Assembly: GCA_028284265.1 (NCBI GenBank)
Contig: JANQRZ010000008.1
Span: 62,001-126,000 of the forward strand
Reading direction: 5' to 3'
Source of the DNA: Rhodothermales bacterium
Lineage (GTDB): Bacteria; Bacteroidota; Rhodothermia; Rhodothermales; JANQRZ01
DNA: 64,000 nucleotides
This document shows positions 1-64,000 of the stretch, in pieces; position 1 is the first letter of the stretch; each line of letters begins with the position of its first letter. A program made the translations under genes and the position numbers. Under the pieces are notes generated by a model. It did not search any database and had not been told where the DNA came from. It worked only from the letters and a program-made list of their open reading frames with translations.

Positions 1-175
1 CCTCTTCCACCAAGACCACCTCTTGCTGCGTTTCGACAATCTCCAACTCTCCTGTACTATCCATCGGTACAGAGAATAGTAAGATGATCGTGGTGAGAGA
101 GAGGGCGAGTCCGATCTCAAAAAACACTGGATAGCGTCGGCGCAGGTCCGTCGCGCTGTTCTTGAGTTGGGGCAT
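1..175 (-). CDS. Energy transducer TonB, N-terminal part (runs off window)
   Basis: The minus strand reads from an ATG at 175 to the window edge without a stop, giving 58 residues. It begins MPQLKNSATDLRRRYPVFFE, followed by one hydrophobic segment (about residues 20-37) and an acidic stretch. The same layout and a near-identical TDLRRRYP motif start the neighbouring protein at 298-948, which has a clear TonB C-terminal domain, so this is a tandem paralogue. TonB couples the inner-membrane proton motive force to outer-membrane receptors; the single helix would anchor it with the rest in the periplasm. The C-terminal domain lies outside the window, so the assignment rests on paralogy. Confidence 0.7.
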   Translation of the reverse strand, partial: MPQLKNSATDLRRRYPVFFEIGLALSLTTIILLFSVPMDSTGELEIVETQQEVVLVEE

Positions 176-297
176 GGCTAGGGAGGTGGGTGAGACTCCT
201 TCTAACCAACAGCTAACCTCATAAACGGCGTGTAATGATAAAACGTGTACATGCTGTACGCTTGAGCCTAGTCTAGGTGTAAGGATCTCCCGTACAC

Positions 298-948
298 TTA
301 GCGGAGGCGGAACTTGACGGGGAGCGAGAAGCGGACCTTGACCGGCTGACCGCGCTGGCGGCCCGGCTTGAACTTCGCCTCACGCACCGCGCGCAGCGCC
401 TCAGCGCAGGTGTTGCCGCCGGGGTCGCGCACGCACACCGGGTCGTTGACGTTGCCCTGCTCATCGACCACGAACTGCACGAAGACCGTGCCCTCAATTT
501 CCGCGCGCAGAGCCATCTCGGGATAGCGGATGCGCGATTGCAGACCTTCGAGACCGCCGATCAATTCCGGTTGTTGTTCGACGATAGGGAAGATTTCTCG
601 CTCGTCTGGAGACTGAGGTGGATCGACAGGTGGAGCAGGCGGTGGCGGAATGATGGTTGGTTCGGTGAGAAGGTCGCCAAGCTCGGGGAGGTGGACAACA
701 TCATCAACTTCAGTTTCCGCTACCTCGATAGGAGCAGGTGGTTTGGGCGGTGGGGGCGGTTCAGGGTGTTGCACTGTGACATCGATCTCGATGGACGGCA
801 CGAACTCTTGGTCAGTGGTGATGACTGTCACATCCTCGCCGAAGCGAAGCGGAATGGAGAAGGCGGTGACGCCGAGGGCGAGGGCCAGCAGCAGGCTGAC
901 TTGGAGCAGGAGCGGATAGCGGCGGCGGAGCGCGGTCTGTTCGGACAT
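298..948 (-). CDS. Energy transducer TonB family protein
   Basis: A protein of 216 residues starting MSEQTALRRRYPLLLQ. It has a short cytoplasmic tail, one transmembrane helix (about residues 13-31), a proline-rich periplasmic stretch (HPEPPPPPKPPAP and later IPPPPAPPVDPP), and a C-terminal TonB domain with the typical order YPEMALRAEIEGTVFVQFVV, then the region carrying Cys pairs, then VKVRFSLPVKFRLR. The ATG at 948 is preferred over an upstream one at 1005, because the extra 19 residues are rich in Cys and Pro and spoil the usual short N-terminus. It lies 63 nt after the VanZ-like gene and 122 nt before a second tonB-like gene on the same strand. Likely role: powering TonB-dependent outer-membrane uptake. 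Confidence 0.9.
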   Translation of the reverse strand: MSEQTALRRRYPLLLQVSLLLALALGVTAFSIPLRFGEDVTVITTDQEFVPSIEIDVTVQHPEPPPPPKPPAPIEVAETEVDDVVHLPELGDLLTEPTIIPPPPAPPVDPPQSPDEREIFPIVEQQPELIGGLEGLQSRIRYPEMALRAEIEGTVFVQFVVDEQGNVNDPVCVRDPGGNTCAEALRAVREAKFKPGRQRGQPVKVRFSLPVKFRLR

Positions 949-1011
949 GGGAGCGCAGGGTTGGGTGGCCGGATTGCATCTATCCAGACACGGGCACCCT
1001 GCCATCGTTGC

Positions 1012-1356
1012 TCAGGTAAGCGCCGCGTGCCCTCTCCGCTGTATCCATAGAAGCACACCAAATCCTGCGAGTAACCCGACGATGTCGGCGACCACATCGA
1101 GCACTTCGGGGCTGCGACCGACGAACGCGATGAGGCCTTGGCTAATCTCGGTGCCCATGCTCAGGGCGATGCCCGCTGCGAGCACGCGCCCCGTGTGGTG
1201 CGGCCATGTCCACAGCCACAGGAGTGCCCCAATAAAGAACATGCCGAAGTGCCCCACCTTGTCGAAGCTGAGGAGCGTCGAGTCAGGCAGGGTTTCGCCG
1301 GGGATAAGGCAGAGGACGAGGATCACCAGCGCCCAGCCAATCGAGAGTGCTTTCAA
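1012..1356 (-). CDS. VanZ-like family membrane protein
   Basis: A protein of 114 residues with about four hydrophobic helices. The motif SFDKVGHFGMFFIGALLW and the later GRSPEVLDVVADIVGLLAG match the VanZ/PF04892 pattern of a K-x-x-H helix followed by D-x-x-x-D-x-x-x-N/D-x-x-G. VanZ itself gives low-level teicoplanin resistance, but most chromosomal family members have no defined role, and nothing nearby suggests glycopeptide resistance. The start is 18 nt downstream of the nnr stop on the same strand, so co-transcription is likely. Confidence 0.8.
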   Translation of the reverse strand: MKALSIGWALVILVLCLIPGETLPDSTLLSFDKVGHFGMFFIGALLWLWTWPHHTGRVLAAGIALSMGTEISQGLIAFVGRSPEVLDVVADIVGLLAGFGVLLWIQRRGHAALT

Positions 1357-1374
1357 TGCGTCCTGTAGTGCGGA

Positions 1375-2952
1375 TTAGCCGACGAAGAGGTACGGCAGTT
1401 CATTGAGGAGGTCGGTAGCGAGGAGAGAGCGGGGTTGCCGGTCGGCGGTGTAGCGGTCGGCGGCGCGCCCGCCGAGGTGGAGAGCGCAGACCGCCGCATC
1501 GGTGGCACTGAGGCCCTGTGCGAGGAGGCCGACGGTCATCCCAGCGAGAATGTCGCCTGTCCCCGCTGTAGCAAGAGCCGGGCCACCCGCGCCGGTTACG
1601 AACATCTGTCCTTCCGGCGTTCCGACCACGCTCGGCATGCCCTTGACGACGAGCACACTGTTCCACCGCGTCGCCCACTCAGCGGCGAGACTGATCCGGT
1701 TCGTCGTGCCGAGGTCGTCTGTGCCGATGAGCCGCTGGAGTTCACCTGTGTGTGGAGTCAGTATCCAGTGTCCATTGGCATGCTCGGCGAGAACATCGGT
1801 GTGTCCGGCGACGGCATTCAGACCGTCTGCGTCTATGACAACGGGTCCATCGAGCCGAGGGAGCAAATCGCGGACGAGTTGCTGCGTGGCCGGGTGCTTA
1901 TTAAGGCCACAGCCGACGAGCACAGCATCGGCGTGGGCAGCGTGCTTGAGGATGTCATCGAGCGCATCGGGTGCGAGGGAACCGTCATCGGTTTCAGTGA
2001 GGCCAACGGTCATGACCTCGGTGAGGTGGGCGTTGATGAGGGGGCGAGCGCTCGCGGTGGTGCAGCACACCACGGCTCCGGCTCCCACCCGCGCTGCCGC
2101 CAGCGAGGCCATCACGGCAGCACCGGGAAACGCGCGCGACCCGGCTATGACCAAGACGCGCCCGGCGGTGTACTTATGCGCATCACGGGGACGCTCTGGT
2201 AGGAGGGACTGTACAGCAGCATCGGTCGTGCGGAGGGCGCTACCGGGGAGAGCAAGTGCCTCCCGCATCAGGTGCGGCGGAATGCCGATGTCCACGACCT
2301 CGATACGCCCCGCAAGCGTCGGCCCGTCGTTGAGGAAGAGGCCCACCTTGGGTGCCGCCATCGTCACCGTCAGGTGGGTGCGGATCGCGTTGTCTTGGGC
2401 GAGGCCGGTGTCGCTGTCGAGCCCCGTCGGCACGTCGAGCGCGACGACAGGAGCATCCTGTTCGTTCGCCCATCGAGCCAGCGCATCGACCGGCTCGCGG
2501 AGCGGTCCCGCTACGCCGATGCCGAGCAGTGCGTCTATGACGAGGTCCGGTGGGGGCGCTGCCGAAAGTCGCCGTATATCCTCAAACAGATCGAGGGTGA
2601 GGTGATCGTCGTGCTCAGCGAGAGTGCGGAAGAGGCGAAGGTTATGCACTGTGTCCTCGGTTGCACTGTCCTCGGTGGCTGTTGTCACCACGCGGACGTG
2701 CGCACCTCGTCCGGCCAGTACACGGGCGACCACGAATCCATCGCCGCCGTTGTTGCCTTTCCCGGCGAGGACGAGCACGTGCCGCCCGGTCATCGATCCG
2801 AATGTTTCCTCGATGGCGTCGGCCGCGCCGCGCCCGGCGATTTCCATCAACGTGAAGCCCGGCAGGCCGAACTCGCTGATCGCCCGCCGATCTGCCTCAC
2901 GCATAGCATCGGTGGAGAAGACCGGGTCGAAGAGATCAGTGAAGAAGGACAT
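1375..2952 (-). CDS. nnr: Bifunctional NAD(P)H-hydrate epimerase / ADP-dependent dehydratase
   Basis: A protein of 525 residues with two domains. The N-terminal NnrE-type epimerase starts STDAMREADRRAI and has the GKGNNGGDG nucleotide loop near residue 65. The C-terminal NnrD-type ADP-dependent dehydratase has a Gly-rich ribokinase-like fold with VIAGSRAFPGAAVMA, ILTPHTGELQRL and AGTGDILAGM. Together they convert both epimers of damaged (hydrated) NADH and NADPH back to the active cofactor. The ATG at 2952 is chosen because it puts the epimerase motif at the usual place; an upstream in-frame extension to 3162 would overlap the preceding lipoprotein gene. That gene stops 16 nt upstream, so the two are probably co-transcribed. 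Confidence 0.95.
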   Translation of the reverse strand: MSFFTDLFDPVFSTDAMREADRRAISEFGLPGFTLMEIAGRGAADAIEETFGSMTGRHVLVLAGKGNNGGDGFVVARVLAGRGAHVRVVTTATEDSATEDTVHNLRLFRTLAEHDDHLTLDLFEDIRRLSAAPPPDLVIDALLGIGVAGPLREPVDALARWANEQDAPVVALDVPTGLDSDTGLAQDNAIRTHLTVTMAAPKVGLFLNDGPTLAGRIEVVDIGIPPHLMREALALPGSALRTTDAAVQSLLPERPRDAHKYTAGRVLVIAGSRAFPGAAVMASLAAARVGAGAVVCCTTASARPLINAHLTEVMTVGLTETDDGSLAPDALDDILKHAAHADAVLVGCGLNKHPATQQLVRDLLPRLDGPVVIDADGLNAVAGHTDVLAEHANGHWILTPHTGELQRLIGTDDLGTTNRISLAAEWATRWNSVLVVKGMPSVVGTPEGQMFVTGAGGPALATAGTGDILAGMTVGLLAQGLSATDAAVCALHLGGRAADRYTADRQPRSLLATDLLNELPYLFVG

Positions 2953-2968
2953 GGCAGCGGGTAGCAGG

Positions 2969-4603
2969 TCAGTCGACCACCAAGGTATCGACGACGGTTT
3001 CCCAGCGAGGGCGGACGCGCTGCGGCGTGTCGATGAAGCGAAGCAACTCCGGCGGAGCATAGGGTGCGAGCCGACCACCATCCCATCGCCCATTACGGTT
3101 GTGGTCCACGAACACGCGGAGGCGCACATCGCCCTCGGGCAGCCCGGCCAACAGGAAGGCACCTGTCGCGTCAGCCTGCGCCGTGTAGCGGGCCGCGAAC
3201 GCCTCGATCACGAGCGGCTCTTCGTCTGCCACAATGACGCCCGACAACTCGCCACGCGCATCGGCAGGGAGTGGGGTGAAGGTGCGCATGTAGGTCGAGT
3301 CCGGTTGGGGAACGGCGACTTGGAACGGAGCCTCGGTCTCGACCCGTATCCGGTAGCGTAGGCCATCGCGCGAGGCGAGGTCGAAAGCTAGGGCCGCGCC
3401 GAGGGTGTCGGTGACGGCGATACGGCGGAGGGCGGCGGAGTCGGGCGGTGCATTGAAGCGCACAGCAGCCGTGTCGAGGGCACCGAGGGCTGCTTCGGGC
3501 AGGAAGCCGAGGAATCGAGGCTGGAGGGTGTCAGGCTCTACGCTCGGCGTGAAGGTGAGCGGTTCGGGGCGAACGGCGTTGCCCGATGAATCGGTCACAG
3601 CCATGGGGCGGACGACACCGATCCGGTGGCCTGCCTCGGGAAGGGGCTCGGTCAGGAGAATGAGTTGCTGAGGATCATCGTCCACGTACACCGTCTGCAC
3701 GGTTGCCGCTCGTCCATTCGTTGTGTCCACGAGCGACCATGCCGCCGGGTCTCGGTCGCGCAGCACGATGGGTTCATCGAAGCGTACCGCGAAGCGCTGG
3801 TTGCTCCGGGTGCGGACGCGGAGCGGGGCGGGTGGAATCGTGTCGAGCCGGGTGCGGAAAAAGCGGAGCGACTCGCGCTCTCGCACACTGTCCGGCCTCA
3901 CGGTTGATACGGGGTCGTAGGACACCGCGAAGGCCTCGCCCACATCGGCCCGGCGGTTACGGTTGGCGTCCGCCACGGCGATGACGAAGAACGGCGCTTC
4001 ACGGAGATAGCCGAGCGTGAACTGCCCGCTCGCATCCGTCTGTGTCCGGTAGTCCGGCGCAGCCTCGCGCGGGTCAGGGAGCGAGTCGGTCAGGACCAGC
4101 GAGTCCGCGAGGGCGAAGGCGAACACGTCCATCCCAGAGGTAGGCGCGCCCATCGCTGGATCGAGGACGCGCCCGACGATCTCACCTCGGTCCAGTTCGG
4201 TGCCGGTGGCGAAAGCGAGGGTGATGGGTTGGGCAAGGGCGACCCCGCGCAGGTCCCGCAGGTTGGTGTCGAGGGTTACGACGTAGGTCGTGTTGACCCG
4301 GAGCGAGTCGGGAAAGACGACCTCCACCCGGCGGCCCCGCACGATGATTTCCGGCGTGGTCTCCCAACCCGGCACGATCCCGAACGCTCGGACGACTGAG
4401 CCTTCGTCTACGGCTTCGGAGAACGTAAGCGTCAGTCGGTCGGCGCGGACGCTGACGGCGTCGGCAGCGGGTTCGCTTGTTTCGAGGCGCGGCGGCGTCT
4501 GGTCTGCGGGGCCGCCGCTTGGCGCAATCGGAGTCGCGCAGCCGGGGGCCAGCAGGCAGCAGGCCGCGAGCAGAAAGCAGAGGGCGGTGGGCGAGAAGTG
4601 CAT
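2969..4603 (-). CDS. SbsA-type Ig-like domain lipoprotein
   Basis: A protein of 544 residues with a lipoprotein signal: MHFSPTALCFLLAACCLLAP then GC, so the lipidated Cys is near residue 22. The start of the mature protein (PADQTPPRLETSEPAADAV, then TLTFSEAVDEGSV) is a bacterial Ig-like domain of the SbsA type, as in a family of Bacteroidota exported lipoproteins. Later sections repeat a similar pattern (RVRTRSNQRFAVRFDEPI), and short FTLGYLREAPFFV and FLLAGLPEGDVRLRVF segments look like carboxypeptidase-regulatory-like beta domains followed by D-x-N-x-N-G calcium-loop-like motifs (DANRNRRAD, DHNRNGRWDGG). The role is unknown; surface or periplasmic. The ATG at 4603 places the signal peptide correctly. 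Confidence 0.8.
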   Translation of the reverse strand: MHFSPTALCFLLAACCLLAPGCATPIAPSGGPADQTPPRLETSEPAADAVSVRADRLTLTFSEAVDEGSVVRAFGIVPGWETTPEIIVRGRRVEVVFPDSLRVNTTYVVTLDTNLRDLRGVALAQPITLAFATGTELDRGEIVGRVLDPAMGAPTSGMDVFAFALADSLVLTDSLPDPREAAPDYRTQTDASGQFTLGYLREAPFFVIAVADANRNRRADVGEAFAVSYDPVSTVRPDSVRERESLRFFRTRLDTIPPAPLRVRTRSNQRFAVRFDEPIVLRDRDPAAWSLVDTTNGRAATVQTVYVDDDPQQLILLTEPLPEAGHRIGVVRPMAVTDSSGNAVRPEPLTFTPSVEPDTLQPRFLGFLPEAALGALDTAAVRFNAPPDSAALRRIAVTDTLGAALAFDLASRDGLRYRIRVETEAPFQVAVPQPDSTYMRTFTPLPADARGELSGVIVADEEPLVIEAFAARYTAQADATGAFLLAGLPEGDVRLRVFVDHNRNGRWDGGRLAPYAPPELLRFIDTPQRVRPRWETVVDTLVVD

Positions 4604-4622
4604 GGCTCGCAACCTACAACGA

Positions 4623-4656
4623 AGGAGCCGCTTCGGTTGCAACCGAAGCGGCTCCT
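4623..4656 (-). terminator. 34-bp perfect palindrome, probable terminator of gdh
   Basis: Arms of 17 nt (AGGAGCCGCTTCGGTTG and its exact complement) meet with no spacer, 25 nt beyond the stop of the glutamate dehydrogenase gene and just before the next minus-strand gene. It would form a very stable hairpin. The minus strand then reads TCGTTGTAGG, so there is no long U-tract and the terminator call is moderate. A palindromic protein-binding site is the alternative. Confidence 0.55.
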
Positions 4657-4681
4657 GTAGCTCCAAACTCAGCAGCGTGCG

Positions 4682-5989
4682 TCAGGCATAGATGCCACGC
4701 AGCTTGAGCGCCTGCGCCACCTTCTCGATGGCGATGATGTAGGCCGCGATCCGCAGCGGCGTGTCGTGCTTCTCACCCGCGTCGTAGACCTTGTCGAAGC
4801 CTTCGCGCATCATGCGGTCGAGGCGGCGGTTGACGCGCTCCATGCTCCAGAAGTAGCCGTGGCGGTTCTGGACCCACTCGAAGTAGGAGACCGTCACGCC
4901 GCCCGCATTGGCGAGGATGTCCGGGATCACCAAGACCCCGTTGTCCTTGAGAATCTTGTCGGCCTCGGTTGTCGTTGGGCCGTTGGCCCCTTCAGCGATG
5001 ATTTTGGCCTTGATGTTGGCCGCGTTGTGCTCGGTGATCTGATTCTCCTTCGCGCACGGCGCGAGGATGTCCACCTCAAGTTCGAGGAGCTCCTCGTTCG
5101 TGATTTCCTCGGCTCCATCGAAGCCCGCGAGCGAGCGACCGTGCTCGGCGGCATAGTCCATCGCGGCGTTGATGTCGATGCCGTTGGCGTTGTAGTAGCC
5201 GCCGGAGACATCGCTCACGGCGACGATTTTGCAGCCTTGCTCGTGGAGTAGCATCGCGGCAATCGAGCCGACGTTGCCGAAGCCCTGGACGGCGACCGTG
5301 CTGTCGGCGGGGCGCATGCCGAGGCGCTCCATCGCGGCGAGCGTCGTCGTCATCACGCCGCGGCCCGTGGCCTCTTTGCGCCCGAGCGATCCGCCGAGCG
5401 CCAGCGGCTTACCGGTCACGACGGCTGTCTCGGTGCGACGAACGTGCATCGAGTAGGTATCGAGCAGCCACGCCATGATCTGCTCGTTGGTGTTCATGTC
5501 CGGGGCCGGAATGTCTTTGTCCGGGCCGAAGACATCCATCAGGTTCGCAGTGTAGCGTCGCGTGAGGCGCTCCAACTCGCCGGGGCTCATCTCCGCGGGA
5601 TTGCAGCGGATGCCGCCCTTTGCCCCGCCGAACGGGACGCCGACGACGGCGCACTTCCACGTCATCCACGCCGCGAGGGCCTTGACCTCGTCGAGGTTCA
5701 CGTCGGGCGCAAACCGGACACCGCCCTTGGAGGGGCCGAGGACTTCGTTGTGGATCACGCGGTAGCCCTCAAAGACTTTAAGGCTTCCGTCGTCCATCGC
5801 TACGGGCACGCTCGTGATGTGAACGCGCGCAGGGCGCGACAGATACGTGAAAACGCCCTCGTCGAGTGCGATGATTTCGGCGGCCTCGGCGAACCGCTCC
5901 ATCATTTCCTGAAACGGGTTGTCCGAGTGGCCAAGGGGGGCAGGCTCTTGGTATACCGCCCGGCGGTATACGTCGCGTTGGAAAGGCAT
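4682..5989 (-). CDS. Glutamate dehydrogenase (Glu/Leu/Phe/Val family), paralogue 1
   Basis: A protein of 435 residues from the ATG at 5989. It has the family hallmarks in order: GPSKGGVRF with the substrate Lys, VPFGGAKGG with the catalytic Lys, DIPAPDMNT with the catalytic Asp, TGKPLALGGSLGRKEATGRG, the Rossmann loop QGFGNVG, and PDILANAGGVTVSYFEW. It reversibly deaminates glutamate to 2-oxoglutarate with NAD or NADP; the cofactor cannot be told from what I see. An in-frame ATG at 6055 would add 22 Gly/Asn-rich residues, and neither start has a Shine-Dalgarno sequence. A second, clearly related gene lies at 33584-34858. The first codons carry a 21-bp palindrome at 5951-5971. Confidence 0.93.
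   Translation of the reverse strand: MPFQRDVYRRAVYQEPAPLGHSDNPFQEMMERFAEAAEIIALDEGVFTYLSRPARVHITSVPVAMDDGSLKVFEGYRVIHNEVLGPSKGGVRFAPDVNLDEVKALAAWMTWKCAVVGVPFGGAKGGIRCNPAEMSPGELERLTRRYTANLMDVFGPDKDIPAPDMNTNEQIMAWLLDTYSMHVRRTETAVVTGKPLALGGSLGRKEATGRGVMTTTLAAMERLGMRPADSTVAVQGFGNVGSIAAMLLHEQGCKIVAVSDVSGGYYNANGIDINAAMDYAAEHGRSLAGFDGAEEITNEELLELEVDILAPCAKENQITEHNAANIKAKIIAEGANGPTTTEADKILKDNGVLVIPDILANAGGVTVSYFEWVQNRHGYFWSMERVNRRLDRMMREGFDKVYDAGEKHDTPLRIAAYIIAIEKVAQALKLRGIYA
5951..5971. promoter_or_regulatory. Perfect 21-bp hyphenated palindrome at the 5' end of gdh
   Basis: GTATACCGCC, one central C, then GGCGGTATAC. It sits 18-38 nt inside the coding region from the ATG at 5989 and encodes part of VYRRAVYQ. 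A perfect palindrome of this length in coding DNA is unlikely by chance. It could be an operator for a dimeric regulator or an mRNA hairpin that tunes initiation. No evidence separates these. Confidence 0.4.
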
Positions 5990-6338
5990 AGGGGATTTTA
6001 TCGAGAGTTGGGCCGTGAATGTGCCGTTGCCGTGCCTGCCGTTACCGTTTTGCATGGAGGAGGTTGGAATCGGCAGCAAGCTAAAGATAGCTCGGGTACT
6101 GCCGGTGAGAGAAACATGAGGATGAAGCGATGCGGAATCTTCGGAAGCGCTTCCGGTGGTCATGCGTCAGACAACCGGGCGAACGGTCAGGAGATGCTGC
6201 ATCCAGGCGGGGCGGGGCCTCAGAACGAACCGGAAACTCCGGGTAAAACGGGTCATTCGGAACGGATCAGTCGGACCCGGAGTGTGGAACAAGAGGTACG
6301 CGCCGCTTATCAGAAACCATGCCTGACCCCTCCGTTTT
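5990..6338. other. Divergent intergenic region between gdh and the RNA methyltransferase gene
   Basis: A 349-nt stretch with no convincing gene. It may include the 5' end of gdh if translation starts at 6055. It contains a candidate minus-strand -7 box at 6082-6089. Towards the methyltransferase gene I see only short GC-rich repeats (CCGGAA/CCGGGT variants) and no recognisable promoter. Confidence 0.5.
6082..6089 (-). promoter_or_regulatory. Candidate -7 box TATCTTTA for gdh
   Basis: On the minus strand this reads TATCTTTA, one mismatch from the Bacteroidota -7 consensus TAnnTTTG. It lies inside a small inverted repeat (AGCTA-AAGA-TAGCT on the plus strand, 6079-6092). It is 26 nt upstream of the alternative ATG at 6055 and 92 nt from the ATG at 5989. 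Confidence 0.35.
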
Positions 6339-7109
6339 GTGTCTACGCTCTCTCGTCGTCATCTGAAAGACCTCGCCTCGCTGAGCCGCAAGAAGCACCG
6401 GTACCGCCTCGGACAGTTTCTCGTGGAGGGGGTACGCTCGGTCGAAGCGGCAGTGGAGGCTGCGGCCCCACTCGTCGAAATCGTGGTCACGGCGGAAGCG
6501 GGCGCGGATGCCCGTGTGGCAGAGCTGACCAGTAGGGCGGACGTTCCCGTCCACACCGTGACTACCCGCGACCTCAACCGGATCGCCGATACAGCCTCCA
6601 CGCAAGGCATCGTCGCTGTCGCCCGCATCGAGAGGGCTGAAATACCGCAGCGCGGAGCTATTGTCGCGCTCGACAGGGTGCAAGACCCCGGCAACGTCGG
6701 GGCGATCCTTCGCACCGCTGCGTGGTTCGGAGCCGATGCCGTGCTCGCCGGTCCCGGCACCGCCGACGCATTTGGACCAAAGGTCGTCCGCGCCGCGATG
6801 GGTGGTCTGTGGGACCTCGCCATCGTCCCGACCGACGACCTTGAGGCAGACCTCATGCGTTTGCGCGAGGCGGGTCTACCCATCGCCGGGGCTGATTTGA
6901 CCGGGGAGCCAGCGCGCGACTGGTCGCCGCCGCGTGAGGCCGTGCTCGTGCTTGGCAGCGAAGCGCACGGGCTGTCCGGCGGGGTCCGGGCGCTTCTTGA
7001 CGCGCAGGTCCGCATCGCCGGAGCGCTGGAGACAGGCGCACGCGGGGTCGAGTCGCTCAACGTCGCTGTCGCCGCGGGCGTACTGCTGCATCAGTGGCTG
7101 GGGCGCTGA
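6339..7109 (+). CDS. SpoU/TrmH-family RNA 2'-O-methyltransferase
   Basis: A protein of 256 residues with a GTG start. The N-terminal substrate-binding region (about residues 8-90) begins LKDLASLSRKKHRYRLGQFL, and the SPOUT catalytic domain follows. The three SpoU motifs are present: VQDPGNVGAILRTAAWFGAD with the Asn and Arg of motif 1, VLVLGSEAHGLS (motif 2) and ESLNVAVAAGVLLHQW (motif 3). These form the trefoil knot that binds S-adenosylmethionine. The likely substrate is a ribose 2'-OH of rRNA, as in RlmB-type enzymes, but tRNA cannot be excluded. An upstream ATG at 6319 is out of frame. The gene stands alone, 75 nt before alanine dehydrogenase. Confidence 0.9.
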   Translation: MSTLSRRHLKDLASLSRKKHRYRLGQFLVEGVRSVEAAVEAAAPLVEIVVTAEAGADARVAELTSRADVPVHTVTTRDLNRIADTASTQGIVAVARIERAEIPQRGAIVALDRVQDPGNVGAILRTAAWFGADAVLAGPGTADAFGPKVVRAAMGGLWDLAIVPTDDLEADLMRLREAGLPIAGADLTGEPARDWSPPREAVLVLGSEAHGLSGGVRALLDAQVRIAGALETGARGVESLNVAVAAGVLLHQWLGR

Positions 7110-7184
7110 GGACGAAGGATATCCCTACCTAGCCTTGGTCTTCGTACTTTCCCCTGATTCGCTCAATGCAATGCCGGGGGGCGC

Positions 7185-8399
7185 ATGGAAATACCGTCTG
7201 TCCAGGGGTTCGGAACCGAGTTGATGCCACTTGAGCGACCCGCGACGGTCGCCGAGCGGAAGCGCACGCTGCGGATCGGCGTGCCGAAGGAGGTCTCGGG
7301 CGAGGAGCGGCGTGTGGCCCTCGCTCCCTACGGAGCCGGTATCCTCGCCGCCGCCGGGCACAAGGTCTGCGTCGAGCGCGGCGCGGGCGAGACGGCCCAC
7401 TTCACCGACGCCGAGTACGCCGACGCCGGAGCCGAACTCGTTGATGAAGCGGGCGAGGTGTATAGCCGGTCTGAACTCATCGTCAAGGTGTTCCCGCCGG
7501 ACACCGAAGAGCTCGGTCTCATGCAGGAGAAGCAGGTGCTGATCTCGGCGCTCCACCTCGGCAACATGACGCCAGACTTTCTGCGGCGGCTGATGGAGCT
7601 TCGCGTCACCGGCATCGGCTTCGAGTTCATCACCGAGGCCGACGGGACACTTCCCATCGTGCGGATGATGCACGAAATCTCTGGCTCGATGGCGATTCAG
7701 GTGGCGGCTCGCCTGCTCGAAAGCTCGGAGGGTGGGCGCGGTGTGATGCTCGGCGGCATCTCCGGCGTACCCCCGGCGACGGTCGTGATTCTCGGCGCGG
7801 GGGTCGTCGGCGAGTGGGCGGCGCGGACGGCGCTCGGTTATGGCGCGCACGTCATCGTTCTCGACACGGACCTCGCGGCGCTTCGCTCGCTCGAACACTA
7901 TCTCGACCGCCGGATCACGACGGCGATGGCGAACGCCCAGTACGTCCGGCAGGCCGTGCAGCGGGCCGATGTGGTAATCGGAGCGATGATGTCCGGCGGC
8001 CAGCGTTCGCCGATCCTCGTGACGCGCGAGACGGTGGCCTCGATGCACCCCGGCTCAGTGATCGTGGACCTCGTGACCGACCAGGGCGGCTGCATCGAGA
8101 CCAGCCACCCGACGACCCACTCGGAGCCAACCTTCGTGGCGGAGGAGGTCGTCCATTACTGCGTCCCGAATATGCCCAGCAACGCGGCAAGGACGGCGAC
8201 CTACGCACTCACGAACGTGCTCACACCCTACCTCCTCGACATCGGCGAGGCGAGTTCGATGAACGAGGCCCTCTGGCAGAGCACGAGCCTCCGCAGCGGT
8301 ACCTACGTCTACCGTCGCCACCTCACGAAGAAGAGCCTCGCGCTGATCTTCGGGATGCCGCACCGGGATATCGACCTGCTGATCGCCTCCGGTATTTGA
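7185..8399 (+). CDS. ald: Alanine dehydrogenase
   Basis: A protein of 404 residues that interconverts L-alanine and pyruvate plus ammonia using NAD(H). Evidence: the N-terminal IGVPKEVSGEERRVALAP motif with the pyruvate-binding Arg, FHFTD-like AHFTDAEYADAGAELV, the dinucleotide loop VVILGAGVVGEWAA, and the C-terminal VVHYCVPNMPSNAARTATYA region typical of the Ald/PNT family. It is about 30 residues longer at the N-terminus than usual; an in-frame ATG at residue 14 would give a closer fit. It is followed five nt later by the BtuF-like gene and then by alanine racemase, so the cluster could feed both catabolism of alanine and D-alanine supply. Confidence 0.93.
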   Translation: MEIPSVQGFGTELMPLERPATVAERKRTLRIGVPKEVSGEERRVALAPYGAGILAAAGHKVCVERGAGETAHFTDAEYADAGAELVDEAGEVYSRSELIVKVFPPDTEELGLMQEKQVLISALHLGNMTPDFLRRLMELRVTGIGFEFITEADGTLPIVRMMHEISGSMAIQVAARLLESSEGGRGVMLGGISGVPPATVVILGAGVVGEWAARTALGYGAHVIVLDTDLAALRSLEHYLDRRITTAMANAQYVRQAVQRADVVIGAMMSGGQRSPILVTRETVASMHPGSVIVDLVTDQGGCIETSHPTTHSEPTFVAEEVVHYCVPNMPSNAARTATYALTNVLTPYLLDIGEASSMNEALWQSTSLRSGTYVYRRHLTKKSLALIFGMPHRDIDLLIASGI

Positions 8400-8404
8400 G
8401 ACCG

Positions 8405-9355
8405 ATGCGTGTGGTTTCGCTTCTGCCTGCCGCCACGGACTGGCTCGTCGCGTTCGGGGCCGCCGATCTCGTCGTCGGGCGTTCGCACGCCTGCGATGCA
8501 GCGGAAGTCGCGCACGTCCCCGTGCTCACCCAGCCCACCGTCCCGACCGATGGCGATTCGGCAGCGATTGACGGGGCCGTGCGAGGCACACTCGGGCAGG
8601 GGCTGAGTCTGTATGATCTCGACCTCGATGTGCTCCGCGACCTTGCGCCCGACCTCGTCGTGACGCAGGCACAGTGCGCGGTGTGTGCGGTCGATCTGTC
8701 GACGCTCGAACGGGCACTCGCCGACTGGACAGGTGCGCAGCCCGCGCTCTTTTCGATGGAGCCGATGACCTACAAGCAGGTGCTCGACGCCGCCCTCCGG
8801 CTCGGACGGGCGGTGGGCCGGTTGCCCGACGCGATGCGAATTGTCGCTGAGGGTGAGACCAAGCTCCGCGCTTTGCAGGAACGGCTCGGCCTCGGTCGTA
8901 CTGACGACGAGAGCCGGTACCCGACCGTCGCGTGCATTGAATGGATCGAGCCGTTGATGACGGCGGGGCATTGGACACCGGACCTCGTGCGCCTCGCCGG
9001 GGGGCGGGCCGTCTGCGCCGAGGCGGGCGCGCCGTCGCGCTATGTGGACTGGCACACCATCGTCGAGGCCGACCCCGACGTGCTTGCCGTGATGGCCTGC
9101 GGCCTGTCCGTCGAGGTGGCGCAGCGCGATCTGCATTATCTCACCGACCGACCGGAATGGGCCTCGCTTCGGGCTGTCCGCGATGGGCGCTTGTTCGTCT
9201 TCGATGGCGATGCCTATGTCAATCGCCCCGGCCCGAGCCTCGTCCGCTCGGTCGAGCTACTGGCTGCCGCGCTCCACGGCGATCGAGCGGGAATCGAGGC
9301 GAAGCCGTGGGAGATGACACGGATCGGAGAGCAGGCAGCGTCGGCTGCACCGTAG
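8405..9355 (+). CDS. Cobalamin-binding, BtuF-like substrate-binding-fold protein
   Basis: A protein of 316 residues that begins MRVVSLLPAATDWLVAFGAA, the usual start of the BtuF/periplasmic-binding fold, with VVGRSHACD and PDLVVTQAQCAVCAVD. The second lobe begins near YPTVACIEWIEPLMTAGHW and ends RPGPSLVRSVELLAAAL. It has no signal peptide or lipobox, so it is probably cytoplasmic or released without the Sec route; many members of this subfamily lack one. It is annotated in relatives as a cobalamin-binding protein, but no B12 transporter gene is nearby, so the ligand is unproven. It starts 5 nt after ald and ends 9 nt before alr. Confidence 0.8.
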   Translation: MRVVSLLPAATDWLVAFGAADLVVGRSHACDAAEVAHVPVLTQPTVPTDGDSAAIDGAVRGTLGQGLSLYDLDLDVLRDLAPDLVVTQAQCAVCAVDLSTLERALADWTGAQPALFSMEPMTYKQVLDAALRLGRAVGRLPDAMRIVAEGETKLRALQERLGLGRTDDESRYPTVACIEWIEPLMTAGHWTPDLVRLAGGRAVCAEAGAPSRYVDWHTIVEADPDVLAVMACGLSVEVAQRDLHYLTDRPEWASLRAVRDGRLFVFDGDAYVNRPGPSLVRSVELLAAALHGDRAGIEAKPWEMTRIGEQAASAAP

Positions 9356-9364
9356 CTTACCGGC

Positions 9365-10480
9365 ATGGATACAGGCACCGAATCGCTGACCTGCGCTGAG
9401 ATCGATCTTGGTGCCCTCCGCACCAACCTCCGCTCGCTCCGGGCGCTGGCAGGCAAGGCCGAGGTCGTGGGGATCGTCAAGTCGAACGCCTACGGGCACG
9501 GGGTTGACCTCGTTGTGCCCGTGCTCCGAGAGGAAGGCGTCAGCCTCTTCGCCGTGGGAACCGTGGCGGAGGGCATGCAGCTTCGCCGACTCGGGGTGAC
9601 CGAGCGCATCCTCGTCTTCGCTGCACCGCTGCCCGAGCAGCTTCCGGCCTATGCGGCGCAAGGACTGGAGGTCACGGTGTCGTCGGTCGCTGTGGCTGAG
9701 GCAGTGGTGGCACTCGGCGCATCGCTGCGTGTCCACGTCAAGGTCGATACCGGGATGGGGCGGATCGGGTTGCAGCCGGATGAGGTGGCAGAGTCGATGC
9801 GGCTACTCCGCGCTACGCCGGGCATCGAGGTCGCCGGACTGTGGACCCACTTCGCCACCGCCGATGATCCCGACACGGATTTCGCCCATACCCAACTCGC
9901 CCGCTTCGAGGCCGTGCTGGCCGAGGTCGGGGAGCCGCTGCCGCCGCTGCATCTTGCGAATACCGGGGCAGTGCTCCAATTTCCTGAGACGGTGCAGCGT
10001 CGCGCCTTCGTCCGCGCCGGGGGCTATCTCTACGGGATGCCGTCGTCCGACCTCGTCGCCGAGCGCACCGAGGTCCAGCCGGTGATGCGACTCGTCACCC
10101 GCGTCGTTCACCTCAAGACCGTCGCGGTGGGCGACACTGTGTCCTACGGGCGGACGTGGACAGCCGAGGCTCCGACGCGCATCGCCACACTCGCGGTGGG
10201 CTACGGCGACGGCTACCCGCGCCAACTCTCGAACCGGGGCGAAGCCAGTATCGGCGGCAGGCGGTACCCGATTGCCGGGCGCGTCTGCATGGACATGACG
10301 ATGCTCGACCTCGGCCTGCCCGAGGGCCCCGGCGCGTCCGTATCCGTCGCCGATGAAGCCGTGCTCTTCGGTAAAGGTGGCCCGTCGATGACCGAGGTGG
10401 CGGCGGCGATGGGGGAGATGGCCTACGTCCTCCCGACCGGCCTCACCGCCCGCGTCCCCCGCGTGCCGGTTGACGGGTAA
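9365..10480 (+). CDS. alr: Alanine racemase
   Basis: A protein of 371 residues with a PLP-dependent TIM barrel plus a C-terminal beta domain. It makes D-alanine for peptidoglycan. The catalytic Lys39 lies in VGIVKSNAYGHG, and the second catalytic base is Tyr261 in GDTVSYGRTWTA. Other family marks are VHVKVDTGMGRIG and GRVCMDMTMLDLG with the substrate-binding Met. The start follows the previous stop by nine nt; the TAG stop forms part of a TAGCTTAC string that resembles a -7 box only 4 nt before the ATG. It is followed by a dispersed repeat. Confidence 0.96.
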   Translation: MDTGTESLTCAEIDLGALRTNLRSLRALAGKAEVVGIVKSNAYGHGVDLVVPVLREEGVSLFAVGTVAEGMQLRRLGVTERILVFAAPLPEQLPAYAAQGLEVTVSSVAVAEAVVALGASLRVHVKVDTGMGRIGLQPDEVAESMRLLRATPGIEVAGLWTHFATADDPDTDFAHTQLARFEAVLAEVGEPLPPLHLANTGAVLQFPETVQRRAFVRAGGYLYGMPSSDLVAERTEVQPVMRLVTRVVHLKTVAVGDTVSYGRTWTAEAPTRIATLAVGYGDGYPRQLSNRGEASIGGRRYPIAGRVCMDMTMLDLGLPEGPGASVSVADEAVLFGKGGPSMTEVAAAMGEMAYVLPTGLTARVPRVPVDG

Positions 10481-10499
10481 GTGCTAAACTCCATGTGTG

Positions 10500-10588
10500 G
10501 TCATCCCGAGCGAAGTCCCAGAGGGGCGAAGTCGAGGGATCTCTCAAGGCAGTCTCATTAGAGATTCCTCGGCTTCGCTCGGAATGAC
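10500..10588. repeat. Dispersed imperfect palindromic repeat, copy 1 (CCCGAGC type)
   Basis: The left end GTCATCCCGAGCGAAG and the right end CTTCGCTCGGAATGAC are near-exact inverted complements, and the inner GAGGGATCTCT and AGAGATTCCTC also pair. It fills the gap between the convergent alr and T9SS genes. Four related copies lie at 27159, 28857, 39185 and 43019. Confidence 0.85.
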
Positions 10589-10616
10589 AAATTGTAGAGG
10601 CTGCACTCTGGCTTGA

Positions 10617-12062
10617 TCACCGCGCCAGCGTCAGCCGCTGCGTCTGCACCGCGTCCCCTGCCGTCAGCCGGACGAGATAGACCCCGCTCGGCAGCGATCC
10701 GGCATCCCACAGAACCGTGTGCTTGCCCGCCGCGACTGGCCCATCCGCCAGCACTGCCACGCGCCGTCCGAGTACGTCGAAGACTTCGACGCGAGCAGAG
10801 CCAGCCTCAGTGGTTTCAAATGTGATGCTTGCGCTGTGTTCTACCGGATTCGGATAGGGGGTGTGCAAGCGCACCGTTTGCGGCGATGCAGACGGCGCGT
10901 TGGAGACGGAAGCAGGCGAGAGTGCCCATAGCTCCCGCCCATATGTCTCGCTCTCTGCGCTGAAGAAAAGTTTACCGTCATAGACGACAAAGCCATCGGG
11001 ATACGAATCGTCCCCCAAGTCATTTTCAGCAACGGGAGACGCTTCGCCCGTAGTGGCATCGTAGAATCCGACCCCATTACTTCTCCGGCTATAAAACAGC
11101 TTGCTGTCGTAGACAGTGAGGTGGTCGCCTAAGGAAACAGTAGAGGTTTCTCCTGTCGCTGCATCATAAAACCCGGACCGAAAGAATAGACGCTCATCAT
11201 AGTTCGTGAGATAAAAGTATCCTCCAGCCTCCTTAATCAGAGATGTTTCATCTGTACCTACGTCGTAAGCCCACAAGTCATAGTTGAAGCGCGCATCTAC
11301 AAAGAAGAGGCGATCATCGTAGACAGCGAATCGAAGAAGTAGATCGTCACCGAGAGAGAGGCCCGAACCGGGATTGATGTCGGTAATCCGCGTAGCCTCC
11401 TCTGTAACCGCGTCATATGACCATAGCTCGCGCCCGAACTCAAAGTCTTCGGCGGCGAAGAAAAGCTTGTCGTCATAAACCGTAAGCTGAGTGGGGTACG
11501 ACCAGCCAACGGGGTTAATGTCTGCGGCGAGAGCAGCTACATCCTTTGCTGCATCATAGAACCACAACTCGTATCCATTTTCTGAGTCGTAGGCATTGAA
11601 AAAGAGTCGGTTGTCATAGAGTACCGGGAAATCGATGCCATCAATGGTACTAGGGCTTATGTCAGCAGCGAGGGATACCTCATCGGTAGCCGAGTCATAG
11701 ACCCATATTTCTCGCCCTATCTCACTATCGCCATTGTATGCCTCGAAGAAAAGCCGACCATCGTAGACGATGAGATGCTGCAGAAAAGAGCTACCAAGTC
11801 CGGGGTTGATATCAACGGCAAGGGATACCTCATTGATAGCTGCATCATAGACCCATAGTTCTCGTCCATGAACACCGTCGTCCGCCGCAAAGAACAGCCT
11901 GCCATCATAGACCGCAGGACTAAAGTAGTCTTGGTCCCAGATAGATTCACGGATGGCGCTCTCTGGTCCGGGGTTGATGTCTGCGACGAGGGTGGCCTCG
12001 TACTGTGCCATCGCAGAGGAAACCATGCAGAGAACAGTAATCGTGAGCAGGAAGAGGCGCAT
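10617..12062 (-). CDS. T9SS-exported protein with eight 'YDxRLFF...GRELWxYD' repeats
   Basis: A protein of 481 residues. Its signal peptide is MRLFLLTITVLCMVSSAMAQ. About eight units of roughly 45 residues follow, each with VYDGRLFFAA and, in most, GRELWVYDA and SLAADINPG; these probably form a beta-propeller. The last 85 residues are a T9SS type-A sorting domain (YPNPVEHSASITFE, VEVFDVLGRRVAVL, LPSGVYLVRLTAGD). The repeat section is visibly less GC-rich than neighbouring genes, whereas the sorting domain is not. The ATG at 12062 gives the signal peptide; the 64 upstream in-frame residues look non-coding. Likely surface or secreted; the ligand is unknown. Confidence 0.85.
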   Translation of the reverse strand: MRLFLLTITVLCMVSSAMAQYEATLVADINPGPESAIRESIWDQDYFSPAVYDGRLFFAADDGVHGRELWVYDAAINEVSLAVDINPGLGSSFLQHLIVYDGRLFFEAYNGDSEIGREIWVYDSATDEVSLAADISPSTIDGIDFPVLYDNRLFFNAYDSENGYELWFYDAAKDVAALAADINPVGWSYPTQLTVYDDKLFFAAEDFEFGRELWSYDAVTEEATRITDINPGSGLSLGDDLLLRFAVYDDRLFFVDARFNYDLWAYDVGTDETSLIKEAGGYFYLTNYDERLFFRSGFYDAATGETSTVSLGDHLTVYDSKLFYSRRSNGVGFYDATTGEASPVAENDLGDDSYPDGFVVYDGKLFFSAESETYGRELWALSPASVSNAPSASPQTVRLHTPYPNPVEHSASITFETTEAGSARVEVFDVLGRRVAVLADGPVAAGKHTVLWDAGSLPSGVYLVRLTAGDAVQTQRLTLAR

Positions 12063-12248
12063 AGTTAGAGTGATTGACTCGCAAGGCTGGAGGGCAAGGT
12101 AGGAGCTTGAAGGCTTCATTAGGATGCATTCCTGCTTGCCCTGTAGAACGGAAATCGCGCGGTAGTGGTCCGGGACTCGGGAATCACAGGGCGGACACTT
12201 CAGGAACGATGCTATTTTCTCTCCCCTGCCCACTGCCCACTGCTTCCC

Positions 12249-12620
12249 GTGCACGTCCCCGACTATAACAAGCCCGAGGCCCCCGGCCTCGCGATGAACT
12301 TCGACAACTCAGTCTCGCTCTACCACATCGTGGCGGCGGATGACACCTTCGAGCAGGCCGCGCAGGACGTGGTCGCCCTGCTCCGCGAGGCGCAGGACCG
12401 TTACCCGGACTGGCCGCGCGTCTTCTACCTCGACATCCTCGGCCATGCCGACGAACAGGGGCGGCTCGACGAGGACTTCGTCGAGTTCCAGCAGGAGTTC
12501 TTCTTCTCGGTCATGGCCCCGTTCCTGACGGCGTTCGAGCTACCGCTCACGGGCGGCCTTGTCAACCCGGACCCGCAGCGCAACGACGTGCCGGACCGGC
12601 TTCGGATCGGCGATGGGTAG
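12249..12620 (+). CDS. Conserved-looking hypothetical protein
   Basis: A protein of 123 residues from a GTG at 12249 (MHVPDYNKPEAPGLAMNFDN); an ATG at 12294 would shorten it by 15. It is acidic, with no signal peptide or membrane helix, and has EEFF/aromatic-rich segments such as FVEFQQEFFFSVMAPFLTAF. Codon use is strongly GC-biased like its neighbours, which supports it as a real gene. I do not recognise the family. It lies divergent to the T9SS gene and 48 nt before the S9 peptidase. Confidence 0.6.
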   Translation: MHVPDYNKPEAPGLAMNFDNSVSLYHIVAADDTFEQAAQDVVALLREAQDRYPDWPRVFYLDILGHADEQGRLDEDFVEFQQEFFFSVMAPFLTAFELPLTGGLVNPDPQRNDVPDRLRIGDG

Positions 12621-12637
12621 CGATGGCCTGCGGCGGC

Positions 12638-12645
12638 TATCTTGA
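12638..12645 (+). promoter_or_regulatory. Candidate -7 box TATCTTGA for the S9 peptidase gene
   Basis: TATCTTGA, a variant of TAnnTTTG, sits 23 nt before the ATG at 12669. The identical octamer occurs upstream of the RNase D gene (51336-51343). Confidence 0.35.
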
Positions 12646-12668
12646 CCCTCTCACCAGCCGCCGCCCGC

Positions 12669-15101
12669 ATGTTGCTTCGCCTCACCGCTCTCTTCGCACT
12701 TCTGTTCACCGTGCCCGTCGCCGCGCAGCCGACGGAGCGGCCCCGCCTCACGGTGGAGCAAATCATGCAGGACCCTGAGACGTGGATTGGCGCGTGGCCG
12801 TCGGATGTGTTTTGGACTGACGCGGGCGACTACGTCTACTTCTCTTGGAACCCACGCGGGCAGTTTCCCAGCGACTCACTCTACAAGGTCGCCCCCGGTG
12901 AGATCGACCCGGTGGAGGTGAGCGCCGCCGAGCGCCGCAGCCTGCCCCCGCGCTTCACCGGCTGGCACACCGACCGGTTGGCCTACAACGGCGACTTCTC
13001 GATGCGCGTGTTTACCCGCGACGGTGATCTCTATCTCTACGTCGTGGGCGGAGACCCTGCGGTGCTTCCGATGACCGAGACGCGCGAGCGCGAGACCGAC
13101 CCGCGTTTCTCGCTCGATGGGCGGCGCGTCGTCTTCACGCGGGAGGGCAACGTCTACTCGCTCGACTTCACGACGGGGACTCTGCGCCAGCATACCGACC
13201 TGCGCGAGGGCAGCGAGCCGAAGGACCACACGCCGAGCGATCAGGATGCCTTCCTCGAACGCCAGCAACGCGACCTCTTCGACGTGCTCCGTGAGGCTGC
13301 CCGCGAGGACTCGCTCCGCGAAGTCGCCGAGGAGGTCGAGACCGCCGCGCGCGCTCTGCCACCCACCTACTACGTCGGCGACAAGGACGTGCGGCAACTC
13401 AGCCTCAGCCCGGACGAGCGCTTCGTCACATTTGTCTTGGTCGAGGATGTCGAGGCCGCAACGACGAGCATGACGGACTACGTCACGCAGTCGGGCTATG
13501 CCGAAGAACTGATTGCTCGCCCGAAGGTCGGCGCGCCGAGTGACCGCTACGAACTCGTCGTCCAAGACCTCGAACGCGACACGAGCTACGTGGTCGATCT
13601 GACGACGCTACCCGGAGCTTTCGCCCCGATTGACGTGGCCGCCGAGCGCGGCGAGACCGCGGACTCTAGCCGCGTCCTCATCCCCTTCGGTCCACGGTGG
13701 AGTCCCGATGGTCGGTATGCCGTGCTCGACATCCGCACGACCGACAACAAGGACCGCTGGATCGCCCGCCTCGATGCCGAAGCGGGCATGGTCACGAGCC
13801 TCGACCATCAGCGCGACGAGGCGTGGATCGCCGGGCCGGGTATCTCGTGGTGGGTCGGGTCGAGTGACGGTGGCTGGCTGCCCGATAGTCGGACCTACTG
13901 GTTCCAGAGCGAGGCGTCGGGCTACAGCCACCTCTACACGGTGGAAGTGGCGACGGGCGAGAAGCGGCAACTGACGGAGGGCGACTTCGAGGTGGATGAC
14001 GTGCAGCTCTCGCGCGACGGGCAGTGGTGGTATTTCGGCAGCAGCGAAGGCTCGCCCTACGAACGGCACTATTACCGGATGCCGGTCGAGGGTGGCGAGC
14101 GCGACCGGCTGACACGGCTCCCCGGTCGCAACGACGTGGCGCTCGGCCCGAGCGAAGACTGGCTCGGCATTCTGCACAGCCAGAGCAACCGCCCGCCCGA
14201 GGTGGTCGTCGAGCCGCCGTATGTCGGCGACCTGCCCGCCGGTCGGCAGCCGCCCATCCGGCAGGTGACAAGCTCGACGACGGATGTGTGGAACGCGTAC
14301 CCGTGGCGCGCCGCCGAGATTATCACGATCCCCGCGAGCGACGGGGCGGAGGTTCCGGCGCGCATCTATCGACCCGAGAATCCGAACGGGGCTGCCGTTT
14401 TCTTCGTCCACGGGGCGGGGTATCTCCAGAACGTCCACCGCTGGTGGAGCAGCTACTTCCGCGAGTACCAGTTCCACAACCTCCTCGCTGACCGGGGTTA
14501 CCTCGTGCTCGATATCGACTACCGAGGCTCGGCGGGCTACGGGCGCGACTGGCGCACGGCGATCTACCGCCACATGGGCGGGCGCGACCTGCAGGACTAC
14601 GTCGATGCCAGCCGGTGGGTCGGCAGCGAGTTCGGGATCGAGCCTGAGCGGGTGGCGATCTACGGCGGGTCGTATGGCGGCTTCCTCACGCTGATGGCGC
14701 TGTTCACCGAGCCGCAGCACTTCGGCGGCGGGGCGGCGCTCCGGTCCGTCACCGACTGGGCACATTACAACCACACCTACACGTCGAACATCCTCAACAC
14801 GCCCGTCGAGGACTCCCTCGCCTTCGCTCGGTCATCGCCGATTAACTTTGCAGCGGGACTCGAGGACCCGCTCCTCATGACGCATGGGCTGGTCGATACC
14901 AACGTGCAGCCGCAGGATATCTTTCGCCTCTCGCAGCGCCTCATCGAGTTGGGCAAGACCGACTGGGAGTTGGCCCTCGCGCCGGTCGAAGGCCACGGCT
15001 ACACCGAGCCGTCGAGTTGGACCGACAAGATGCGCCGCATCCTCGACCTGATCGAGCACAGCGTCGGGCCGAAGCGCTCGGGAGACGAGAGCGAGCGGTA
15101 A
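12669..15101 (+). CDS. S9 family (prolyl oligopeptidase/DPP-IV type) peptidase, exported
   Basis: A protein of 810 residues. After a signal peptide (MLLRLTALFALLFTVPVAAQ) comes a beta-propeller built of WD/PD40-like units (GWHTDRLAYNGDFSMRVFTR, WSPDGRYAVLDIR). The C-terminal alpha/beta-hydrolase domain carries the catalytic triad Ser668 in YGGSYGG, Asp743 in HGLVDTNVQ and His776 in EGHGYTEP. The family cleaves dipeptides or short peptides, often after proline. It would act in the periplasm. The ATG at 12669 is preferred because the nine residues upstream interrupt the signal peptide. Confidence 0.93.
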   Translation: MLLRLTALFALLFTVPVAAQPTERPRLTVEQIMQDPETWIGAWPSDVFWTDAGDYVYFSWNPRGQFPSDSLYKVAPGEIDPVEVSAAERRSLPPRFTGWHTDRLAYNGDFSMRVFTRDGDLYLYVVGGDPAVLPMTETRERETDPRFSLDGRRVVFTREGNVYSLDFTTGTLRQHTDLREGSEPKDHTPSDQDAFLERQQRDLFDVLREAAREDSLREVAEEVETAARALPPTYYVGDKDVRQLSLSPDERFVTFVLVEDVEAATTSMTDYVTQSGYAEELIARPKVGAPSDRYELVVQDLERDTSYVVDLTTLPGAFAPIDVAAERGETADSSRVLIPFGPRWSPDGRYAVLDIRTTDNKDRWIARLDAEAGMVTSLDHQRDEAWIAGPGISWWVGSSDGGWLPDSRTYWFQSEASGYSHLYTVEVATGEKRQLTEGDFEVDDVQLSRDGQWWYFGSSEGSPYERHYYRMPVEGGERDRLTRLPGRNDVALGPSEDWLGILHSQSNRPPEVVVEPPYVGDLPAGRQPPIRQVTSSTTDVWNAYPWRAAEIITIPASDGAEVPARIYRPENPNGAAVFFVHGAGYLQNVHRWWSSYFREYQFHNLLADRGYLVLDIDYRGSAGYGRDWRTAIYRHMGGRDLQDYVDASRWVGSEFGIEPERVAIYGGSYGGFLTLMALFTEPQHFGGGAALRSVTDWAHYNHTYTSNILNTPVEDSLAFARSSPINFAAGLEDPLLMTHGLVDTNVQPQDIFRLSQRLIELGKTDWELALAPVEGHGYTEPSSWTDKMRRILDLIEHSVGPKRSGDESER

Positions 15102-15139
15102 CGGCGGCTTACCCGTTGGAATAGACAGGGCTGCGGAAG

Positions 15140-16861
15140 TCAGCGCACGACGGAGAAACGACGGGCGAGCACCCGGCCTCCGGCTTCGAGTCGGACGACA
15201 TAGGTTCCTGGGGCCAGTGAGCGCGTATCGACCCGAGCCTCGGAGCGCCCTGGACCGCGCGAGCCGGTTTCTATCGTCTGGACCGTTCGGCCAAGGGTGT
15301 CGAGCACCGTGAGGCGGATCGGCCCTCGGCGGTCAAGGCGGTATCGGACGGTGGCGCTCGTCGAGGTTGGGTTCGGGGAGATGGCATCCAGCGACATTCC
15401 TTGTTGCGCCGGTTCGGCGGTAGACGTGGATGAGCGGAACGCGAAGTCGGTGACGAGGGGAAGGTGGTCAGATACGTCGGTGTCGCCAGCCTCAAGGTTG
15501 AAGTGCGTGAGTTCGTCGCTGGTCAGGGCCGGGGTGTAGAGACTGAACTCGTTGCCTGCTTCCAAGAGCGCGTCCGAGTACACGATGTAGTCGAGGCGAC
15601 CGGGTGAGAACGAACTGCTGGCTTCGGTCCAAGTGTAGTTGGCGGGGCGTCCGGTCGTCCGTGGCGCGGCGTCGGCGAGGGCCGTCCCATCAGCGTCGGG
15701 CGGGGCATCCGGCCCGAAGCGGTCGGTGTCTACGATGTCGCCTTCGAGGAGCGTCTGCACCTGCCGTCGGTCGCCGACAAGGTTCATGTCGCCCGCAACG
15801 ATCAAGGCGGTCGTGGCGGTGAACACACCCGACGCCCGTGCATCGCGGATGTGAGCGGCCAGCAGATCAAATTCAGCTTGCCGTCCGGCGTCGTTGCCGC
15901 AGCATGGAGGGTGCATGGAGACCACGTACAGTTGGCGGTCGTTTCCTAGGTCGAGTAGAGCAGCGAGGTTGCATGAGGTGGGCACATCGCTTCGTTCGCA
16001 CAGAGGCGTCGTTTCGAGAATGGGATACCGCGAGAGGACCATCGCGTCGGTGCCCGGCGACCCGGCTCCATACCACGATGTGCCGGGCAGGAAGTCCTCC
16101 AGCAGCGTGGCGATGTCAGCGGCGCTACTGTCGTACACCTCTTGCATCGCAATGACATCCGGCTGAGTCGTCTGGAAGATGCGCTCGAACGGTGCTCGGT
16201 AGGCTGCCTCCGTGATCCGGTCTCGAAGCACGTTGTAGCTGAGAACGCGGAGGTCTCCCGGTCGGCGGTCGAGGTCAACGGGAAGGCGGTCGGGTGGGGA
16301 GGCGTCTAGCTTGACGAGCACACCGCCGGTTTCGTCAGGGAGCACGTCGCCGTCAGCACCCACGATCACGACGCGGAGGGTCGGCGCTGGAAAGACCGGA
16401 GCACCACCAACGATGGCGTCGCGGCGAAGCGCCAGTTCGAACCGGTCTGAGGTCACCGTCGGCGCAGAGAAGAGGCCCAGTGTGGCGTGCCCCACTATCG
16501 TAGGGGATTGGCCGGGCAGGGTGACTTGACCTGTCCGCTCGCCGAATGCGTAGCGCACTTCGGCTCCGATGCCAGCGATAGCCTCGCCGGTTGAGGCGTC
16601 TCCGTCGGTGTCAACGTACAGGGTGATGGCGTCCTCGCTCTGGAGGCTGAGTTCCGTGCCCACCTCGAATGCGAGGTAGATATACGCCGCATCGCCCGAT
16701 CCCCAGAGTCTGCCCAAGTCCACGGGCGACCCGTCGCCGGTGCCGTCCGTGTAGAGCGGTACGTCCCATTCGTCGAAGAGGCCGTCTACGACGGGTTGAG
16801 CATGGGGTGTGGCACTTGCGAAGAGGATGGCTCCAACGAGAAGGCAGAGAAGACGGGGCAT
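15140..16861 (-). CDS. T9SS-secreted endonuclease/exonuclease/phosphatase-fold protein
   Basis: A protein of 573 residues in four parts: a signal peptide (MPRLLCLLVGAILFASATPH); an N-terminal beta domain (about 25-175) starting VVDGLFDEWD with YLAFEVG and TLYVDTDGD, like CBM9/DOMON-type domains; an endonuclease/exonuclease/phosphatase domain (about 200-470) with VLSYNVLRD, MQEVYD, VAGDMNL, LDYIVYSD and SDHLPLVTDF; and a T9SS type-A sorting domain at the end (ISPNPTSTSATVRY, LTVLDTLGRTVQTI, GTYVVRLEAG). The catalytic Glu, Asp and terminal Asp-His are all present. It may be an extracellular DNase or a phosphodiesterase on lipids or nucleotides; the fold alone does not say which. Confidence 0.9.
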   Translation of the reverse strand: MPRLLCLLVGAILFASATPHAQPVVDGLFDEWDVPLYTDGTGDGSPVDLGRLWGSGDAAYIYLAFEVGTELSLQSEDAITLYVDTDGDASTGEAIAGIGAEVRYAFGERTGQVTLPGQSPTIVGHATLGLFSAPTVTSDRFELALRRDAIVGGAPVFPAPTLRVVIVGADGDVLPDETGGVLVKLDASPPDRLPVDLDRRPGDLRVLSYNVLRDRITEAAYRAPFERIFQTTQPDVIAMQEVYDSSAADIATLLEDFLPGTSWYGAGSPGTDAMVLSRYPILETTPLCERSDVPTSCNLAALLDLGNDRQLYVVSMHPPCCGNDAGRQAEFDLLAAHIRDARASGVFTATTALIVAGDMNLVGDRRQVQTLLEGDIVDTDRFGPDAPPDADGTALADAAPRTTGRPANYTWTEASSSFSPGRLDYIVYSDALLEAGNEFSLYTPALTSDELTHFNLEAGDTDVSDHLPLVTDFAFRSSTSTAEPAQQGMSLDAISPNPTSTSATVRYRLDRRGPIRLTVLDTLGRTVQTIETGSRGPGRSEARVDTRSLAPGTYVVRLEAGGRVLARRFSVVR

Positions 16862-16875
16862 GATTTTGAGGATTG

Positions 16876-17256
16876 CTATGCGTCGTGTTCCATCGCGTGC
16901 CCGGCGGCTTTCCAGCCGCGGACGCCGCCTTCCATCGAGGCGACGTTCGTATAGCCCATCCGTGCGAGATTGTCAGCGGCGAGAGCGGAGCGGTAGCCGC
17001 CTCCGCAGTAGAGCACGATCTCCGCGTCGAGGTCCGGGACGGTTTGCTCGATGTCGCGCTCGATGACGCCTTTGCCGAGGTGGATCGCACCGGGGAGATG
17101 GCCGGCGGCCCATTCGCTCTCTTCGCGCACGTCCACCAGCACGAAGCTATCGCCGCGCGTCAGCCGGTCGGCGATGGTCGGCACGTCGGTTTCGATGATG
17201 CGGGCGCGGGCTTCATCCACGAGGCGGACGAATCGAGGCGGGTGTTGCTTTGCCAT
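16876..17256 (-). CDS. Rhodanese-like domain protein
   Basis: A protein of 126 residues formed almost entirely by one rhodanese domain: FVLVDVREESEWAAGHLPGA, then the active loop VLYCGGGYRS with Cys84, then MEGGVRGWKAAGH. The six-residue loop fits sulfurtransferase activity. It lacks a signal peptide, so it is cytoplasmic. It lies 18 nt after the patatin gene and 14 nt before the T9SS nuclease gene on the same strand, which suggests an operon, though no functional link is obvious. Confidence 0.9.
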   Translation of the reverse strand: MAKQHPPRFVRLVDEARARIIETDVPTIADRLTRGDSFVLVDVREESEWAAGHLPGAIHLGKGVIERDIEQTVPDLDAEIVLYCGGGYRSALAADNLARMGYTNVASMEGGVRGWKAAGHAMEHDA

Positions 17257-17274
17257 GTCGGTTTAGGGCGTCGA

Positions 17275-18180
17275 TCAGAGCGAGCGAGAATCGACCGCGT
17301 CGGCAGGCTGGAGGGCGGCGTGCAGCTTGGGGAGGGCCGCCTGCATCGCCCGCTCGCCCGCGGCGATGAGTTCGTCGGCCCGCGTAAACCCGAAGAGAAC
17401 GTTTACGTCGGCGGGAAGCGCAGGTCGGACGATCACATCAGGCTGGGACAGCTCTAGGTTGCGCGCCGTAAGCGCCGAGATCGTCACGAACCCGGCCTGC
17501 CACACGTCGCGGACGCCCGGCGGCACAAGGGGTAGCTCTAGGGCTTCGACGCGAGGCACCTCGCCGAGCTTGTTGGCCGGGAAGTGAGGCAGCACATCGA
17601 TGGCGAGCACCACCTCCGCCCCGAGGTCGCGGGCGCGGTCCACCGGGACATTATTGAGGATACCGCCGTCCACGAGCCGGTAGCGGCCCATCTCGACCGG
17701 TGCGAATATGCCGGGGAGCGACATCGTGGCCCGCATCGCAGGAACGAGCGGCCCCCTCGTGAGCACGACCTCACGTCCGGTGACGAGGTCCGAGGTGACG
17801 AGCGAGAGCGGACGTTTGAGGTCGCCGAAGGTGCTGTCCGCGCCCATCACTTCGGAGAGATACGTCTCGAAGCGCTTGCCGGAGAGTAGGGCTTGGAGCG
17901 TCGGGATGCGGTCGGCGAGGCGGAGGAGGCGGCTGCGCTGCGAGAGGCCGAGCACCTCTTGCTCGATCAGTTCCACGGGAGAGCCGGAGGCATAGGCGGC
18001 TCCGATGAGTCCGCCCATCGAGGTGCCTGCGATGACGTCGGCGTGCAGCCCCTCGCGCGCCAGCACCTTCAGGATGCCGACGTGCGCGAACCCTCGTGCG
18101 CCGCCGCCGCCAAGGGCTAGGCCGAAGAGGGGGCGGGTGGTCGCTGGTTCCATGCGAAGTGGAGGAGGTGAGTCAGGCAC
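17275..18180 (-). CDS. Patatin-like phospholipase (RssA/NTE family)
   Basis: A protein of 301 residues. The Gly-rich oxyanion loop GGGGARGFAHVG is at about 24-35, the nucleophile Ser54 is in GTSMGG, and the dyad Asp is in the DGG near residue 170 (YRLVDGGILNN). These three elements define the patatin fold, which hydrolyses acyl esters of phospholipids or lysophospholipids. It has no signal peptide and probably acts at the cytoplasmic face. An in-frame ATG at 18153 would remove nine Pro-rich residues and is equally plausible. Confidence 0.9.
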   Translation of the reverse strand: MPDSPPPLRMEPATTRPLFGLALGGGGARGFAHVGILKVLAREGLHADVIAGTSMGGLIGAAYASGSPVELIEQEVLGLSQRSRLLRLADRIPTLQALLSGKRFETYLSEVMGADSTFGDLKRPLSLVTSDLVTGREVVLTRGPLVPAMRATMSLPGIFAPVEMGRYRLVDGGILNNVPVDRARDLGAEVVLAIDVLPHFPANKLGEVPRVEALELPLVPPGVRDVWQAGFVTISALTARNLELSQPDVIVRPALPADVNVLFGFTRADELIAAGERAMQAALPKLHAALQPADAVDSRSL

Positions 18181-18225
18181 GGTGGTACGCGCCGAGAGAC
18201 GATTGGGTTTGAGGGTGTGATAAGG

Positions 18226-18951
18226 CTATGTGCTCATCAAGAACTGCAAGCCATCGCCCGGTGCCACCTCCGACGGAGCCTCCTCGCCCCGGAAGACGAG
18301 GGCGGGAGCGTGGCCGACATACGAAAGTCGGTCGCCCTCAACCCGGACCCACGTTCCTTCGGGCAGACCCGCGACGGGCATTGCCGGGTTCACCGTGCAG
18401 AACTCCGCGATGCGGTCGGAGCGGGTCTCGCCCTGATGGCCGGGCGGGTGTGCGTCGGTGTAGTGCGGGTTGATCTGGAATGGGATGAGGTTCAGCGCCT
18501 CGAAGCTCGGCGGCTCTACGATCGGCATATCGTTCGTCGTGCAGATCGTCGGGCAGGCCACGTTCGATCCTGCGCTCCAGCCGATGTAGGGCACCCCGGC
18601 TTCGACGCGGGCGCGGATGCGGGGCAGCAGCCCGCCCTCGGCCATCGACTTGAGCAAGTGAAACGTGTTGCCCCCGCCGACGGCAATCGCCTCGGCCTCG
18701 TCCACGGCGCGGCCTGCATCATCGGCGTCGTGGATCGCATCGAGTCCGTAGCCCGCCGCCTCGAACGGCGTGCGGGCGTTCGCCGCGTAGTCGTCATACG
18801 AGATGCGAATGCCTGCGTAGGGGATGAAGAGGACGCGAGAGACATCGGCCCCGAGGAAGTCGCGGAATACGTCACGGGCGTGTTCGAGGTAGCCCTGCCC
18901 GGCGTTGCGCGAGTTACTGAGCAGAAGAAGGCGGCGGTTGGAGGAAGGCAT
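18226..18951 (-). CDS. pepE: Peptidase E (alpha-aspartyl dipeptidase, family S51)
   Basis: A protein of 241 residues, close to the family norm of about 230-240. The nucleophile elbow GWSAGSN holds Ser126, VGGGNTFHLLK precedes it, and the later FQINPHYTDAH contains the His expected for the triad. The enzyme cleaves dipeptides with N-terminal aspartate and is cytoplasmic. A perfect TAGCTTTG box is found 28 nt upstream of the ATG. Confidence 0.93.
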   Translation of the reverse strand: MPSSNRRLLLLSNSRNAGQGYLEHARDVFRDFLGADVSRVLFIPYAGIRISYDDYAANARTPFEAAGYGLDAIHDADDAGRAVDEAEAIAVGGGNTFHLLKSMAEGGLLPRIRARVEAGVPYIGWSAGSNVACPTICTTNDMPIVEPPSFEALNLIPFQINPHYTDAHPPGHQGETRSDRIAEFCTVNPAMPVAGLPEGTWVRVEGDRLSYVGHAPALVFRGEEAPSEVAPGDGLQFLMST

Positions 18952-18979
18952 AGGGTGTCGGAGGTTGAAGGTCGGGAGC

Positions 18980-18987
18980 CAAAGCTA
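18980..18987 (-). promoter_or_regulatory. -7 box TAGCTTTG for pepE
   Basis: The minus strand reads TAGCTTTG, an exact match to the Bacteroidota -7 consensus TAnnTTTG, 28 nt before the pepE start. No convincing -33 TTTG is seen at the expected distance. Confidence 0.5.
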
Positions 18988-18998
18988 CGCCCCACGCC

Positions 18999-20051
18999 TC
19001 AACCCGGCTTCACCGCGTTCTGCTGGCCGACGCCGGGTAGTGTCCGAAACCGCACGGGCCGCTGGGGGATCAGCCCGGCCTCGCGCTGCCAGTCTGCGAT
19101 CTCCTCGAACGTTCGGGTGCCTGCGGCGCTCGTGAGGGCGAAGTAGAGGCCTGCGAGCGCGCCGAGTTGGTCGTCCGGTTTTCGGTCGCGCATCACCTCT
19201 TGGACGATGAGCACACCGCCGGGGCGGAGGGCACGGGCGATTCGCCGCATCAGGTCGCGGCCGGTGGCTTCGTCGAAGTGGTGCACCAATTGGCCGACGA
19301 AGACCACGTCCCATGCGCCTTCGCCGAGGTCATCGGTCAGCACGTCACCGGGCTGGTGCTCGACTCGGCCGTTGATTCCAGCGCTCGCGGCAGCTTCGGC
19401 CAAGAGCGGAGCCGCGTGGAGGACCGCTTCAGGCAGATCAAGCACGGTGGCCCGGAGGTTCGGATAGCGCGCACAGAACGCTGAGGCAAACGCGCCGTGC
19501 GATCCGCCCACGTCGAGGAGGGTGCGTGCACCTTCAGGGACCGACGTGCGGCGAATCGTCTCGGGCACGGCGAGCCGGGCGAGGGCGAGCATCCCGCGCT
19601 GGTAGAGGCCCCACTCGTCCTCGGTCATCGCCCGGTGAAAGTCCAGCGGCTCGCCCGTCACGAGGAAGTCGTCGAGGCGACTGATCCAGTCCCACTCGAT
19701 CGCCCGAAACCGGATGCTGTCTACGAGCGAGCAGGGGCTGTCGCGCAGGAGCCATTTCCGGGCGACCGGGCAAAGCACATAGCCATCGCCTTGGCGTTCC
19801 AGATACTCGGCTCCCGTGAGCGCATCGAGCAGGGCGGCGGTCGCGTCGGGGTGGGTATCGCAAGCGTGAGCGACCTCTGCCGCCGAACGAGGCCCGTCGG
19901 TGAGCGCCTCGAACACGCTGTGCTCGACGGCAGCGATCAGCGCGCGCGCCAGCAGGAGCGTCGGGTGCGTGTGGAGGAACGGCGTCGGCACGAGGCCGAG
20001 GGCGAGCGCCGCTCGCTCCGGTACGCTGTCGGGGCGCAGGCCGAACCGCAT
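18999..20051 (-). CDS. SAM-dependent O-methyltransferase (plant/fungal-type COMT-like)
   Basis: A protein of 350 residues. The N-terminal half (about 20-110) is a winged-helix dimerisation domain (SVFEALTDGPRSAAEVAHAC, YLERQGDGYVLCPVARKWL), and the C-terminal half is a Rossmann methyltransferase with LLDVGGSHGAFASAF, the acidic VLDLP, PGDVL, and VFVGQLVHHFDE. This is the layout of the O-methyltransferase family 2 (hydroxyneurosporene, acetylserotonin and related). The substrate is unknown, possibly an isoprenoid or quinone. The start is 3 nt after the stop of the upstream T9SS gene. Confidence 0.85.
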   Translation of the reverse strand: MRFGLRPDSVPERAALALGLVPTPFLHTHPTLLLARALIAAVEHSVFEALTDGPRSAAEVAHACDTHPDATAALLDALTGAEYLERQGDGYVLCPVARKWLLRDSPCSLVDSIRFRAIEWDWISRLDDFLVTGEPLDFHRAMTEDEWGLYQRGMLALARLAVPETIRRTSVPEGARTLLDVGGSHGAFASAFCARYPNLRATVLDLPEAVLHAAPLLAEAAASAGINGRVEHQPGDVLTDDLGEGAWDVVFVGQLVHHFDEATGRDLMRRIARALRPGGVLIVQEVMRDRKPDDQLGALAGLYFALTSAAGTRTFEEIADWQREAGLIPQRPVRFRTLPGVGQQNAVKPG

Positions 20052-20054
20052 CGG

Positions 20055-21779
20055 CTAGCGGGTGAGCGCGAGGGTTCGGGTGAGCGTCTGGCTTCCCGTC
20101 TCCACGCGGACGAGGTAGACACCGCTCGACAGGTCGCTGGTGGTCCAGCGCAGCGTGTGGGTCTCGGTCACCGCGAGGTCGTCGGCGAGGACCGCCACCT
20201 CGCGCCCGAGCACGTCGAACACGCGGACGGTCACGGCGTCGGGACTCGGCAGTCTGAGGTCGAGCGTCGCAACGTCCTGCACGGGGTTCGGGTAGAGCGC
20301 GAGACTGAATGCCGCATCGGGACCCGTCTCGGTGTCGGTCGCGCCGGGGTTGTCGTAGAAGAAGAGGATGTCATCGACCTCGTCGATTCCCGTCATGTCG
20401 AGGTCGCCGTCGTTGTCGCGGTCGTGGAAGACGGCGCACGAACCCGCGCCCGAGACGGAGTACGAGACGGGGGTAGCAAAGGAACCGTCGCCGAGGTTCT
20501 CGTAGAGATCGAAGTCGCTCGTCAGATAGTTGCTCGACACCATGTCGAGGTCGCCATCGCCGTCTACATCGCCGAGGTCGATGGCGACGCTGAGGCTCCC
20601 GAACCGATAGCGGGCGATGCTGCCGAACCCGCCTGCGCCATCGCCCGGTACCACGACCACGTTGAACGGACTGACGAAGGCGGCTGCCGAGGCCGCCACG
20701 TCCACATGCCCGTCGCCGTTGATATCGCCCACCGCGAGCATCCACGGGTCGGTGCCCGTCTGTACGGTGGATTCGACCGCGAGGTTGCCCTCGCCATCGC
20801 TGAGGAGCAGCACGATCTCGCCGCTGCCGTACGCCCCGATGAAGACATCGGTGAAGCCGTCGCCATTGGCATCGGCCGCCGCGCAGGCGGTTTCGCCCGC
20901 TGTACCGGTTTCCACAGGCACGGGTGCCTCGAATGTGCCGTCGCCCACACCGCGCAGGATCGTCACCGTGCCCGCCGTGCGGTTGGCCGTCACGAGGTCG
21001 CTGACGCCGTCGTTGTCAAGGTCCAGCACACACAGGCCGCGCACGCCGGTGTCGGCTTCGTAGCTCGCGCCCTCGCGGAAGCCGCCCTCGCCGTCGCCGA
21101 GCATCACGCTCACCCGGTCGTTGCCGATGTTACCGATGGCGATGTCCATCAGTCCGTCGCTGTCGAAGTCGCTGCCCTCGTTCGTGCTCGGGACCGAGCC
21201 GCCTGGGAGGTCGTGGACGACGAAATCATCGTAGCTACCGGCTCCGTCGTTGAGGAACACCCGGAGGTCGCCGGAAATCTCGTTGGGGATGGCGAGGTCG
21301 CTCCAGCCGTCGCCGTTGAGGTCGCCGCCGTAGGCTCCGTAGGACTGGATATGCCCCTCGCCCGTGCGCCGCGTCGAAAGCTGGGCCATCTCGGCGAGGC
21401 CCATCGAGGCGGGGGCTGTGCGAATCCAGAAGTTGTAGGTATAGCCTTCGAGCGCGGTCCCGCCGGAGGTCTGCACGTCGCGGGAGACCGACACCGTCAC
21501 CCACTCGCCCGCGAAGAACGGCGCGTCCGGCTCGAACCGCACCGTCGCCCCGTCCACCGTGAGCGTCCCCGTCGTCACGCCGGACCACCGACCGAAGACG
21601 CGGACGGAAGCGTCCGTGACCGTCGCGGCGTCCAGCGCCTGATCGAAGGTGATCTCGATGGGCGTGTCGGCGGCCGCCGTCAGCGTCTGAGGCGTTGGGG
21701 ACGTGCTGAGTACGCGGAGCGGCTGGGCGAGGGCGGCTACGGGCAGGCACAGGGCGAGAACGAGCACGAATCGGGTCAT
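20055..21779 (-). CDS. T9SS-exported FG-GAP (VCBS) propeller with Ig-like domain
   Basis: A protein of 574 residues. A signal peptide (MTRFVLVLALCLPVAALAQ) is followed by an SbsA-type Ig-like domain (to about 125; TPIEITFDQALDAATVTD), then seven FG-GAP units each with a calcium-binding D-x-N/D-x-D-G loop (DLNGDGWSDLA, DFDSDGLMDIA, DLDNDGVSDLV, DANGDGFTDVF, DINGDGHVDVA, DVDGDGDLDMV, DRDNDGDLDMT), and a T9SS sorting domain (LYPNPVQDVATLDL, VRVFDVLGREVAVL, SGVYLVRVETGS). Seven repeats suit a seven-bladed integrin-like propeller. It is probably a surface adhesin or binding protein. Confidence 0.9.
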   Translation of the reverse strand: MTRFVLVLALCLPVAALAQPLRVLSTSPTPQTLTAAADTPIEITFDQALDAATVTDASVRVFGRWSGVTTGTLTVDGATVRFEPDAPFFAGEWVTVSVSRDVQTSGGTALEGYTYNFWIRTAPASMGLAEMAQLSTRRTGEGHIQSYGAYGGDLNGDGWSDLAIPNEISGDLRVFLNDGAGSYDDFVVHDLPGGSVPSTNEGSDFDSDGLMDIAIGNIGNDRVSVMLGDGEGGFREGASYEADTGVRGLCVLDLDNDGVSDLVTANRTAGTVTILRGVGDGTFEAPVPVETGTAGETACAAADANGDGFTDVFIGAYGSGEIVLLLSDGEGNLAVESTVQTGTDPWMLAVGDINGDGHVDVAASAAAFVSPFNVVVVPGDGAGGFGSIARYRFGSLSVAIDLGDVDGDGDLDMVSSNYLTSDFDLYENLGDGSFATPVSYSVSGAGSCAVFHDRDNDGDLDMTGIDEVDDILFFYDNPGATDTETGPDAAFSLALYPNPVQDVATLDLRLPSPDAVTVRVFDVLGREVAVLADDLAVTETHTLRWTTSDLSSGVYLVRVETGSQTLTRTLALTR

Positions 21780-21975
21780 CGGTCCAGAGAGAAGAACGAA
21801 GGAACGGAGATTCCAGAGTATACGGCACGCCCGCCGCTGATCCGAGGCCGATGTCCATGCCCCGGCACTCGCTGATGCGTACCGGGACATGGGTGATGCG
21901 GAGCGGGCTTATACTCCTATCCATGCAAGCGGTGCTAACTTTCCCTGAATGCCAAAGTAGTTTGAGGTTTGATTG

Positions 21976-22491
21976 GTGACCAAGAGTAGACGTCAGTGGG
22001 TCAATGAGTCGCCCCATCCAGGTCTGCCCCAAGGTGTGTATCGTGAGTATCCATCTCCGGATCAACGATACATATTCCCGCATCGTAGCATGGCCGAGCT
22101 GCTCGGTATGGGGGGACCTTCCGCGGGCGAGAGTTATCTCATTGAGCAAGCCAGCAAGAGGGCTACGCAGATCCAGGCAAAGAGAACCTTCGATGTTCTC
22201 TGCTGCGAACCACCTTACTGGGTAAGTCATGAACTTGTGGCGATGCCAGTGTACAGCATTATAGAGCGCAGCTTCCGACTTCTCGCTGTAGACCTTGCAC
22301 GAGAACGGATTGGGATGCTCCCTCAAGTGCGCTTGGCGTATGCCCGTTCGATTGAGAGCAGTGGCACGGACTTTCGCGTGACTGCGTATGAGAAAACCAA
22401 CCCGAAGGCTCGTCGTCGGAGCGAGGTCGTTCTATATGTCGGAATCGACGAACTAGAGTGGAGGCGATGGGAGCCGCGTTGGGAGGGTTGA
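21976..22491 (+). CDS. Hypothetical protein, less GC-rich than its neighbours
   Basis: A protein of 171 residues from a GTG at 21976. It is basic, with no signal peptide or membrane helix; the C-terminal half (SIIERSFRLLAVDLARERIG, VVLYVGIDELEWRRWEP) has a plausible amphipathic pattern. Its base composition is visibly lower in GC than flanking genes. A longer open frame on the opposite strand (21235-22326) overlaps it and the T9SS gene but has a shadow-like composition. Unknown function; it may be an acquired singleton. Confidence 0.45.
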   Translation: MTKSRRQWVNESPHPGLPQGVYREYPSPDQRYIFPHRSMAELLGMGGPSAGESYLIEQASKRATQIQAKRTFDVLCCEPPYWVSHELVAMPVYSIIERSFRLLAVDLARERIGMLPQVRLAYARSIESSGTDFRVTAYEKTNPKARRRSEVVLYVGIDELEWRRWEPRWEG

Positions 22492-22593
22492 GATTCTCAG
22501 GCAATCGTTCCCCATATGAAAAGAAAGAAGGTTGACGGGTGGCAGTACGGCTTGGCACCGCGAGCTAGAATCTTGCGCTGGTGGGAAGGAGGG

Positions 22594-22611
22594 GAGCACA
22601 AAGTTTAGCCG
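22594..22611. repeat. 18-bp direct repeat, copy A, 3' of the DUF4870 gene
   Basis: GAGCACAAAGTTTAGCCG occurs here and, identically, at 23062-23079, flanking a single gene 468 nt apart. Possible origins are a duplicated promoter or the target-site-like flank of an inserted gene. Confidence 0.6.
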
Positions 22612-22623
22612 AAGGCCAACCGC

Positions 22624-23016
22624 CTACTTGATAAAGCGGATTGTGGCCGGGTAGCGGTACGACTCGCCGTCGCGGGCGCGCATCGCGGCGATGATGGGGA
22701 GGCCGATCATGGCGAGCAGCACGATGGGGAGCAGCACAAAGCCGATGAGCAGCGCCATCAGGACGGCCGACACAATGGCGGCAAGCGTCATGGAGAGTTG
22801 GAAGTTGACGGCCTCCTTGCCGTGCTCATCGAGGAACGGATCATCGTTGCGCTTGACGAGCCAGAAAGCGAGCGGGGCAAGCACAAAGCCGATTCCGTTT
22901 CCAATCAGGCCGATGAGGGCGCTCAGGTGGAGGAGTGCGGCTTTGGTACAGACATCGTCTGGAATCGTAGCGAACGTGGTGTCGTCGAGGTCGTGGACAT
23001 CAAGGGTGTCAGGCAT
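22624..23016 (-). CDS. DUF4870 membrane protein
   Basis: A protein of 130 residues with an N-terminal cytoplasmic stretch and three hydrophobic segments (near 30-50, 75-95 and 95-115). The spacing and the motif FLDEHGKEAVNFQLS, which is highly characteristic of DUF4870 (Tic20-like), support the family. Function unknown. The ATG at 23016 is preferred over one 41 codons upstream. An 18-bp sequence is repeated directly on both sides of the gene; the upstream copy contains TAAACTTTG on the coding strand. Confidence 0.85.
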   Translation of the reverse strand: MPDTLDVHDLDDTTFATIPDDVCTKAALLHLSALIGLIGNGIGFVLAPLAFWLVKRNDDPFLDEHGKEAVNFQLSMTLAAIVSAVLMALLIGFVLLPIVLLAMIGLPIIAAMRARDGESYRYPATIRFIK

Positions 23017-23061
23017 GGGAGCAGGGGTTAGGTGAAGAACTGTCCGGCGATACGGAAGGCT

Positions 23062-23079
23062 GAGCACAAAGTTTAGCCG
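23062..23079. repeat. 18-bp direct repeat, copy B, upstream of the DUF4870 gene
   Basis: Identical to 22594-22611. On the minus strand it contains CTAAACTTTG, which resembles a -7 element with one extra base, 46 nt before the ATG at 23016, so this copy may be the promoter. Confidence 0.55.
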
Positions 23080-23175
23080 GATCGTGTGCAACCTCGCCGT
23101 AGCCAGCGTGCGTATCATGGAGCCACTCCGCACGCCCACCTCTTCACCTCACTGACCAGCAGAGACCTTAGCATT

Positions 23176-23493
23176 ATGGCACAGACCGTCTACCACGTCG
23201 TCCCGAGCGGCGATGAATGGGCCGTCAAGAAGCAGGGTGCCGAGCAGGCATCGCGCGTGGCCGCCACGCAGAAAGAGGCGATCAACCACGCCGAAGTGTT
23301 CGCCCGCCGCCAGGCCCCGAGTCGCATCGTGATCCACCGTGAGGACGGCGCGATCTCCGAGCAGCGCTCCTTCGCGCTGACGGCCCGGCAGGAAAGCCCG
23401 TGGACCGAGATCCTCACGACCCCGCCCGTACTGACAGGCCTCGCGCTCGCCCTCGGCGTCGGCGGCCTCGTCTGGCTCCTCCGCCGCGATTAA
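23176..23493 (+). CDS. DUF2188-type small membrane-anchored protein
   Basis: A protein of 105 residues. Residues 1-62 follow the DUF2188 pattern: YHVVPSGDEWAVKKQGAEQA, then ATQKEAINHAEVFAR, then SRIVIHREDGAISEQRSF. Residues 80-100 form one hydrophobic helix ending in LLRRD, so the domain is tail-anchored on the cytoplasmic side. Function unknown. Its TAA stop overlaps the TAA of the convergent gene by sharing the tetranucleotide TTAA. Confidence 0.85.
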   Translation: MAQTVYHVVPSGDEWAVKKQGAEQASRVAATQKEAINHAEVFARRQAPSRIVIHREDGAISEQRSFALTARQESPWTEILTTPPVLTGLALALGVGGLVWLLRRD

Positions 23494-24221
23494 CTGGTCT
23501 CGGCTTGCTCAATCATCGTCTCGGCTAGCTCGTCGCCGAGGTAGCGGTCCATCGCCCAGTGCGCGGCATAGATCAGCGGCGTGATGGCGACGGCGATGAG
23601 GAACTTGTAGCCGTAGTTGAACAGCGTGATTGCCACGATCTCGCCCACAGCCAACTGCCCGGCGAAGGCGACCGTCAGCACGATGGCGGTGTCGATAAAC
23701 TGCGAGCCGAAGGTGGAGCCGGTGGCGCGCAGCCAGAGGTGCCGCCCGTCGGTCAGCCGCCGGAGCCAATGGAAGAGTGTGATGTCAGCGAGTTGCCCGA
23801 TGAGGTAGGCGACGAGGCTGCCCAAGATGACACGCCCGGACGCGCCGAAGACGGTGTTGAACGCCTCGCCCGGCACCGGCGAGATGTCCGACGTGGGGAC
23901 CGCCATCGCGATTTGCAACAGCGCGAACTCGAACACGATCATCGCCATGCCGACGAACGTGACGAAGCGGATGCCGGGCTTGCCGTAATACTCATTGAGC
24001 AGGTCCGTCACGATGAACGTGATCGGGAAGGCGATCACGCCCGCCGTCATCACGACCTCGTTGAACTCGACCCCGAGAATGGTGATCGTGAACGGGAGGT
24101 GGAATGCCGTGAAGAACTTGCTCGCCGTCGCCTCGGCGATGACGAGGGCTGTGAGGAAGACGGCGGCGCAGACAACGTAGAGTTTCTGCGGGCGACTGAG
24201 GACGTAGGCCGGGCGGTGCAT
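23490..24221 (-). CDS. Queuosine precursor transporter (YhhQ/VUT family)
   Basis: A protein of 243 residues with six to seven hydrophobic helices. Family marks are LTALVIAEATASKFF, FPITFIVTDLLNEYYGKPG and RATGSTFGSQFIDTAIVL. YhhQ-type carriers import preQ0/preQ1 for queuosine modification of tRNA. No que genes are seen nearby. The stop overlaps the convergent DUF2188 gene. Confidence 0.9.
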   Translation of the reverse strand: MHRPAYVLSRPQKLYVVCAAVFLTALVIAEATASKFFTAFHLPFTITILGVEFNEVVMTAGVIAFPITFIVTDLLNEYYGKPGIRFVTFVGMAMIVFEFALLQIAMAVPTSDISPVPGEAFNTVFGASGRVILGSLVAYLIGQLADITLFHWLRRLTDGRHLWLRATGSTFGSQFIDTAIVLTVAFAGQLAVGEIVAITLFNYGYKFLIAVAITPLIYAAHWAMDRYLGDELAETMIEQAETS

Positions 24222-24246
24222 GCGGGTCGGGAGCAGGTGGCGACGG

Positions 24247-24254
24247 GGAAGCTA
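24247..24254 (-). promoter_or_regulatory. Candidate -7 box TAGCTTCC for the queuosine transporter gene
   Basis: The minus strand reads TAGCTTCC 25 nt before the ATG at 24221. It shares the TAGCTT core with the better-matched boxes elsewhere, but the last two positions differ from the consensus. Confidence 0.3.
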
Positions 24255-24279
24255 CGCCGCAGCGACCGACGGCATAGCC

Positions 24280-24771
24280 TTACATCTCAATTGACGGGTC
24301 GCAGTTCTGTCGCCGCCGTGTGTCCGAGGTGTGGAGGATCAGCCACTCGTCTCGGGTGAACGCGAGTTGGAAGGCGTTGACGCCGCAGTGGCTGAAGGTC
24401 TCGCCGATATAGAACGCGTAGGGTACCCAGACCGTCGCCAAGTCGCCGTCGATGCGGACCTCGGGCGTGCCGAGGCGTTCATCGTAGACCTCGTCGTGCG
24501 GCTGCGCGAGAAAGGCGACGAACGCTGAGATCGGGGTCTCGCGGACTTTCACCTCGCCCTCGTTATCTGGCGCGACCGTGTAGAGGGTCGACATCGGGTG
24601 GAAAGCCGAGGCGACCATGCTTGTGTCAGCGGCGCGCATCCCGTCGAAGAGGCGCATGATGGGCTTCATGACATCGGCGTCTGCTTCGTTTGCCATCGTG
24701 TCTGACTGGGCAATGGCGAGGGGCGCGAGCAGGAGGGCAAACAGGACGAGAGTAAGCGGGCGGTGCATCAT
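24280..24771 (-). CDS. Exported NTF2-like (SnoaL/DUF4440-type) protein
   Basis: A protein of 163 residues with a signal peptide (MMHRPLTLVLFALLLAPLAIAQ). The rest has the NTF2-like order: helix MRLFDGMRAADTSMVASAFH, then TLYTVAPDNEGE, FVAFLAQPHDEV, ATVWVPYAFYIG and FQLAFTRDEWLILHTSDTR. Such proteins form cone-shaped dimers that bind small ligands or act as isomerases; the ligand here is unknown. The ATG at 24771 or at 24768 may be used. Confidence 0.75.
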   Translation of the reverse strand: MMHRPLTLVLFALLLAPLAIAQSDTMANEADADVMKPIMRLFDGMRAADTSMVASAFHPMSTLYTVAPDNEGEVKVRETPISAFVAFLAQPHDEVYDERLGTPEVRIDGDLATVWVPYAFYIGETFSHCGVNAFQLAFTRDEWLILHTSDTRRRQNCDPSIEM

Positions 24772-24907
24772 AGCGAGGTAGGGCAAGTGGATGGAGAGAT
24801 CGAAAAGTAGGGTCTCCAGCGCCGGGGCAAAACGGTGAGGTCGCCAAGCGGCCCGAGTGCTCAACCCAAGGGCTTAGGACTGTATCGATCCGGCGGTCTG
24901 CGCGCCG

Positions 24908-27073
24908 CTAATCCAGTCGGGAGATCGGCTCGGCGATGTGTTGCCGGACGCGGTTGCACAGGGCGTCGCTGCCGAGCCAGTCGCGCTCCCGGTTGGACAT
25001 CGCGCGCGTGAGGGCGTCGTCGGCACAGACGCGGACGAGTTGCTGGAGCAGGGGGGCTTGCTCGCCTTGCACTTGCTCGACGCGGCGGCTCGTCAGGCGA
25101 ACGTCGTCCAGCACAATCGCCACGGCGGCTCCGAGTCCCGCTGCTCGCATGGAGGCGATCCGTTCGTCGGTGGCGGCCTCCGGGAGAGATTCTGGCAGGA
25201 AGGCTGTCGCTAACTGCTTCATCGGCACGCGCACGCGCACGCGCTCGAAGACACGGAGGGCGGGGTTGCGACCGGGACGCTCGGCCTCAAGTTTGGCGAG
25301 GCGACCTAGGCCCACAGGCTCCGCGCCCACGGGTGCCGCCGCGATCACGTCCACATCGCGGAAGCGGATGTCGCTGTTGCGACCTCGCCCGACGAGGCTT
25401 TCCATCGTGCCGCCGAGATACACGTCCACGTTCTGCATATCCACGAGTTGCGCGTGCTTGCCTCGGTAGCGCCCGTTGTCGTAGCCGTGCCAGAGGTCGT
25501 TGAGTTTCTCGCCGCTAAGGATGACGCCGTCCCGCACCCTGAACGTGTCGACCACGCCCTCGAAGGGGTCGGCGATGTCGGTGCCCCGGAGGTCGAAGAA
25601 GAACCCGTCGAGGTCCCAACTTGCGCCTCGGGAGTTGATGACGGTGTAGTCCGGCCAAAAGGTGGGGTTCGAGGCGGCGCGCTCGACGACGAGGTTCTTG
25701 ACGGTGGAGCGGGGTGCAAAGTGGGTCTTGGGGCACATCTCCGCGAACGTCCACGAGAAGTTGGTGAACGTCACGTCTTCCCACACGCCGTTTGTGCAGT
25801 AGGCCGCATGATTCCGTGTGTTCCCCCCGAAGAGTCCCTGGCGGATCGTCCAGAAGTTTTTCTCAATGCCGACCATGTCGGACGGGAAGCCGAGGATGGC
25901 AACGCCCTCTAGCAGGATTTGCTGACCCTGAGGCACCTCGACGCCTCGGTGGCCCTGCGAGGTGAAGCCGCTCCACTGGGGCGAGTTGCGGTGGTACTCC
26001 TCCAGTAGCTTCTGGCCCCGCTCGTCTCGGCCAAAGGCGCGGTGCTCGGCCATCTGGGCCTCGAGGTTGCTGTCGATCACGAAGTCGCGGAGCACGACGC
26101 GCTGGACTCCGCTCTGGGGATAGAACGCCGTCGCCCAACTGCGGAGCGCGACCTTGGCTCTGGCCCGGTCGGTCATCTGCGCCTCGGCCTGCTGGCGGCG
26201 CGGGTCGTTCTCGGGAAGCCTGAAATAGATGCCGAGGTGGGCCGTCTGCGGGAGTGCGAGCAGTCGGGTCGGGCAATCGACGACGCGCACCGGGCGGTAG
26301 TCCAGCGTCACCGGACCGTCCGGCCTGTCCACGGTCGTCTGGGCATCCACGACCTCGGTGCCGCCTGCCCCGATGATTTCGATGTCGTGTAAGGCGAGAG
26401 AGCCGTAGTAGCCATAGTCGCCGCACTCGGGGAAGCGGATCACGGTCGCGCGACGGAGCCGGGCGACGTTCAGGATGTGCGCGAGGAGCGGCTGGTAGTC
26501 TGCCTCAGCATTGGGCACGACGTTCCACCACGACACGTCGAGCGTATCGAGGCGGGCGTCGCGCTGTGCCCACGCGGCGCGTTCCCAGCGCGTGTCCGAG
26601 GTGGCGTAGCGGTAGGTAATGTTCATCAGGCAGGCGTCCCGCTGGTAGCCTGCGGCATCGCACGCGGCCTGAAAACGGCGGTCCCGGTCGCGGAATGCGC
26701 CGTCGCGGTAGTTGAAATACGGAGCCGGTCGTTTGGGATTGAACGCTTCGTGCCCGTGGAGGAGGCTATCGCTGACGGCGAGCAGTACGCGCCCATCCGG
26801 GGCGATGAGTTCGGCGCGCCCGGTGCCGTAGATCACGTTGCGGTGCAGCCCGATCTGCCGGGCACCGACGGAGAGGCTGACCTCAACCTGTTCTGAATAG
26901 TGGTCAGGCGGAACGAGGCAGAGGCCGCCATCGGGCAAACACCCCGACTCGGTCTGGACGAATCCCGCCGGAGGTGTCGTCGATTGCGCGCAGGCAGGGC
27001 CTGACGTGAGGCAGAGCGCGATAAAAAGCCCTGCGACGGCGAGGGAGAAGGGCAGAAAAGAGAGGCGGAGCAT
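24908..27073 (-). CDS. Large exported protein of unknown function
   Basis: A protein of 721 residues. A signal peptide (MLRLSFLPFSLAVAGLFIAL, cleavage after PACA) is followed by a Cys-containing N-terminal section (ESGCLPDGGLCLVPP). From about 220 to 600 there are runs of short beta-like segments with repeating patterns such as VVLRDFVIDSN, ILLEGVAILGF, WEDVTFTNFSW, STVKNLVVERA and DIRFRDVDVI, which suggest a parallel beta-helix of the pectate-lyase type. No glycoside-hydrolase motif is recognised. The last 100 residues are predicted to be helical. It could be a polysaccharide-binding or -degrading surface protein. Confidence 0.75.
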   Translation of the reverse strand: MLRLSFLPFSLAVAGLFIALCLTSGPACAQSTTPPAGFVQTESGCLPDGGLCLVPPDHYSEQVEVSLSVGARQIGLHRNVIYGTGRAELIAPDGRVLLAVSDSLLHGHEAFNPKRPAPYFNYRDGAFRDRDRRFQAACDAAGYQRDACLMNITYRYATSDTRWERAAWAQRDARLDTLDVSWWNVVPNAEADYQPLLAHILNVARLRRATVIRFPECGDYGYYGSLALHDIEIIGAGGTEVVDAQTTVDRPDGPVTLDYRPVRVVDCPTRLLALPQTAHLGIYFRLPENDPRRQQAEAQMTDRARAKVALRSWATAFYPQSGVQRVVLRDFVIDSNLEAQMAEHRAFGRDERGQKLLEEYHRNSPQWSGFTSQGHRGVEVPQGQQILLEGVAILGFPSDMVGIEKNFWTIRQGLFGGNTRNHAAYCTNGVWEDVTFTNFSWTFAEMCPKTHFAPRSTVKNLVVERAASNPTFWPDYTVINSRGASWDLDGFFFDLRGTDIADPFEGVVDTFRVRDGVILSGEKLNDLWHGYDNGRYRGKHAQLVDMQNVDVYLGGTMESLVGRGRNSDIRFRDVDVIAAAPVGAEPVGLGRLAKLEAERPGRNPALRVFERVRVRVPMKQLATAFLPESLPEAATDERIASMRAAGLGAAVAIVLDDVRLTSRRVEQVQGEQAPLLQQLVRVCADDALTRAMSNRERDWLGSDALCNRVRQHIAEPISRLD

Positions 27074-27158
27074 AGGAGCAGAGGTGGATGGAGCGAGGCA
27101 GTACGCCAGCTAAAGCAACTTGTTTGCCACGATGGCTCCAGCCGCGGTTCTTCTGCTT

Positions 27159-27260
27159 GTCATTGCGAGGAGCCGAAGGGACTTGTCCCGGAGGCGACGT
27201 GGCAATCTCCAAAGGGCAAAGACTAAGGTCAGGAGATTGCTTCGCTGCGCTCGCAATGAC
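27159..27260. repeat. Dispersed imperfect palindromic repeat, copy 2 (TTGCGAG type)
   Basis: Ends GTCATTGCGAG and CTCGCAATGAC are exact inverted complements, and inner GGCAATCTCC pairs with GGAGATTGC. The centre (27180-27230) contains a secondary element. It lies between the minus-strand genes ending at 27269 and starting at 27073. Confidence 0.85.
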
Positions 27261-27268
27261 AACCGTGG

Positions 27269-27472
27269 TTATGTCCCTTTTTGATAGGCAGCGATCAGAT
27301 AGTCGAAGCAATCCAGATCAATGGGGTGTTTCACCGCACGCTGAAGACGAGCGACGTGGTGTGGCTCTACAACGTATTTGTAATGCAGCGCGGGATCTTC
27401 GGGGAAGGGCTCGAACATTTCCAGCAACTCGGCCAACTCAATTCCGGCCAAACGCTCATCTCCTACTATCAA
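27269..27472 (-). CDS. Small acidic protein, possibly 5'-truncated
   Basis: The frame gives 67 residues from a TTG at 27472 (MIVGDERLAGIELAELLEMF, later VEPHHVARLQRAVKHP and FDYLIAAYQKGT). The same frame stays open 17 codons further upstream (LEWYEKAPGDE), up to a TGA, with no ATG, GTG or TTG. The upstream residues look like protein, so the annotated start may be only the remaining one of a gene that lost its true start next to the amidohydrolase stop. Less GC-rich than its neighbours. Family not recognised. Confidence 0.45.
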   Translation of the reverse strand: MIVGDERLAGIELAELLEMFEPFPEDPALHYKYVVEPHHVARLQRAVKHPIDLDCFDYLIAAYQKGT

Positions 27473-27527
27473 CTCATCACCGGGGGCCTTCTCGTACCAC
27501 TCCAGCGGTCCACTTCGGATTCATCCA

Positions 27528-28826
27528 TCACTTCGTCAGACCCGGCGTGCGGTTCAGGTACTCGTCGTAGAGCTCCGTCTGCCGCGAGGTCATCGGCAGC
27601 CGGTAGCCGTCAATGAACAGGTGCCGGACCTGCGTCTTCGTCTCGAACGGGTCGCCGTCGGCGACGAAGAGGGTGGCGGCTTTGCCCGCTTCGATGGACC
27701 CGAGCCGATCATCTACGCCGAAGATGCGGGCGGGGACGATGGTCACGGCTTCGAGGGCAGCCTCGCGGCCCATCCCGTAGGCGGCGGCATAGGCCGCGTT
27801 GTAGGGCAGGTTGCGGACGTTCTCGACCTCTTTGGTTTGCAGCGCGACCTGCACCCCCGCGTCGCGCATCAGGCCGGGGTTGGCGTAGGCGCGGTCGTAG
27901 CGGTCGGAGTTGCGCGTCGGGAGCGAGAGGACGGGGCCGGTGATGACCGGGATGCCCGCGTCGGCGAGTTCGTCGGCCACGCGCCAGCCTTCGGCGACGC
28001 CGGTGAAGATGGCCCGGACGTTTTTTTCCTGCACCCATCCGATGGCGGCGGTGATGTCCTTCGCTGCATCGACCTCGATCAGCAACGGCACCTCACGACG
28101 GACGACCCCGGCGAGCGCTTCCATCTCGGGGACGTACTCGGGCGTCGGCTTCGGGTCGGGCGCGACCTGATACGCCGAGTCGATTCGTGCGAAGAGGAGC
28201 GCCTCATCCCATGTATCGTTCAGCTTATCCATCGCTTCCTTCGCCTGCTTCTCGATCTCCTCCGGCTTACGGCGGTCCCACCACCCGCGCCGCGCCGACG
28301 AGGGAAAGTCGAGCACGACGCCCCGGAACCCGGCGTCGAGTTGGTTCGGGGTGTAGCCTTGCAGGTTGATGAGCGCTGCCGTGCCGGGCATCATCCCGCC
28401 ATCGGGCAGGGTGAGCACGGTCGTCACGCCGCTGAGGCGCGTGATCGGGATGAGGGTCGATGCCGGGTTGATGGCGGTGAGGGCCTGCATATGCGGCGTC
28501 ACCTCGCCGATCTCGCGGAAGTCGCGGGTCTCCGGGAGCGAGCCGATCTCCTGCAAGCCCAGCCGCGTCCCGCCATCGATCATGCCGGGATACACCGTCA
28601 GCCCGGTCCCATCGATCACCTCGGCATCGGCGGGCGGCTGCACGTCGGCTCCGACGGACTCGATCAGCCCGTCACGGATCACAACGGTGCCGCGCTCGAT
28701 TACGCCGTTCGTGACCGTCTCAATGCGAGCGTTCGTGATGGCAAATGTGCCGCGTTGTCCTTCGTCCGGGGCGTCGGTCGGGAAAATCGAGAGGGCGAGA
28801 AGGAGAAGCGATAGAAGGAGCGTCAT
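27528..28826 (-). CDS. Amidohydrolase-fold protein lacking the metal-binding HxH
   Basis: A protein of 432 residues: a signal peptide (MTLLLSLLLLALSIF), a beta-sandwich start (FAITNARIETVTNGVIERGT, RDGLIESVGADV) and a TIM-barrel amidohydrolase core with PARIFGVDDRLGSIEAGKAA near the end. The usual HxH after the first strand is replaced by GMIDGGTR (Gly86, Arg88), and the later ligand sites read LIEVDAAKD and AIFTGVAEG in place of His-bearing motifs. It is probably not a metal-dependent hydrolase by itself. It lies in line with two paralogues upstream, separated from them by a dispersed repeat. Confidence 0.85.
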   Translation of the reverse strand: MTLLLSLLLLALSIFPTDAPDEGQRGTFAITNARIETVTNGVIERGTVVIRDGLIESVGADVQPPADAEVIDGTGLTVYPGMIDGGTRLGLQEIGSLPETRDFREIGEVTPHMQALTAINPASTLIPITRLSGVTTVLTLPDGGMMPGTAALINLQGYTPNQLDAGFRGVVLDFPSSARRGWWDRRKPEEIEKQAKEAMDKLNDTWDEALLFARIDSAYQVAPDPKPTPEYVPEMEALAGVVRREVPLLIEVDAAKDITAAIGWVQEKNVRAIFTGVAEGWRVADELADAGIPVITGPVLSLPTRNSDRYDRAYANPGLMRDAGVQVALQTKEVENVRNLPYNAAYAAAYGMGREAALEAVTIVPARIFGVDDRLGSIEAGKAATLFVADGDPFETKTQVRHLFIDGYRLPMTSRQTELYDEYLNRTPGLTK

Positions 28827-28856
28827 GGGGTTGCTCTATTGAAATCTTTGGCTTCG

Positions 28857-28979
28857 GTCATCCCGAGCTTGTCGAGGGATCTCTTCGGAGAAGGTGCGAG
28901 CAGGATGACTAACGTTCTGCCCGGAGAGATGGGCTTCGCCGAACTTCGTTTCGTTCGACTTCGCTGCGCTCAGGATGAC
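28857..28979. repeat. Dispersed imperfect palindromic repeat, copy 3 (CCCGAGC type, composite)
   Basis: It begins GTCATCCCGAGC and ends CAGGATGAC, with GTCGAGGGATCTC near the left end. A second right-end-like CAGGATGACT lies inside at 28901-28910, so this copy may be two fused or partly deleted elements. It separates the first two amidohydrolase genes from the third. Confidence 0.75.
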
Positions 28980-29015
28980 AAGGGTGGAGCATTTCGGTGG
29001 GGCGGAGGTGAGGGG

Positions 29016-30377
29016 TTACTGGAGCCACCACGCGTCTTGCGTGGCGACATCTTGCAGGCAGGATTCATCGTGGCTGTGACCGCGATGGTGCTCGTTGAGT
29101 GTGGCCTCGTCTACGATCTGCTCGGGATCGACGAAGACGCGCATGTCGTCGGCATCTTGGGCACGGTCGAAGCGGACGATGCCGTCCACGACAGTCAGTT
29201 GGGGGATGGCATAGACCGAGAGCGGGTGCTCGTCGAACAGCACGAGGTCGGCGTCCTTGCCGACTTCGATGGAACCGACGCGGTCGTCGATGCCAAGTTG
29301 CCACGCGGGGTTGATCGTGATGAGCGCGAGCGCCTCATCGTCGCTCAGGCCGCCGTACTTCTGCGCCTTCGCGGCCTCGTGGTAGAGGTGGCGAATGAGT
29401 TCGGCGGAGTCCGAGTTGATGCTCGTGCGGACGCCGTTGCGGGTGAGGATCGCGGCGTTGTAGGCCGTCGAGTAGTAGACCTCGAACTTGTAGGCGTACC
29501 AGTCCGAGAAGATCGACGCGCCCGCGCCGAAGGCGGCCAACTCCGGTGCAATCTTAAACCCTTCGTTGACGTGCTGGAACGTCACGCGGTCCACGCCGAA
29601 GTCCTCCAAGATCTCCATCAGCATCAGGATTTCATCAGATCGGTACGAGTGCGTGTGGACGAGAATCTCGCCGTCGAGGATGTCGGCGAGGGTTTCGAGG
29701 CGGAGGTCGTAGGGCGGGGGCGTCATCCGGCGGCCTTCATCGCGGGCGGCTTCATACTCATTCTGCCGTTCGCGGTAGCGCCGGGCTTCGGTGAAGGCGT
29801 CGCGGACGATCATCTCGACGCCCATCCGGCTCGCGGGTCGGATGCCTCGGCCTCGCCCGTGGACGCGGGTCGGATTCTCACCAAGGGCGAACTTGATCGT
29901 GCGCGGTGCGCCCTCAAAGCGCCACGCCTCGGGGTCGGTCAGGCCCCAGCGGTGCTTGAGCGTCTCGTTCTGCCCGCCGATCACGTTGGCCGAGCCGTGC
30001 ATCGCGTGGCTCGACGTGACGCCGCCCGCGAGCGCCCGGTAGAGCCGGATGTCGAGCGGGTTGAGCACATCGCCGGTCCAGACCTCAGCGGTGATCGGGT
30101 TCGTCGCCTCATTCACCGATGAAATGCCGATGTGCGAGTGGGCGTCGACGATCCCCGGCATGAGGTAGCGCCCGCTGCCATCGACCGTGCGAACGCCGCG
30201 CGGGGCGTCGAGACCCTCGCCGATCTCGGCAATCTTGCCATCGCGGACGAGCACGTCGGCGTTGTCGAGTGTGCCGTTGGTGACGGTCAGCACGGTCGCG
30301 CCCCGGATCAGGAGGTCGCCCGTCGGTTGGGCGAGGGCGGCGGGCGCGAAGAGGAAGAGGAGGAAGAGATAGCGCAT
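29016..30377 (-). CDS. Exported amidohydrolase with intact metal site (imidazolonepropionase-like)
   Basis: A protein of 453 residues with signal peptide MRYLFLLFLFAPAALA. Metal ligands are present: HxH at His80/His82 in PGIVDAHSHIG, a later His in EILVHTHS, another in TFQHVNEGF, and the Asp in SINSDSAEL. The C-terminal end is His-rich (NEHHRGHSHDES), which may bind metal. The usual reaction of this branch is hydrolysis of cyclic or linear amides, including dipeptides; the substrate is unknown. The ATG is two nt after the stop of the upstream gene, so the two are translationally linked. Confidence 0.9.
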   Translation of the reverse strand: MRYLFLLFLFAPAALAQPTGDLLIRGATVLTVTNGTLDNADVLVRDGKIAEIGEGLDAPRGVRTVDGSGRYLMPGIVDAHSHIGISSVNEATNPITAEVWTGDVLNPLDIRLYRALAGGVTSSHAMHGSANVIGGQNETLKHRWGLTDPEAWRFEGAPRTIKFALGENPTRVHGRGRGIRPASRMGVEMIVRDAFTEARRYRERQNEYEAARDEGRRMTPPPYDLRLETLADILDGEILVHTHSYRSDEILMLMEILEDFGVDRVTFQHVNEGFKIAPELAAFGAGASIFSDWYAYKFEVYYSTAYNAAILTRNGVRTSINSDSAELIRHLYHEAAKAQKYGGLSDDEALALITINPAWQLGIDDRVGSIEVGKDADLVLFDEHPLSVYAIPQLTVVDGIVRFDRAQDADDMRVFVDPEQIVDEATLNEHHRGHSHDESCLQDVATQDAWWLQ

Positions 30378-30379
30378 GA

Positions 30380-32068
30380 TTATTCGGGGCGGCGGGTTGC
30401 GCTGAGGGTGAGTGGGGGGATGTTCGCGCCGGTCATCTCGGCGTCGTAGGTGTCGGCGGTGACGAGGCCGGAGAAGGCGATGGTGCCGAAGGCATCGGAT
30501 GTGACGCTGAACGAGAGACGGTTGCCGCTCAGTTCGAGGTCGTCGAGCGTGAGGGTGCCGACACCCTGCGCGTTGATCGTGCCACTGAGCGAGCCGCCGT
30601 CATCGGTGATCGTCATAGTGCCCGTCATCGGCTGCTGGTCGGAGATCACGCGGTAGTCCCACGTTCCGGTGACGACCACCTCGGCTTCGGCGTCGAAGCC
30701 CTCGTCGGCATCGACCTCGAATCGCTGGCCGTCCACGAACACGAAGCGGATGCTCGTCTCCTCGTCGAAGTACGACCCGTCGGTGACGACAAGATTTGCC
30801 ATCTTGCCTGCTTCGACGGTGCCGAGGCTACGGTCGAGGCCGAGAAGCGCGGCAGGGGTCGTGGTGAGCGCGGCGAGGGCGTCGTCCTCGCTCAAGCCCG
30901 CCTCGACGATCCGCCGCAGGTTGGCGCGGATGTCGCCCGTTTTGGCATCGAGTGTGGCAAAGCCGAACGGGACGTCGGCCTCGTGCAGCGTGAGGGCGTT
31001 GCGTTCATAGAGGTCGATGGCTTCGCTACGGCGTGCATTGAGCGCGATGACTTCGTCCTCGATGTCGGCATAAGATCGGGTGCGCCGATTGGTGGGCAAC
31101 GTGTCTCCGCCGAGCGAGTCGGCGGCAGTCGAGTCAGCCTCGGGACGCTCCGGCAGGTCGAGCGATACGAAGACGGGGACGCCAGACGCTTGGAGCTTGT
31201 CGGTCAGCATTGAGCTTTCGCGCACCCCGCCAAGCACGAGGTTCAGTCCCAACTCGTCGGCGATCGTCAGCGCCCGATGGCCTTCGAGTACACCATCTAC
31301 GGCGAAGAACACGGGCTGCTTGCCGCGGAGTGTCGGGGCGAGTGCCGAGAGGGTCGGGTCGTAGGTCGGGCGGTCGAGGCCAGCGGGGTTGTCGGCGTAG
31401 AGCGCTTCGCCGGTTTGCATCCGCTCGGCGTCGCGGACCTGCTGGCGGAGGACGGCCATAATCCCCATCGGCGTGGCAGGGTAGGCTCCAGACGCGCCAT
31501 CGAACTGCGCAAAGAGGGAGGACGCGCCGCGCAGCACCATCGCTTCCGGTGCCTCACCCGCGAGCAAAATGATGGTGCCCTGACCGGCCAGCATCCCGTC
31601 GTGCGGCACGGCGTGGGCGACGGTGAAGCCAAGCTTGCGGAGCGCTTCGACCGATCCGTCTTCGGGGTTGAGGAGCGTGCGCGCATCGCGGTCGGGGGTG
31701 AGACCTGCCGCCTCGCGGGGCGGGTTGCCGGGGTCGCGGGGGCGCTCGTTATCGTCACTTTCTTGCTCGGCGATGCCTGCGTGACCGAGGCCGTCGATGA
31801 ACCCGGCATAGACCGTCAGTGAGTCACCTTCGATTACATCGGCGTCAAAGGGTGCGGCTACATTCTCACCGACCGCTTCGATTAGTCCGTTGCGAACGAC
31901 GACCGTGGCGCGCTCCAGCACACGCCCCGGCTCCGGGATGACGCGGGCGTTCGTGATGGCGAAGGTGTTGGTGACGGGCCGCACGCCGGGGTCGAGGGGC
32001 GGACGGTCCTGCGCCTGTGCCGGGAGGGCCAGCAAGCTGAGTAGCGAAAGAGCGAAGAGAAAGCGCAT
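30380..32068 (-). CDS. Amidohydrolase-fold protein with degenerate metal site and C-terminal beta domain
   Basis: A protein of 562 residues: a signal peptide (MRFLFALSLLSLLALPAQAQ), the same beta-sandwich/TIM-barrel layout as its two neighbours (FAITNARVIPEPGRVLERAT, LGLDRSLGTVEAGKMANLVV), and an extra C-terminal all-beta domain of about 100 residues (VVVTGTWDYRVISDQQP, LSFSVTSDAFGTIAFSG). The HxH is changed to GFIDGLGHAG, so only His96 remains, and the other expected ligand motifs are absent. It starts the three-gene set and could form a complex with the intact enzyme. Confidence 0.85.
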   Translation of the reverse strand: MRFLFALSLLSLLALPAQAQDRPPLDPGVRPVTNTFAITNARVIPEPGRVLERATVVVRNGLIEAVGENVAAPFDADVIEGDSLTVYAGFIDGLGHAGIAEQESDDNERPRDPGNPPREAAGLTPDRDARTLLNPEDGSVEALRKLGFTVAHAVPHDGMLAGQGTIILLAGEAPEAMVLRGASSLFAQFDGASGAYPATPMGIMAVLRQQVRDAERMQTGEALYADNPAGLDRPTYDPTLSALAPTLRGKQPVFFAVDGVLEGHRALTIADELGLNLVLGGVRESSMLTDKLQASGVPVFVSLDLPERPEADSTAADSLGGDTLPTNRRTRSYADIEDEVIALNARRSEAIDLYERNALTLHEADVPFGFATLDAKTGDIRANLRRIVEAGLSEDDALAALTTTPAALLGLDRSLGTVEAGKMANLVVTDGSYFDEETSIRFVFVDGQRFEVDADEGFDAEAEVVVTGTWDYRVISDQQPMTGTMTITDDGGSLSGTINAQGVGTLTLDDLELSGNRLSFSVTSDAFGTIAFSGLVTADTYDAEMTGANIPPLTLSATRRPE

Positions 32069-32090
32069 GGGCGAGAAGAGTGGGGAGAGC

Positions 32091-32098
32091 GCAAGATA
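32091..32098 (-). promoter_or_regulatory. Candidate -7 box TATCTTGC for the amidohydrolase operon
   Basis: The minus strand reads TATCTTGC 22 nt before the ATG at 32068, in the only gap before the downstream PduL-like stop. It would make the amidohydrolase set a transcription unit separate from the RpiB-like/PduL-like pair. Confidence 0.3.
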
Positions 32099-32103
32099 GC
32101 GGA

Positions 32104-32775
32104 TCAGGCCTCATCGAGGATACCCAACTCGCGCCCTAAGCTGCGTGCGGCTGGCGTCACAATCTGGCCGGGGCGAATCACGATTCGTTGCCCCTTCAGC
32201 CGGGCCTGCCGCACGTCTGTCTCGGTGACGACGCGCCCCGTCGGCCTGACTTTCGTGGACGAACAGGCAAGGGGTGTTGGCACCGAGAGGGAGACGTCGC
32301 GTGCCCACCGAGCGGTGTCGCCTTCTTTGAGGCCCGCAGCGAGCGCGTCGGCCCGGTCGAGGCAGATGAAGCCTTCGCCTTCGTTCACGTTCACATCGCC
32401 GAAGGCGACAGGGCCGGCCTGCACGGTCACGGTTTGTCCCGTCGTCAGTCCCCATGCTCGAACGAGGCCGGGTGGTAGCGCAAGAACGCGGCGCACGGGT
32501 TCGACAGTCGGAGCTTCCACCGATCCGGCGGGGCCACGCAGTCGCAGCGACGGTGCTTCGCCGAGCGCGTGGCGGTCGAGCGCGTCGAGGACAACTCGGA
32601 ACGCGGAGCCGACCTCGACGGCAATTGGTACCTCGCGCTGGGTCGAGCGGGCGACGAACACCTGCTCGCTGCCCCGGAGCGTGTAGCCGTCGCCGAAGAG
32701 GGCGTGTACCCCGGTCGGGGTGAGCACCGCGCGGGAGTGGGCGAGGCGGAGGGGAATCGCGTCGGGCCGGATCAC
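32104..32775 (-). CDS. PduL-like (phosphotransacylase-fold) protein with altered metal sites
   Basis: A protein of 223 residues from a GTG that overlaps the upstream TGA by four bases (GTGA). The layout resembles the PduL phosphate acyltransferase fold: IPLRLAHSRAVLTPTGVHAL then LFGDGYTLRG, and a second lobe with GDVNVNEGEGFICLDRADAL and AAGLKEGD. PduL enzymes transfer acyl groups between phosphate and CoA using Zn held by His-x-His motifs. Here the first lobe reads SRAVLT where RHVHLS is usual, and the second has Cys138 in place of the expected His. Residues 181-221 form a terminal module (VVTETDVRQARLKGQR...TPAARSLGRELGI) that is homologous to the N-terminus of the neighbouring RpiB-like protein. 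Confidence 0.7.
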   Translation of the reverse strand: MIRPDAIPLRLAHSRAVLTPTGVHALFGDGYTLRGSEQVFVARSTQREVPIAVEVGSAFRVVLDALDRHALGEAPSLRLRGPAGSVEAPTVEPVRRVLALPPGLVRAWGLTTGQTVTVQAGPVAFGDVNVNEGEGFICLDRADALAAGLKEGDTARWARDVSLSVPTPLACSSTKVRPTGRVVTETDVRQARLKGQRIVIRPGQIVTPAARSLGRELGILDEA

Positions 32776-33440
32776 AGTGCGTCGGGCGAGCCGGGAAGAA
32801 ATTTGGCCTCCACTTCCTCGATCTTCTGCACGCGCTTGGCGTGGCGGCCTCCCTCGAAGTCTGTCGTGAGGAAGATGGCGAGGATGCGCTTGGCGACTTC
32901 GATGCCGCAGGTGCGGCTGCCGAGGGTAAGGACGTGCGCGTCGTTGTGGGCGCGGGCGTTGAAGGCTGCGAATTCGCTCGCGCAGCACGCAGCGCGGACG
33001 CCCGACACCTTGTTCGCCACCATCGCTGAGCCGACCCCCACGCCGTCGAGCATCAGCCCAAACTGCACCTCGCCGAGGGCGACGAGCCGCGCCACAGCAA
33101 AGGCAAAGTCGGGATAGTCCACCGAGGCCTCCGAGTCGGTCCCTACGTCGCGCACGATCCAGCCGAGGGATTGGGCACGCTCGATGAGCGCTGCTTTGTA
33201 CGCGAACCCCGCATGGTCGCAACCGACGGCGAGCGTCTTCGCCGGAGCAGAACGGGTGGGAGCGCTAGGGCGTGTTGCCTGTGCTATCTCGCTTCGTTCG
33301 ACGAGCGCGATCCCGTGATCGCGGGCGGTGTCGCGGGCGAGGGCGGTGACGAGCGCGTTCGGGGCGATGGCGAGCGAGCGCTGTCCCTCGGCGAGGGCGC
33401 GGCGCACGTCGCGCTCGGTGATGAGAGGGCGTCCGGGCAT
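32772..33440 (-). CDS. RpiB/LacAB-family isomerase-like protein with N-terminal module and Cys-to-Asp change
   Basis: A protein of 222 residues. Residues 6-46 are an extra module (LITERDVRRALAEGQ... VTALARDTARDHGI). The RpiB/LacAB fold follows (GCDHAGFAYKAAL, VDYPDFAFAVA, ANKVSGVRAACC, HNDAHVLTLGSR, EGGRHAKRV). Ribose-5-phosphate isomerase B uses a Cys in ICGTG as base; here the site is LDGVG with Asp132, while the ring-opening His in HND and the phosphate-binding residues remain. The substrate may therefore differ from ribose 5-phosphate. Overlaps the PduL-like gene by GTGA, suggesting coupled translation. A TAGCTTTC box lies 4 nt before the ATG. Confidence 0.85.
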   Translation of the reverse strand: MPGRPLITERDVRRALAEGQRSLAIAPNALVTALARDTARDHGIALVERSEIAQATRPSAPTRSAPAKTLAVGCDHAGFAYKAALIERAQSLGWIVRDVGTDSEASVDYPDFAFAVARLVALGEVQFGLMLDGVGVGSAMVANKVSGVRAACCASEFAAFNARAHNDAHVLTLGSRTCGIEVAKRILAIFLTTDFEGGRHAKRVQKIEEVEAKFLPGSPDAL

Positions 33441-33444
33441 GGGC

Positions 33445-33452
33445 GAAAGCTA
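33445..33452 (-). promoter_or_regulatory. Candidate -7 box TAGCTTTC, 4 nt before an ATG
   Basis: The minus strand reads TAGCTTTC, one base from the consensus TAnnTTTG, ending only 4 nt before the RpiB-like ATG. If transcription starts about 6 nt downstream of the box the mRNA would begin at or near the start codon (leaderless). Confidence 0.35.
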
Positions 33453-33583
33453 CGGCAGGTCGCTGTGCGCGTGGGCCTTCGGCAGCAACGTATCGCTCCG
33501 ATGATTTTGGCGGCCCCTCACTTTCTAAAAAGCGCTTCCAGTAACTTCGTCGCTCACACCTCGCCCATCATTCGTCGCCCCAT

Positions 33584-34858
33584 ATGCCATCCATCGTCCA
33601 GGAACGCCCGAAGGTCTCGGCCTACGAAATCGCCACTGCCAACTTCCAGCGTGCTGCCGATGTGGTCGGTCTTGACGATCAGTGGCGGACGCTGATCCGG
33701 CGTCCGTTCCGCGAGATGAAGGTGGAGGTGCCGCTGCACATGGAGGACGGCACGCTGCGGACGTTCACCGGCTACCGCATCCAGCACAACGGTGCGCGCG
33801 GTCCCTTCAAGGGAGGCATCCGGTTCTCGCCGCTCGTTGATGCCGATGAGGTTCGGGCGCTCGCCGAGATGATGACCTACAAGACGGCCCTCGTCAACGT
33901 CCCGTTTGGCGGCGGTAAGGGTGGGATCAACGTGGACCCGCGCGAGCTGACGACGAAGGAACTAGAGCAGCTAACCCGGCGCTACATCTCGCGCATCCAC
34001 CTCATCCTCGGCCCGAACCGCGACGTGCCTGCGCCGGACCTCGGCTCGAACGCGCAGGTGATGGCGTGGATCGTGGACCAGTACGGACGGCAGCACGGAC
34101 ACTCGCCTGCCGTCGTGACGGGCAAGCCACTTGCGCTCGGCGGGTCGCCGGGACGCGAGGCGGCGACGGGGCGCGGCGTGATGATCTGCGCGCTCGAAGG
34201 AGCGAAGGACCTCGGCATGGAGATCAAGGACCTGCGCGTGGCCGTGCAGGGCTTCGGCAATGTCGGGATGTGGGCGGCCAAGCTCCTCAACGAGCAGGGC
34301 GCGAAGGTCGTGGCGGTCTCCGATGTGTCGGGCGGTCTCTTCAACGGCGACGGGCTGGACATCGAGGACATCTGCACCTACAAGGACGCGCAGGACCATC
34401 ACACCATCGAGGGCTACAGCGCACCCGGCGCCGAGCGCGTCTCCCACGCCGACTTCATGGGCGTCGATTGCAATGTGCTGATCCCCGCCGCCATCGAGTC
34501 GGCCATCAATGAGGACAATGTGGACAGCGTCAAGGCGAAGCTGATCGTCGAAGGCGCGAACCTGCCCGTCACCCCGGAAGCCGACCGACGGCTGAACGAG
34601 CGCGGCGTGCTCGTCCTCCCGGACCTCTTGGCGAATGCGGGCGGCGTGACGGTGTCGTACTTCGAGTGGTCGCAGAATTTCCAGCAGTACCGCTGGGAGG
34701 AGGACGACGTCAACAGTCGCCTCGAAACGATCATGCTCCGCGCCTACCGAGCCGTGCGCGACCGTGCCCAGCACTACAACGTGACGATGCGCGAAGGAGC
34801 CTTCGTCGTTGCCGTCGAGCGGGTCGTGGAGGTGGAGAAGCTGCGCGGTAAGCTCTAA
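33584..34858 (+). CDS. Glutamate dehydrogenase (Glu/Leu/Phe/Val family), paralogue 2
   Basis: A protein of 424 residues with the same ordered motifs as the enzyme at 4682-5989: GPFKGGIRF, VPFGGGKGGINVDP with the catalytic Lys, DVPAPDLGSNAQVMAW, TGKPLALGGSPGREAATGRG, QGFGNVGMWAAK and PDLLANAGGVTVSYFEW. All expected catalytic residues are present, so it should be active. The family also includes heterohexamers (for example in Thermus thermophilus), so the two products might assemble together; alternatively they differ in cofactor or direction. The upstream 143 nt hold no clear promoter. Confidence 0.95.
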   Translation: MPSIVQERPKVSAYEIATANFQRAADVVGLDDQWRTLIRRPFREMKVEVPLHMEDGTLRTFTGYRIQHNGARGPFKGGIRFSPLVDADEVRALAEMMTYKTALVNVPFGGGKGGINVDPRELTTKELEQLTRRYISRIHLILGPNRDVPAPDLGSNAQVMAWIVDQYGRQHGHSPAVVTGKPLALGGSPGREAATGRGVMICALEGAKDLGMEIKDLRVAVQGFGNVGMWAAKLLNEQGAKVVAVSDVSGGLFNGDGLDIEDICTYKDAQDHHTIEGYSAPGAERVSHADFMGVDCNVLIPAAIESAINEDNVDSVKAKLIVEGANLPVTPEADRRLNERGVLVLPDLLANAGGVTVSYFEWSQNFQQYRWEEDDVNSRLETIMLRAYRAVRDRAQHYNVTMREGAFVVAVERVVEVEKLRGKL

Positions 34859-34863
34859 GGGGA

Positions 34864-35346
34864 GTGACCGATGTAACAACACTTCGCATCCTTGCAGACA
34901 AGGCTCTTGAAGTGCCTTGTGGGCCGGAGTGTGTGGAGTGGGCTGCTTCGAAGTTAGCTGAAGGGCGTGGCGGACGGTACCTCGCTATGCTCGCGAGTGT
35001 AGCGCCACCCTATAACCATTTTGAATTAGCAGAACTCCGTGACCAAGCGCTAGCTGAGATGGGTGCCCCGGAGCTTGAGGGAGATGAGGCAGTCCGAGTG
35101 TACGTCGCCGAACGTTTCCGGCTGGCGTTTGCGGAGGAGGCAGATTTATTGGAGGTTCTTCGCGAGGCAAAAGACATCTGCATCCAGCACGATTATCTCG
35201 ACAGTGTCTACGATTTCTACTTGCTTTACTTTGCCTATGATGAACTGCAGCACCGAACACAGCAGCACTATTGGGAGGGAGCTACGCGGGATAATATCGA
35301 GCGCCTCATCGAGGAGCGGGCACGCACCCTTGTCACTTCGGTGTAA
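34864..35346 (+). CDS. Hypothetical helical protein, less GC-rich
   Basis: A protein of 160 residues from a GTG five nt after the gdh stop. It has no signal or membrane segment and is acidic and mostly helical (FRLAFAEEADLLEVLREAKD, NIERLIEERARTL) with an aromatic patch SVYDFYLLYFAYDEL. Codon use is less GC-biased than in gdh or in the following gene. Its last 14 nt overlap the convergent envC-like gene. Family not recognised. Confidence 0.6.
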   Translation: MTDVTTLRILADKALEVPCGPECVEWAASKLAEGRGGRYLAMLASVAPPYNHFELAELRDQALAEMGAPELEGDEAVRVYVAERFRLAFAEEADLLEVLREAKDICIQHDYLDSVYDFYLLYFAYDELQHRTQQHYWEGATRDNIERLIEERARTLVTSV

Positions 35347-36574
35347 GCCAGCCCGCCGGGTCCACGGCCTCGCCGCCGGAGAAGAGGGCGAAGAACACAC
35401 CTGCGCCTAGCGGATCGTCGGCGGTTCCGGCGCGGCCTACGCCCTGTCCGGCGCGGACTTCTTCGCCCTGCCGCACGTCCACCGACGAGAGGTTGCCGTA
35501 GATCGTTGCGTAGTCGCCGTGCGAGACCATGATGCAGGTGCCGTAGCCCGGCATCGCAAAGACGCGCGTCACGAGGCCCGCGAACACGGCGCGGACGGAC
35601 GCCGTCGGGGTGGTCGAAAGCTCCAGCCCAATGCTCCGGGTCTGGGTGCCGTAGACGGGGTGCGTTCGCGTCCCGAACGTGCCAGTCACGACACCCGTTG
35701 CGGGCCACGGCAGCCGCCCTCGGTTCTGCCGGAACGAGCCGGTCAGTTCCACGAAGGCCGACTCAGCGGCTTCGGCGGCACGGGCGGCCTCGGTGTTGCC
35801 TGCAGCGCGGGCGGCCTCGGCTTCGGCGCGGGCACGCGCGGCCTCCCGGCGGCGGGCGGCTTCGGCGGCGGCGATCATCTCCTGAATCCGTGACTCCAGC
35901 CGGTTCGCGTCGTCCTGCCGCTGCTGCAGCTCGGCTTGGAGTCCGCTCCGTTGCTGCCGAAGCTCCGTCACGAGGACAGCCCGTTCGCTCTTGCGGCTGG
36001 CGAGGGCCTGCTGCTCGGCCCGGCTCTCGGCGAGGAGCGTGTCGATGCGTGCTGCCGATGAGTCGAGCGCGGCCTGTCGGCTTGCCATCTCCAACTGGGT
36101 CTCGGTGATCTGCCCGAGCTTGCTCTGGCGCTGGCGGCTGAAGCGCTGGAGGTAGCGTGCCCGAATCAGCATCTGGTTGATCGATCCCGCTGAGAGAATC
36201 AGGGCGAGGTCGCCAATGCGGCCGCGCATATAGGCGTTGCGGGCGTGGACAGCGTACTCCTCCTTGAGGGCTTGCAACTCGGTCTCCAGAAACGCCATCG
36301 ACTGCTGGATGGCGACGGCTTCGTTGCTGAGGAGCGCTTGCTGTTCGCGGTACGACTCGATGAGCGCCTCGCGGACAGCGATTTCTCGGTCGAGTTCGTT
36401 CAGGGCAGCGGCGGCGTTGGTCTCTTCGCGCCGGGTGCGGAACAGGCGCTGCTCGTAGTCGGCGATCTGGCTCCTCAACTCGCGCAGGCGGGCTTCGGCA
36501 GCCTGCTGGTCATTCTGTGCGGCGGCGGGCAAGGCCGCAAGCACGAAGAGGAGTAGGAGGAAGCCGCGTGGCAT
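35333..36574 (-). CDS. EnvC-like murein hydrolase activator with degenerate LytM domain
   Basis: A protein of 413 residues: a signal peptide (MPRGFLLLLFVLAALPAAAQ), a coiled coil from about 22 to 270 (AEARLRELRSQIADYEQRLF, later an Ala/Glu/Arg-rich stretch) and a C-terminal M23/LytM fold (LPWPATGVVTGTFGTRTHPV onward). The Zn ligands expected in active M23 enzymes are missing: GLELS in place of the H-x-GID region, YGNLSS where Y-x-HLS is usual, and GAGVFFALF where the H-x-H occurs. This matches EnvC/NlpD-type proteins, which activate amidases at division rather than cutting peptidoglycan. It follows in the same direction as the DUF4292 gene. Confidence 0.9.
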   Translation of the reverse strand: MPRGFLLLLFVLAALPAAAQNDQQAAEARLRELRSQIADYEQRLFRTRREETNAAAALNELDREIAVREALIESYREQQALLSNEAVAIQQSMAFLETELQALKEEYAVHARNAYMRGRIGDLALILSAGSINQMLIRARYLQRFSRQRQSKLGQITETQLEMASRQAALDSSAARIDTLLAESRAEQQALASRKSERAVLVTELRQQRSGLQAELQQRQDDANRLESRIQEMIAAAEAARRREAARARAEAEAARAAGNTEAARAAEAAESAFVELTGSFRQNRGRLPWPATGVVTGTFGTRTHPVYGTQTRSIGLELSTTPTASVRAVFAGLVTRVFAMPGYGTCIMVSHGDYATIYGNLSSVDVRQGEEVRAGQGVGRAGTADDPLGAGVFFALFSGGEAVDPAGWLTPK

Positions 36575-36583
36575 AGGTGTGAA

Positions 36584-37354
36584 TCAGTCGAGCGGGATGA
36601 TCTCGGCATCGCCGGGGGAGAAGGGAAACTCGAGCGCGCTCGGGTTGAGCGTGAGGCTCCGGTGCTCGACGGTCACCTGCGTGGCTTCCGCTGGATTGCG
36701 GAGCACGACCCGGCGCGGCAGCACCCGCCCGTCGATGAGGTCGAACGCCGAGAACGAACGCTCGTCGATGAGTTGCTCGGCGATGAACCCCTCGTAGCGC
36801 ACCGTCCGCCAACTCGCTGGATCGACGGTGAACACTTCGTTGCCACCTTCGTCGGTGAGGATGTAGTAGCTGCTATCGCTTTGGACCGACCACCCTTCAC
36901 CGGAAGCAGGTCGGATCCGCCCGAGCATGGTGTCGAACAATGCCGCCGTATCGACGGGACCGGGTAGAAACTGCGAGACCGTTTCCATCGAGCCGACGTA
37001 GAGCCGCCCGTTGAACTTGTCGTGCAAGAACACCGAGTCCGGCGTTGCCCGCGCCCGTGCGACTTCGATGCTGAACGGTCCTCGAGCCGATGCCCAGAGC
37101 GTATCGGCAGCCCGGTGCCGGATCGTCGCCGACAACTCGGCATCGCGCTCCGGTGAACGGACCTCGACCTTGGCCTGACTGGAAAACGCGACGAGGGAAT
37201 CCCGCTCGGCGACCGTCTCCATCAGAAAGACGATCTGCTCGGCGGTGTGGTTCGGGAAGTCCGCCGGGGCCGTGAGGTCGGGCGCGTCGCGGACGAGCGG
37301 GCCGGAGGAGCACCCGGCGACGAAGAGTAGGGCAAAGGCGAGAAGCAGACGCAC
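36584..37354 (-). CDS. DUF4292 lipoprotein
   Basis: A protein of 256 residues with a lipoprotein signal MRLLLAFALLFVAGC, lipidated at Cys15. The mature part is a series of beta strands (AELSATIRHRAADTLWASAR, VRYEGFIAEQLIDERSFSAF, RRVVLRNPAEATQVTVEHRS) in the order typical of DUF4292, a LolA/LolB-like fold widespread in Bacteroidota. It ends 9 nt before the EnvC-like gene; pairing of DUF4292 and EnvC-like genes next to TPR proteins is common in this lineage. A role in envelope lipid or lipoprotein handling is inferred only from the fold. Confidence 0.85.
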   Translation of the reverse strand: MRLLLAFALLFVAGCSSGPLVRDAPDLTAPADFPNHTAEQIVFLMETVAERDSLVAFSSQAKVEVRSPERDAELSATIRHRAADTLWASARGPFSIEVARARATPDSVFLHDKFNGRLYVGSMETVSQFLPGPVDTAALFDTMLGRIRPASGEGWSVQSDSSYYILTDEGGNEVFTVDPASWRTVRYEGFIAEQLIDERSFSAFDLIDGRVLPRRVVLRNPAEATQVTVEHRSLTLNPSALEFPFSPGDAEIIPLD

Positions 37355-37400
37355 GAGAAGCAGGAGCGTGTGGTGGATAGCGTCCTATCGAACGATTGGG

Positions 37401-37408
37401 GCAAGCTA
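37401..37408 (-). promoter_or_regulatory. Candidate -7 box TAGCTTGC for the DUF4292/envC operon
   Basis: The minus strand reads TAGCTTGC 46 nt before the ATG at 37354, in the 72-nt gap that separates this gene from the upstream membrane-protein gene. Confidence 0.3.
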
Positions 37409-37426
37409 GCAAGTATGCTGCTCCCG

Positions 37427-37879
37427 TCAGGACTTTGAGCCTAGGTTCGGCTCTACTCCTCGAATAAACCAAGGAAGAACGGCAAAATAGCTTAGTGTGA
37501 GGGCAAACATCCACATGAGAGGATAATACCAGCGGGCACGCCAAGCACTGCCGTAGAGAAGGTAGTCGTCATAGTCTGGGCCGCACAGATGGTGCGACCC
37601 GAACCCTGTACTCAAGGCATGGTCCAGTACGAATAGAAGCGGAATAATGGTGACGATAGGAACCGTCAATCGAAGTCGCTGGCGCACTCTAGCAGGCGAT
37701 GTCAGCGTAAGTAATGGGATCGAGACCAAACTTAGGAGGCCACAGAGAACAAGGGTCGTCCTCCACGAGTCGTCATCGCCCATCGTACAGGTCGTGGCGA
37801 AGGACAGCAAAACCAGAAGCGGCCAAGGCCACGTCAACATGGTTCCAATGATGCTGAGTGCGTTGGAAGCTCTCAACAT
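37427..37879 (-). CDS. Small integral membrane protein, unassigned
   Basis: A protein of 150 residues with four strongly hydrophobic segments (WPWPLLVLLSFATT; TLVLCGLLSLVSIPLL; LTVPIVTIIPLLFVL; MWMFALTLSYFAVLPWF). Two Asp/His-rich loops (CTMGDDDSW, HHLCGPDYDDYL) face one side. An in-frame ATG at residue 14 is possible. Less GC-rich than its neighbours. It starts 5 nt after the TPR gene stop, so it may be expressed with it. Family not recognised. Confidence 0.6.
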   Translation of the reverse strand: MLRASNALSIIGTMLTWPWPLLVLLSFATTCTMGDDDSWRTTLVLCGLLSLVSIPLLTLTSPARVRQRLRLTVPIVTIIPLLFVLDHALSTGFGSHHLCGPDYDDYLLYGSAWRARWYYPLMWMFALTLSYFAVLPWFIRGVEPNLGSKS

Positions 37880-37884
37880 TGGAC

Positions 37885-39072
37885 CTACGGCGCAGTGCCG
37901 TCGAACTGGTCACGCAGCCGCTGCCGGTCCTCGGGCGCAAGGCCGGTGGCACCGTCCAGAGCATCGAGCATTGCGTTTCGCTCGTCCATGTCTGTCGGAT
38001 CTTCGGCGAGGAGCGTGATCGCCTCCTCGAACAACTGGACCGCGTCGGCAGGGCGACCGGCCTCGGCGTGGGCGAGGGCGGAGACGCGCAGCAGGGCGAC
38101 CTGACCGGGGAAGAGGAGCGTCGCCTCCTCGGCAGCAGCGAGGGCCGCCTCGGTATCTCCGTCGCGGAGGTGGGCGAGGACGAGCTGCTCCCAGCCTGCG
38201 AGGTTGCCCGGCTCCTCGGCCAGCGACCGGGCGAGGACTTCAGTCGAGGCGTCGGAAGACGAGGTTCCGGCGAGGGCGTCGGCGGCTTCGTCCTCGCCTG
38301 CGTCGCGGTAGAGATCGGCGAGCGCGGTGCGGGCTTCCGTGTCACTAGGATGCTCGGCGACGAGGGCTTCGAGGGTTGTGCGAGCGTCGCTGGTCCGACC
38401 GGCGCGGACGTAGACCTCGGCCAGCTCGCGGCGGAGCACGGCGTTCGACGGGTCGAGGTCCACGAGGGCTTCGAGGGAGCGGACGGCCCCGGCGATGTCG
38501 CCGAGGCGCTGGTAGATGCCGAGCATCCGCGTCCGCACCGCTCCGTTCTCGCCGACGCGGTCGAGGACGAGTTCGTAGGTGGCGAGGGCCTCCTCGAAGC
38601 GATTGGTCTGCTGCTGGACGCGGGCGAGGGAAGTCAGGGCCGTCAGGTCGCTGGGCGTCAGGTCGAGCAGGCTCTGGTAGGTGTCTACGGCCGCATCTGT
38701 CTCCCCGGCGGCGAGTTGCAAGGTGGCGAGCTGGCGGTACGTGCTCGGCTCGTCCGGCGCGACCTCCACCGCCTGCGCCGCGAAGTAGAGCGCTGCCGAC
38801 AGGTTCTCCTCGGCCTCGTGGGCTTCGGCGAGAGCGATGAGTACGGCGGCCTCGCCGGGCCGCACTTCGAGGGCGCGCTCGTACTGCTGGATCGCCGCCT
38901 CGTAGTCGCCGATGTAGGCCCGCGTCATCCCGCGCACGAACGCCTGCTCGGCGCGCATGGCGCGGAGGGTATCGCTCTCCGGTGGTTTGCCCGAAATGTC
39001 GAGCGAACGCTGTGCCGTCGCAGGGAGACAGACAGCAACCGAGAGCGAGAGGATAAGGAGCGTGCGAAGCAT
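37885..39072 (-). CDS. Exported tetratricopeptide-repeat protein
   Basis: A protein of 395 residues. A signal peptide (MLRTLLILSLSVAVCLPATA) is followed by about nine TPR units of 34 residues, for example AIQQYERALEVRPGEAAVLI, AVDTYQSLLDLTPSDLTALT and AVRSLEALVDLDPSNAVLRR, each with the Ala8/Ala20/Pro32 pattern. It should work as a periplasmic protein-protein scaffold. It lies upstream of, and in line with, the small membrane protein, DUF4292 and EnvC-like genes. Confidence 0.9.
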   Translation of the reverse strand: MLRTLLILSLSVAVCLPATAQRSLDISGKPPESDTLRAMRAEQAFVRGMTRAYIGDYEAAIQQYERALEVRPGEAAVLIALAEAHEAEENLSAALYFAAQAVEVAPDEPSTYRQLATLQLAAGETDAAVDTYQSLLDLTPSDLTALTSLARVQQQTNRFEEALATYELVLDRVGENGAVRTRMLGIYQRLGDIAGAVRSLEALVDLDPSNAVLRRELAEVYVRAGRTSDARTTLEALVAEHPSDTEARTALADLYRDAGEDEAADALAGTSSSDASTEVLARSLAEEPGNLAGWEQLVLAHLRDGDTEAALAAAEEATLLFPGQVALLRVSALAHAEAGRPADAVQLFEEAITLLAEDPTDMDERNAMLDALDGATGLAPEDRQRLRDQFDGTAP

Positions 39073-39184
39073 GGGTCAGCGGGTCAGCCTGACAACGTGG
39101 TACGCACGATGTCGCAAAAGTTCAGACGGCTCGGGGTAATTTGGGCGCTCCGTGACCCCAGTGTCAGTATGACGTTTGCTATTT

Positions 39185-39292
39185 GTCATTTCGACGAGCG
39201 CAGACACAGCGTGTCGGAGCGAGGAGAAATCTCCTACCTCGAAGTCAAGCCAACCCTAGCCGAAGGGGATTTCTCGCTTCGCTCGAAATGAC
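39185..39292. repeat. Dispersed imperfect palindromic repeat, copy 4 (TTCGACGAG type)
   Basis: The left end GTCATTTCGACGAGCG and the right end CGCTTCGCTCGAAATGAC pair imperfectly, with inner GAGAAATCTCC and GGGGATTTCTC. It lies in the gap between the divergent TPR and YfcC-type transporter genes (39073-39344). The rest of that gap shows no gene. Confidence 0.85.
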
Positions 39293-39344
39293 AGATGGAG
39301 ACGCGGATGCCTGATTCCCGACCTACGACTCTCGACCCTAGATC

Positions 39345-40793
39345 ATGCTCTCCAAGTTCAAGGCCCCCGATACGACCCTCATCATCTTCTCGATCATCAT
39401 CCTCGCGGCGGTGCTGACGTGGATCGTCCCGGCTGGAGAGTACGCGAAGGCCGAGATGGAGGTCGAGGGTGCAGGCATGCGCGAGGTCGTCGTTCCCGGC
39501 TCGTTCCAGACCGTCGAGCGCGACTTCGACGGGCCGCTCGAACGGATCGTCCACACCGTCGCCATCGTCCTACAAGCCCCGATCCTCGGGTTCATCGACC
39601 CCGACGCTGCGCCGATCATCGCGTTCGTGATCCTCGTCGGGGGCGCGTTCGCGGTGCTGACGGAGACCGGGGCGGTCGAGGCGTCGCTGCGAAGGCTCGT
39701 CGTGGCCTCCCGACAGTCGCGGGCGGTCGAGGTGGGGATGATCCCGATCTTCATGGCCGTCTTCTCGCTCGGCGGGGCGGTGTTCGGGATGGCGGAGGAG
39801 ACGATCCCGTTCATCCTGATCTTCGTCCCCCTCGCGCTCGCGCTCGGCTACGACTCGATCACGGGCGTGGCGATCCCGTTCCTCGGGTCGGCCGCCGGGT
39901 TCGCCGGGGCCTTCCTCAACCCGTTCACGGTCGGCGTCGCCCAAGGCATCGCGGCGGTCCCGCTGTTCTCGGGCGTCGGGTTCCGCGTCGTCCTGTGGGT
40001 GATCGTAACCGTCGTGGTGATCGCCTTCGTGATGTGGCACGCCGCCCGCGTCCGTCGCGACCCCACCCGTAGCCCCACCTTCGAACTCGACGAGCGGAAG
40101 CGGCACGACGGGCTGCACCTCGACGCCGAAGGCGAGCCGCCATCGCTCACGGGGCGTCAGCAGTCGGTGCTCTGGGTGTTCGCGCTCGGCATCGCAGCCC
40201 TCGTCTACGGCGTGCTCCAGTACGGGTGGTACATCACCGAGATCGCGGCCCTCTTCGTCGCGCTCGGGATCGTGATGGGCGCGGTGGGTGGTCTCGGGGG
40301 AAATGGCACGGCACGGGCGTTTATGGTGGGTGCGAAAGACCTCGTCGCCACCGCCGTCATCATCGGCCTCGCGCGGGGCATTCTGATCGTGATGCAGGAC
40401 GGGCAGGTGATCGACACGATCCTCCACGCGCTCGCCTCGGGGCTGGAGGGGACGGGCTCGACGGTCGCGGCGATGGCGATGTTCGGGTCGCAGACGGTCA
40501 TCAACTTCTTCGTCCCGAGCGGGAGCGGGCAGGCCGCGCTCACGATGCCACTCATGGCCCCGCTCTCCGACCTCGTCGGCGTGACGCGGCAGACCGCCGT
40601 GCTCGCCTTCCAGATGGGCGACGGCTTCACCAACATGATCATCCCGACGAGCGCCGTGCTGATGGGCGCCCTCACGCTGGCCGACGTGCCGTGGCAGAAG
40701 TGGGCGCGGTGGATGCTCCCGCTTCAACTCGCCCTGTTCGCCCTCGGCCTTGCCGCCCTCGCCGTCGCGGTCTCGATTGGGTGGGGGAGCTAG
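39345..40793 (+). CDS. YfcC-family (basic amino acid/C4-dicarboxylate-type) transporter
   Basis: A protein of 482 residues with about 12 hydrophobic helices and a short periplasmic insertion after the first (VPAGEYAKAEMEVEG). The start KAPDTTLIIFSIIILAAVLT, the conserved FSLGGAVFGMAEETIPF and the PSGSGQAALTMPLMAPLSDL motif identify the YfcC/AitC-type branch of the DASS/ion-transporter superfamily, found beside arginine-deiminase and dipeptidase genes in other bacteria. The substrate is probably an organic acid or amino acid; it is not defined here. Confidence 0.88.
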   Translation: MLSKFKAPDTTLIIFSIIILAAVLTWIVPAGEYAKAEMEVEGAGMREVVVPGSFQTVERDFDGPLERIVHTVAIVLQAPILGFIDPDAAPIIAFVILVGGAFAVLTETGAVEASLRRLVVASRQSRAVEVGMIPIFMAVFSLGGAVFGMAEETIPFILIFVPLALALGYDSITGVAIPFLGSAAGFAGAFLNPFTVGVAQGIAAVPLFSGVGFRVVLWVIVTVVVIAFVMWHAARVRRDPTRSPTFELDERKRHDGLHLDAEGEPPSLTGRQQSVLWVFALGIAALVYGVLQYGWYITEIAALFVALGIVMGAVGGLGGNGTARAFMVGAKDLVATAVIIGLARGILIVMQDGQVIDTILHALASGLEGTGSTVAAMAMFGSQTVINFFVPSGSGQAALTMPLMAPLSDLVGVTRQTAVLAFQMGDGFTNMIIPTSAVLMGALTLADVPWQKWARWMLPLQLALFALGLAALAVAVSIGWGS

Positions 40794-40850
40794 CTGCTTA
40801 ACGATATGTGATGTTCACTATACCTACTTGTCTGACAGGAGAAGGGCAAT

Positions 40851-41288
40851 ATGAACATAGAAAGCATCATCTCATACATTGCTACGCTCGGGATAGGTGG
40901 CCTCATCGGTGTTCTCATCAAGTCTACCCTTGACGCTCGCCTTCAGAACAAGAGGTTGCTCTTTGAGGCACGCACTAAGGCTTATGCGGGCATTTCTGGC
41001 CGTGTACTGAATCTCTTTCAGGAGCCCGATATCCACGCGCTACCCGATCACGTCAAGATCGTCCGAATCGGGGCGATCTTGTCGGAACCAATGCTGCTTG
41101 GTAGTCACGAATTAGTTGATGTGTTAGGCGATTACCGAGTAAAGGTTCAGCAATTTCACGTTGCTCTGACTGACGGGGACGAGGACAAGCAGATCGAATT
41201 GCACCGCGAACTCATAAAGCTTGCCGGTAGAGTCATCGACCAGATGCGTTGGGACCTACATGGTGGACGAAAATCAGTCTGGGATTAG
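40851..41288 (+). CDS. Hypothetical protein with N-terminal membrane helix
   Basis: A protein of 145 residues. The first 25 residues form a membrane helix (IISYIATLGIGGLIGVLIKS), followed by a soluble, mostly helical part (LFEARTKAYAGISGRVLNLF). Unlike its neighbours, the gene has a good Shine-Dalgarno sequence, AGGAG at 40837-40841, 9 nt before the ATG, and lower GC content. Both suggest acquisition from another source. Family not recognised. Confidence 0.7.
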   Translation: MNIESIISYIATLGIGGLIGVLIKSTLDARLQNKRLLFEARTKAYAGISGRVLNLFQEPDIHALPDHVKIVRIGAILSEPMLLGSHELVDVLGDYRVKVQQFHVALTDGDEDKQIELHRELIKLAGRVIDQMRWDLHGGRKSVWD

Positions 41289-41303
41289 TTCTTTCGCGGA
41301 AAA

Positions 41304-41335
41304 CAGCCCACCCGGCATTTTCGCAGGGTGGGCTG
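41304..41335 (-). terminator. Intrinsic terminator of the aldehyde dehydrogenase gene
   Basis: A ten-base-pair stem (CAGCCCACCC with GGGTGGGCTG) and 12-nt loop. On the minus strand it is followed by TTTTCC, 29 nt beyond the aldehyde dehydrogenase stop. It can also end transcription of the convergent gene. Confidence 0.8.
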
Positions 41336-41364
41336 CTTGAATTGGCCGCGAAGCGTCGAGGCGT

Positions 41365-42891
41365 TTAGTCCTCGACGTTGTCGATCTGGGCTTTCTGGAG
41401 GGTGCCGGAGTAGTCGACGTAGACCGTCTTGGTCTCGGTGTAGAAGTCGAAGACCTCCCAGCCGCCTTCGCGGTGGCCGTTGCCGGTGCCCTTGACGCCG
41501 CCGAACGGCATGTGCGCCTCGGCCCCGATCGTAGGGCCGTTGATGTAGGTGATCCCGGCCTCGATGTCGCGCATCGCGCGGAAGGCGCGGGCCACATCCT
41601 TCGTGTAGACCGCGGACGACAAGCCGTAGGGGATGTTGTTCGCCACCTCGATGGCCTCGTCGAACGACTTGATCTTGATGACCGAGAGGAATGGCCCGAA
41701 GACCTCCTCCTTCGCCACCCGCATCTCGGGCGTCACACCCGTGAAGATGGTCGGCTGGAAGAAGTGGCCGTCGTCGAGACCGTCGCCCGTCGCCCGCTCG
41801 CCGCCGAGGGCGAGGGTTGCGCCCTCATTCTTGGCGATCTCGACGTAGCGCTCGACCTTCTCGATGGCCTTGCCGTTGATCATCGGCCCCATCTCAGTGG
41901 CGTCCTCGTTGCCGTAGCCGAGTTGGAGGTCGGCGGCGCGGGCCTTGAGCATATCGACCAGCTTGTCGTGCACGTCTTCGTGGACGATCAGGCGCGAGGT
42001 GGCGGTGCAGCGCTGGCCCGTCGTGCCGAACGCGCCCCAGAGGAGGCCCTCCAGCGCGAGGTCGAGGTCCGCGTCCTCCATCACGATCGCCGGGTTCTTG
42101 CCGCCCATCTCGAAGCTGAAGCGCTTGTGCATCCGTCCGCAGACCGCGCCGATGTGCGAGCCGGTCTCGGTCGAGCCGGTGAAGGTGATGACGTTCGTGC
42201 CCTCGTGCTCGACGATGGCCTGACCGACATCGCCCGCGCCCTGGACGAGGTTCACGACGCCGTCCGGGAAGCCCGCGTCGATCATTGCCTGGACGAGCAG
42301 CATCCCCGAGTGCGGGGCCTCCTCACTCGGCTTGAAGACGACCGTGTTGCCCGCGAGCACGGCGGGAAACATCTTCCACGTCGGGACCGCAACCGGGAAG
42401 TTCCACGCGGTGATCACGCCGACCACGCCGATGGGGAGGCGGATCGACATGTTGAACTTGTTGGAGAGTTCGCTCGGGACCGTGTGGCCGAAGAGGCGGC
42501 GACCCTCGGTGGCGGCGTAGTAGGCCGTGTCGATGGCCTCCTGCACGTCGCCCTTCGTCTCGAAGAACGGCTTGCCCATCTCGCGCGTCATCGCGTGGGC
42601 GAGTTCGGACTTCCGCTCGGTGAGGATGTCGCCCAGCTTGCGGAGAATGTCGCCGCGCTGCGGGGCGGGCATCAGCCGCCAGCCGTCGTACGCGTCGCGG
42701 GCGGCCTTGACGGCGGCGTCCACGTCCTCGGCGGTCGATTTCGGGAAGCGGCCGATGAGGTCAGACTGCCGGGCGGGGTTGCGGTCCTCGAAGGTCTCGC
42801 CGGAGGCGGCATCGCGCCACTGGCCACCGATGTAGTTCTGGAAGGTCTGCACGTCGGTGGCCGTGCCGTTGGTCGTCATCGTTTCTGCCAT
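41365..42891 (-). CDS. NAD(P)-dependent aldehyde dehydrogenase
   Basis: A protein of 508 residues of the ALDH superfamily: AWNFPVAVPTWKMFPA, VFKPSEEAPHSGML, TFTGSTETG, the general base Glu in FEMGGKNP and the nucleophile Cys in TTGQRCTATSR, and the C-terminal EEVFGPFLSVI. The region around the Cys and the WKMFPAVLAGN motif resemble 2-oxoglutarate semialdehyde or piperideine-6-carboxylate dehydrogenases more than acetaldehyde types; I cannot fix the substrate. The ATG at 42891 is selected over an upstream one that would reach into a region of low coding quality. A TAAGTTAC string is found 51 nt upstream. Confidence 0.92.
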   Translation of the reverse strand: MAETMTTNGTATDVQTFQNYIGGQWRDAASGETFEDRNPARQSDLIGRFPKSTAEDVDAAVKAARDAYDGWRLMPAPQRGDILRKLGDILTERKSELAHAMTREMGKPFFETKGDVQEAIDTAYYAATEGRRLFGHTVPSELSNKFNMSIRLPIGVVGVITAWNFPVAVPTWKMFPAVLAGNTVVFKPSEEAPHSGMLLVQAMIDAGFPDGVVNLVQGAGDVGQAIVEHEGTNVITFTGSTETGSHIGAVCGRMHKRFSFEMGGKNPAIVMEDADLDLALEGLLWGAFGTTGQRCTATSRLIVHEDVHDKLVDMLKARAADLQLGYGNEDATEMGPMINGKAIEKVERYVEIAKNEGATLALGGERATGDGLDDGHFFQPTIFTGVTPEMRVAKEEVFGPFLSVIKIKSFDEAIEVANNIPYGLSSAVYTKDVARAFRAMRDIEAGITYINGPTIGAEAHMPFGGVKGTGNGHREGGWEVFDFYTETKTVYVDYSGTLQKAQIDNVED

Positions 42892-43018
42892 GATCTCAAG
42901 TCGATTACAGGGAAAGGGGAGTGCGCCGCGTCGGGCGAGTGGGTAACTTACCCGCGCCTCGCCCGCCGGGTCCGTCCGCTTTCTGTGGATTCCTGACCCC
43001 GGCGCACCGCTCGTTCTT

Positions 43019-43134
43019 GTCATCCTGAGCGGAGGTGAGCGCAGCGAGCCGCAGTCGAAGGATCTCTACGGGCACGGGATTGAATGATGCCCAGTGTTTC
43101 CCCGAAAAGATCCCTAGACTACGCTCGGGATGAC
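43019..43134. repeat. Dispersed imperfect palindromic repeat, copy 5 (CCTGAGC/CCCGAGC type)
   Basis: The left end GTCATCCTGAGCGGAG and the right end ACGCTCGGGATGAC are inverted complements with mismatches; inner GAAGGATCTCT pairs with AAAGATCCC. It lies in the gap upstream of the aminotransferase gene and contributes false in-frame residues (LDYARDD) if translation is extended upstream of 43168. Confidence 0.85.
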
Positions 43135-43167
43135 ACGATGAACCGGAGTCACTTAGCCTCAACGCTC

Positions 43168-44367
43168 ATGCAAACCGCATCGCTCGACCTCGAATCCCGC
43201 CTCTCGGACCGCGTCCGCTCCGTCCCGCCCTCCGGCATCCGCCGCTTCTTCGAGATCGCGGCGACGATGGACGACGTGATCTCACTCGGCATCGGCGAGC
43301 CGGACTTCGTCTCCCCGCAGCCGATCATCGATGCAGCCAAGAAGTCGCTCGATGCGGGCAAGACGGGCTACACGGCGAACGCCGGGCTGATGGAACTGCG
43401 CGAGGCCATCTCCGAGGAAATCGACCGGCTCTATGGGGTACAGTACGATCCCGGCTCCGAAATCCTCGTCTCGGTCGGGGTGAGTGAGGCGATGCAGCTC
43501 GCGATGCTGTCGCTGCTCGGACCGGGCGACGAGGTGCTGATTCCCGAGCCGTGCTTCGTCAGCTACGGCCCGACCGCCAAGTTTGCCGGAGCCGAGGTGG
43601 TCTACGTCCCGACCCGTGCTGAGAACGACTTCCAGGTGACCGCCGAGGACATCGAAAGCCGTATTACGCCGCGCACCAAGCTCCTTTTCCTCGGCTATCC
43701 CAACAATCCGACCGGGGCTGTCCTCCGTCGTGAGACGTTGGAGGAAATCGCCGAGGTGGTCGTCAAGCACGACCTGCTGGTCCTCTCCGATGAGATCTAC
43801 GACCGGTTAGTCTACGGCGAGTCGTACGACCAAGGCCACACCTGCCTGCCCTCGATCCCGTCGCTGCGCGACCGGACGGTGCTCCTCGGTGGGTTCTCGA
43901 AGGGGTACGCGATGACGGGCTGGCGGATCGGCTACTGCTGCGCGCCGCCGGAAATCCTGAAGGCGATCTACAAGTGCCACCAGTACGTCGTGATGAGCGC
44001 ACCGACGATGGGGCAGATCGGGGCGGTCGCGGCGATCCGCGAGTGCCAGCCGCACGTCGAGGAGATGCGCCAGGCCTACGACGCCCGCCGCCGCGTGATC
44101 GTGGACGGCCTCCGCGCTGCCGGGCTGCCGACGTTCGAGCCGGAGGGCGCGTTCTATGCCTTCCCCGACATCACCTCGACGGGTCTCTCGTCCGAGGACT
44201 TCGCGCAGCGGCTTCTGCACGAGGAGCACGTCGCCTGCGTCCCCGGCGATGCCTTCGGACCGAGCGGGGCGGGCTACCTCCGCTGCTCCTACGCGACCTC
44301 GCTGGAGAACGTCACCGAAGCCGTCCGCCGCATCGGGGCCTTCGCCGAGCGCGTGCGCGCCGAGTGA
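43168..44367 (+). CDS. PLP-dependent class I/II aminotransferase
   Basis: A protein of 399 residues. Marks: IGEPDF, GKTGYTANAGLMELREAI, YPNNPTG, LSDEIYDRLVYG, the PLP-binding Lys245 in GGFSKGYAMTGWRIGY, and the substrate Arg near the C-terminus (YLRCSYA). It belongs to the aspartate/tyrosine-type fold I group. The amino donor may be alanine, aspartate or an aromatic amino acid. The ATG at 43168 is preferred because an ATG at 43138 and further upstream codons are part of the repeat boundary. Confidence 0.9.
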   Translation: MQTASLDLESRLSDRVRSVPPSGIRRFFEIAATMDDVISLGIGEPDFVSPQPIIDAAKKSLDAGKTGYTANAGLMELREAISEEIDRLYGVQYDPGSEILVSVGVSEAMQLAMLSLLGPGDEVLIPEPCFVSYGPTAKFAGAEVVYVPTRAENDFQVTAEDIESRITPRTKLLFLGYPNNPTGAVLRRETLEEIAEVVVKHDLLVLSDEIYDRLVYGESYDQGHTCLPSIPSLRDRTVLLGGFSKGYAMTGWRIGYCCAPPEILKAIYKCHQYVVMSAPTMGQIGAVAAIRECQPHVEEMRQAYDARRRVIVDGLRAAGLPTFEPEGAFYAFPDITSTGLSSEDFAQRLLHEEHVACVPGDAFGPSGAGYLRCSYATSLENVTEAVRRIGAFAERVRAE

Positions 44368-44401
44368 GGCAATACGCGGTACCCCTCGCACGATTGTCCC
44401 A

Positions 44402-44425
44402 TGCAGTGGCGTCTCAGCCACTGCA
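44402..44425 (+). terminator. Hairpin after the aminotransferase gene
   Basis: A nine-base-pair perfect stem (TGCAGTGGC with GCCACTGCA) and 6-nt loop, 35 nt after the stop. It is followed by CTCCTTCTCGTTTG, a pyrimidine-rich but broken U-tract, so termination is likely but not certain. It ends 30 nt before the next ATG. Confidence 0.5.
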
Positions 44426-44454
44426 CTCCTTCTCGTTTGTCTGATCGCTTTTCT

Positions 44455-47073
44455 ATGTTGCGTCTTGCCGCGCTTGCTGTTGCCTTTGCTTTCACCCTCG
44501 TCGCCTGCTCGTCCACCCAACAGGTCTACGAGGTCACCGAGGTGGACCGTCCGCCGGAGTTTGAGCGCGATACGCTCGTCGTGGAAGACCCGGCAGGGGT
44601 GACGTACATTCTGCCCTCCGACGTGACGCCGGACGTGGCCCCAGACCGCAGCGTGGACATTCTCACGACGGCGCTTGACCTCCGGTTTGGATTCGAGGAC
44701 GAGACGGTGCTCGGCACGGCGCGGCACACGCTGACGCCACTCCGCGATGGGCTGGAATCGTTCTATCTCCACGCCGCCGACATGGACATCGAGAACGTGC
44801 GGCAGATTGGGTCACGGGGCGTTGGGTTTGAGTACGAAGGCGAGCGGCTGACGATCATGCCTGCCGGGCCGCTCGTTGTGGATTCCACCTACACGTTCGA
44901 GATTGAGTACGTCGCTCATCCGACGCGCGGAGCGGGGCAGGGGAGCCTCGGCGATGGTGGCTCGGGCCTCTACTTCATCGACCCGACCGGCGAAGACCCC
45001 GGACGTCCGACGCAGATCTGGACGCAGGGGCAGGCCGAGAGCAACCGCCGCTGGTTCCCGACGTGGGACTACCCCAACGACCGGATGGGCTTCGAGATCG
45101 CGATGACGGTTCCCGACTCGCTCGTCACCGCCGCCAACGGCGCGCTCGTCGAGCAGACCGATCTCGACGATGGGATGCGGCGCGACCGCTACGTGATGAC
45201 CGGCGATCAGCCCGCGTATCTCGCCGCCGTCGCTGCCGGGCCGTTCATCGTCGTCCGCGACTCGGTGATGAGTGTGGACAGCACGATGATTCCGCTGGTC
45301 TACTTCGTCGAGCCGGACTACGTCGATGCTGCGCAGCGCATCTACGGCGAGACGCCGCGCATGATGGAGGTCTTCGAGGACAAGTTTGGCGTGCCGTACC
45401 CGTGGCAGGATTACAAGCAGATGGGCGTCCGCGACTTTACCGCCGGGGGGATGGAGAACACGACCATCACGCTCCTCTTCGAGTGGATTCACACCGACGA
45501 ACGCGCCTACCTCGACTATACCGGGCGCGACCTCATCGCCCACGAACTCGTCCACCAGTGGTTCGGCGACCTGCTGACGACGAAGGACTGGGCCAACCTC
45601 GCGCTCAACGAGAGCTTCGCCTCGTACTTCGAGGAGGTCTACCTCGAAGAAGCCTTCAGCCGGGCTGATGCACAGGCGCACGGCATCGCCGACCGCGATG
45701 CCTACTTCGCCGAGGCGGAGGAGCGTCGTCGGCCTATCGTGTGGTACGACTATGATTCGCCCGACGGCATGTTCGACCGGCACACGTACCAGAAAGGCGG
45801 CCAGGTGCTGAACCAACTCCGGTTCGAGCTGGGTGATGATGCGTTCTGGCGCGGCATCCAGCACTACCTCACCAAGCACCGCTACGGCAGTGTCGAGATG
45901 GCGGAGTTCCGCATCGCGATGGAAGAATCGACGGGCCGCAGCCTCCGCACCTTCTTCGACCAGTGGTGGCACCGCCCCGGCCACCCGGTGCTCGAAGTCG
46001 AGCAAGCCTACTTCGCCGGGTCGAAGCTGTACACGGTCCAGATCGTCCAGCGGCAGGATCAGATCAACGCGCCGACCTACGCCTTCGACACCAACATCGA
46101 GTTGAACTATCCGAACCAGCCGACCGAGGTGCGCCGCGTCCGCATCGCCAGCGCCGACACGACCCTCCGGTTCTCCGTTCCCGAGGCTCCGAGCTTCGTC
46201 CGCTTCGATGAGGGCAACTGGACCTTCGCTGACATCCTGCTCACGCAGTCGCTTGCCGAGACGCTCGTGCAGGCGGTGGAGGATGACGAGATGGCGGGAC
46301 GCTACGATGCCGTCGCCACCCTCACCGAGCGCGACCTCAATCCGCAAATCCGCGAGGTGCTGCTCCGGGCGGCGACGGAGGACGCGCACCCGCTCGTCCG
46401 CGAGCGGGCTTCCGAAGCGCTCGAACCCTACGCGAGCATCCCCGAAGTGACCGAGACGCTGTCTTCGCTCGCGCAGAATGATGACGCGGCGACCGTCCGC
46501 CGTGCGGCGCTCCGCAGCCTCGTCGCGTCCGACGCCTCGGCGCAGGTGGAGACGACCTTGCGCGCCGCGCTAGACGACGAGTCCTATCTCACGCAGGCCC
46601 AAGCTGTCCGGCTGCTTGCAGCACACAACCGGGACACGGCCTTCGAGGCGTTCCGGCCACTCATGGCCGCGCCGCCCTCGTGGCGGGGCCGGGTGGAAGA
46701 GGCGCTCGTTGAGGTCATCACCGAGTACCGGCTCGACGGGATGGCAGGCGCGGAATACCTCGCAGCACAGACCGACGTGCTGCGCCCGGATCATGTTCGC
46801 CTCGCTGCCATCGAAGGACTGCTGACCCTCGCCCGGCGTGACGAGGCCATCCGCGCTTTCGCAGCCCAGACGCTCACCCGGCAGGTTGGCGATCTGCGTC
46901 CTGCGGTGCGGCAAGCCGTAGCCGAAGCGCTCGGCGAGATCGGTGACGACGCGGCGCTCGAAGCCCTCGAAGCACAGGCCGAAGTGGAGACCGACGCCGA
47001 TGTGCAGGCTGCCCTGCGCCGGGCTATCGAGCAGCGCAGAAGAGGCTCGACGCAGGTGGGCAGCGGAGAGTAG
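44455..47073 (+). CDS. M1 family aminopeptidase lipoprotein with C-terminal HEAT-like repeats
   Basis: A protein of 872 residues. A lipoprotein signal MLRLAALAVAFAFTLVAC (lipidated near Cys18) is followed by the M1 N-domain and the catalytic domain: GGMENTTITLL, the zinc motif HELVH at 363-367 with Glu386 in LALNESFAS, and a Tyr-bearing strand downstream (YQKGGQVLNQL). The last 250 residues are helix pairs with HEAT-like patterns (PLVRERASEALEPYASIPEV, RRAALRSLVASDASAQVETT). M1 enzymes remove N-terminal residues from peptides; lipidation places it at the membrane or surface. Confidence 0.93.
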   Translation: MLRLAALAVAFAFTLVACSSTQQVYEVTEVDRPPEFERDTLVVEDPAGVTYILPSDVTPDVAPDRSVDILTTALDLRFGFEDETVLGTARHTLTPLRDGLESFYLHAADMDIENVRQIGSRGVGFEYEGERLTIMPAGPLVVDSTYTFEIEYVAHPTRGAGQGSLGDGGSGLYFIDPTGEDPGRPTQIWTQGQAESNRRWFPTWDYPNDRMGFEIAMTVPDSLVTAANGALVEQTDLDDGMRRDRYVMTGDQPAYLAAVAAGPFIVVRDSVMSVDSTMIPLVYFVEPDYVDAAQRIYGETPRMMEVFEDKFGVPYPWQDYKQMGVRDFTAGGMENTTITLLFEWIHTDERAYLDYTGRDLIAHELVHQWFGDLLTTKDWANLALNESFASYFEEVYLEEAFSRADAQAHGIADRDAYFAEAEERRRPIVWYDYDSPDGMFDRHTYQKGGQVLNQLRFELGDDAFWRGIQHYLTKHRYGSVEMAEFRIAMEESTGRSLRTFFDQWWHRPGHPVLEVEQAYFAGSKLYTVQIVQRQDQINAPTYAFDTNIELNYPNQPTEVRRVRIASADTTLRFSVPEAPSFVRFDEGNWTFADILLTQSLAETLVQAVEDDEMAGRYDAVATLTERDLNPQIREVLLRAATEDAHPLVRERASEALEPYASIPEVTETLSSLAQNDDAATVRRAALRSLVASDASAQVETTLRAALDDESYLTQAQAVRLLAAHNRDTAFEAFRPLMAAPPSWRGRVEEALVEVITEYRLDGMAGAEYLAAQTDVLRPDHVRLAAIEGLLTLARRDEAIRAFAAQTLTRQVGDLRPAVRQAVAEALGEIGDDAALEALEAQAEVETDADVQAALRRAIEQRRRGSTQVGSGE

Positions 47074-47077
47074 GGGC

Positions 47078-47085
47078 TATCTTTT
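47078..47085 (+). promoter_or_regulatory. Candidate -7 box TATCTTTT for the TonB-like gene
   Basis: TATCTTTT (TAnnTTTG consensus with one change) sits 24 nt before the ATG at 47110 and just after the stop of the M1 gene. Confidence 0.35.
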
Positions 47086-47109
47086 GGATTGAACCTGAAC
47101 GGTGATGCC

Positions 47110-47838
47110 ATGAAACGCGACGATTGGACCGGCCTCGGCGTGAGCCTCGCGCTTCACGCGCTCATCCTGCTCGGCTTCGCGGTCGTCTCCGGGGCAGCGC
47201 AGCCGGAGCCGCTCGGCCTGATCGAAGTCGAGTTCGGGCCGTTCGAGATGGCGCAGCCCGCCACCCGCGCCGACACGCAGCGTCCGGCCCCGACCACCCC
47301 GCGCCCCGATCCGCAACCCACGCCGCCACGCCCGGAACCGAGACCGCAGCAGACCGAGCCGGTCGAGTTGCCTGATCCGCCACCCGCGCAGGAGCAGGAG
47401 ACCGTCCCACCACCGACGCCCGAGGAGACCACCCCAGAGCCGGAGCGCGAGACGATTCCCGACCAGCCTGTCGCCGACCCCGCACCCGTTGAGCAGACCG
47501 GCGGCAACCCGCAGGGCACGATCGGCTCTACGTCCGAAGAAGGCGACGAAGGGACCAGCACGACCCGCCGTGCGCCGTACTCCATTGACGGCCTCAACCG
47601 GACGCCCCGCCGTGCCCCGCTGCCGCAGAACCCCGGCGGTGTCGGGACCGTGACCGTCCGCGTGACCGTTGCGCCGAACGGGAGCGTCGTGGCCTATCCG
47701 CTCCTGCGTCGGGCCGGGCCTGCGCTCGACCGGGCCGTGCAGGAGGCGGTCCGCAACTGGACCTTCAATCCGCTCCCGCCTGCCGCGCCGCAGGAGAATC
47801 AGGAAGGCACCATCACCTTCTTCTTCAGCCTGAACTGA
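47110..47838 (+). CDS. TonB-like family protein
   Basis: A protein of 242 residues with a short cytoplasmic tail, one transmembrane helix (VSLALHALILLGFAVVSG), a long Pro/Glu/Gln-rich periplasmic linker, and a C-terminal TonB-like domain (GVGTVTVRVTVAPNGSVVAY, then RAVQEAVRNWTFNPL). The N-terminus differs from the two TonB genes at the left end and is closer to the TolA/TonB type seen with ExbBD. An in-frame TTG at 47089 would add seven residues. It ends 6 nt before the convergent Wzi-like gene. Confidence 0.85.
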   Translation: MKRDDWTGLGVSLALHALILLGFAVVSGAAQPEPLGLIEVEFGPFEMAQPATRADTQRPAPTTPRPDPQPTPPRPEPRPQQTEPVELPDPPPAQEQETVPPPTPEETTPEPERETIPDQPVADPAPVEQTGGNPQGTIGSTSEEGDEGTSTTRRAPYSIDGLNRTPRRAPLPQNPGGVGTVTVRVTVAPNGSVVAYPLLRRAGPALDRAVQEAVRNWTFNPLPPAAPQENQEGTITFFFSLN

Positions 47839-47844
47839 GCCTGT

Positions 47845-49542
47845 CTAGAGGTCCACGACCAACTCGGTGCGGACAAAGAGGCGGTTCGGGTCGTTGTCCC
47901 ATTGCTGGTAGTCCGCGAACACGTTGAGGGCGATGTCGCGGATCGGCTCCCACGTCAGGCCGACGGTGAGACCGGGACCAGCAAAGCGGTCGCCCGCGAG
48001 GAAGATTTTGGAGAAGTCGCTGAACGGCGGCTGCCGCCCGTCGCCGATGTCGCCGCCGACGTTACGGACAACCTCGCCGGTTTCGGGATCGATGACATTT
48101 TCGCCGCGCCTCGCGTAGCGCGCCCGCACCTCGCCGCGCGTCCGCCACGGTCCCCATGCTCGCAGCCCGACCTCGACTTGATCCGCGTTCGGCCCAATCG
48201 GGTGGCCGAGTCCGAAGCCGTTGTGCTGGTAGGCATTGTAGAACGACCCGTCGAGCAGAAACCGGTGCGTGTAGACGAATGGCTCAATCCGCGTGTACTC
48301 GACCCAGCCGAGTGCCGGACCGATGGCACCACCCAGGCCAAGCTGGAATGCCCATTTGTTGTTGAAAGAGTTCTGCCCGAGCAGGCCCACGTCGAGGTCG
48401 TCGGCGAGGAAGGTGCCATAGGCTTCTACGCCGTCCAGTGGACGGAAGACCGCTTCGAGGGCGAAGAGGGAGTTGTCGCGGTCCCAGAGAGCGTGCTCGG
48501 CGGGCTTGATCGGGTTGATCGGGTTGAGATAGGCCAGTTCCGGCCCGCGCTGCCCGTAGACGACCATCTCGGTGAACGCAAGTTGGAGCCGCCGCCATGG
48601 GTTGAGCGTGAGGCGGTGCAGTGCGATATAGCGCTCTGGTCCAAGGAGTACACCGCTGTCCTCATCGCCTGGCACTACGAACGACTGGTCGCCGAGTGCG
48701 CCGTGCGCGAACTGGTACTGCACCACGCGCGTGTCGAGGCCGAGCCGGACGAACGAGAAATAGTCGGCGTTCTCGGTGAAGATCAGCCCATCGCCGAAGG
48801 AGGCTCCGAGCAACAGGCGTGCGTGGGCGATCTCGGCGGAGAAGATCCGACTCGCGGCGCGGAGCGAGGTCGTCGCCCGGTCGAAGTTGCCGGGGGGAAT
48901 ATCGGTGCGTCCAATGTAGTAGAGCGGGGCCAGCACGGGATCCGCTTGGAGCACGCGCGTGTCGCCGGTCATCTGCGCCCCGTTGAAGGTGCCGACGTAG
49001 AACCCGACGATGCCCCGATAATTCCCCTGAAACACGCCTTCCGGGACGAGAGAGAACCCCTGGTACGTCTCGCCTTCCTCCGAGGCGCGCCCCTGAAATC
49101 GTCCGATAGCGTTCAGCGCCAGTCGCCAGTCGTCGCTCCGATGGTAGTAGAGAAATTTCTCGGATTCAGCCCCAAGCGGGATGTGAACCCGCCCGCCCTC
49201 GCCGATCACAGCCGCGACAGCGTCGGTCGGCTCGAAGATTTCGCGCCGGTAGCGAGCGAGCCAGTCAGCGGTCGGCGCGTCGAGCCGGGCACCGTCGTCG
49301 GTGCGGACACTCAGGCTGTCGAGCAGGCGTCCGAGGTGGCCGCGTCCGAGGGGTCGGGCTTCATGGCGGTATTCCGGCAGGAGGCCGCGCACGCGCTGCT
49401 GGTGCAGGAAATCATAGAGGGGATGCTCGGCAGGGAGAATCTCCGGCTGGGCGGACACTGGAACACTTAGCGCTAGCAGCACGGCACCGATAGTGACGAG
49501 AGGCCGAGAGGATCGAAACGAGAGGAGAGGGGAGAGGCGCAA
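47845..49542 (-). CDS. Wzi-type capsule assembly outer-membrane protein
   Basis: A protein of 565 residues from the TTG at 49542, which gives a signal peptide (MRLSPLLSFRSSRPLVTIGA, then VLLALSVPVSAQ). The body matches the capsule assembly Wzi family: a helical start (LYDFLHQQRVRGLLPEY), beta-barrel strands rich in aromatics, and the family motif GPERYIALHRLTLNPWRRLQ. Wzi is an outer-membrane barrel that helps hold capsule on the surface. The upstream in-frame ATG at 49701 would put 53 unlikely residues before the signal; an exact TAGCTTTG box lies between it and the TTG and argues against it. Divergent from a priming sugar transferase. Confidence 0.85.
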   Translation of the reverse strand: MRLSPLLSFRSSRPLVTIGAVLLALSVPVSAQPEILPAEHPLYDFLHQQRVRGLLPEYRHEARPLGRGHLGRLLDSLSVRTDDGARLDAPTADWLARYRREIFEPTDAVAAVIGEGGRVHIPLGAESEKFLYYHRSDDWRLALNAIGRFQGRASEEGETYQGFSLVPEGVFQGNYRGIVGFYVGTFNGAQMTGDTRVLQADPVLAPLYYIGRTDIPPGNFDRATTSLRAASRIFSAEIAHARLLLGASFGDGLIFTENADYFSFVRLGLDTRVVQYQFAHGALGDQSFVVPGDEDSGVLLGPERYIALHRLTLNPWRRLQLAFTEMVVYGQRGPELAYLNPINPIKPAEHALWDRDNSLFALEAVFRPLDGVEAYGTFLADDLDVGLLGQNSFNNKWAFQLGLGGAIGPALGWVEYTRIEPFVYTHRFLLDGSFYNAYQHNGFGLGHPIGPNADQVEVGLRAWGPWRTRGEVRARYARRGENVIDPETGEVVRNVGGDIGDGRQPPFSDFSKIFLAGDRFAGPGLTVGLTWEPIRDIALNVFADYQQWDNDPNRLFVRTELVVDL

Positions 49543-49574
49543 GGGTACGAGGGCAGCGGCGGAAGTGGAGCGAC

Positions 49575-49582
49575 CAAAGCTA
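49575..49582 (-). promoter_or_regulatory. -7 box TAGCTTTG for the Wzi-like gene
   Basis: The minus strand reads TAGCTTTG, an exact match to TAnnTTTG, 32 nt before the TTG at 49542. A TTG trinucleotide (in CATTGC) lies 21 nt further upstream, within the usual -33 range. Confidence 0.55.
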
Positions 49583-49772
49583 GGCTCAGTGCGTGCTCTG
49601 GTGCAATGGCAGGTGAATGGCCCACCGTTACCCTGTTCCAACGTGATAAGGGGTAGGTGTCGCGTGCCAAAGCAGGGCATCGTAGCGTGCCCCTCTTGCA
49701 TGATTCATCGGACATCCATACCTTGATGTTATTCCAGTGTGATATTTCACCAGCCCGGTAGGCCCTATTCGC

Positions 49773-49780
49773 TAGCTTGC
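49773..49780 (+). promoter_or_regulatory. Candidate -7 box TAGCTTGC for the sugar transferase gene
   Basis: TAGCTTGC, with one change from the consensus, lies 29 nt before the GTG at 49810. Together with the box at 49575 it gives a pair of outward-facing promoters in the 267-nt gap. Nothing else is recognisable there. Confidence 0.35.
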
Positions 49781-49809
49781 TACTCGCGTAACAGACCTCT
49801 ACCACGCCT

Positions 49810-51318
49810 GTGGCTCGTAAAGCCGAACTGGCCGCGTTGCTGCTCAGCGACGTCGCGGCCCTCCTGCTTGCCTACCTGACGTTTCAGGCTGCCCGCACCT
49901 CGGGTTGGCTCGGCGCGTCCGCCGATCCCTCTGTCTTCGAGCTTCCCTCGGCGGGTTTGCTGTGCGCGTTCTGGCTGGTGCTGTTCCTCTTCGCGGGCCT
50001 CTACCGCGAGCGCCGCGCTGCCAGCCGCTTCGATGAGTTCGTGACGCTCCTCAAGGTGGTGACGGTCGGGACGCTGCTGCTGTTCTTCCTGCTGTTCATC
50101 GACCGCCTCGACCCGCTCGCGGCGCGGACCTCGGTCGTGCTCTACTGGGCGTGCGTGCTCGGATTCGCCGAGTTGGGGCGGTTTACGGTGCGTAGTGTGC
50201 AAAAGGCGCGCATCCTGCGTGGACACGGCCTGCACAAGGCCGTCATCGTCGGCTGGAGCGATCAGGTGGAGCAACTCTACAAGGAGGTGGCACGCTATCC
50301 TGCAGCCGGTCTCGAAATCGTCGGAGCCGTCCGGTTGCAGCCAGACCCGGTGGCGGAGCTTGCGCTCGCAGGTGCGGCGGACGCCTACCTCTACGGCGGC
50401 GATGGGCCGGTCGGCGCATCGGGCGACGGCGCGTCGCTAGCGGCAGGACACGGCGATTCGGCCCCCGCCTTCAATAGCAACGGCCTCTCCACGGCGGTCC
50501 ACTCGATCTCAGCACTGCCCGGCCTCATTGACCGCCTTGGCGTGCAGGACGTGCTGATCGCCCTCGGTCCGGACGACCACGTCTACCTCGACGAAGTGCT
50601 GCGCGTCTGCGACGGACGCCCGGTGGCGCTCAAACTCGTTCCCGACTTCTACACTGTCATCGGCGGGATGGCACGAACCGAGCATATGTATGGCCTCCCG
50701 CTGATCGAGGTCCTCCCGGAGCCGATCCCGGCGTGGGAGAAGAGTACGAAGCGCATCCTCGATGTCGTGGTGAGTGCAGCGGTGCTACTCGTCGGGCTAC
50801 CGCTGTGGCTGGCCGTCGGGGCACTCGTCAAGCTAACGTCACCCGGCCCGGCCATCTACCGACAGACGCGGATGGGTCGGTATGGGCGTGAGTTCACGAT
50901 GTTCAAGTTCCGCACGATGGAGGACAACGCCGAGCGGCACACTGGCCCAGTCTGGGCACAGAAGGGTGACTCGCGCTACACGCCCATCGGCCAGACGCTC
51001 CGTTCCCTTCGCCTCGATGAGATTCCGCAGCTTTGGAACGTGCTCAAGGGCGAGATGAGTCTCGTCGGCCCACGCCCGGAGCGGCCCTATTTCGTCGAGA
51101 AGCTGGTGCGGGAGATTCCGCTCTACAGCCGTCGCCACCGCATTCAGCCCGGCATCACGGGCCTCGCCCAGGTCAAGTGGCGCTACGATCAGGACCTCGA
51201 AGACGTGCGTCAGAAGCTCAAGTACGACCTGTTCTACATCGAGAACATGAGTCTGCGGATGGACTTCCAGATCCTCCTCCAGACGATTCGCACGACGCTC
51301 ACCCAGCAAGGGCACTGA
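49810..51318 (+). CDS. Polyprenyl glycosylphosphotransferase (exopolysaccharide priming enzyme)
   Basis: A protein of 502 residues from a GTG. Four N-terminal membrane helices (to about 125) are followed by a CoA-binding-like segment (KAVIVGWSDQVEQL), a further membrane helix (VVVSAAVLLVGLPLWLAVGA) and a C-terminal bacterial sugar-transferase domain with FKFRTM, RSLRLDEIPQLWNVLKGEMS, LVGPRPERP and PGITGLAQV. This is the WcaJ/WbaP layout, in which the first sugar-1-phosphate is moved to undecaprenyl phosphate. Next to the Wzi-like gene it points to capsule or exopolysaccharide synthesis. Confidence 0.92.
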   Translation: MARKAELAALLLSDVAALLLAYLTFQAARTSGWLGASADPSVFELPSAGLLCAFWLVLFLFAGLYRERRAASRFDEFVTLLKVVTVGTLLLFFLLFIDRLDPLAARTSVVLYWACVLGFAELGRFTVRSVQKARILRGHGLHKAVIVGWSDQVEQLYKEVARYPAAGLEIVGAVRLQPDPVAELALAGAADAYLYGGDGPVGASGDGASLAAGHGDSAPAFNSNGLSTAVHSISALPGLIDRLGVQDVLIALGPDDHVYLDEVLRVCDGRPVALKLVPDFYTVIGGMARTEHMYGLPLIEVLPEPIPAWEKSTKRILDVVVSAAVLLVGLPLWLAVGALVKLTSPGPAIYRQTRMGRYGREFTMFKFRTMEDNAERHTGPVWAQKGDSRYTPIGQTLRSLRLDEIPQLWNVLKGEMSLVGPRPERPYFVEKLVREIPLYSRRHRIQPGITGLAQVKWRYDQDLEDVRQKLKYDLFYIENMSLRMDFQILLQTIRTTLTQQGH

Positions 51319-51346
51319 GGGCACACAGGCATGGGTATCTTGACGC

Positions 51347-51371
51347 AGGGGCGGACCTCGGGTCTGCCCCT
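51347..51371 (+). terminator. Hairpin between the sugar transferase and RNase D genes
   Basis: A ten-base-pair stem with one G-U pair (AGGGGCGGAC with GTCTGCCCCT) and a 5-nt loop, followed by CTTCGTTTG. It lies 28 nt after the sugar transferase stop. A TATCTTGA box sits just before it (51336-51343), so if that is a promoter the hairpin would be part of the RNase D leader instead. Confidence 0.55.
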
Positions 51372-51392
51372 CTTCGTTTGAGCCTCTCGCCC

Positions 51393-52580
51393 ATGATTGA
51401 TACCCCACAGCAACTCGACGACCTTATCGCCCGTGCGCGTGCCGCCGACCGCGTCGCGCTTGACACAGAGTTTGTCTGGGAGCGGACCTACTACCCGCGC
51501 CTCGGTCTCGTCCAACTCGGCCTCGGGCGCGACGATACCTTTCTGATCGACGCTGTCGCGCTCGACCTGCGCCCACTCGGCGATCTGCTGGCCGATCCTT
51601 CCGTCGTCAAGATTCTCCACGACGCGCAGCAGGACCTGACGATCCTGCACCGGGCCGCAGGCGCGGACGATGATCTCGCACCGCGGGCAATTTTCGACAG
51701 TCGCGTGGCTGCCGGGTTCGTGGGGCTGAGTGCGACGACCTCGCTTCAGGCACTCATCGAAGAGACGGTCGGGGTGCATTTGCCGAAAGGAGAATCCCGC
51801 TCGGACTGGCTGCGGCGACCGCTGAGTGAGGCCCAACTGGAGTACGCCCGCGATGACGTGCGCTATCTTCCGGACGCCTACGATGCGTTGTGGGAGCGCA
51901 TCCGCGAACGCGACCGGTCGGCGTGGGTGGAGGAGGAGATGGGGCTATACGATAATGCGATGCTCTACGCCGAGGACGATCCGTGGGAGCACTATCACCG
52001 AATCAAGGGGCGCGGCAAGCGGGGATTCTCGGCTCGGGACTACGCGGTGCTCCGCGAGTTGGGAGCGTGGCGCGAAGAAGAGGCACGGTACCGCGACAAG
52101 CCGCGTCGGCACATCGTACCGGACGAGGTGCTCGTCACCCTCGCCCAGCGCAAGCCGACCGACCTCGGCCAGCTCCGCAGTGTGCGAGGCCTGAGCGATA
52201 ACGCGAGCCGGAACTACGGAGACGCCCTCATTGAGGTCGTGCAGCGCGGCCTTGACGTGCCAAAGAGTGAACGCCCGCAGCCACCGCAGGGCCGCCGCTC
52301 AGATGAGGCCGAGCAGGCGCGACTCGACCTCGCCCTCGCGCTCGTCAAAGGGCAGAGCCTTGCGCATGAGGTGGACCCAGCGCTCGTCGCCAACCGGGCG
52401 AGCGTAGAACAACTCGTCGCGGCGGGGCCTGAGGCCGACCCCGAGGAGCACACACTCCTCCGAGGCTGGCGGCGCACGCTCGTCGGCGAGGCGCTGCTGG
52501 ACCTGCTGCGCGGTGAGAGCGCGGTCGGCGTCAACCCAGAGACGGCGCTGCCCCGCGTGCTGCCGGGTGATCGGCGATGA
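51393..52580 (+). CDS. rnd: Ribonuclease D
   Basis: A protein of 395 residues: a DEDD 3'-5' exonuclease domain (Asp24 and Glu26 in VALDTEFVWERTYYPRLGLV, Asp in ILHDAQQDL, and the last Asp in YARDDVRYL) followed by two HRDC-type helical domains (REEEARYRDKPRRHIVPDEV; EVDPALVANRASVEQLVAAG). The enzyme trims tRNA and other structured RNA 3' ends. Its stop overlaps the next start by ATGA, so they are translated together. Confidence 0.95.
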   Translation: MIDTPQQLDDLIARARAADRVALDTEFVWERTYYPRLGLVQLGLGRDDTFLIDAVALDLRPLGDLLADPSVVKILHDAQQDLTILHRAAGADDDLAPRAIFDSRVAAGFVGLSATTSLQALIEETVGVHLPKGESRSDWLRRPLSEAQLEYARDDVRYLPDAYDALWERIRERDRSAWVEEEMGLYDNAMLYAEDDPWEHYHRIKGRGKRGFSARDYAVLRELGAWREEEARYRDKPRRHIVPDEVLVTLAQRKPTDLGQLRSVRGLSDNASRNYGDALIEVVQRGLDVPKSERPQPPQGRRSDEAEQARLDLALALVKGQSLAHEVDPALVANRASVEQLVAAGPEADPEEHTLLRGWRRTLVGEALLDLLRGESAVGVNPETALPRVLPGDRR

Positions 52581-53536
52581 CGCTGGACGAACGCATTGCT
52601 GCCGTTGCCGAGGTTGCGCGAGCGTGGCGTGATCCCGACCATCCGGCCCGCGCCGAGGCCGTCGAAGCGACGTTGGACGCGCCCAATCGATTTACCGAAG
52701 AAGGGCTGGCCTTTGCGCTGAACCACCGGATGCACCAAGCGACGGAGAAAACATTGCAGGTGTGGACTGGCGGCCAAGAGATTCAGCACCCGGTCAACGT
52801 CGGGGTAATCTGCGACGACAGTGATCCCCTCGCGGGATGGGAGGCCGTGCTCGGTGCCTATCTGCTTGGGCACCGTGTCGCCGTTGGCCTGTCGCGAGGG
52901 TCGAACCGTCTTTTGCGTGCGTTCTTCTATGGCGTGATGGATCGGGGGGAAGACGGATGGATACGCTTTGTGCCTCAGCACAGTGTCGGCGAACAAACAG
53001 GTGCTGTAATAGCAAAGGACAACGATGAAGGGCTAGCAATTGCCGTGATCGACGGCCGGGAGGATGCCGAAGCGCTGAGTGGACTGGCCGAGGACCTGTT
53101 GCTCCATGAAGGCGTCGGCCCCGGCCCGCGCATCGTGTGGGCACCGGCGGGGCTGGAGCCGGACGCGCTCCTGAACGCTCTCGCCGGGTTCCGCGAGTTC
53201 TTCCCGCCGCACCCCGACACCGACGGCACGCTCGCGCTCCCGACCGCTTTCCTCGCCTCAGCCAAGCAGTCGCACGCCACGGGGCCGGGGTTCCTCGTCA
53301 GCAAGGTCGAGCCGGAAGCCCAGGGAGCCGCGCACATCCGGTGGTCCGAGTATGCCACCCTCGATGACGTGGCCGATTGGCTTCGGGCACAGCCGAACCT
53401 TTCGCTCGTCGTCGCAACGCCCGAGGTGGCGGAGCAGCTGGATATAGATGTGCCGGTGATCGCGCCCGGTGATGTACACCGGCCCGCCCTCGGCGAGCGC
53501 AACCCCGACCTGATCGAGTACCTCGCCAACCTATGA
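52577..53536 (+). CDS. LuxC/acyl-CoA reductase-like protein, probably degenerate
   Basis: A protein of 319 residues, slightly shorter than the usual 340-plus. The first part (FTEEGLAFALNHRMHQATEK, then QVWTGGQEIQHPVNVGVICD and GAYLLGHRVAVGLSRGSNRL) follows the LuxC-type acyl-CoA reductase pattern. Two key elements are changed: the nucleotide-binding GNIPLVGFHD-type motif reads DDSDPLAGWEA, and the Cys-bearing GCRNVSK-type motif reads GPGPRIVWAPAG. It is probably not an active reductase. It overlaps the RNase D stop by 4 nt. Confidence 0.5.
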   Translation: MTLDERIAAVAEVARAWRDPDHPARAEAVEATLDAPNRFTEEGLAFALNHRMHQATEKTLQVWTGGQEIQHPVNVGVICDDSDPLAGWEAVLGAYLLGHRVAVGLSRGSNRLLRAFFYGVMDRGEDGWIRFVPQHSVGEQTGAVIAKDNDEGLAIAVIDGREDAEALSGLAEDLLLHEGVGPGPRIVWAPAGLEPDALLNALAGFREFFPPHPDTDGTLALPTAFLASAKQSHATGPGFLVSKVEPEAQGAAHIRWSEYATLDDVADWLRAQPNLSLVVATPEVAEQLDIDVPVIAPGDVHRPALGERNPDLIEYLANL

Positions 53537-53537
53537 G

Positions 53538-53810
53538 TTAGGCCGCGAGGTGCTGCGTCAGGATGGCCTCGATGCGGGGCAGTAGGTCGTTCCAGTCGGC
53601 GTCGGGGCGTTTGGTCACGGTGACGAAGCCGGGCAGCACGAGCACGTTGTGGACCCCACCGAGTGCGAAGAGGGGGGCACCAAGCGGGTCGCCCTCGGCC
53701 TCAGCAGCACTGGCGAAAGCGCCCATCCCGCTCTCGATAAACGGCTGGTCGGCAGCGGTGAACTTGAGGCTGTTGGGATTGGGCGTCGGCTGAACCGTGA
53801 ACGGGGGCAT
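53538..53810 (-). CDS. Nfu N-terminal (NifU-associated) domain protein
   Basis: A protein of 90 residues formed by one Nfu-N domain: the signature TPNPNSLKF at the start, SGMGAFASAAEAEGDPLG and LFALGGVHNVLVLPGFVTVT. In eukaryotes and many bacteria this domain precedes a CxxC NifU domain used to carry iron-sulfur clusters; here that second domain is absent. It may help cluster delivery with a separate partner. The gene is convergent with the LuxC-like gene. Confidence 0.9.
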   Translation of the reverse strand: MPPFTVQPTPNPNSLKFTAADQPFIESGMGAFASAAEAEGDPLGAPLFALGGVHNVLVLPGFVTVTKRPDADWNDLLPRIEAILTQHLAA

Positions 53811-53833
53811 CGGGAAAGCAAGTGGATGAGGCA

Positions 53834-53841
53834 GAAAGCTA
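53834..53841 (-). promoter_or_regulatory. Candidate -7 box TAGCTTTC for the Nfu-N gene
   Basis: The minus strand reads TAGCTTTC, one base from TAnnTTTG, 23 nt before the ATG at 53810. The same octamer precedes the RpiB-like gene. Confidence 0.4.
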
Positions 53842-53875
53842 CTTCGGTCGGGAAGAGCGAAAACATATCTTACCT

Positions 53876-53883
53876 GTGAAGAG
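53876..53883 (+). promoter_or_regulatory. Candidate -7 box TATCTTAC for the holin-X operon
   Basis: TATCTTAC lies 38 nt before the ATG at 53922. Together with the minus-strand box at 53834 it makes a compact divergent promoter region of 111 nt. Confidence 0.35.
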
Positions 53884-53921
53884 TACCTTTCGACCCGCGC
53901 CGCTCCCGTCTACCGCACCTC

Positions 53922-54413
53922 ATGGCCTCGTCTGACCTCCGTCCTGTTTCCGCCCCGCCTCGACCTCAGGCGTCGGGGGATTCGCTCCCGCTCGATGCTC
54001 GGCCCCCGCGGGAATCGTTGCCGGTTGCTCCGCCCGCGCCGGTCGATGAGCGGCATCAGCTTCCGGCCCATCGCGGCAAGATCGGGCGTGTCACCGACCA
54101 CGCGCGTGGACTGGTAGACGACCTCACGGAGTGGGCCGAGTTGCGGATCGCCCTCGTCCAGCAGGAGGTCAAGGAGAAGGTCGAGGAGAACAAGACGAAG
54201 GGCACCTATGGTGGCATCATCGGGTTGTTCGCAGCGCTGGGTGGGCTATTCATGCTGCTCGCGTTCGGGTTCGGGGCGAGCGCGGTGTTCGCGATCTGGG
54301 TGAGCCAATTCGTCGCCTTGCTGCTGGGCTTTCTCTCTCTCTCGTTGTTGCTGTTCCTCGTGGCCTTCGTGGCTTATAAGAAGTCGCCCTTCGATACGAA
54401 AGAGTCCGAATGA
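53922..54413 (+). CDS. Phage-holin-like family (holin-X/DUF1469) membrane protein
   Basis: A protein of 163 residues. A Pro-rich N-terminal tail (about 50 residues) precedes an amphipathic helix (DDLTEWAELRIALVQQEVKE) and two membrane helices (YGGIIGLFAALGGLFMLLAF; VSQFVALLLGFLSLSLLLFL). This is the order of the DUF1469/YqjE family. It overlaps the next gene by ATGA. In Escherichia coli yqjE stands next to yqjD (DUF883), a ribosome-binding membrane anchor in stationary phase; the pairing here is similar. Confidence 0.85.
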   Translation: MASSDLRPVSAPPRPQASGDSLPLDARPPRESLPVAPPAPVDERHQLPAHRGKIGRVTDHARGLVDDLTEWAELRIALVQQEVKEKVEENKTKGTYGGIIGLFAALGGLFMLLAFGFGASAVFAIWVSQFVALLLGFLSLSLLLFLVAFVAYKKSPFDTKESE

Positions 54414-55024
54414 CGCGCAACAACGGCCACATCGCCGCACAGAATCAGTCAGTGACAGGTATGGCAACGAATCAGAGTACCCAAGACATCCGCGCTGTGC
54501 TGGAGGCGAAGAAGGCCTCCATGAAGCACCGCATCGCCGAGTTGGAGAGCGAGCTATCCTTCAGCGATGTCACCGTGCAGGGGCGTCCGGTGATGGACTA
54601 TATCCGCGAGCAGCCGCTGCTGGCGGTCGGCGCGGCGGCGGGGATCGGCTTGGTGGCAGGACTACTCAGCGGATGGCTCGCCCGAGACCCAGCGGACGAG
54701 CCGAGCGACCGCGACCTCTGGATCAGCGCCTACCTCGCCGACCTTGTGGACGATGCCGGGGTTCGGGTAGCGAGGGGCGAAGACACCAATGCGGCCCTCG
54801 GCAAAGCGCTCCGGCGACGTGCTCCGGTGATCGTGGTGGAGCAGGAGTCAGGCCCGGTGCCGCAGACTACGAGGTCCACCTTCAACGTTCTGCTGAACAC
54901 CGCGCTCGGGTTCGGCGCTAAGTTTGTGCTGGACCAGATGGCTCGTCAACTGACGGGCGAGGACGGCATCGTCGATGCGTTGCAGGACGAACCCGACCCG
55001 TCGCTGTCCTCGATGGTAGATTAA
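54410..55024 (+). CDS. YqjD/DUF883-like membrane-anchored protein
   Basis: A protein of 204 residues that begins in the ATGA overlap with the preceding gene; an in-frame ATG at 54461 would remove 17 residues. A helical stretch (VLEAKKASMKHRIAELESEL) leads into YIREQPLLAVGAAAGIGLVAG, the signature of ElaB/YqjD-type tails (a helix followed by the GxxxG-rich membrane segment). A further C-terminal part (LLNTALGFGAKFVLDQMARQ) is an extra hydrophobic helix not seen in E. coli YqjD. Confidence 0.7.
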   Translation: MTRNNGHIAAQNQSVTGMATNQSTQDIRAVLEAKKASMKHRIAELESELSFSDVTVQGRPVMDYIREQPLLAVGAAAGIGLVAGLLSGWLARDPADEPSDRDLWISAYLADLVDDAGVRVARGEDTNAALGKALRRRAPVIVVEQESGPVPQTTRSTFNVLLNTALGFGAKFVLDQMARQLTGEDGIVDALQDEPDPSLSSMVD

Positions 55025-55049
55025 CCGCTCGCAACTACGTCCACGCCTT

Positions 55050-55490
55050 ATGCCTGTCGCCGTCGTCGTTTTCCTGACCATCCTGTTCATCGCGGGCGTG
55101 GTGCTGATGTGGGAGGCGCGGACGGGCCGGTTCACTGCCGCAACCCGGCAGCAGGAATCGTGGCGGGCGGCCCTGTTTTTTCTGGCGACCGTCGCTGGAA
55201 GCGCTTTGCTGATTCGCTCGATGGGCGGAACCATCCTGCTGGCGCTCGTCTTTGTCCCGGTGACGATCCTGAGCCTGATGCGCTTCGTGGCCCTCGCCCG
55301 GCGGCGCTGGCAAGGCGCGGCCTCGTTCGTTACCCTCGCGTTCGTGCTGTGGGCCGGTTTGTGGCTCGGCCTCTACGCCGTGCCCTACCCGCTGGACGAG
55401 GGCTTCTTCATGGAGCACATTTTCCACCTCGACGGCGGCCCCGGCAGCCGCAGCATCGACCCCGCCGCCGGACGCCCGGTTCGAGTGTGA
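55050..55490 (+). CDS. Small integral membrane protein, unassigned
   Basis: A protein of 146 residues with four hydrophobic helices (VAVVVFLTILFIAGVVLMWE; ALFFLATVAGSALLIRS; GTILLALVFVPVTILSL; ASFVTLAFVLWAGLWLGLYA) and a C-terminal tail. Codon use matches its strongly GC-biased neighbours. It follows the YqjD-like gene by 25 nt in the same direction. Family not recognised. Confidence 0.7.
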   Translation: MPVAVVVFLTILFIAGVVLMWEARTGRFTAATRQQESWRAALFFLATVAGSALLIRSMGGTILLALVFVPVTILSLMRFVALARRRWQGAASFVTLAFVLWAGLWLGLYAVPYPLDEGFFMEHIFHLDGGPGSRSIDPAAGRPVRV

Positions 55491-55503
55491 AAAGGCGGGA
55501 AGC

Positions 55504-55875
55504 ATGATGCCCAGAGAGATTGAGCAGATTGCCGACGAGGTCGAGGTGGCAGCCCATCAGGACGCGGTAGGGTTATGGTTTGTCTGTGGCTACTTTCCTG
55601 AGACTGATGAGAATGCCGCTGCACGTCGAGCCGGTGTCCTCGCTGTGTGCGCCGACCTGATTGCTCGGCCTACTCTGCGCTGCGTCCACTTCCACGACGG
55701 AGTCTTTCACGTTTGGCCGGAGGATGGGAAAGCGATGGAGAGAATCGCCCGAGGCTATGATGTGTGTAGTGGGAATCCAGCGCTCGGCGATGTCGTATGG
55801 TTCGCCACAGAGACATATCTCCACTCACTGATTGACCCTCCGGTTGTTTGGTCGAATGAGCAGGAGGATGAATAG
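55504..55875 (+). CDS. Hypothetical protein
   Basis: A protein of 123 residues with no signal or membrane helix. The pattern AVGLWFVCGYFPETDENAAA, then LIARPTLRCVHFHDGVFHVW looks like a compact alpha/beta domain. Composition is less GC-rich than its neighbours. It starts 13 nt after the preceding membrane protein. Family not recognised. Confidence 0.6.
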   Translation: MMPREIEQIADEVEVAAHQDAVGLWFVCGYFPETDENAAARRAGVLAVCADLIARPTLRCVHFHDGVFHVWPEDGKAMERIARGYDVCSGNPALGDVVWFATETYLHSLIDPPVVWSNEQEDE

Positions 55876-55970
55876 GTCCAGCTTGACTCTCACTGCGGAT
55901 TGTACTGAAGCTAGAGGCCAATGTGAGTCCGTGCTCATCCTCAGTAGCATGGGCCCGCCGTATCTTCCGC

Positions 55971-55978
55971 CGTCGTCG
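55971..55978 (+). promoter_or_regulatory. Candidate -7 box TATCTTCC for the adk operon
   Basis: TATCTTCC lies 32 nt before the ATG at 56011. The same gap has a CCGCCG/CGGCGG potential stem (55977-55999) close to the start. No -33 element is clear. Confidence 0.3.
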
Positions 55979-56010
55979 GTGTTCGGCGGCGTAATCCACT
56001 TTTGACCTGT

Positions 56011-56670
56011 ATGCGCCTCATTCTTTTCGGGCCGCCGGGAGCGGGCAAGGGCACCCAAGCCCGGCAGCTCGTCGAGCGGTTCCACCTGAAGCAAATCTCC
56101 ACCGGCGACCTCTTCCGCGCCGCCCTCCGCGACGAAACGCCCGTCGGCCTCGAAGCCAAAGGCTACATGGACCGGGGCGAACTGGTGCCCGACTCGGTCG
56201 TCAACAAGATGGTCGAGGAAGCGCTCGGGGCCATCGGCAACGACCACTACATCCTCGACGGCTTCCCGCGCACGACCGAGCAGGCACGCTGGCTCCTCGG
56301 CTACCTCGATGAGCACGATGCACCGCTCGATGCCGTCATTAGTCTGAAGGTCGATCCCGAACTCATCGTCCAGCGCCTCTCGCGCCGCCGCACCGATAAG
56401 GAGACCGGTGCGATCTACCACCTCGATTTCAACCCGCCGCCCGCCGACCTGCCCGCCGACCGGCTCGTCCACCGCTCCGACGACCAGCCTGACGCGATTC
56501 GCACCCGGCTCGGCGTGTACGAGGCAGACACCCGGCCGCTCGCTGCGATCTTCGAGCAGGAAGCCCGCTTCGCCGAGATCGACGGAGTGGGGGAGATCGA
56601 CGAGGTGCAGGGTCGGATCATGGATGCGCTTCGCACCCTCGGTGCGCGTGGAATTGAAGCCACCTCTTGA
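56011..56670 (+). CDS. adk: Adenylate kinase
   Basis: A protein of 219 residues that interconverts ATP plus AMP and two ADP. The P-loop is GPPGAGKGTQ at residues 7-16, the AMP-binding part is ISTGDLFRAALRDETPVGLE, DGFPRTTEQARWL follows, and a long LID (RRTDKETGAIYHLDFNPPP) lacks the four Cys of zinc-type LIDs. The product ends in ACC TCT TGA; the next gene starts at TTG inside that stop (TTGA), so the genes are coupled. Confidence 0.96.
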   Translation: MRLILFGPPGAGKGTQARQLVERFHLKQISTGDLFRAALRDETPVGLEAKGYMDRGELVPDSVVNKMVEEALGAIGNDHYILDGFPRTTEQARWLLGYLDEHDAPLDAVISLKVDPELIVQRLSRRRTDKETGAIYHLDFNPPPADLPADRLVHRSDDQPDAIRTRLGVYEADTRPLAAIFEQEARFAEIDGVGEIDEVQGRIMDALRTLGARGIEATS

Positions 56671-57686
56671 CCGTCGACCGCGTGAATCCGTCCATCGCTC
56701 CCCCCGTGCTCGATGCCGAGTCATACCTCCGCCAGTTGACGGAAGGCGTCAACGAGGCGCTGGCCGACCTACCGCTTCCGGCAGAACCGGCGGCGCTCTA
56801 CGAACCGGTGCGCTACGTCCTCGATGGCGACGGCAAGCGGCTGCGCCCTGCGCTCGTCCTCTTGGCTGCCGAGACGTTCGGCGCACCGAGCGAGCGAGCA
56901 CTCCCAGCAGCCCTCGCGGTTGAGGTGTTCCACAACTTCACCCTTGTCCACGACGACATCATGGACCACGCCGACGAGCGGCGCGGGCGTCCGTCGGTCC
57001 ACGTCGTCTGGGACGAGAGCACGGCCATCCTCGCGGGCGATCTGCTGATGGGGATGAGCTACGACCTCCTCGCACAGACTGAGACCGACCGCCTCGGCGA
57101 GATCGTCCGCCGGTTCCACCAGATGGTGATGCGGCTCTGCGAGGGGCAGGCCCTCGACGAGCAATTCGAGACCGACGACACCGTGACGGTCGAGCGCTAC
57201 CTCGACATGATCGATCGCAAGACCGGCGCGCTGGTTGAGTTGGCGCTCGTCCTCGGGGGCCTCGTCGGCGAAGCGGATGACGCGATGCTCGGCGCGCTCG
57301 CCGAGATCGGGCGAAGCTGGGGACGCGCGTTTCAGATTCAGGACGACCTCCTCGACCTCACCGCCGACGACGCCCGGTGGGGCAAGACGGTGGGCGGCGA
57401 CCTCCTCGAAGGAAAGAAGACGTTCCTGCTTCTTCGCGCCCTCGAACGCGCTGAAGGCGACGAGCACGCTTGGTTCCAGCGCATTGTCACCGACGGTGGG
57501 TTGCCCGCCGACGAGATCGACGAGGCGCGTCGCCGCATGCAGGCGCTCGGCGTCCTCGACGAGGCGCGGGAGACCGTGCTTCGCTACTACGACATCGGCG
57601 AGCAGGCACTCGATGCGCTTCCAGAAGGGCAGGGGCGCGACGGGTTGCGCTGGATCGCCGGACGCATGGCCCGCCGGGTCCGCTAG
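56667..57686 (+). CDS. Polyprenyl (geranylgeranyl/farnesyl) diphosphate synthase
   Basis: A protein of 339 residues from a TTG in the adk stop. The trans-prenyltransferase motifs are present: GDGKRLRPALVLLAAE, the first Asp-rich motif VHDDIMDHADERRGRP, and the second QIQDDLLDLTAD. The residues before the first DDxxD (FHNFTLVHDD) include large aromatics, consistent with a C15-C20 chain, but length cannot be fixed. It supplies isoprenoids for quinones, carotenoids or undecaprenyl carriers. The HPr gene follows after 18 nt. Confidence 0.93.
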   Translation: MTVDRVNPSIAPPVLDAESYLRQLTEGVNEALADLPLPAEPAALYEPVRYVLDGDGKRLRPALVLLAAETFGAPSERALPAALAVEVFHNFTLVHDDIMDHADERRGRPSVHVVWDESTAILAGDLLMGMSYDLLAQTETDRLGEIVRRFHQMVMRLCEGQALDEQFETDDTVTVERYLDMIDRKTGALVELALVLGGLVGEADDAMLGALAEIGRSWGRAFQIQDDLLDLTADDARWGKTVGGDLLEGKKTFLLLRALERAEGDEHAWFQRIVTDGGLPADEIDEARRRMQALGVLDEARETVLRYYDIGEQALDALPEGQGRDGLRWIAGRMARRVR

Positions 57687-57704
57687 CCACCTTCCTCCAC
57701 CGCT

Positions 57705-57977
57705 ATGATCGAGCGCGAAGCCACCGTCCGCAACAAAGCCGGAATCCACACTCGCCCGGCGTCGATGATCGTGCGGACCGCCGCCAAGTTTGACGCTGAG
57801 TTCTACATCCGCACCGACGGCTATGAGATCAACGGCAAGAGTATCATCGGCGTGATGACCCTGGCCGCCGAGCAGGGGGCCACCCTCACGCTCATGTTCG
57901 ACGGCGACGACGAAGAGGCCGCCGCCGAAGCGATGACCGAACTGTTCAACACCGGTTTCGGCGAACCGATTGAGTAG
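57705..57977 (+). CDS. ptsH: HPr phosphocarrier protein
   Basis: A protein of 90 residues. The phosphoacceptor His15 is in NKAGIHTRPAS, and a serine sits exactly at position 46 in NGKSIIGVM, the site of HPr kinase regulation in other bacteria. It passes phosphate from enzyme I to EII-type acceptors. Enzyme I follows after 66 nt; no EIIA, EIIB or EIIC gene is in the window. Confidence 0.93.
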   Translation: MIEREATVRNKAGIHTRPASMIVRTAAKFDAEFYIRTDGYEINGKSIIGVMTLAAEQGATLTLMFDGDDEEAAAEAMTELFNTGFGEPIE

Positions 57978-58043
57978 GGCGAGAACGTTATCGCGCTCTT
58001 CTGGTAGGTGAGACCTCGTCTCACCCTTCTGCTTCTCCTGCTT

Positions 58044-59846
58044 ATGCCCCGCATCACCCACTCGTCTCCCTCACCTCCCGACGCTGCTGCGGGCGAGGAG
58101 CGCATCGTTGAGGGCGTCGGTGTGGCGCCGGGGATCGTGATTGGCCCGGCGCTGTCCTTTGTGGGCGAGACGTACCGGGTGAGTGAGGAGCGGGTCGATG
58201 ACGACGAGGCGGAGGCGGAGATTCGCCGCTTTGAGCAGGCTGTCAAACGTGGCGAGCGCGAGCTAAACAAGATCGCTTCGCTGGCCCGCGACAAGCTCGG
58301 CGAGAGCAGTGCCGAAATCTTCCAGGCGCAGACGCTCATTCTCCGCGATGCCGCGCTGCACGCCGACGTGAAGTGCCTGATCCGCGACGAGTCGTACAGC
58401 GCCGACTTCGCCGTGCAGACGGTCATGGGGCGCATTCGCAAGCGGATGGAGGCCAGCACGAGCGAGTACCTCCGCGACCGCGCGGGCGACCTCGTGGACG
58501 TGCAGAACCGGCTCCTCCGCACCCTCCAGCAGAGCAAGGGGTTTTCCAAGATCGAGACCGGGCGTATCGTTGTCGCCGAGAACCTGACGGCGGCGGACCT
58601 CCTGCTTTTCAGCCGCCGCGATGTGCTCGGCTGTGCCATCGACTTCGGCGGTCCCACCTCGCACGTCTCAATCATGGCGCGTGCCCTCGGCGTTCCAGCC
58701 GTTGTCAGCCTGCATGGGTTCTCGAACACGGTCGAGGGCAACGAGACCATCATCCTCGATGGATTCTCTGGGCGCGTGGTGGTGAACCCGACAGAGGAGA
58801 CCATCGCTGCTTACCGAGCGCGCCGTGAGAAATACCAACGTGGCCTCGAAGCGCGGCAAGAACTTGTGCCGCTGCCTGCCGAGACCAAGGACGGTCACCA
58901 GATCGCGCTGCGGGCCAACGTCGAGTTGGAGCAGGAATTTCCGCTCCTCGAAAAGTATGGGGCCGAAGGCATCGGGCTGTTCCGCACCGAGATGCTGCTT
59001 CTCGCCAAAGGCCAGCCCATCGACGAAGAAGAGCAGGTCGCTATCTACCAAGAGGCGATCCGCGCCGCCCGGCCGCACCCGACGACCTTCCGGCTGCTCG
59101 ACCTCGGCGGTGACAAGCTGCTCCCGATGGCGCACCGCGAGCACAACCCGTTTCTCGGCTGGCGCGGCATCCGCATCCTCCTCGACAAGCCCGATCTCCT
59201 CCGGCCCCAGCTTCGGGCCATCCTCCGGGCAGCGGTCGATGGCCCAGCGCGCATCCTCCTGCCGATGGTCTCGACCCTCGATGAGGTCAAGCGGGTTCGT
59301 GAGCACCTGACGGATGCCGTCGCTTCGCTTCAGGCCGACGGGTTGCCCCACGAGGAAGACGTAGACCTCGGCATCATGGTCGAGGTCCCGGCGGTGGTGC
59401 TGCTGCTGGACCGCTTCGCACCCGAGGTAGACTTCCTCTCGATTGGCTCGAACGACCTGACGCAGTTCACGCTCGCCGTGGACCGAGGCAACGATTTGAT
59501 CGCCGACCGCTACCACGAACTGCACCCCTCGGTGCTCCACCTCATCGCACAGGCGTCCATGGCGGGGCATCGGCACGGCCTGTCGGTCAGCCTCTGCGGC
59601 GAGATGGCGAGCAACCCGCGCGTTGCCCCGCTGCTCGTCGGCCTCGGCTTGACCGAACTCAGCGCGTCGCCCGCCTTCCTGCTCGATGTCAAGCGCGCCG
59701 TTCGTTCCTGCTCGAAAGCAAAAATGGCGGCCCTCGCCGCGCAGGCGCTGGAACAGCCCGACGCGCAGTCGGTCGTGACGCTGATGAACACTTGGCTGCG
59801 CGAGCACGTCCCCGAACTCGCCGTATTCTTCGACGAGACCGCGTGA
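58044..59846 (+). CDS. ptsI: Phosphoenolpyruvate-protein phosphotransferase (PTS enzyme I)
   Basis: A protein of 600 residues. The N-terminal HPr-binding part and the swivelling domain hold the phosphohistidine His207 in GGPTSHVSIMARAL; the C-terminal TIM barrel has GIGLFRTEMLLL, EVPAVVLLLDRFAPEVDFLS, SIGSNDLTQF and the catalytic Cys518 in SLCGEMASNP. It takes phosphate from PEP and gives it to HPr. No GAF domain precedes it, so it is not of the PtsP type. The ATG at 58044 is preferred over a GTG at 58008, which would add a Leu-run. Confidence 0.95.
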   Translation: MPRITHSSPSPPDAAAGEERIVEGVGVAPGIVIGPALSFVGETYRVSEERVDDDEAEAEIRRFEQAVKRGERELNKIASLARDKLGESSAEIFQAQTLILRDAALHADVKCLIRDESYSADFAVQTVMGRIRKRMEASTSEYLRDRAGDLVDVQNRLLRTLQQSKGFSKIETGRIVVAENLTAADLLLFSRRDVLGCAIDFGGPTSHVSIMARALGVPAVVSLHGFSNTVEGNETIILDGFSGRVVVNPTEETIAAYRARREKYQRGLEARQELVPLPAETKDGHQIALRANVELEQEFPLLEKYGAEGIGLFRTEMLLLAKGQPIDEEEQVAIYQEAIRAARPHPTTFRLLDLGGDKLLPMAHREHNPFLGWRGIRILLDKPDLLRPQLRAILRAAVDGPARILLPMVSTLDEVKRVREHLTDAVASLQADGLPHEEDVDLGIMVEVPAVVLLLDRFAPEVDFLSIGSNDLTQFTLAVDRGNDLIADRYHELHPSVLHLIAQASMAGHRHGLSVSLCGEMASNPRVAPLLVGLGLTELSASPAFLLDVKRAVRSCSKAKMAALAAQALEQPDAQSVVTLMNTWLREHVPELAVFFDETA

Positions 59847-59889
59847 GCGCCCTCGTCTCTCGTTCCCAACTCTTCACCCCACACCCCAG

Positions 59890-60942
59890 ATGTCTGACAT
59901 TCGAGACGCCATCCGCCAGCACGACCCCCGCAACATGTTCGACGCCGTTCGCGGCTTCGCCGAGAACTTCCGCGAAGGCTGGAGCATCCCCGGCGACTTC
60001 ACCCCTGACCGCAGCGCGTCCGACTGGAAACAGGTCGTCGTCGTTGGTATGGGCGGTTCGGCGATTGGCGGCGACTTCGTCCGCACCTTCTGCCGTGAGA
60101 CCTCGCCCGTGCCCATCTCGGTCGTGCGCGACTATGCCCTCCCGGCGTCGGTCGGCGAGGGGGCGCTGGTTATCGCGTCCAGTTATTCTGGCGGAACGGA
60201 AGAGACACTCGCGGCCTATGATGAGGCGAAGCGGCGCGGCGCGACCGTCTACGCCGTGACCTCCGGCGGGGCGTTGCAAGAGCGGGCCCTGCGCGATGGG
60301 AAGCCGCACTTCATCATCCCCGGCGGGATGCAGCCGCGTGCCGCGTTGGGCTACTCACTCGGGGCGATGATGCGCCTTGCCCACCAACTTGGCTTGTGCA
60401 CAATCTCGCAGGGTGAGCTTGACGAGGCCAAGCACATCACCGACGAGTGCGCCGCCGCCTATGCCGATCTTGACGGCAACGAGGCGCTCGAACTAGCGCA
60501 GGTTTTGGCCTCGACCGTGCCGCTTGTTTACACCGGACCGGGTTTGATGGAGGCCGTCGGTGTCCGGTGGATGACGCAGATTCAGGAGAACGCCAAGCAA
60601 CTCGCCTTCGGCAACATCTTCGCCGAGATGAACCACAACGAGGTGCTGGCGTGGGAGCACGCCCTCTCGGACGTGCAGAAGCTGCTCCACGTCATCGTAC
60701 TTCAGGACCCGGCGGACCACCCCAAGATTCAGAAGCGGATGGAGGTCACGAAGGGCCTCCTCGCGCCGAAAGCTGCGGGTTGGATCGAGGTCACGCCCCG
60801 CGGCGAAGGCAAGCTTGCCCGCCTGCTCTCGACCATCCAGCTCGGTGACTCTATGTCGTTCTACCTCTCGATGCTGATGGGCGTGGACCCGACCCCCATC
60901 GAAACCATCGACCACCTCAAGCGGACGCTGGCCGAGGCGTGA
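59890..60942 (+). CDS. Bifunctional phosphoglucose/phosphomannose isomerase
   Basis: A protein of 350 residues. Two SIS (sugar isomerase) domains are present: VVVVGMGGSAIGGDFVRTF and ASSYSGGTEETLAAYDEAKR in the first, and EMNHNEVLAWEH and QLGDSMSFYLSMLMGVDPTP in the second. The family converts glucose 6-phosphate or mannose 6-phosphate to fructose 6-phosphate. Its place behind HPr and enzyme I puts hexose-phosphate metabolism beside the phosphotransfer genes. Starts 43 nt after ptsI. Confidence 0.93.
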   Translation: MSDIRDAIRQHDPRNMFDAVRGFAENFREGWSIPGDFTPDRSASDWKQVVVVGMGGSAIGGDFVRTFCRETSPVPISVVRDYALPASVGEGALVIASSYSGGTEETLAAYDEAKRRGATVYAVTSGGALQERALRDGKPHFIIPGGMQPRAALGYSLGAMMRLAHQLGLCTISQGELDEAKHITDECAAAYADLDGNEALELAQVLASTVPLVYTGPGLMEAVGVRWMTQIQENAKQLAFGNIFAEMNHNEVLAWEHALSDVQKLLHVIVLQDPADHPKIQKRMEVTKGLLAPKAAGWIEVTPRGEGKLARLLSTIQLGDSMSFYLSMLMGVDPTPIETIDHLKRTLAEA

Positions 60943-61001
60943 GGCAACGCAAGGCGGCGCGGGCGTAATTTGGCGTGTGTCCTCACGCTCCCACATTGGC
61001 C

Positions 61002-61901
61002 GTGCCCCGCTTCGCTGTCTTTCTGCTCGTCTTGGTCTCCCTCGCGCTCGGGCGCTGTGGGAATGCCGAGACGCCTAGTGGAAGCACGGCCCATGCTGCG
61101 CCGCCGTACTACTTCGACCGCCCCGGCTTGGTCGTGGAGTTGCCGGGTCGCCTCGACGAGATTTCCGGTCTGACCGATCTCGGGAACGGTCGCCTCGGCG
61201 CGGTGCAAGACGAGAAGGGCAACCTCTACGTCCTCGATGCGGCCACGGGCGAGGTGGTGCATGAGCACGACTTCGGTGGCGATGGCGACTATGAGGGCGT
61301 CGAACGAGTCGGCGAGCGGGTGGTCGTGCTCCGCAGCGACGGGCGGCTGTTCGTGATCCTAGACTGGGAGACCGAAAAGGCCAAGGCTGAGACCACCGAG
61401 ACGGGGCTGCATGGCTCGTGCGATGCTGAAGGACTGGCTTTCGACTCGGAGGGTGAGCGGCTGTTCATTGCCTGCAAGGAATCGCCGGGGCGAGGATTGC
61501 GAGGCGTCCGCGCCCTCTACGCCTACGACCTCACGCAGCAAGCGCTCGTCCCGGACCCTACCTTCGTCCTCTGGGCCGATTCGCTTGCCGGAGCGCAGCG
61601 TTCGGTGGACGAGGCCGTGCGTGCAGCGGTCCGTCCGTTCGCTGATATCAACGCCTTCAAGCCCTCGGCCGTCGGGATTCATCCGATTACCGGCGAGGTC
61701 TACGTCCTCTCGTCCGTAGCGAAGCTCGTCCTCGTGCTCGATCGAGACGGCACCGTTGCCGCCATGTGGCCGCTTTCGCCTCGTCTTTTTCCGCAGCCCG
61801 AGGGCCTCGCCTTTCTGCCTGATGGCACGCTTTTCATCGCCAGCGAAGCGGCTGGTGGTGACGCCACACTCCTCCGGTTCGCCTACCACCCCGTCCCATG
61901 A
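61002..61901 (+). CDS. SdiA-regulated-type exported protein
   Basis: A protein of 299 residues from the GTG at 61002 (MPRFAVFLLVLVSLALGRCG), which gives a lipobox-like LGRC; a GTG at 60975 would add nine residues. The mature protein is a beta-propeller of the SdiA-regulated group: LVVELPGRLDEISGLTDLGN, then YEGVERVGERVVVLRSDGRL, AEGLAFDSEGERLFIACKES and PSAVGIHPITGEVYVLSSVA. Function unknown, possibly an esterase-like or phytase-like hydrolase. Its stop overlaps the next start by ATGA. Confidence 0.8.
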   Translation: MPRFAVFLLVLVSLALGRCGNAETPSGSTAHAAPPYYFDRPGLVVELPGRLDEISGLTDLGNGRLGAVQDEKGNLYVLDAATGEVVHEHDFGGDGDYEGVERVGERVVVLRSDGRLFVILDWETEKAKAETTETGLHGSCDAEGLAFDSEGERLFIACKESPGRGLRGVRALYAYDLTQQALVPDPTFVLWADSLAGAQRSVDEAVRAAVRPFADINAFKPSAVGIHPITGEVYVLSSVAKLVLVLDRDGTVAAMWPLSPRLFPQPEGLAFLPDGTLFIASEAAGGDATLLRFAYHPVP

Positions 61902-64000
61902 TCCGCTCGCTACCCAGCCCGGTCTTTCCGGGATACGTCCTTGCCCTCCTCTGCGCGCTCACGCTTGCCGCCTGCACTTCGTCGCGTCCCTTCGTGGACG
62001 AGGCCTTTAGCGACTGGCAAGCCGAGACGCCGCCGGAGCGGTCGGACCTTGCGTACCGCATCTTCCTGATCGGCGACATTGCCGCGTCGGAAGACCGAGC
62101 GGGCCTCGGCGTGCTCGAAGCGCAGTTGGCCGAGGCGGAGGAAAACAGCACGGTCGTTTTTCTCGGCGATCAGCTTCGACGCCCGCTGCCCGATTCGCTT
62201 GCCGCAGACCGGACCGAGGCGGAGCAGCCGCTGCTTGATGTAGTCGAAGCGGTAGAGGGCTATCCGGGCCGCGTCGTGGTGATTCCCGGCGACGGGGAGT
62301 GGCGCGACGGAGACGCGCTCGAAGACGAAGCGGACTTCCTCATGGCCCGCCTCGGCGAGAATGTTTTTGTGCCCGAGGACGGCTTGCCCGGTCCGGTGAA
62401 CCTCAAGCTCGCCGACGGCATCCGGCTCCTCGCGCTCGACACCGAGTGGTGGCTTCAGGACGCCGACAGCCGTCCGGCAGGCGAAGTGGGCGACTTCGAT
62501 GTCGAGTCCGAACTGGATGTGCTGATCGCCCTCACAGAGCTTCTCGCCGAGTACGACGACGACCGGATCATCGTGGTGGGGCATCACCCCGTCTTCTCGA
62601 ACGGCGAGCGCGGCGGGCACTACAGCCTGCGCCAGCACCTCTTTCCGCTGACCGAGGTGTGGGAGCCGCTGTATCTGCCGCTGCCGGTCATCGGGTCGGT
62701 CTACCCGCTGCTTCGCGGTTACTTCGGAGGGCGAGAGGACTTCTCTGGTTCGGACTACCGGACGTTTCGCGAGTCACTCCCGGCGGCTATCGAGGAGCAC
62801 GACGGGGTGGTCTATGCGGCGGCGCACGAGCACGGCCTCCAGTACACGCCGTTCCGAACGGATGCACTCGAACTCCAGCACCACATCACGAGCGGCGGTG
62901 GCAGCACGCGCGGCTCGTTCGCCGGAGGCTTCGGAGCAGGGTTTGCCCACGCCTCGCAGGGCTTCGCCTCGATCCAGTTCTACGAGGACGGGACGATGTG
63001 GCTGGAGTTCTGGGAGCCGGACGCGGGCAATCCGCAAGGCCGCCTTGCCTTCCGCACGCAGTTGGAGGAGGCCCTCCGCGAAGGCGTGGACCCGGATGTG
63101 CCCGAGGTCGATCCGACCACACTGCCGGACTACACCGACAGCACCCGTGTGGTCGTGGCCGACCCTGAGCTTGGGGCTGGGGCGATGAAGCAGTTCTTCC
63201 TCGGTAGCAACTACCGCGATGTGTGGACGGCTCCGGTGTCGGTTCGCGTGCTCGACCTCGGGCGTGAGCATGGGGGGCTGACACCCGTGAAACGAGGCGG
63301 CGGCTATCAGACCGTCTCGCTCCGCGTCAGGAATCCTGAAGGGCGCGAGTTCGTCCTCCGGCAGGTCCAGAAGCGGCCTGACTTGCTCCTGCCCTCTGCG
63401 CTGCAAGGCACCGTCGCCGCCGACGTGTTCGCCGACCAGATTTCGTCGTCCAACCCCTACGGCGCGCTCGTCGTCCCGCGCCTCGCCGACGCGGCAGGTA
63501 TCTACCACGCCAATCCCGAATTTGTCGTCATCCCCGACGATCCGCGTCTCGGGATCTACCGCGAGGACTTCGCCGGGACGCTCGCGCTGTATGAGGAGCG
63601 GCCTGCTGGCGATGTGTCCGAGCAGCCCCACTTCGGCGGGGCCGAGGATGTAGACTCGTCAGTGAAGGTGCTCCGTGAGCTACGCGAGGACAACGACACC
63701 CGCATCGATGCCCGGTTCTTCCTCCGTAGTCGTCTTTTCGACGCGCTCATCGGCGATTGGGACCGGCACGAGGATCAGTGGCGCTGGGCGCAGTTCGAGC
63801 CGTTCGAACTGGACTCCACGCTGACGGGCGACGACCGGAAGAAAGGCAAGGTGTATCGCCCGATTCCACGCGACCGCGACCAGGTCTTCTTCCGACTCAC
63901 CGGCCTCTTTCCTCGCATCGCGCAACTCTACGTCCCCGGTCTCCAAGACTTCGACCCGGACTATGGCAACGTCGCTGGCCTTACCGAGAACGGGCGCGAA
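61898..64000 (+). CDS. Metallophosphoesterase lipoprotein with a kinase-like segment (runs off window)
   Basis: The open frame covers 701 residues to the window edge without a stop. A lipoprotein signal (LALLCALTLAACTSS, Cys near residue 26) is followed by a calcineurin-like phosphoesterase domain: FLIGDIAASED, VVFLGDQ, VVIPGDGEW, VVGHHPVFSNGE and VYAAAHEHG; the usual GNHD and GHTH motifs are altered to PGDG and AAHEHG. From about residue 460 on, the order Gly-rich GGGYQTVSLRV, then FVLRQVQKRP (a Lys-bearing strand), and later IGDWDRHEDQWRW (Asp620-Asp622-His624) and RDRDQVFF (Asp659/661) resembles a HipA/phosphoinositide-kinase-like fold; this is my inference. Similar Bacteroidota proteins run on to an outer-membrane barrel, outside the window. 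Coupled to the upstream gene by ATGA. Confidence 0.75.
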   Translation, partial: MIRSLPSPVFPGYVLALLCALTLAACTSSRPFVDEAFSDWQAETPPERSDLAYRIFLIGDIAASEDRAGLGVLEAQLAEAEENSTVVFLGDQLRRPLPDSLAADRTEAEQPLLDVVEAVEGYPGRVVVIPGDGEWRDGDALEDEADFLMARLGENVFVPEDGLPGPVNLKLADGIRLLALDTEWWLQDADSRPAGEVGDFDVESELDVLIALTELLAEYDDDRIIVVGHHPVFSNGERGGHYSLRQHLFPLTEVWEPLYLPLPVIGSVYPLLRGYFGGREDFSGSDYRTFRESLPAAIEEHDGVVYAAAHEHGLQYTPFRTDALELQHHITSGGGSTRGSFAGGFGAGFAHASQGFASIQFYEDGTMWLEFWEPDAGNPQGRLAFRTQLEEALREGVDPDVPEVDPTTLPDYTDSTRVVVADPELGAGAMKQFFLGSNYRDVWTAPVSVRVLDLGREHGGLTPVKRGGGYQTVSLRVRNPEGREFVLRQVQKRPDLLLPSALQGTVAADVFADQISSSNPYGALVVPRLADAAGIYHANPEFVVIPDDPRLGIYREDFAGTLALYEERPAGDVSEQPHFGGAEDVDSSVKVLRELREDNDTRIDARFFLRSRLFDALIGDWDRHEDQWRWAQFEPFELDSTLTGDDRKKGKVYRPIPRDRDQVFFRLTGLFPRIAQLYVPGLQDFDPDYGNVAGLTENGRE

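Follow-up and report, generated by a model that had tools for sequence, protein, structure and literature searches.

An RpiB-like and a PduL-like protein of a Rhodothermales bacterium share a EutQ-type module and probably belong to a scattered microcompartment

The window, meaning the whole stretch of 64,000 nucleotides analysed here, holds on its reverse strand two overlapping genes whose products are an RpiB-like protein of 222 aa (32772–33440; N-terminal module, linker and RpiB domain, assigned by PF02502, TIGR01120 and a structural model) and a putative PduL-like pseudoenzyme of 223 aa with a GTG start (32104–32775; assigned by Foldseek, hhalign and a profile search of the PDB). The pair raises the question why two unrelated folds carry a similar segment at opposite ends, and which system they serve. 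An earlier note on this DNA had proposed that the segments are homologous, that both proteins lack canonical catalytic residues and that the pair is a remnant of, or a satellite to, a bacterial microcompartment (BMC); it had also read the gene overlap correctly as GTGA, located at 32772–32775 on the reverse strand and joining the RpiB stop to the PduL-like start. The reading preferred here, with a probability of about 80%, is that both proteins are shell-docked cargo or inner-shell parts of a scattered, FRAG-like BMC in which the isomerase would be active and the PduL-like protein an adaptor.

The shared module and its relatives

When the two modules were aligned (residues 6–46 of the RpiB-like protein, 33303–33425, and residues 181–221 of the PduL-like protein, 32113–32235, both on the reverse strand and delimited by profile and model) 18 identical residues were found over 38 columns, and the local score of the whole proteins was 79 compared with 34.5 ± 5.8 (maximum 61) for shuffled sequences (n = 2000). 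In the six frames of the window an HMM built solely from RpiB modules matched the PduL-like copy (E = 1.7e-6) and an HMM of the PduL module matched the RpiB-like copy (E = 8.5e-8), each HMM containing the window's own copy of its kind, and neither gave any further match in this search. The homology suspected earlier is thereby borne out, and an origin by chance or as a linker is ruled out by the shuffle scores and the cross-profile E-values. As judged from its sequence the module is a real homologous domain of ~40 residues with the consensus ITExxVRxAxxxGxxxLxVPxxALVTPLARDxARxxGI; both copies are predicted to form beta-alpha-beta-alpha-beta mini-domains, and in the RpiB-like model the module reaches a pLDDT of ~95 versus 52–59 in the true linker. 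Pfam has no model for this segment, its EutQ model beginning at residue 85 of EutQ, past the module.

Comparison with known proteins revealed a match to residues 2–47 of E. coli EutQ (hhalign, E = 6e-8, probability 94.7, ~31% identity over 45 columns) and to the C-termini of a C. difficile TIGR02536 protein (E = 7e-7; gene right behind a PduL-type eutD), of a flavoprotein-like protein of the Rahnella pdu locus (E = 8e-6; gene between PduL and EutN) and of Salmonella PduM (E = 5e-5, a short and weaker match), together with EutT (E = 8e-4), all of them microcompartment proteins. Tandem modules matched the C-terminus of PF15953 in 8 of 8 cases (E from 2e-4 to 0.03) and shuffled tandems in 0 of 6, the doubling itself inflating the PF15953 scores; at the level of sequence these matches support the link to PduM without proving it. 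Deletion of residues 9–41 in Salmonella EutQ parts cargo from the shell, and H1/H2 were assigned to the shell in the same work (PMC12487888), the main text of which does not mention PduM; PduM is a shell-cargo linker required for full shell-cargo association (PMC9132943).

Going by homology only, the pair carries a EutQ-type H1/H2 shell-binding module. EutQ has the homologous module at its N-terminus, where it serves to keep cargo attached to the shell (PMC12487888), but EutQ also contains a cupin acetate kinase domain and H3/H4, to which encapsulation peptides bind. In the pair the partner fused directly to the module is RpiB or a PduL remnant; in the RpiB-like protein the H3/H4 cargo-binding part is absent and a predicted disordered linker, then RpiB, follows. 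PduM (PF15953), the shell-cargo linker (PMC9132943), and TIGR02536, both from Pdu/Eut loci, have a C-terminal module, but their remaining domains are unrelated to RpiB. The TIGR02536 gene (L245, 12441–13166) and the Rahnella gene (L248, 3408–4103) both lie behind a PduL-type gene and have the module at the end, an arrangement that possibly parallels the RpiB/PduL-like pair.

Profiling of the module, as suggested in the earlier note, showed that its carriers within the class (146 genomes) are RpiB and the PduL-like protein only, the latter adjoining RpiB in two families (f1 and f11). In the phylum the module occurs in 66 of 395 genomes, and in all 16 further phylum loci that were read its carrier is an RpiB with Asp at the position of the base Cys, followed in two of them by a second module protein. 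In other Bacteroidota one family (f21: L126, 6630–7307; L130, 6615–7310; L259; L261) has, directly behind module-RpiB, a protein that lacks the ligands and ends in a module; in L126 and L130 the profile match covers the module only, and these two proteins are likely of PduL origin.

The PduL-like body and the RpiB active site

The degenerate PduL body comprises residues 1–165 (32281–32775, reverse strand). Its fold was recognised by Foldseek, in which the model of the protein (pLDDT 86) matched 5cuo (E = 2e-11, TM 0.74 on target), by hhalign against four canonical PduLs (E = 1e-6) and by searching the PDB with an eight-sequence profile, rPduL 5cuo being the only significant match (E = 0.0013); the protein gives no match to Pfam PTAC (PF06130), even at E = 1. 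In rPduL two zincs are bound through the absolutely conserved His48, His50, Glu109, His157, His159 and His204 (PMC4784909). In the profile alignment Arg15, Val17, Ala52, Leu98 and Phe136 stand opposite His48, His50, Glu109, His159 and His204 respectively, while a gap and Leu98 in RRVLALP take the place of the second HxH (His157/His159), and HxH was found in none of ten homologues. The first HxH is thus missing as had been remarked before, but the residue opposite the second-lobe His is Phe136 and not, as had been proposed, Cys138. Compared with the PduL phosphotransacylase (PF06130, 5cuo) the predicted fold is the same, whereas all metal ligands and the Pfam match are lost and a C-terminal module is gained. 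Among eight genomes the mean pairwise identity is 63% for the module versus 42% for the body, and in each of the 28 pairs the module has the higher value.

From these sequence comparisons we conclude that PduL catalysis has probably gone and that the dock would be what selection keeps; the protein is most likely a pseudoenzyme turned structural, the adaptor role being argued from the losses. A PF06130 search found no canonical PTAC in the 146 class genomes, with a model that also misses the degenerate copy, and an odd PTAC or a Pta-type enzyme may be present elsewhere in these genomes.

The RpiB-like protein matches PF02502 (E = 1e-48) and TIGR01120 (146.1 bits, cut-off 138.65) from residue 70 on, and its model (pLDDT 90) aligns with RpiB 2vvr at TM 0.96 on target. 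The alignment confirms the earlier observation of Asp132 (codon 33045–33047, reverse strand) at the position of the base Cys, and two residues on the Thr of the proton relay is Val, a position that is Val, Ala or Thr across the Asp clade. In a tree of RpiBs, for which the catalytic column was used too and from which the Gly-type actinobacterial RpiBs were filtered out, one branch (support 99/97) parts 54 sequences with Asp from 30 with Cys. The Asp clade takes in RpiBs beside shell genes, and throughout it the DHxGF, DYPDFA, RxHN and GGRH motifs and the glycine loop are largely kept, also in the RpiBs of SPU loci with DeoC. Both proteins do lack canonical catalytic residues, as first noted, but the meaning differs for each, the change from Cys to Asp being a replacement conserved clade-wide with the remaining active site kept. 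RpiB carrying C69S or C69A in place of its Cys has no activity on R5P, and in the mycobacterial enzyme an acidic residue, Glu75, is the base (PMC4783025); together these make an Asp base with an altered substrate range the likely reading. On the evidence of its sequence the RpiB-like protein is probably an active but altered isomerase with Asp as base, and loss of activity is the main alternative.

RpiBs of the SPU type (PF02502) share the Asp and the clade, and two members from Chloroflexota carry the module, but an SPU RpiB stands in a locus with DeoC, shell and aldehyde dehydrogenase (AldDH) genes whereas the RpiB gene of the window is unlinked. One of the two, an SPU locus (L125), has the order module-RpiB, DeoC (TIGR00126, 286 bits), BMC-T-like, BMC-H, BMC-P and AldDH, and in the other (L128) BMC-H and BMC-P lie behind module-RpiB. 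The RpiBs of these two loci appear to have both the module and an EP-like helix. Six Asp-clade RpiBs, mostly from Chloroflexota, lack the module and have an EP-like helix in its place, so the module is not the sole targeting device; it looks as if it had replaced the helix in targeting.

Microcompartment genes in the genome and in the class

No shell gene lies in the window, as stated earlier, but a search of the whole genome, likewise suggested then, revealed two BMC-H and three BMC-P genes. The BMC-H genes stand in tandem on contig C14 (PF00936), and contig C16 holds all three BMC-P genes, two of them in tandem (PF03319, EutN_CcmL); the positions of the shell genes are C14:294k, C16:419k and C16:301k, with RpiB at C3:95k and an acylating acetaldehyde dehydrogenase, the AldDH, alone on C7 (C7:73k; TIGR02518, 546 bits, below the cut-off of 620). 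The pair has no genetic linkage to shell genes in the source genome and close relatives, and a three-sequence profile found no BMC-P gene near RpiB or AldDH in the relatives. The genome has the FRAG traits of shell genes dispersed without a defined locus and of a three-member BMC-P set. The likeness to FRAG consists of shell genes at several sites, the BMC-P triplet and the remote AldDH (PMC8217296), but the main text of that source (Sutter 2021, PMC8217296) reports neither an isomerase nor a PduL-like cargo for FRAG. The same source describes FRAG as having no evident signature enzyme and most of its genes far from known enzymes (PMC8217296).

The tail of the AldDH contains two helix-like motifs, SWMDEIEARLRxRAG and a terminal LxxxxIxxLxxxFRK, kept in 25 of the 25 tails that could be read. 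Such motifs fit the expectation of C-terminal encapsulation peptides on type I AldDh (PMC8217296); the AldDH C-termini (L202–L228) have two separate helix-like motifs instead of a single peptide. The second BMC-H (L006, 9224–9718, C14; loci L023–L047) has a C-terminal extension, MTVRELRALARxxxxLPIQGREIARANKxELLxAL, in all 25 relatives read, which resembles the Rho N-terminal domain (E = 0.075) and may be compared with the C-terminal extensions of EutK and PduK.

In the other families the gene order is envC-like, RpiB, lpdA on one strand, with lpdA behind RpiB in 18 of 19 cases and the envC-like gene directly before it in 18 of 19. In the window a gene for an EnvC-like M23 protein (35333–36574, reverse strand; assigned by sequence and synteny with relatives) lies upstream of RpiB; between the two stand a gene for glutamate dehydrogenase and a small one on the opposite strand. 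The lpdA of the source genome is found elsewhere, with a BMC-P gene directly upstream (L008, 8786–10721, C16). The upstream neighbour of lpdA is accordingly BMC-P here and module-RpiB in 18 relatives (loci L060–L077), and it is possible that dihydrolipoamide dehydrogenase is tied to the organelle.

Of the 146 class genomes, 26 contain both the module and BMC-H, one has the module alone, one BMC-H alone and 118 neither (BMC-H above cut-off in 27 and the module in 27, a module match at E = 0.004 being ignored). Fisher's test gave p = 1.7e-26 for the class and p = 1.7e-17 within the order alone, both values being inflated by relatedness as the co-occurrence lies in one order and includes shared ancestry. 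The two exceptions are G139 (89% complete), with module and no shell, and G089 (loci L043 and L212), with BMC-H and AldDH and neither module nor RpiB. The latter is the order's sole shell-bearing genome without RpiB and module and could show the role of the organelle minus the isomerase. The same AldDH is present in 26 of 27 shell genomes and, among the shell-less genomes of the order, in G139 only; module-RpiB follows the same genomes. In genomes without a shell from other parts of the class the RpiBs are of the housekeeping kind, with an alignment that starts only at residue ~67, and those read have Cys. Genes of the DeoC/LacD family occur in 146 of 146 class genomes, and DeoC is uninformative as a co-occurring partner because it is universal.

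Alternative readings and a proposed arrangement

The idea of a satellite to a compartment is backed by the genome-by-genome coincidence of shell genes, AldDH with its encapsulation-like tail and module-RpiB, while that of a remnant is unsupported because this genome and its relatives have the shell set; a remnant without shell is ruled out by the two BMC-H and three BMC-P genes. That the pair is a functionless, drifting relic of a lost microcompartment would fit the diverged, ligand-less PduL-like body, but it is highly improbable given a full shell set, AldDH and RpiB retained in 26 genomes, and mean identities, over the same eight genomes, of 76% for the RpiB core and 62–63% for the modules. 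Still harder to credit is that the pair consists of standard RpiB and PduL enzymes whose shared segment is a generic linker, alike through chance or low complexity: the RpiB-like protein does exceed the cut-off of TIGR01120, and most of its active-site residues are conserved, but the cross-profile matches, the confidently predicted fold of the segment and the loss of every PduL ligand contradict it. It is also very unlikely that the module is an E3-binding-like (PSBD) domain recruiting dihydrolipoamide dehydrogenase instead of a shell dock. Locally it resembles PSBD helix 1 and the ITExDVRxA motif, with the halves in reverse order, and both lpdA directly behind module-RpiB in 18 relatives and BMC-P directly before lpdA in the source genome could be read this way; re-joining the halves in PSBD order with X spacers, however, gave no gain (16.1 versus 15.8 bits), which leaves a circularly permuted E3-binding domain rejected as a likeness of motif only, the homologous stretch of EutQ binds to shell proteins (PMC12487888), and lpdA and RpiB are not adjacent in the family of the source genome.

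Two further alternatives concern one protein each. The PduL-like protein might keep a zinc-free ligand binding, e.g. sensing of CoA or phosphate, as its predicted intact fold would permit, but the phosphate-site Arg103 aligns near Gln46 and the body is less conserved than the module (42% versus 63%), and this seems quite unlikely. A better case, though one we would still bet against, can be made for an RpiB-like protein that is catalytically dead as well, both proteins being purely structural shell tethers: C69S and C69A leave RpiB without activity on R5P (PMC4783025) and here the relay Thr has changed as well, against which stand the other active-site motifs, conserved throughout the Asp clade including the SPU-locus RpiBs, and the mycobacterial enzyme, which works with the acidic base Glu75 (PMC4783025).

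In the preferred reading of shell-docked cargo or inner-shell parts, the BMC genes would be scattered over the chromosome in a FRAG-like manner, and the module would be a EutQ H1/H2-type shell-docking domain placed on the N-terminus of the isomerase and the C-terminus of a former PduL. Docking, which we infer from homology and co-occurrence, would hold both proteins inside the shell next to the acylating AldDH, which would bring its own C-terminal encapsulation-like helices. The isomerase would most likely still convert a sugar phosphate from the compartment pathway, Asp132 serving as its general base; the PduL-like protein could not be a zinc phosphotransacylase and would most likely serve as a structural adaptor.

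More tentatively, and with doubt slightly outweighing confidence, the module may be a general, unnamed shell-docking domain common to EutQ, PduM, EutT, TIGR02536, RpiB and the dead PduL, and thus a cargo finder, the FRAG organelles of Bacteroidota being sugar-phosphate metabolosomes in some lineages of which PduL has become a structural adaptor. An isomerase, a dead PduL and an acylating AldDH would then be tied to a FRAG-like organelle by a domain and by co-occurrence, not by neighbourhood, and one domain would join the separately characterised linkers EutQ and PduM and offer a search handle for hidden cargo far from shell genes. A PduL with a decaying catalytic body and a retained dock would, if true, be an organelle enzyme in the course of becoming a scaffold.
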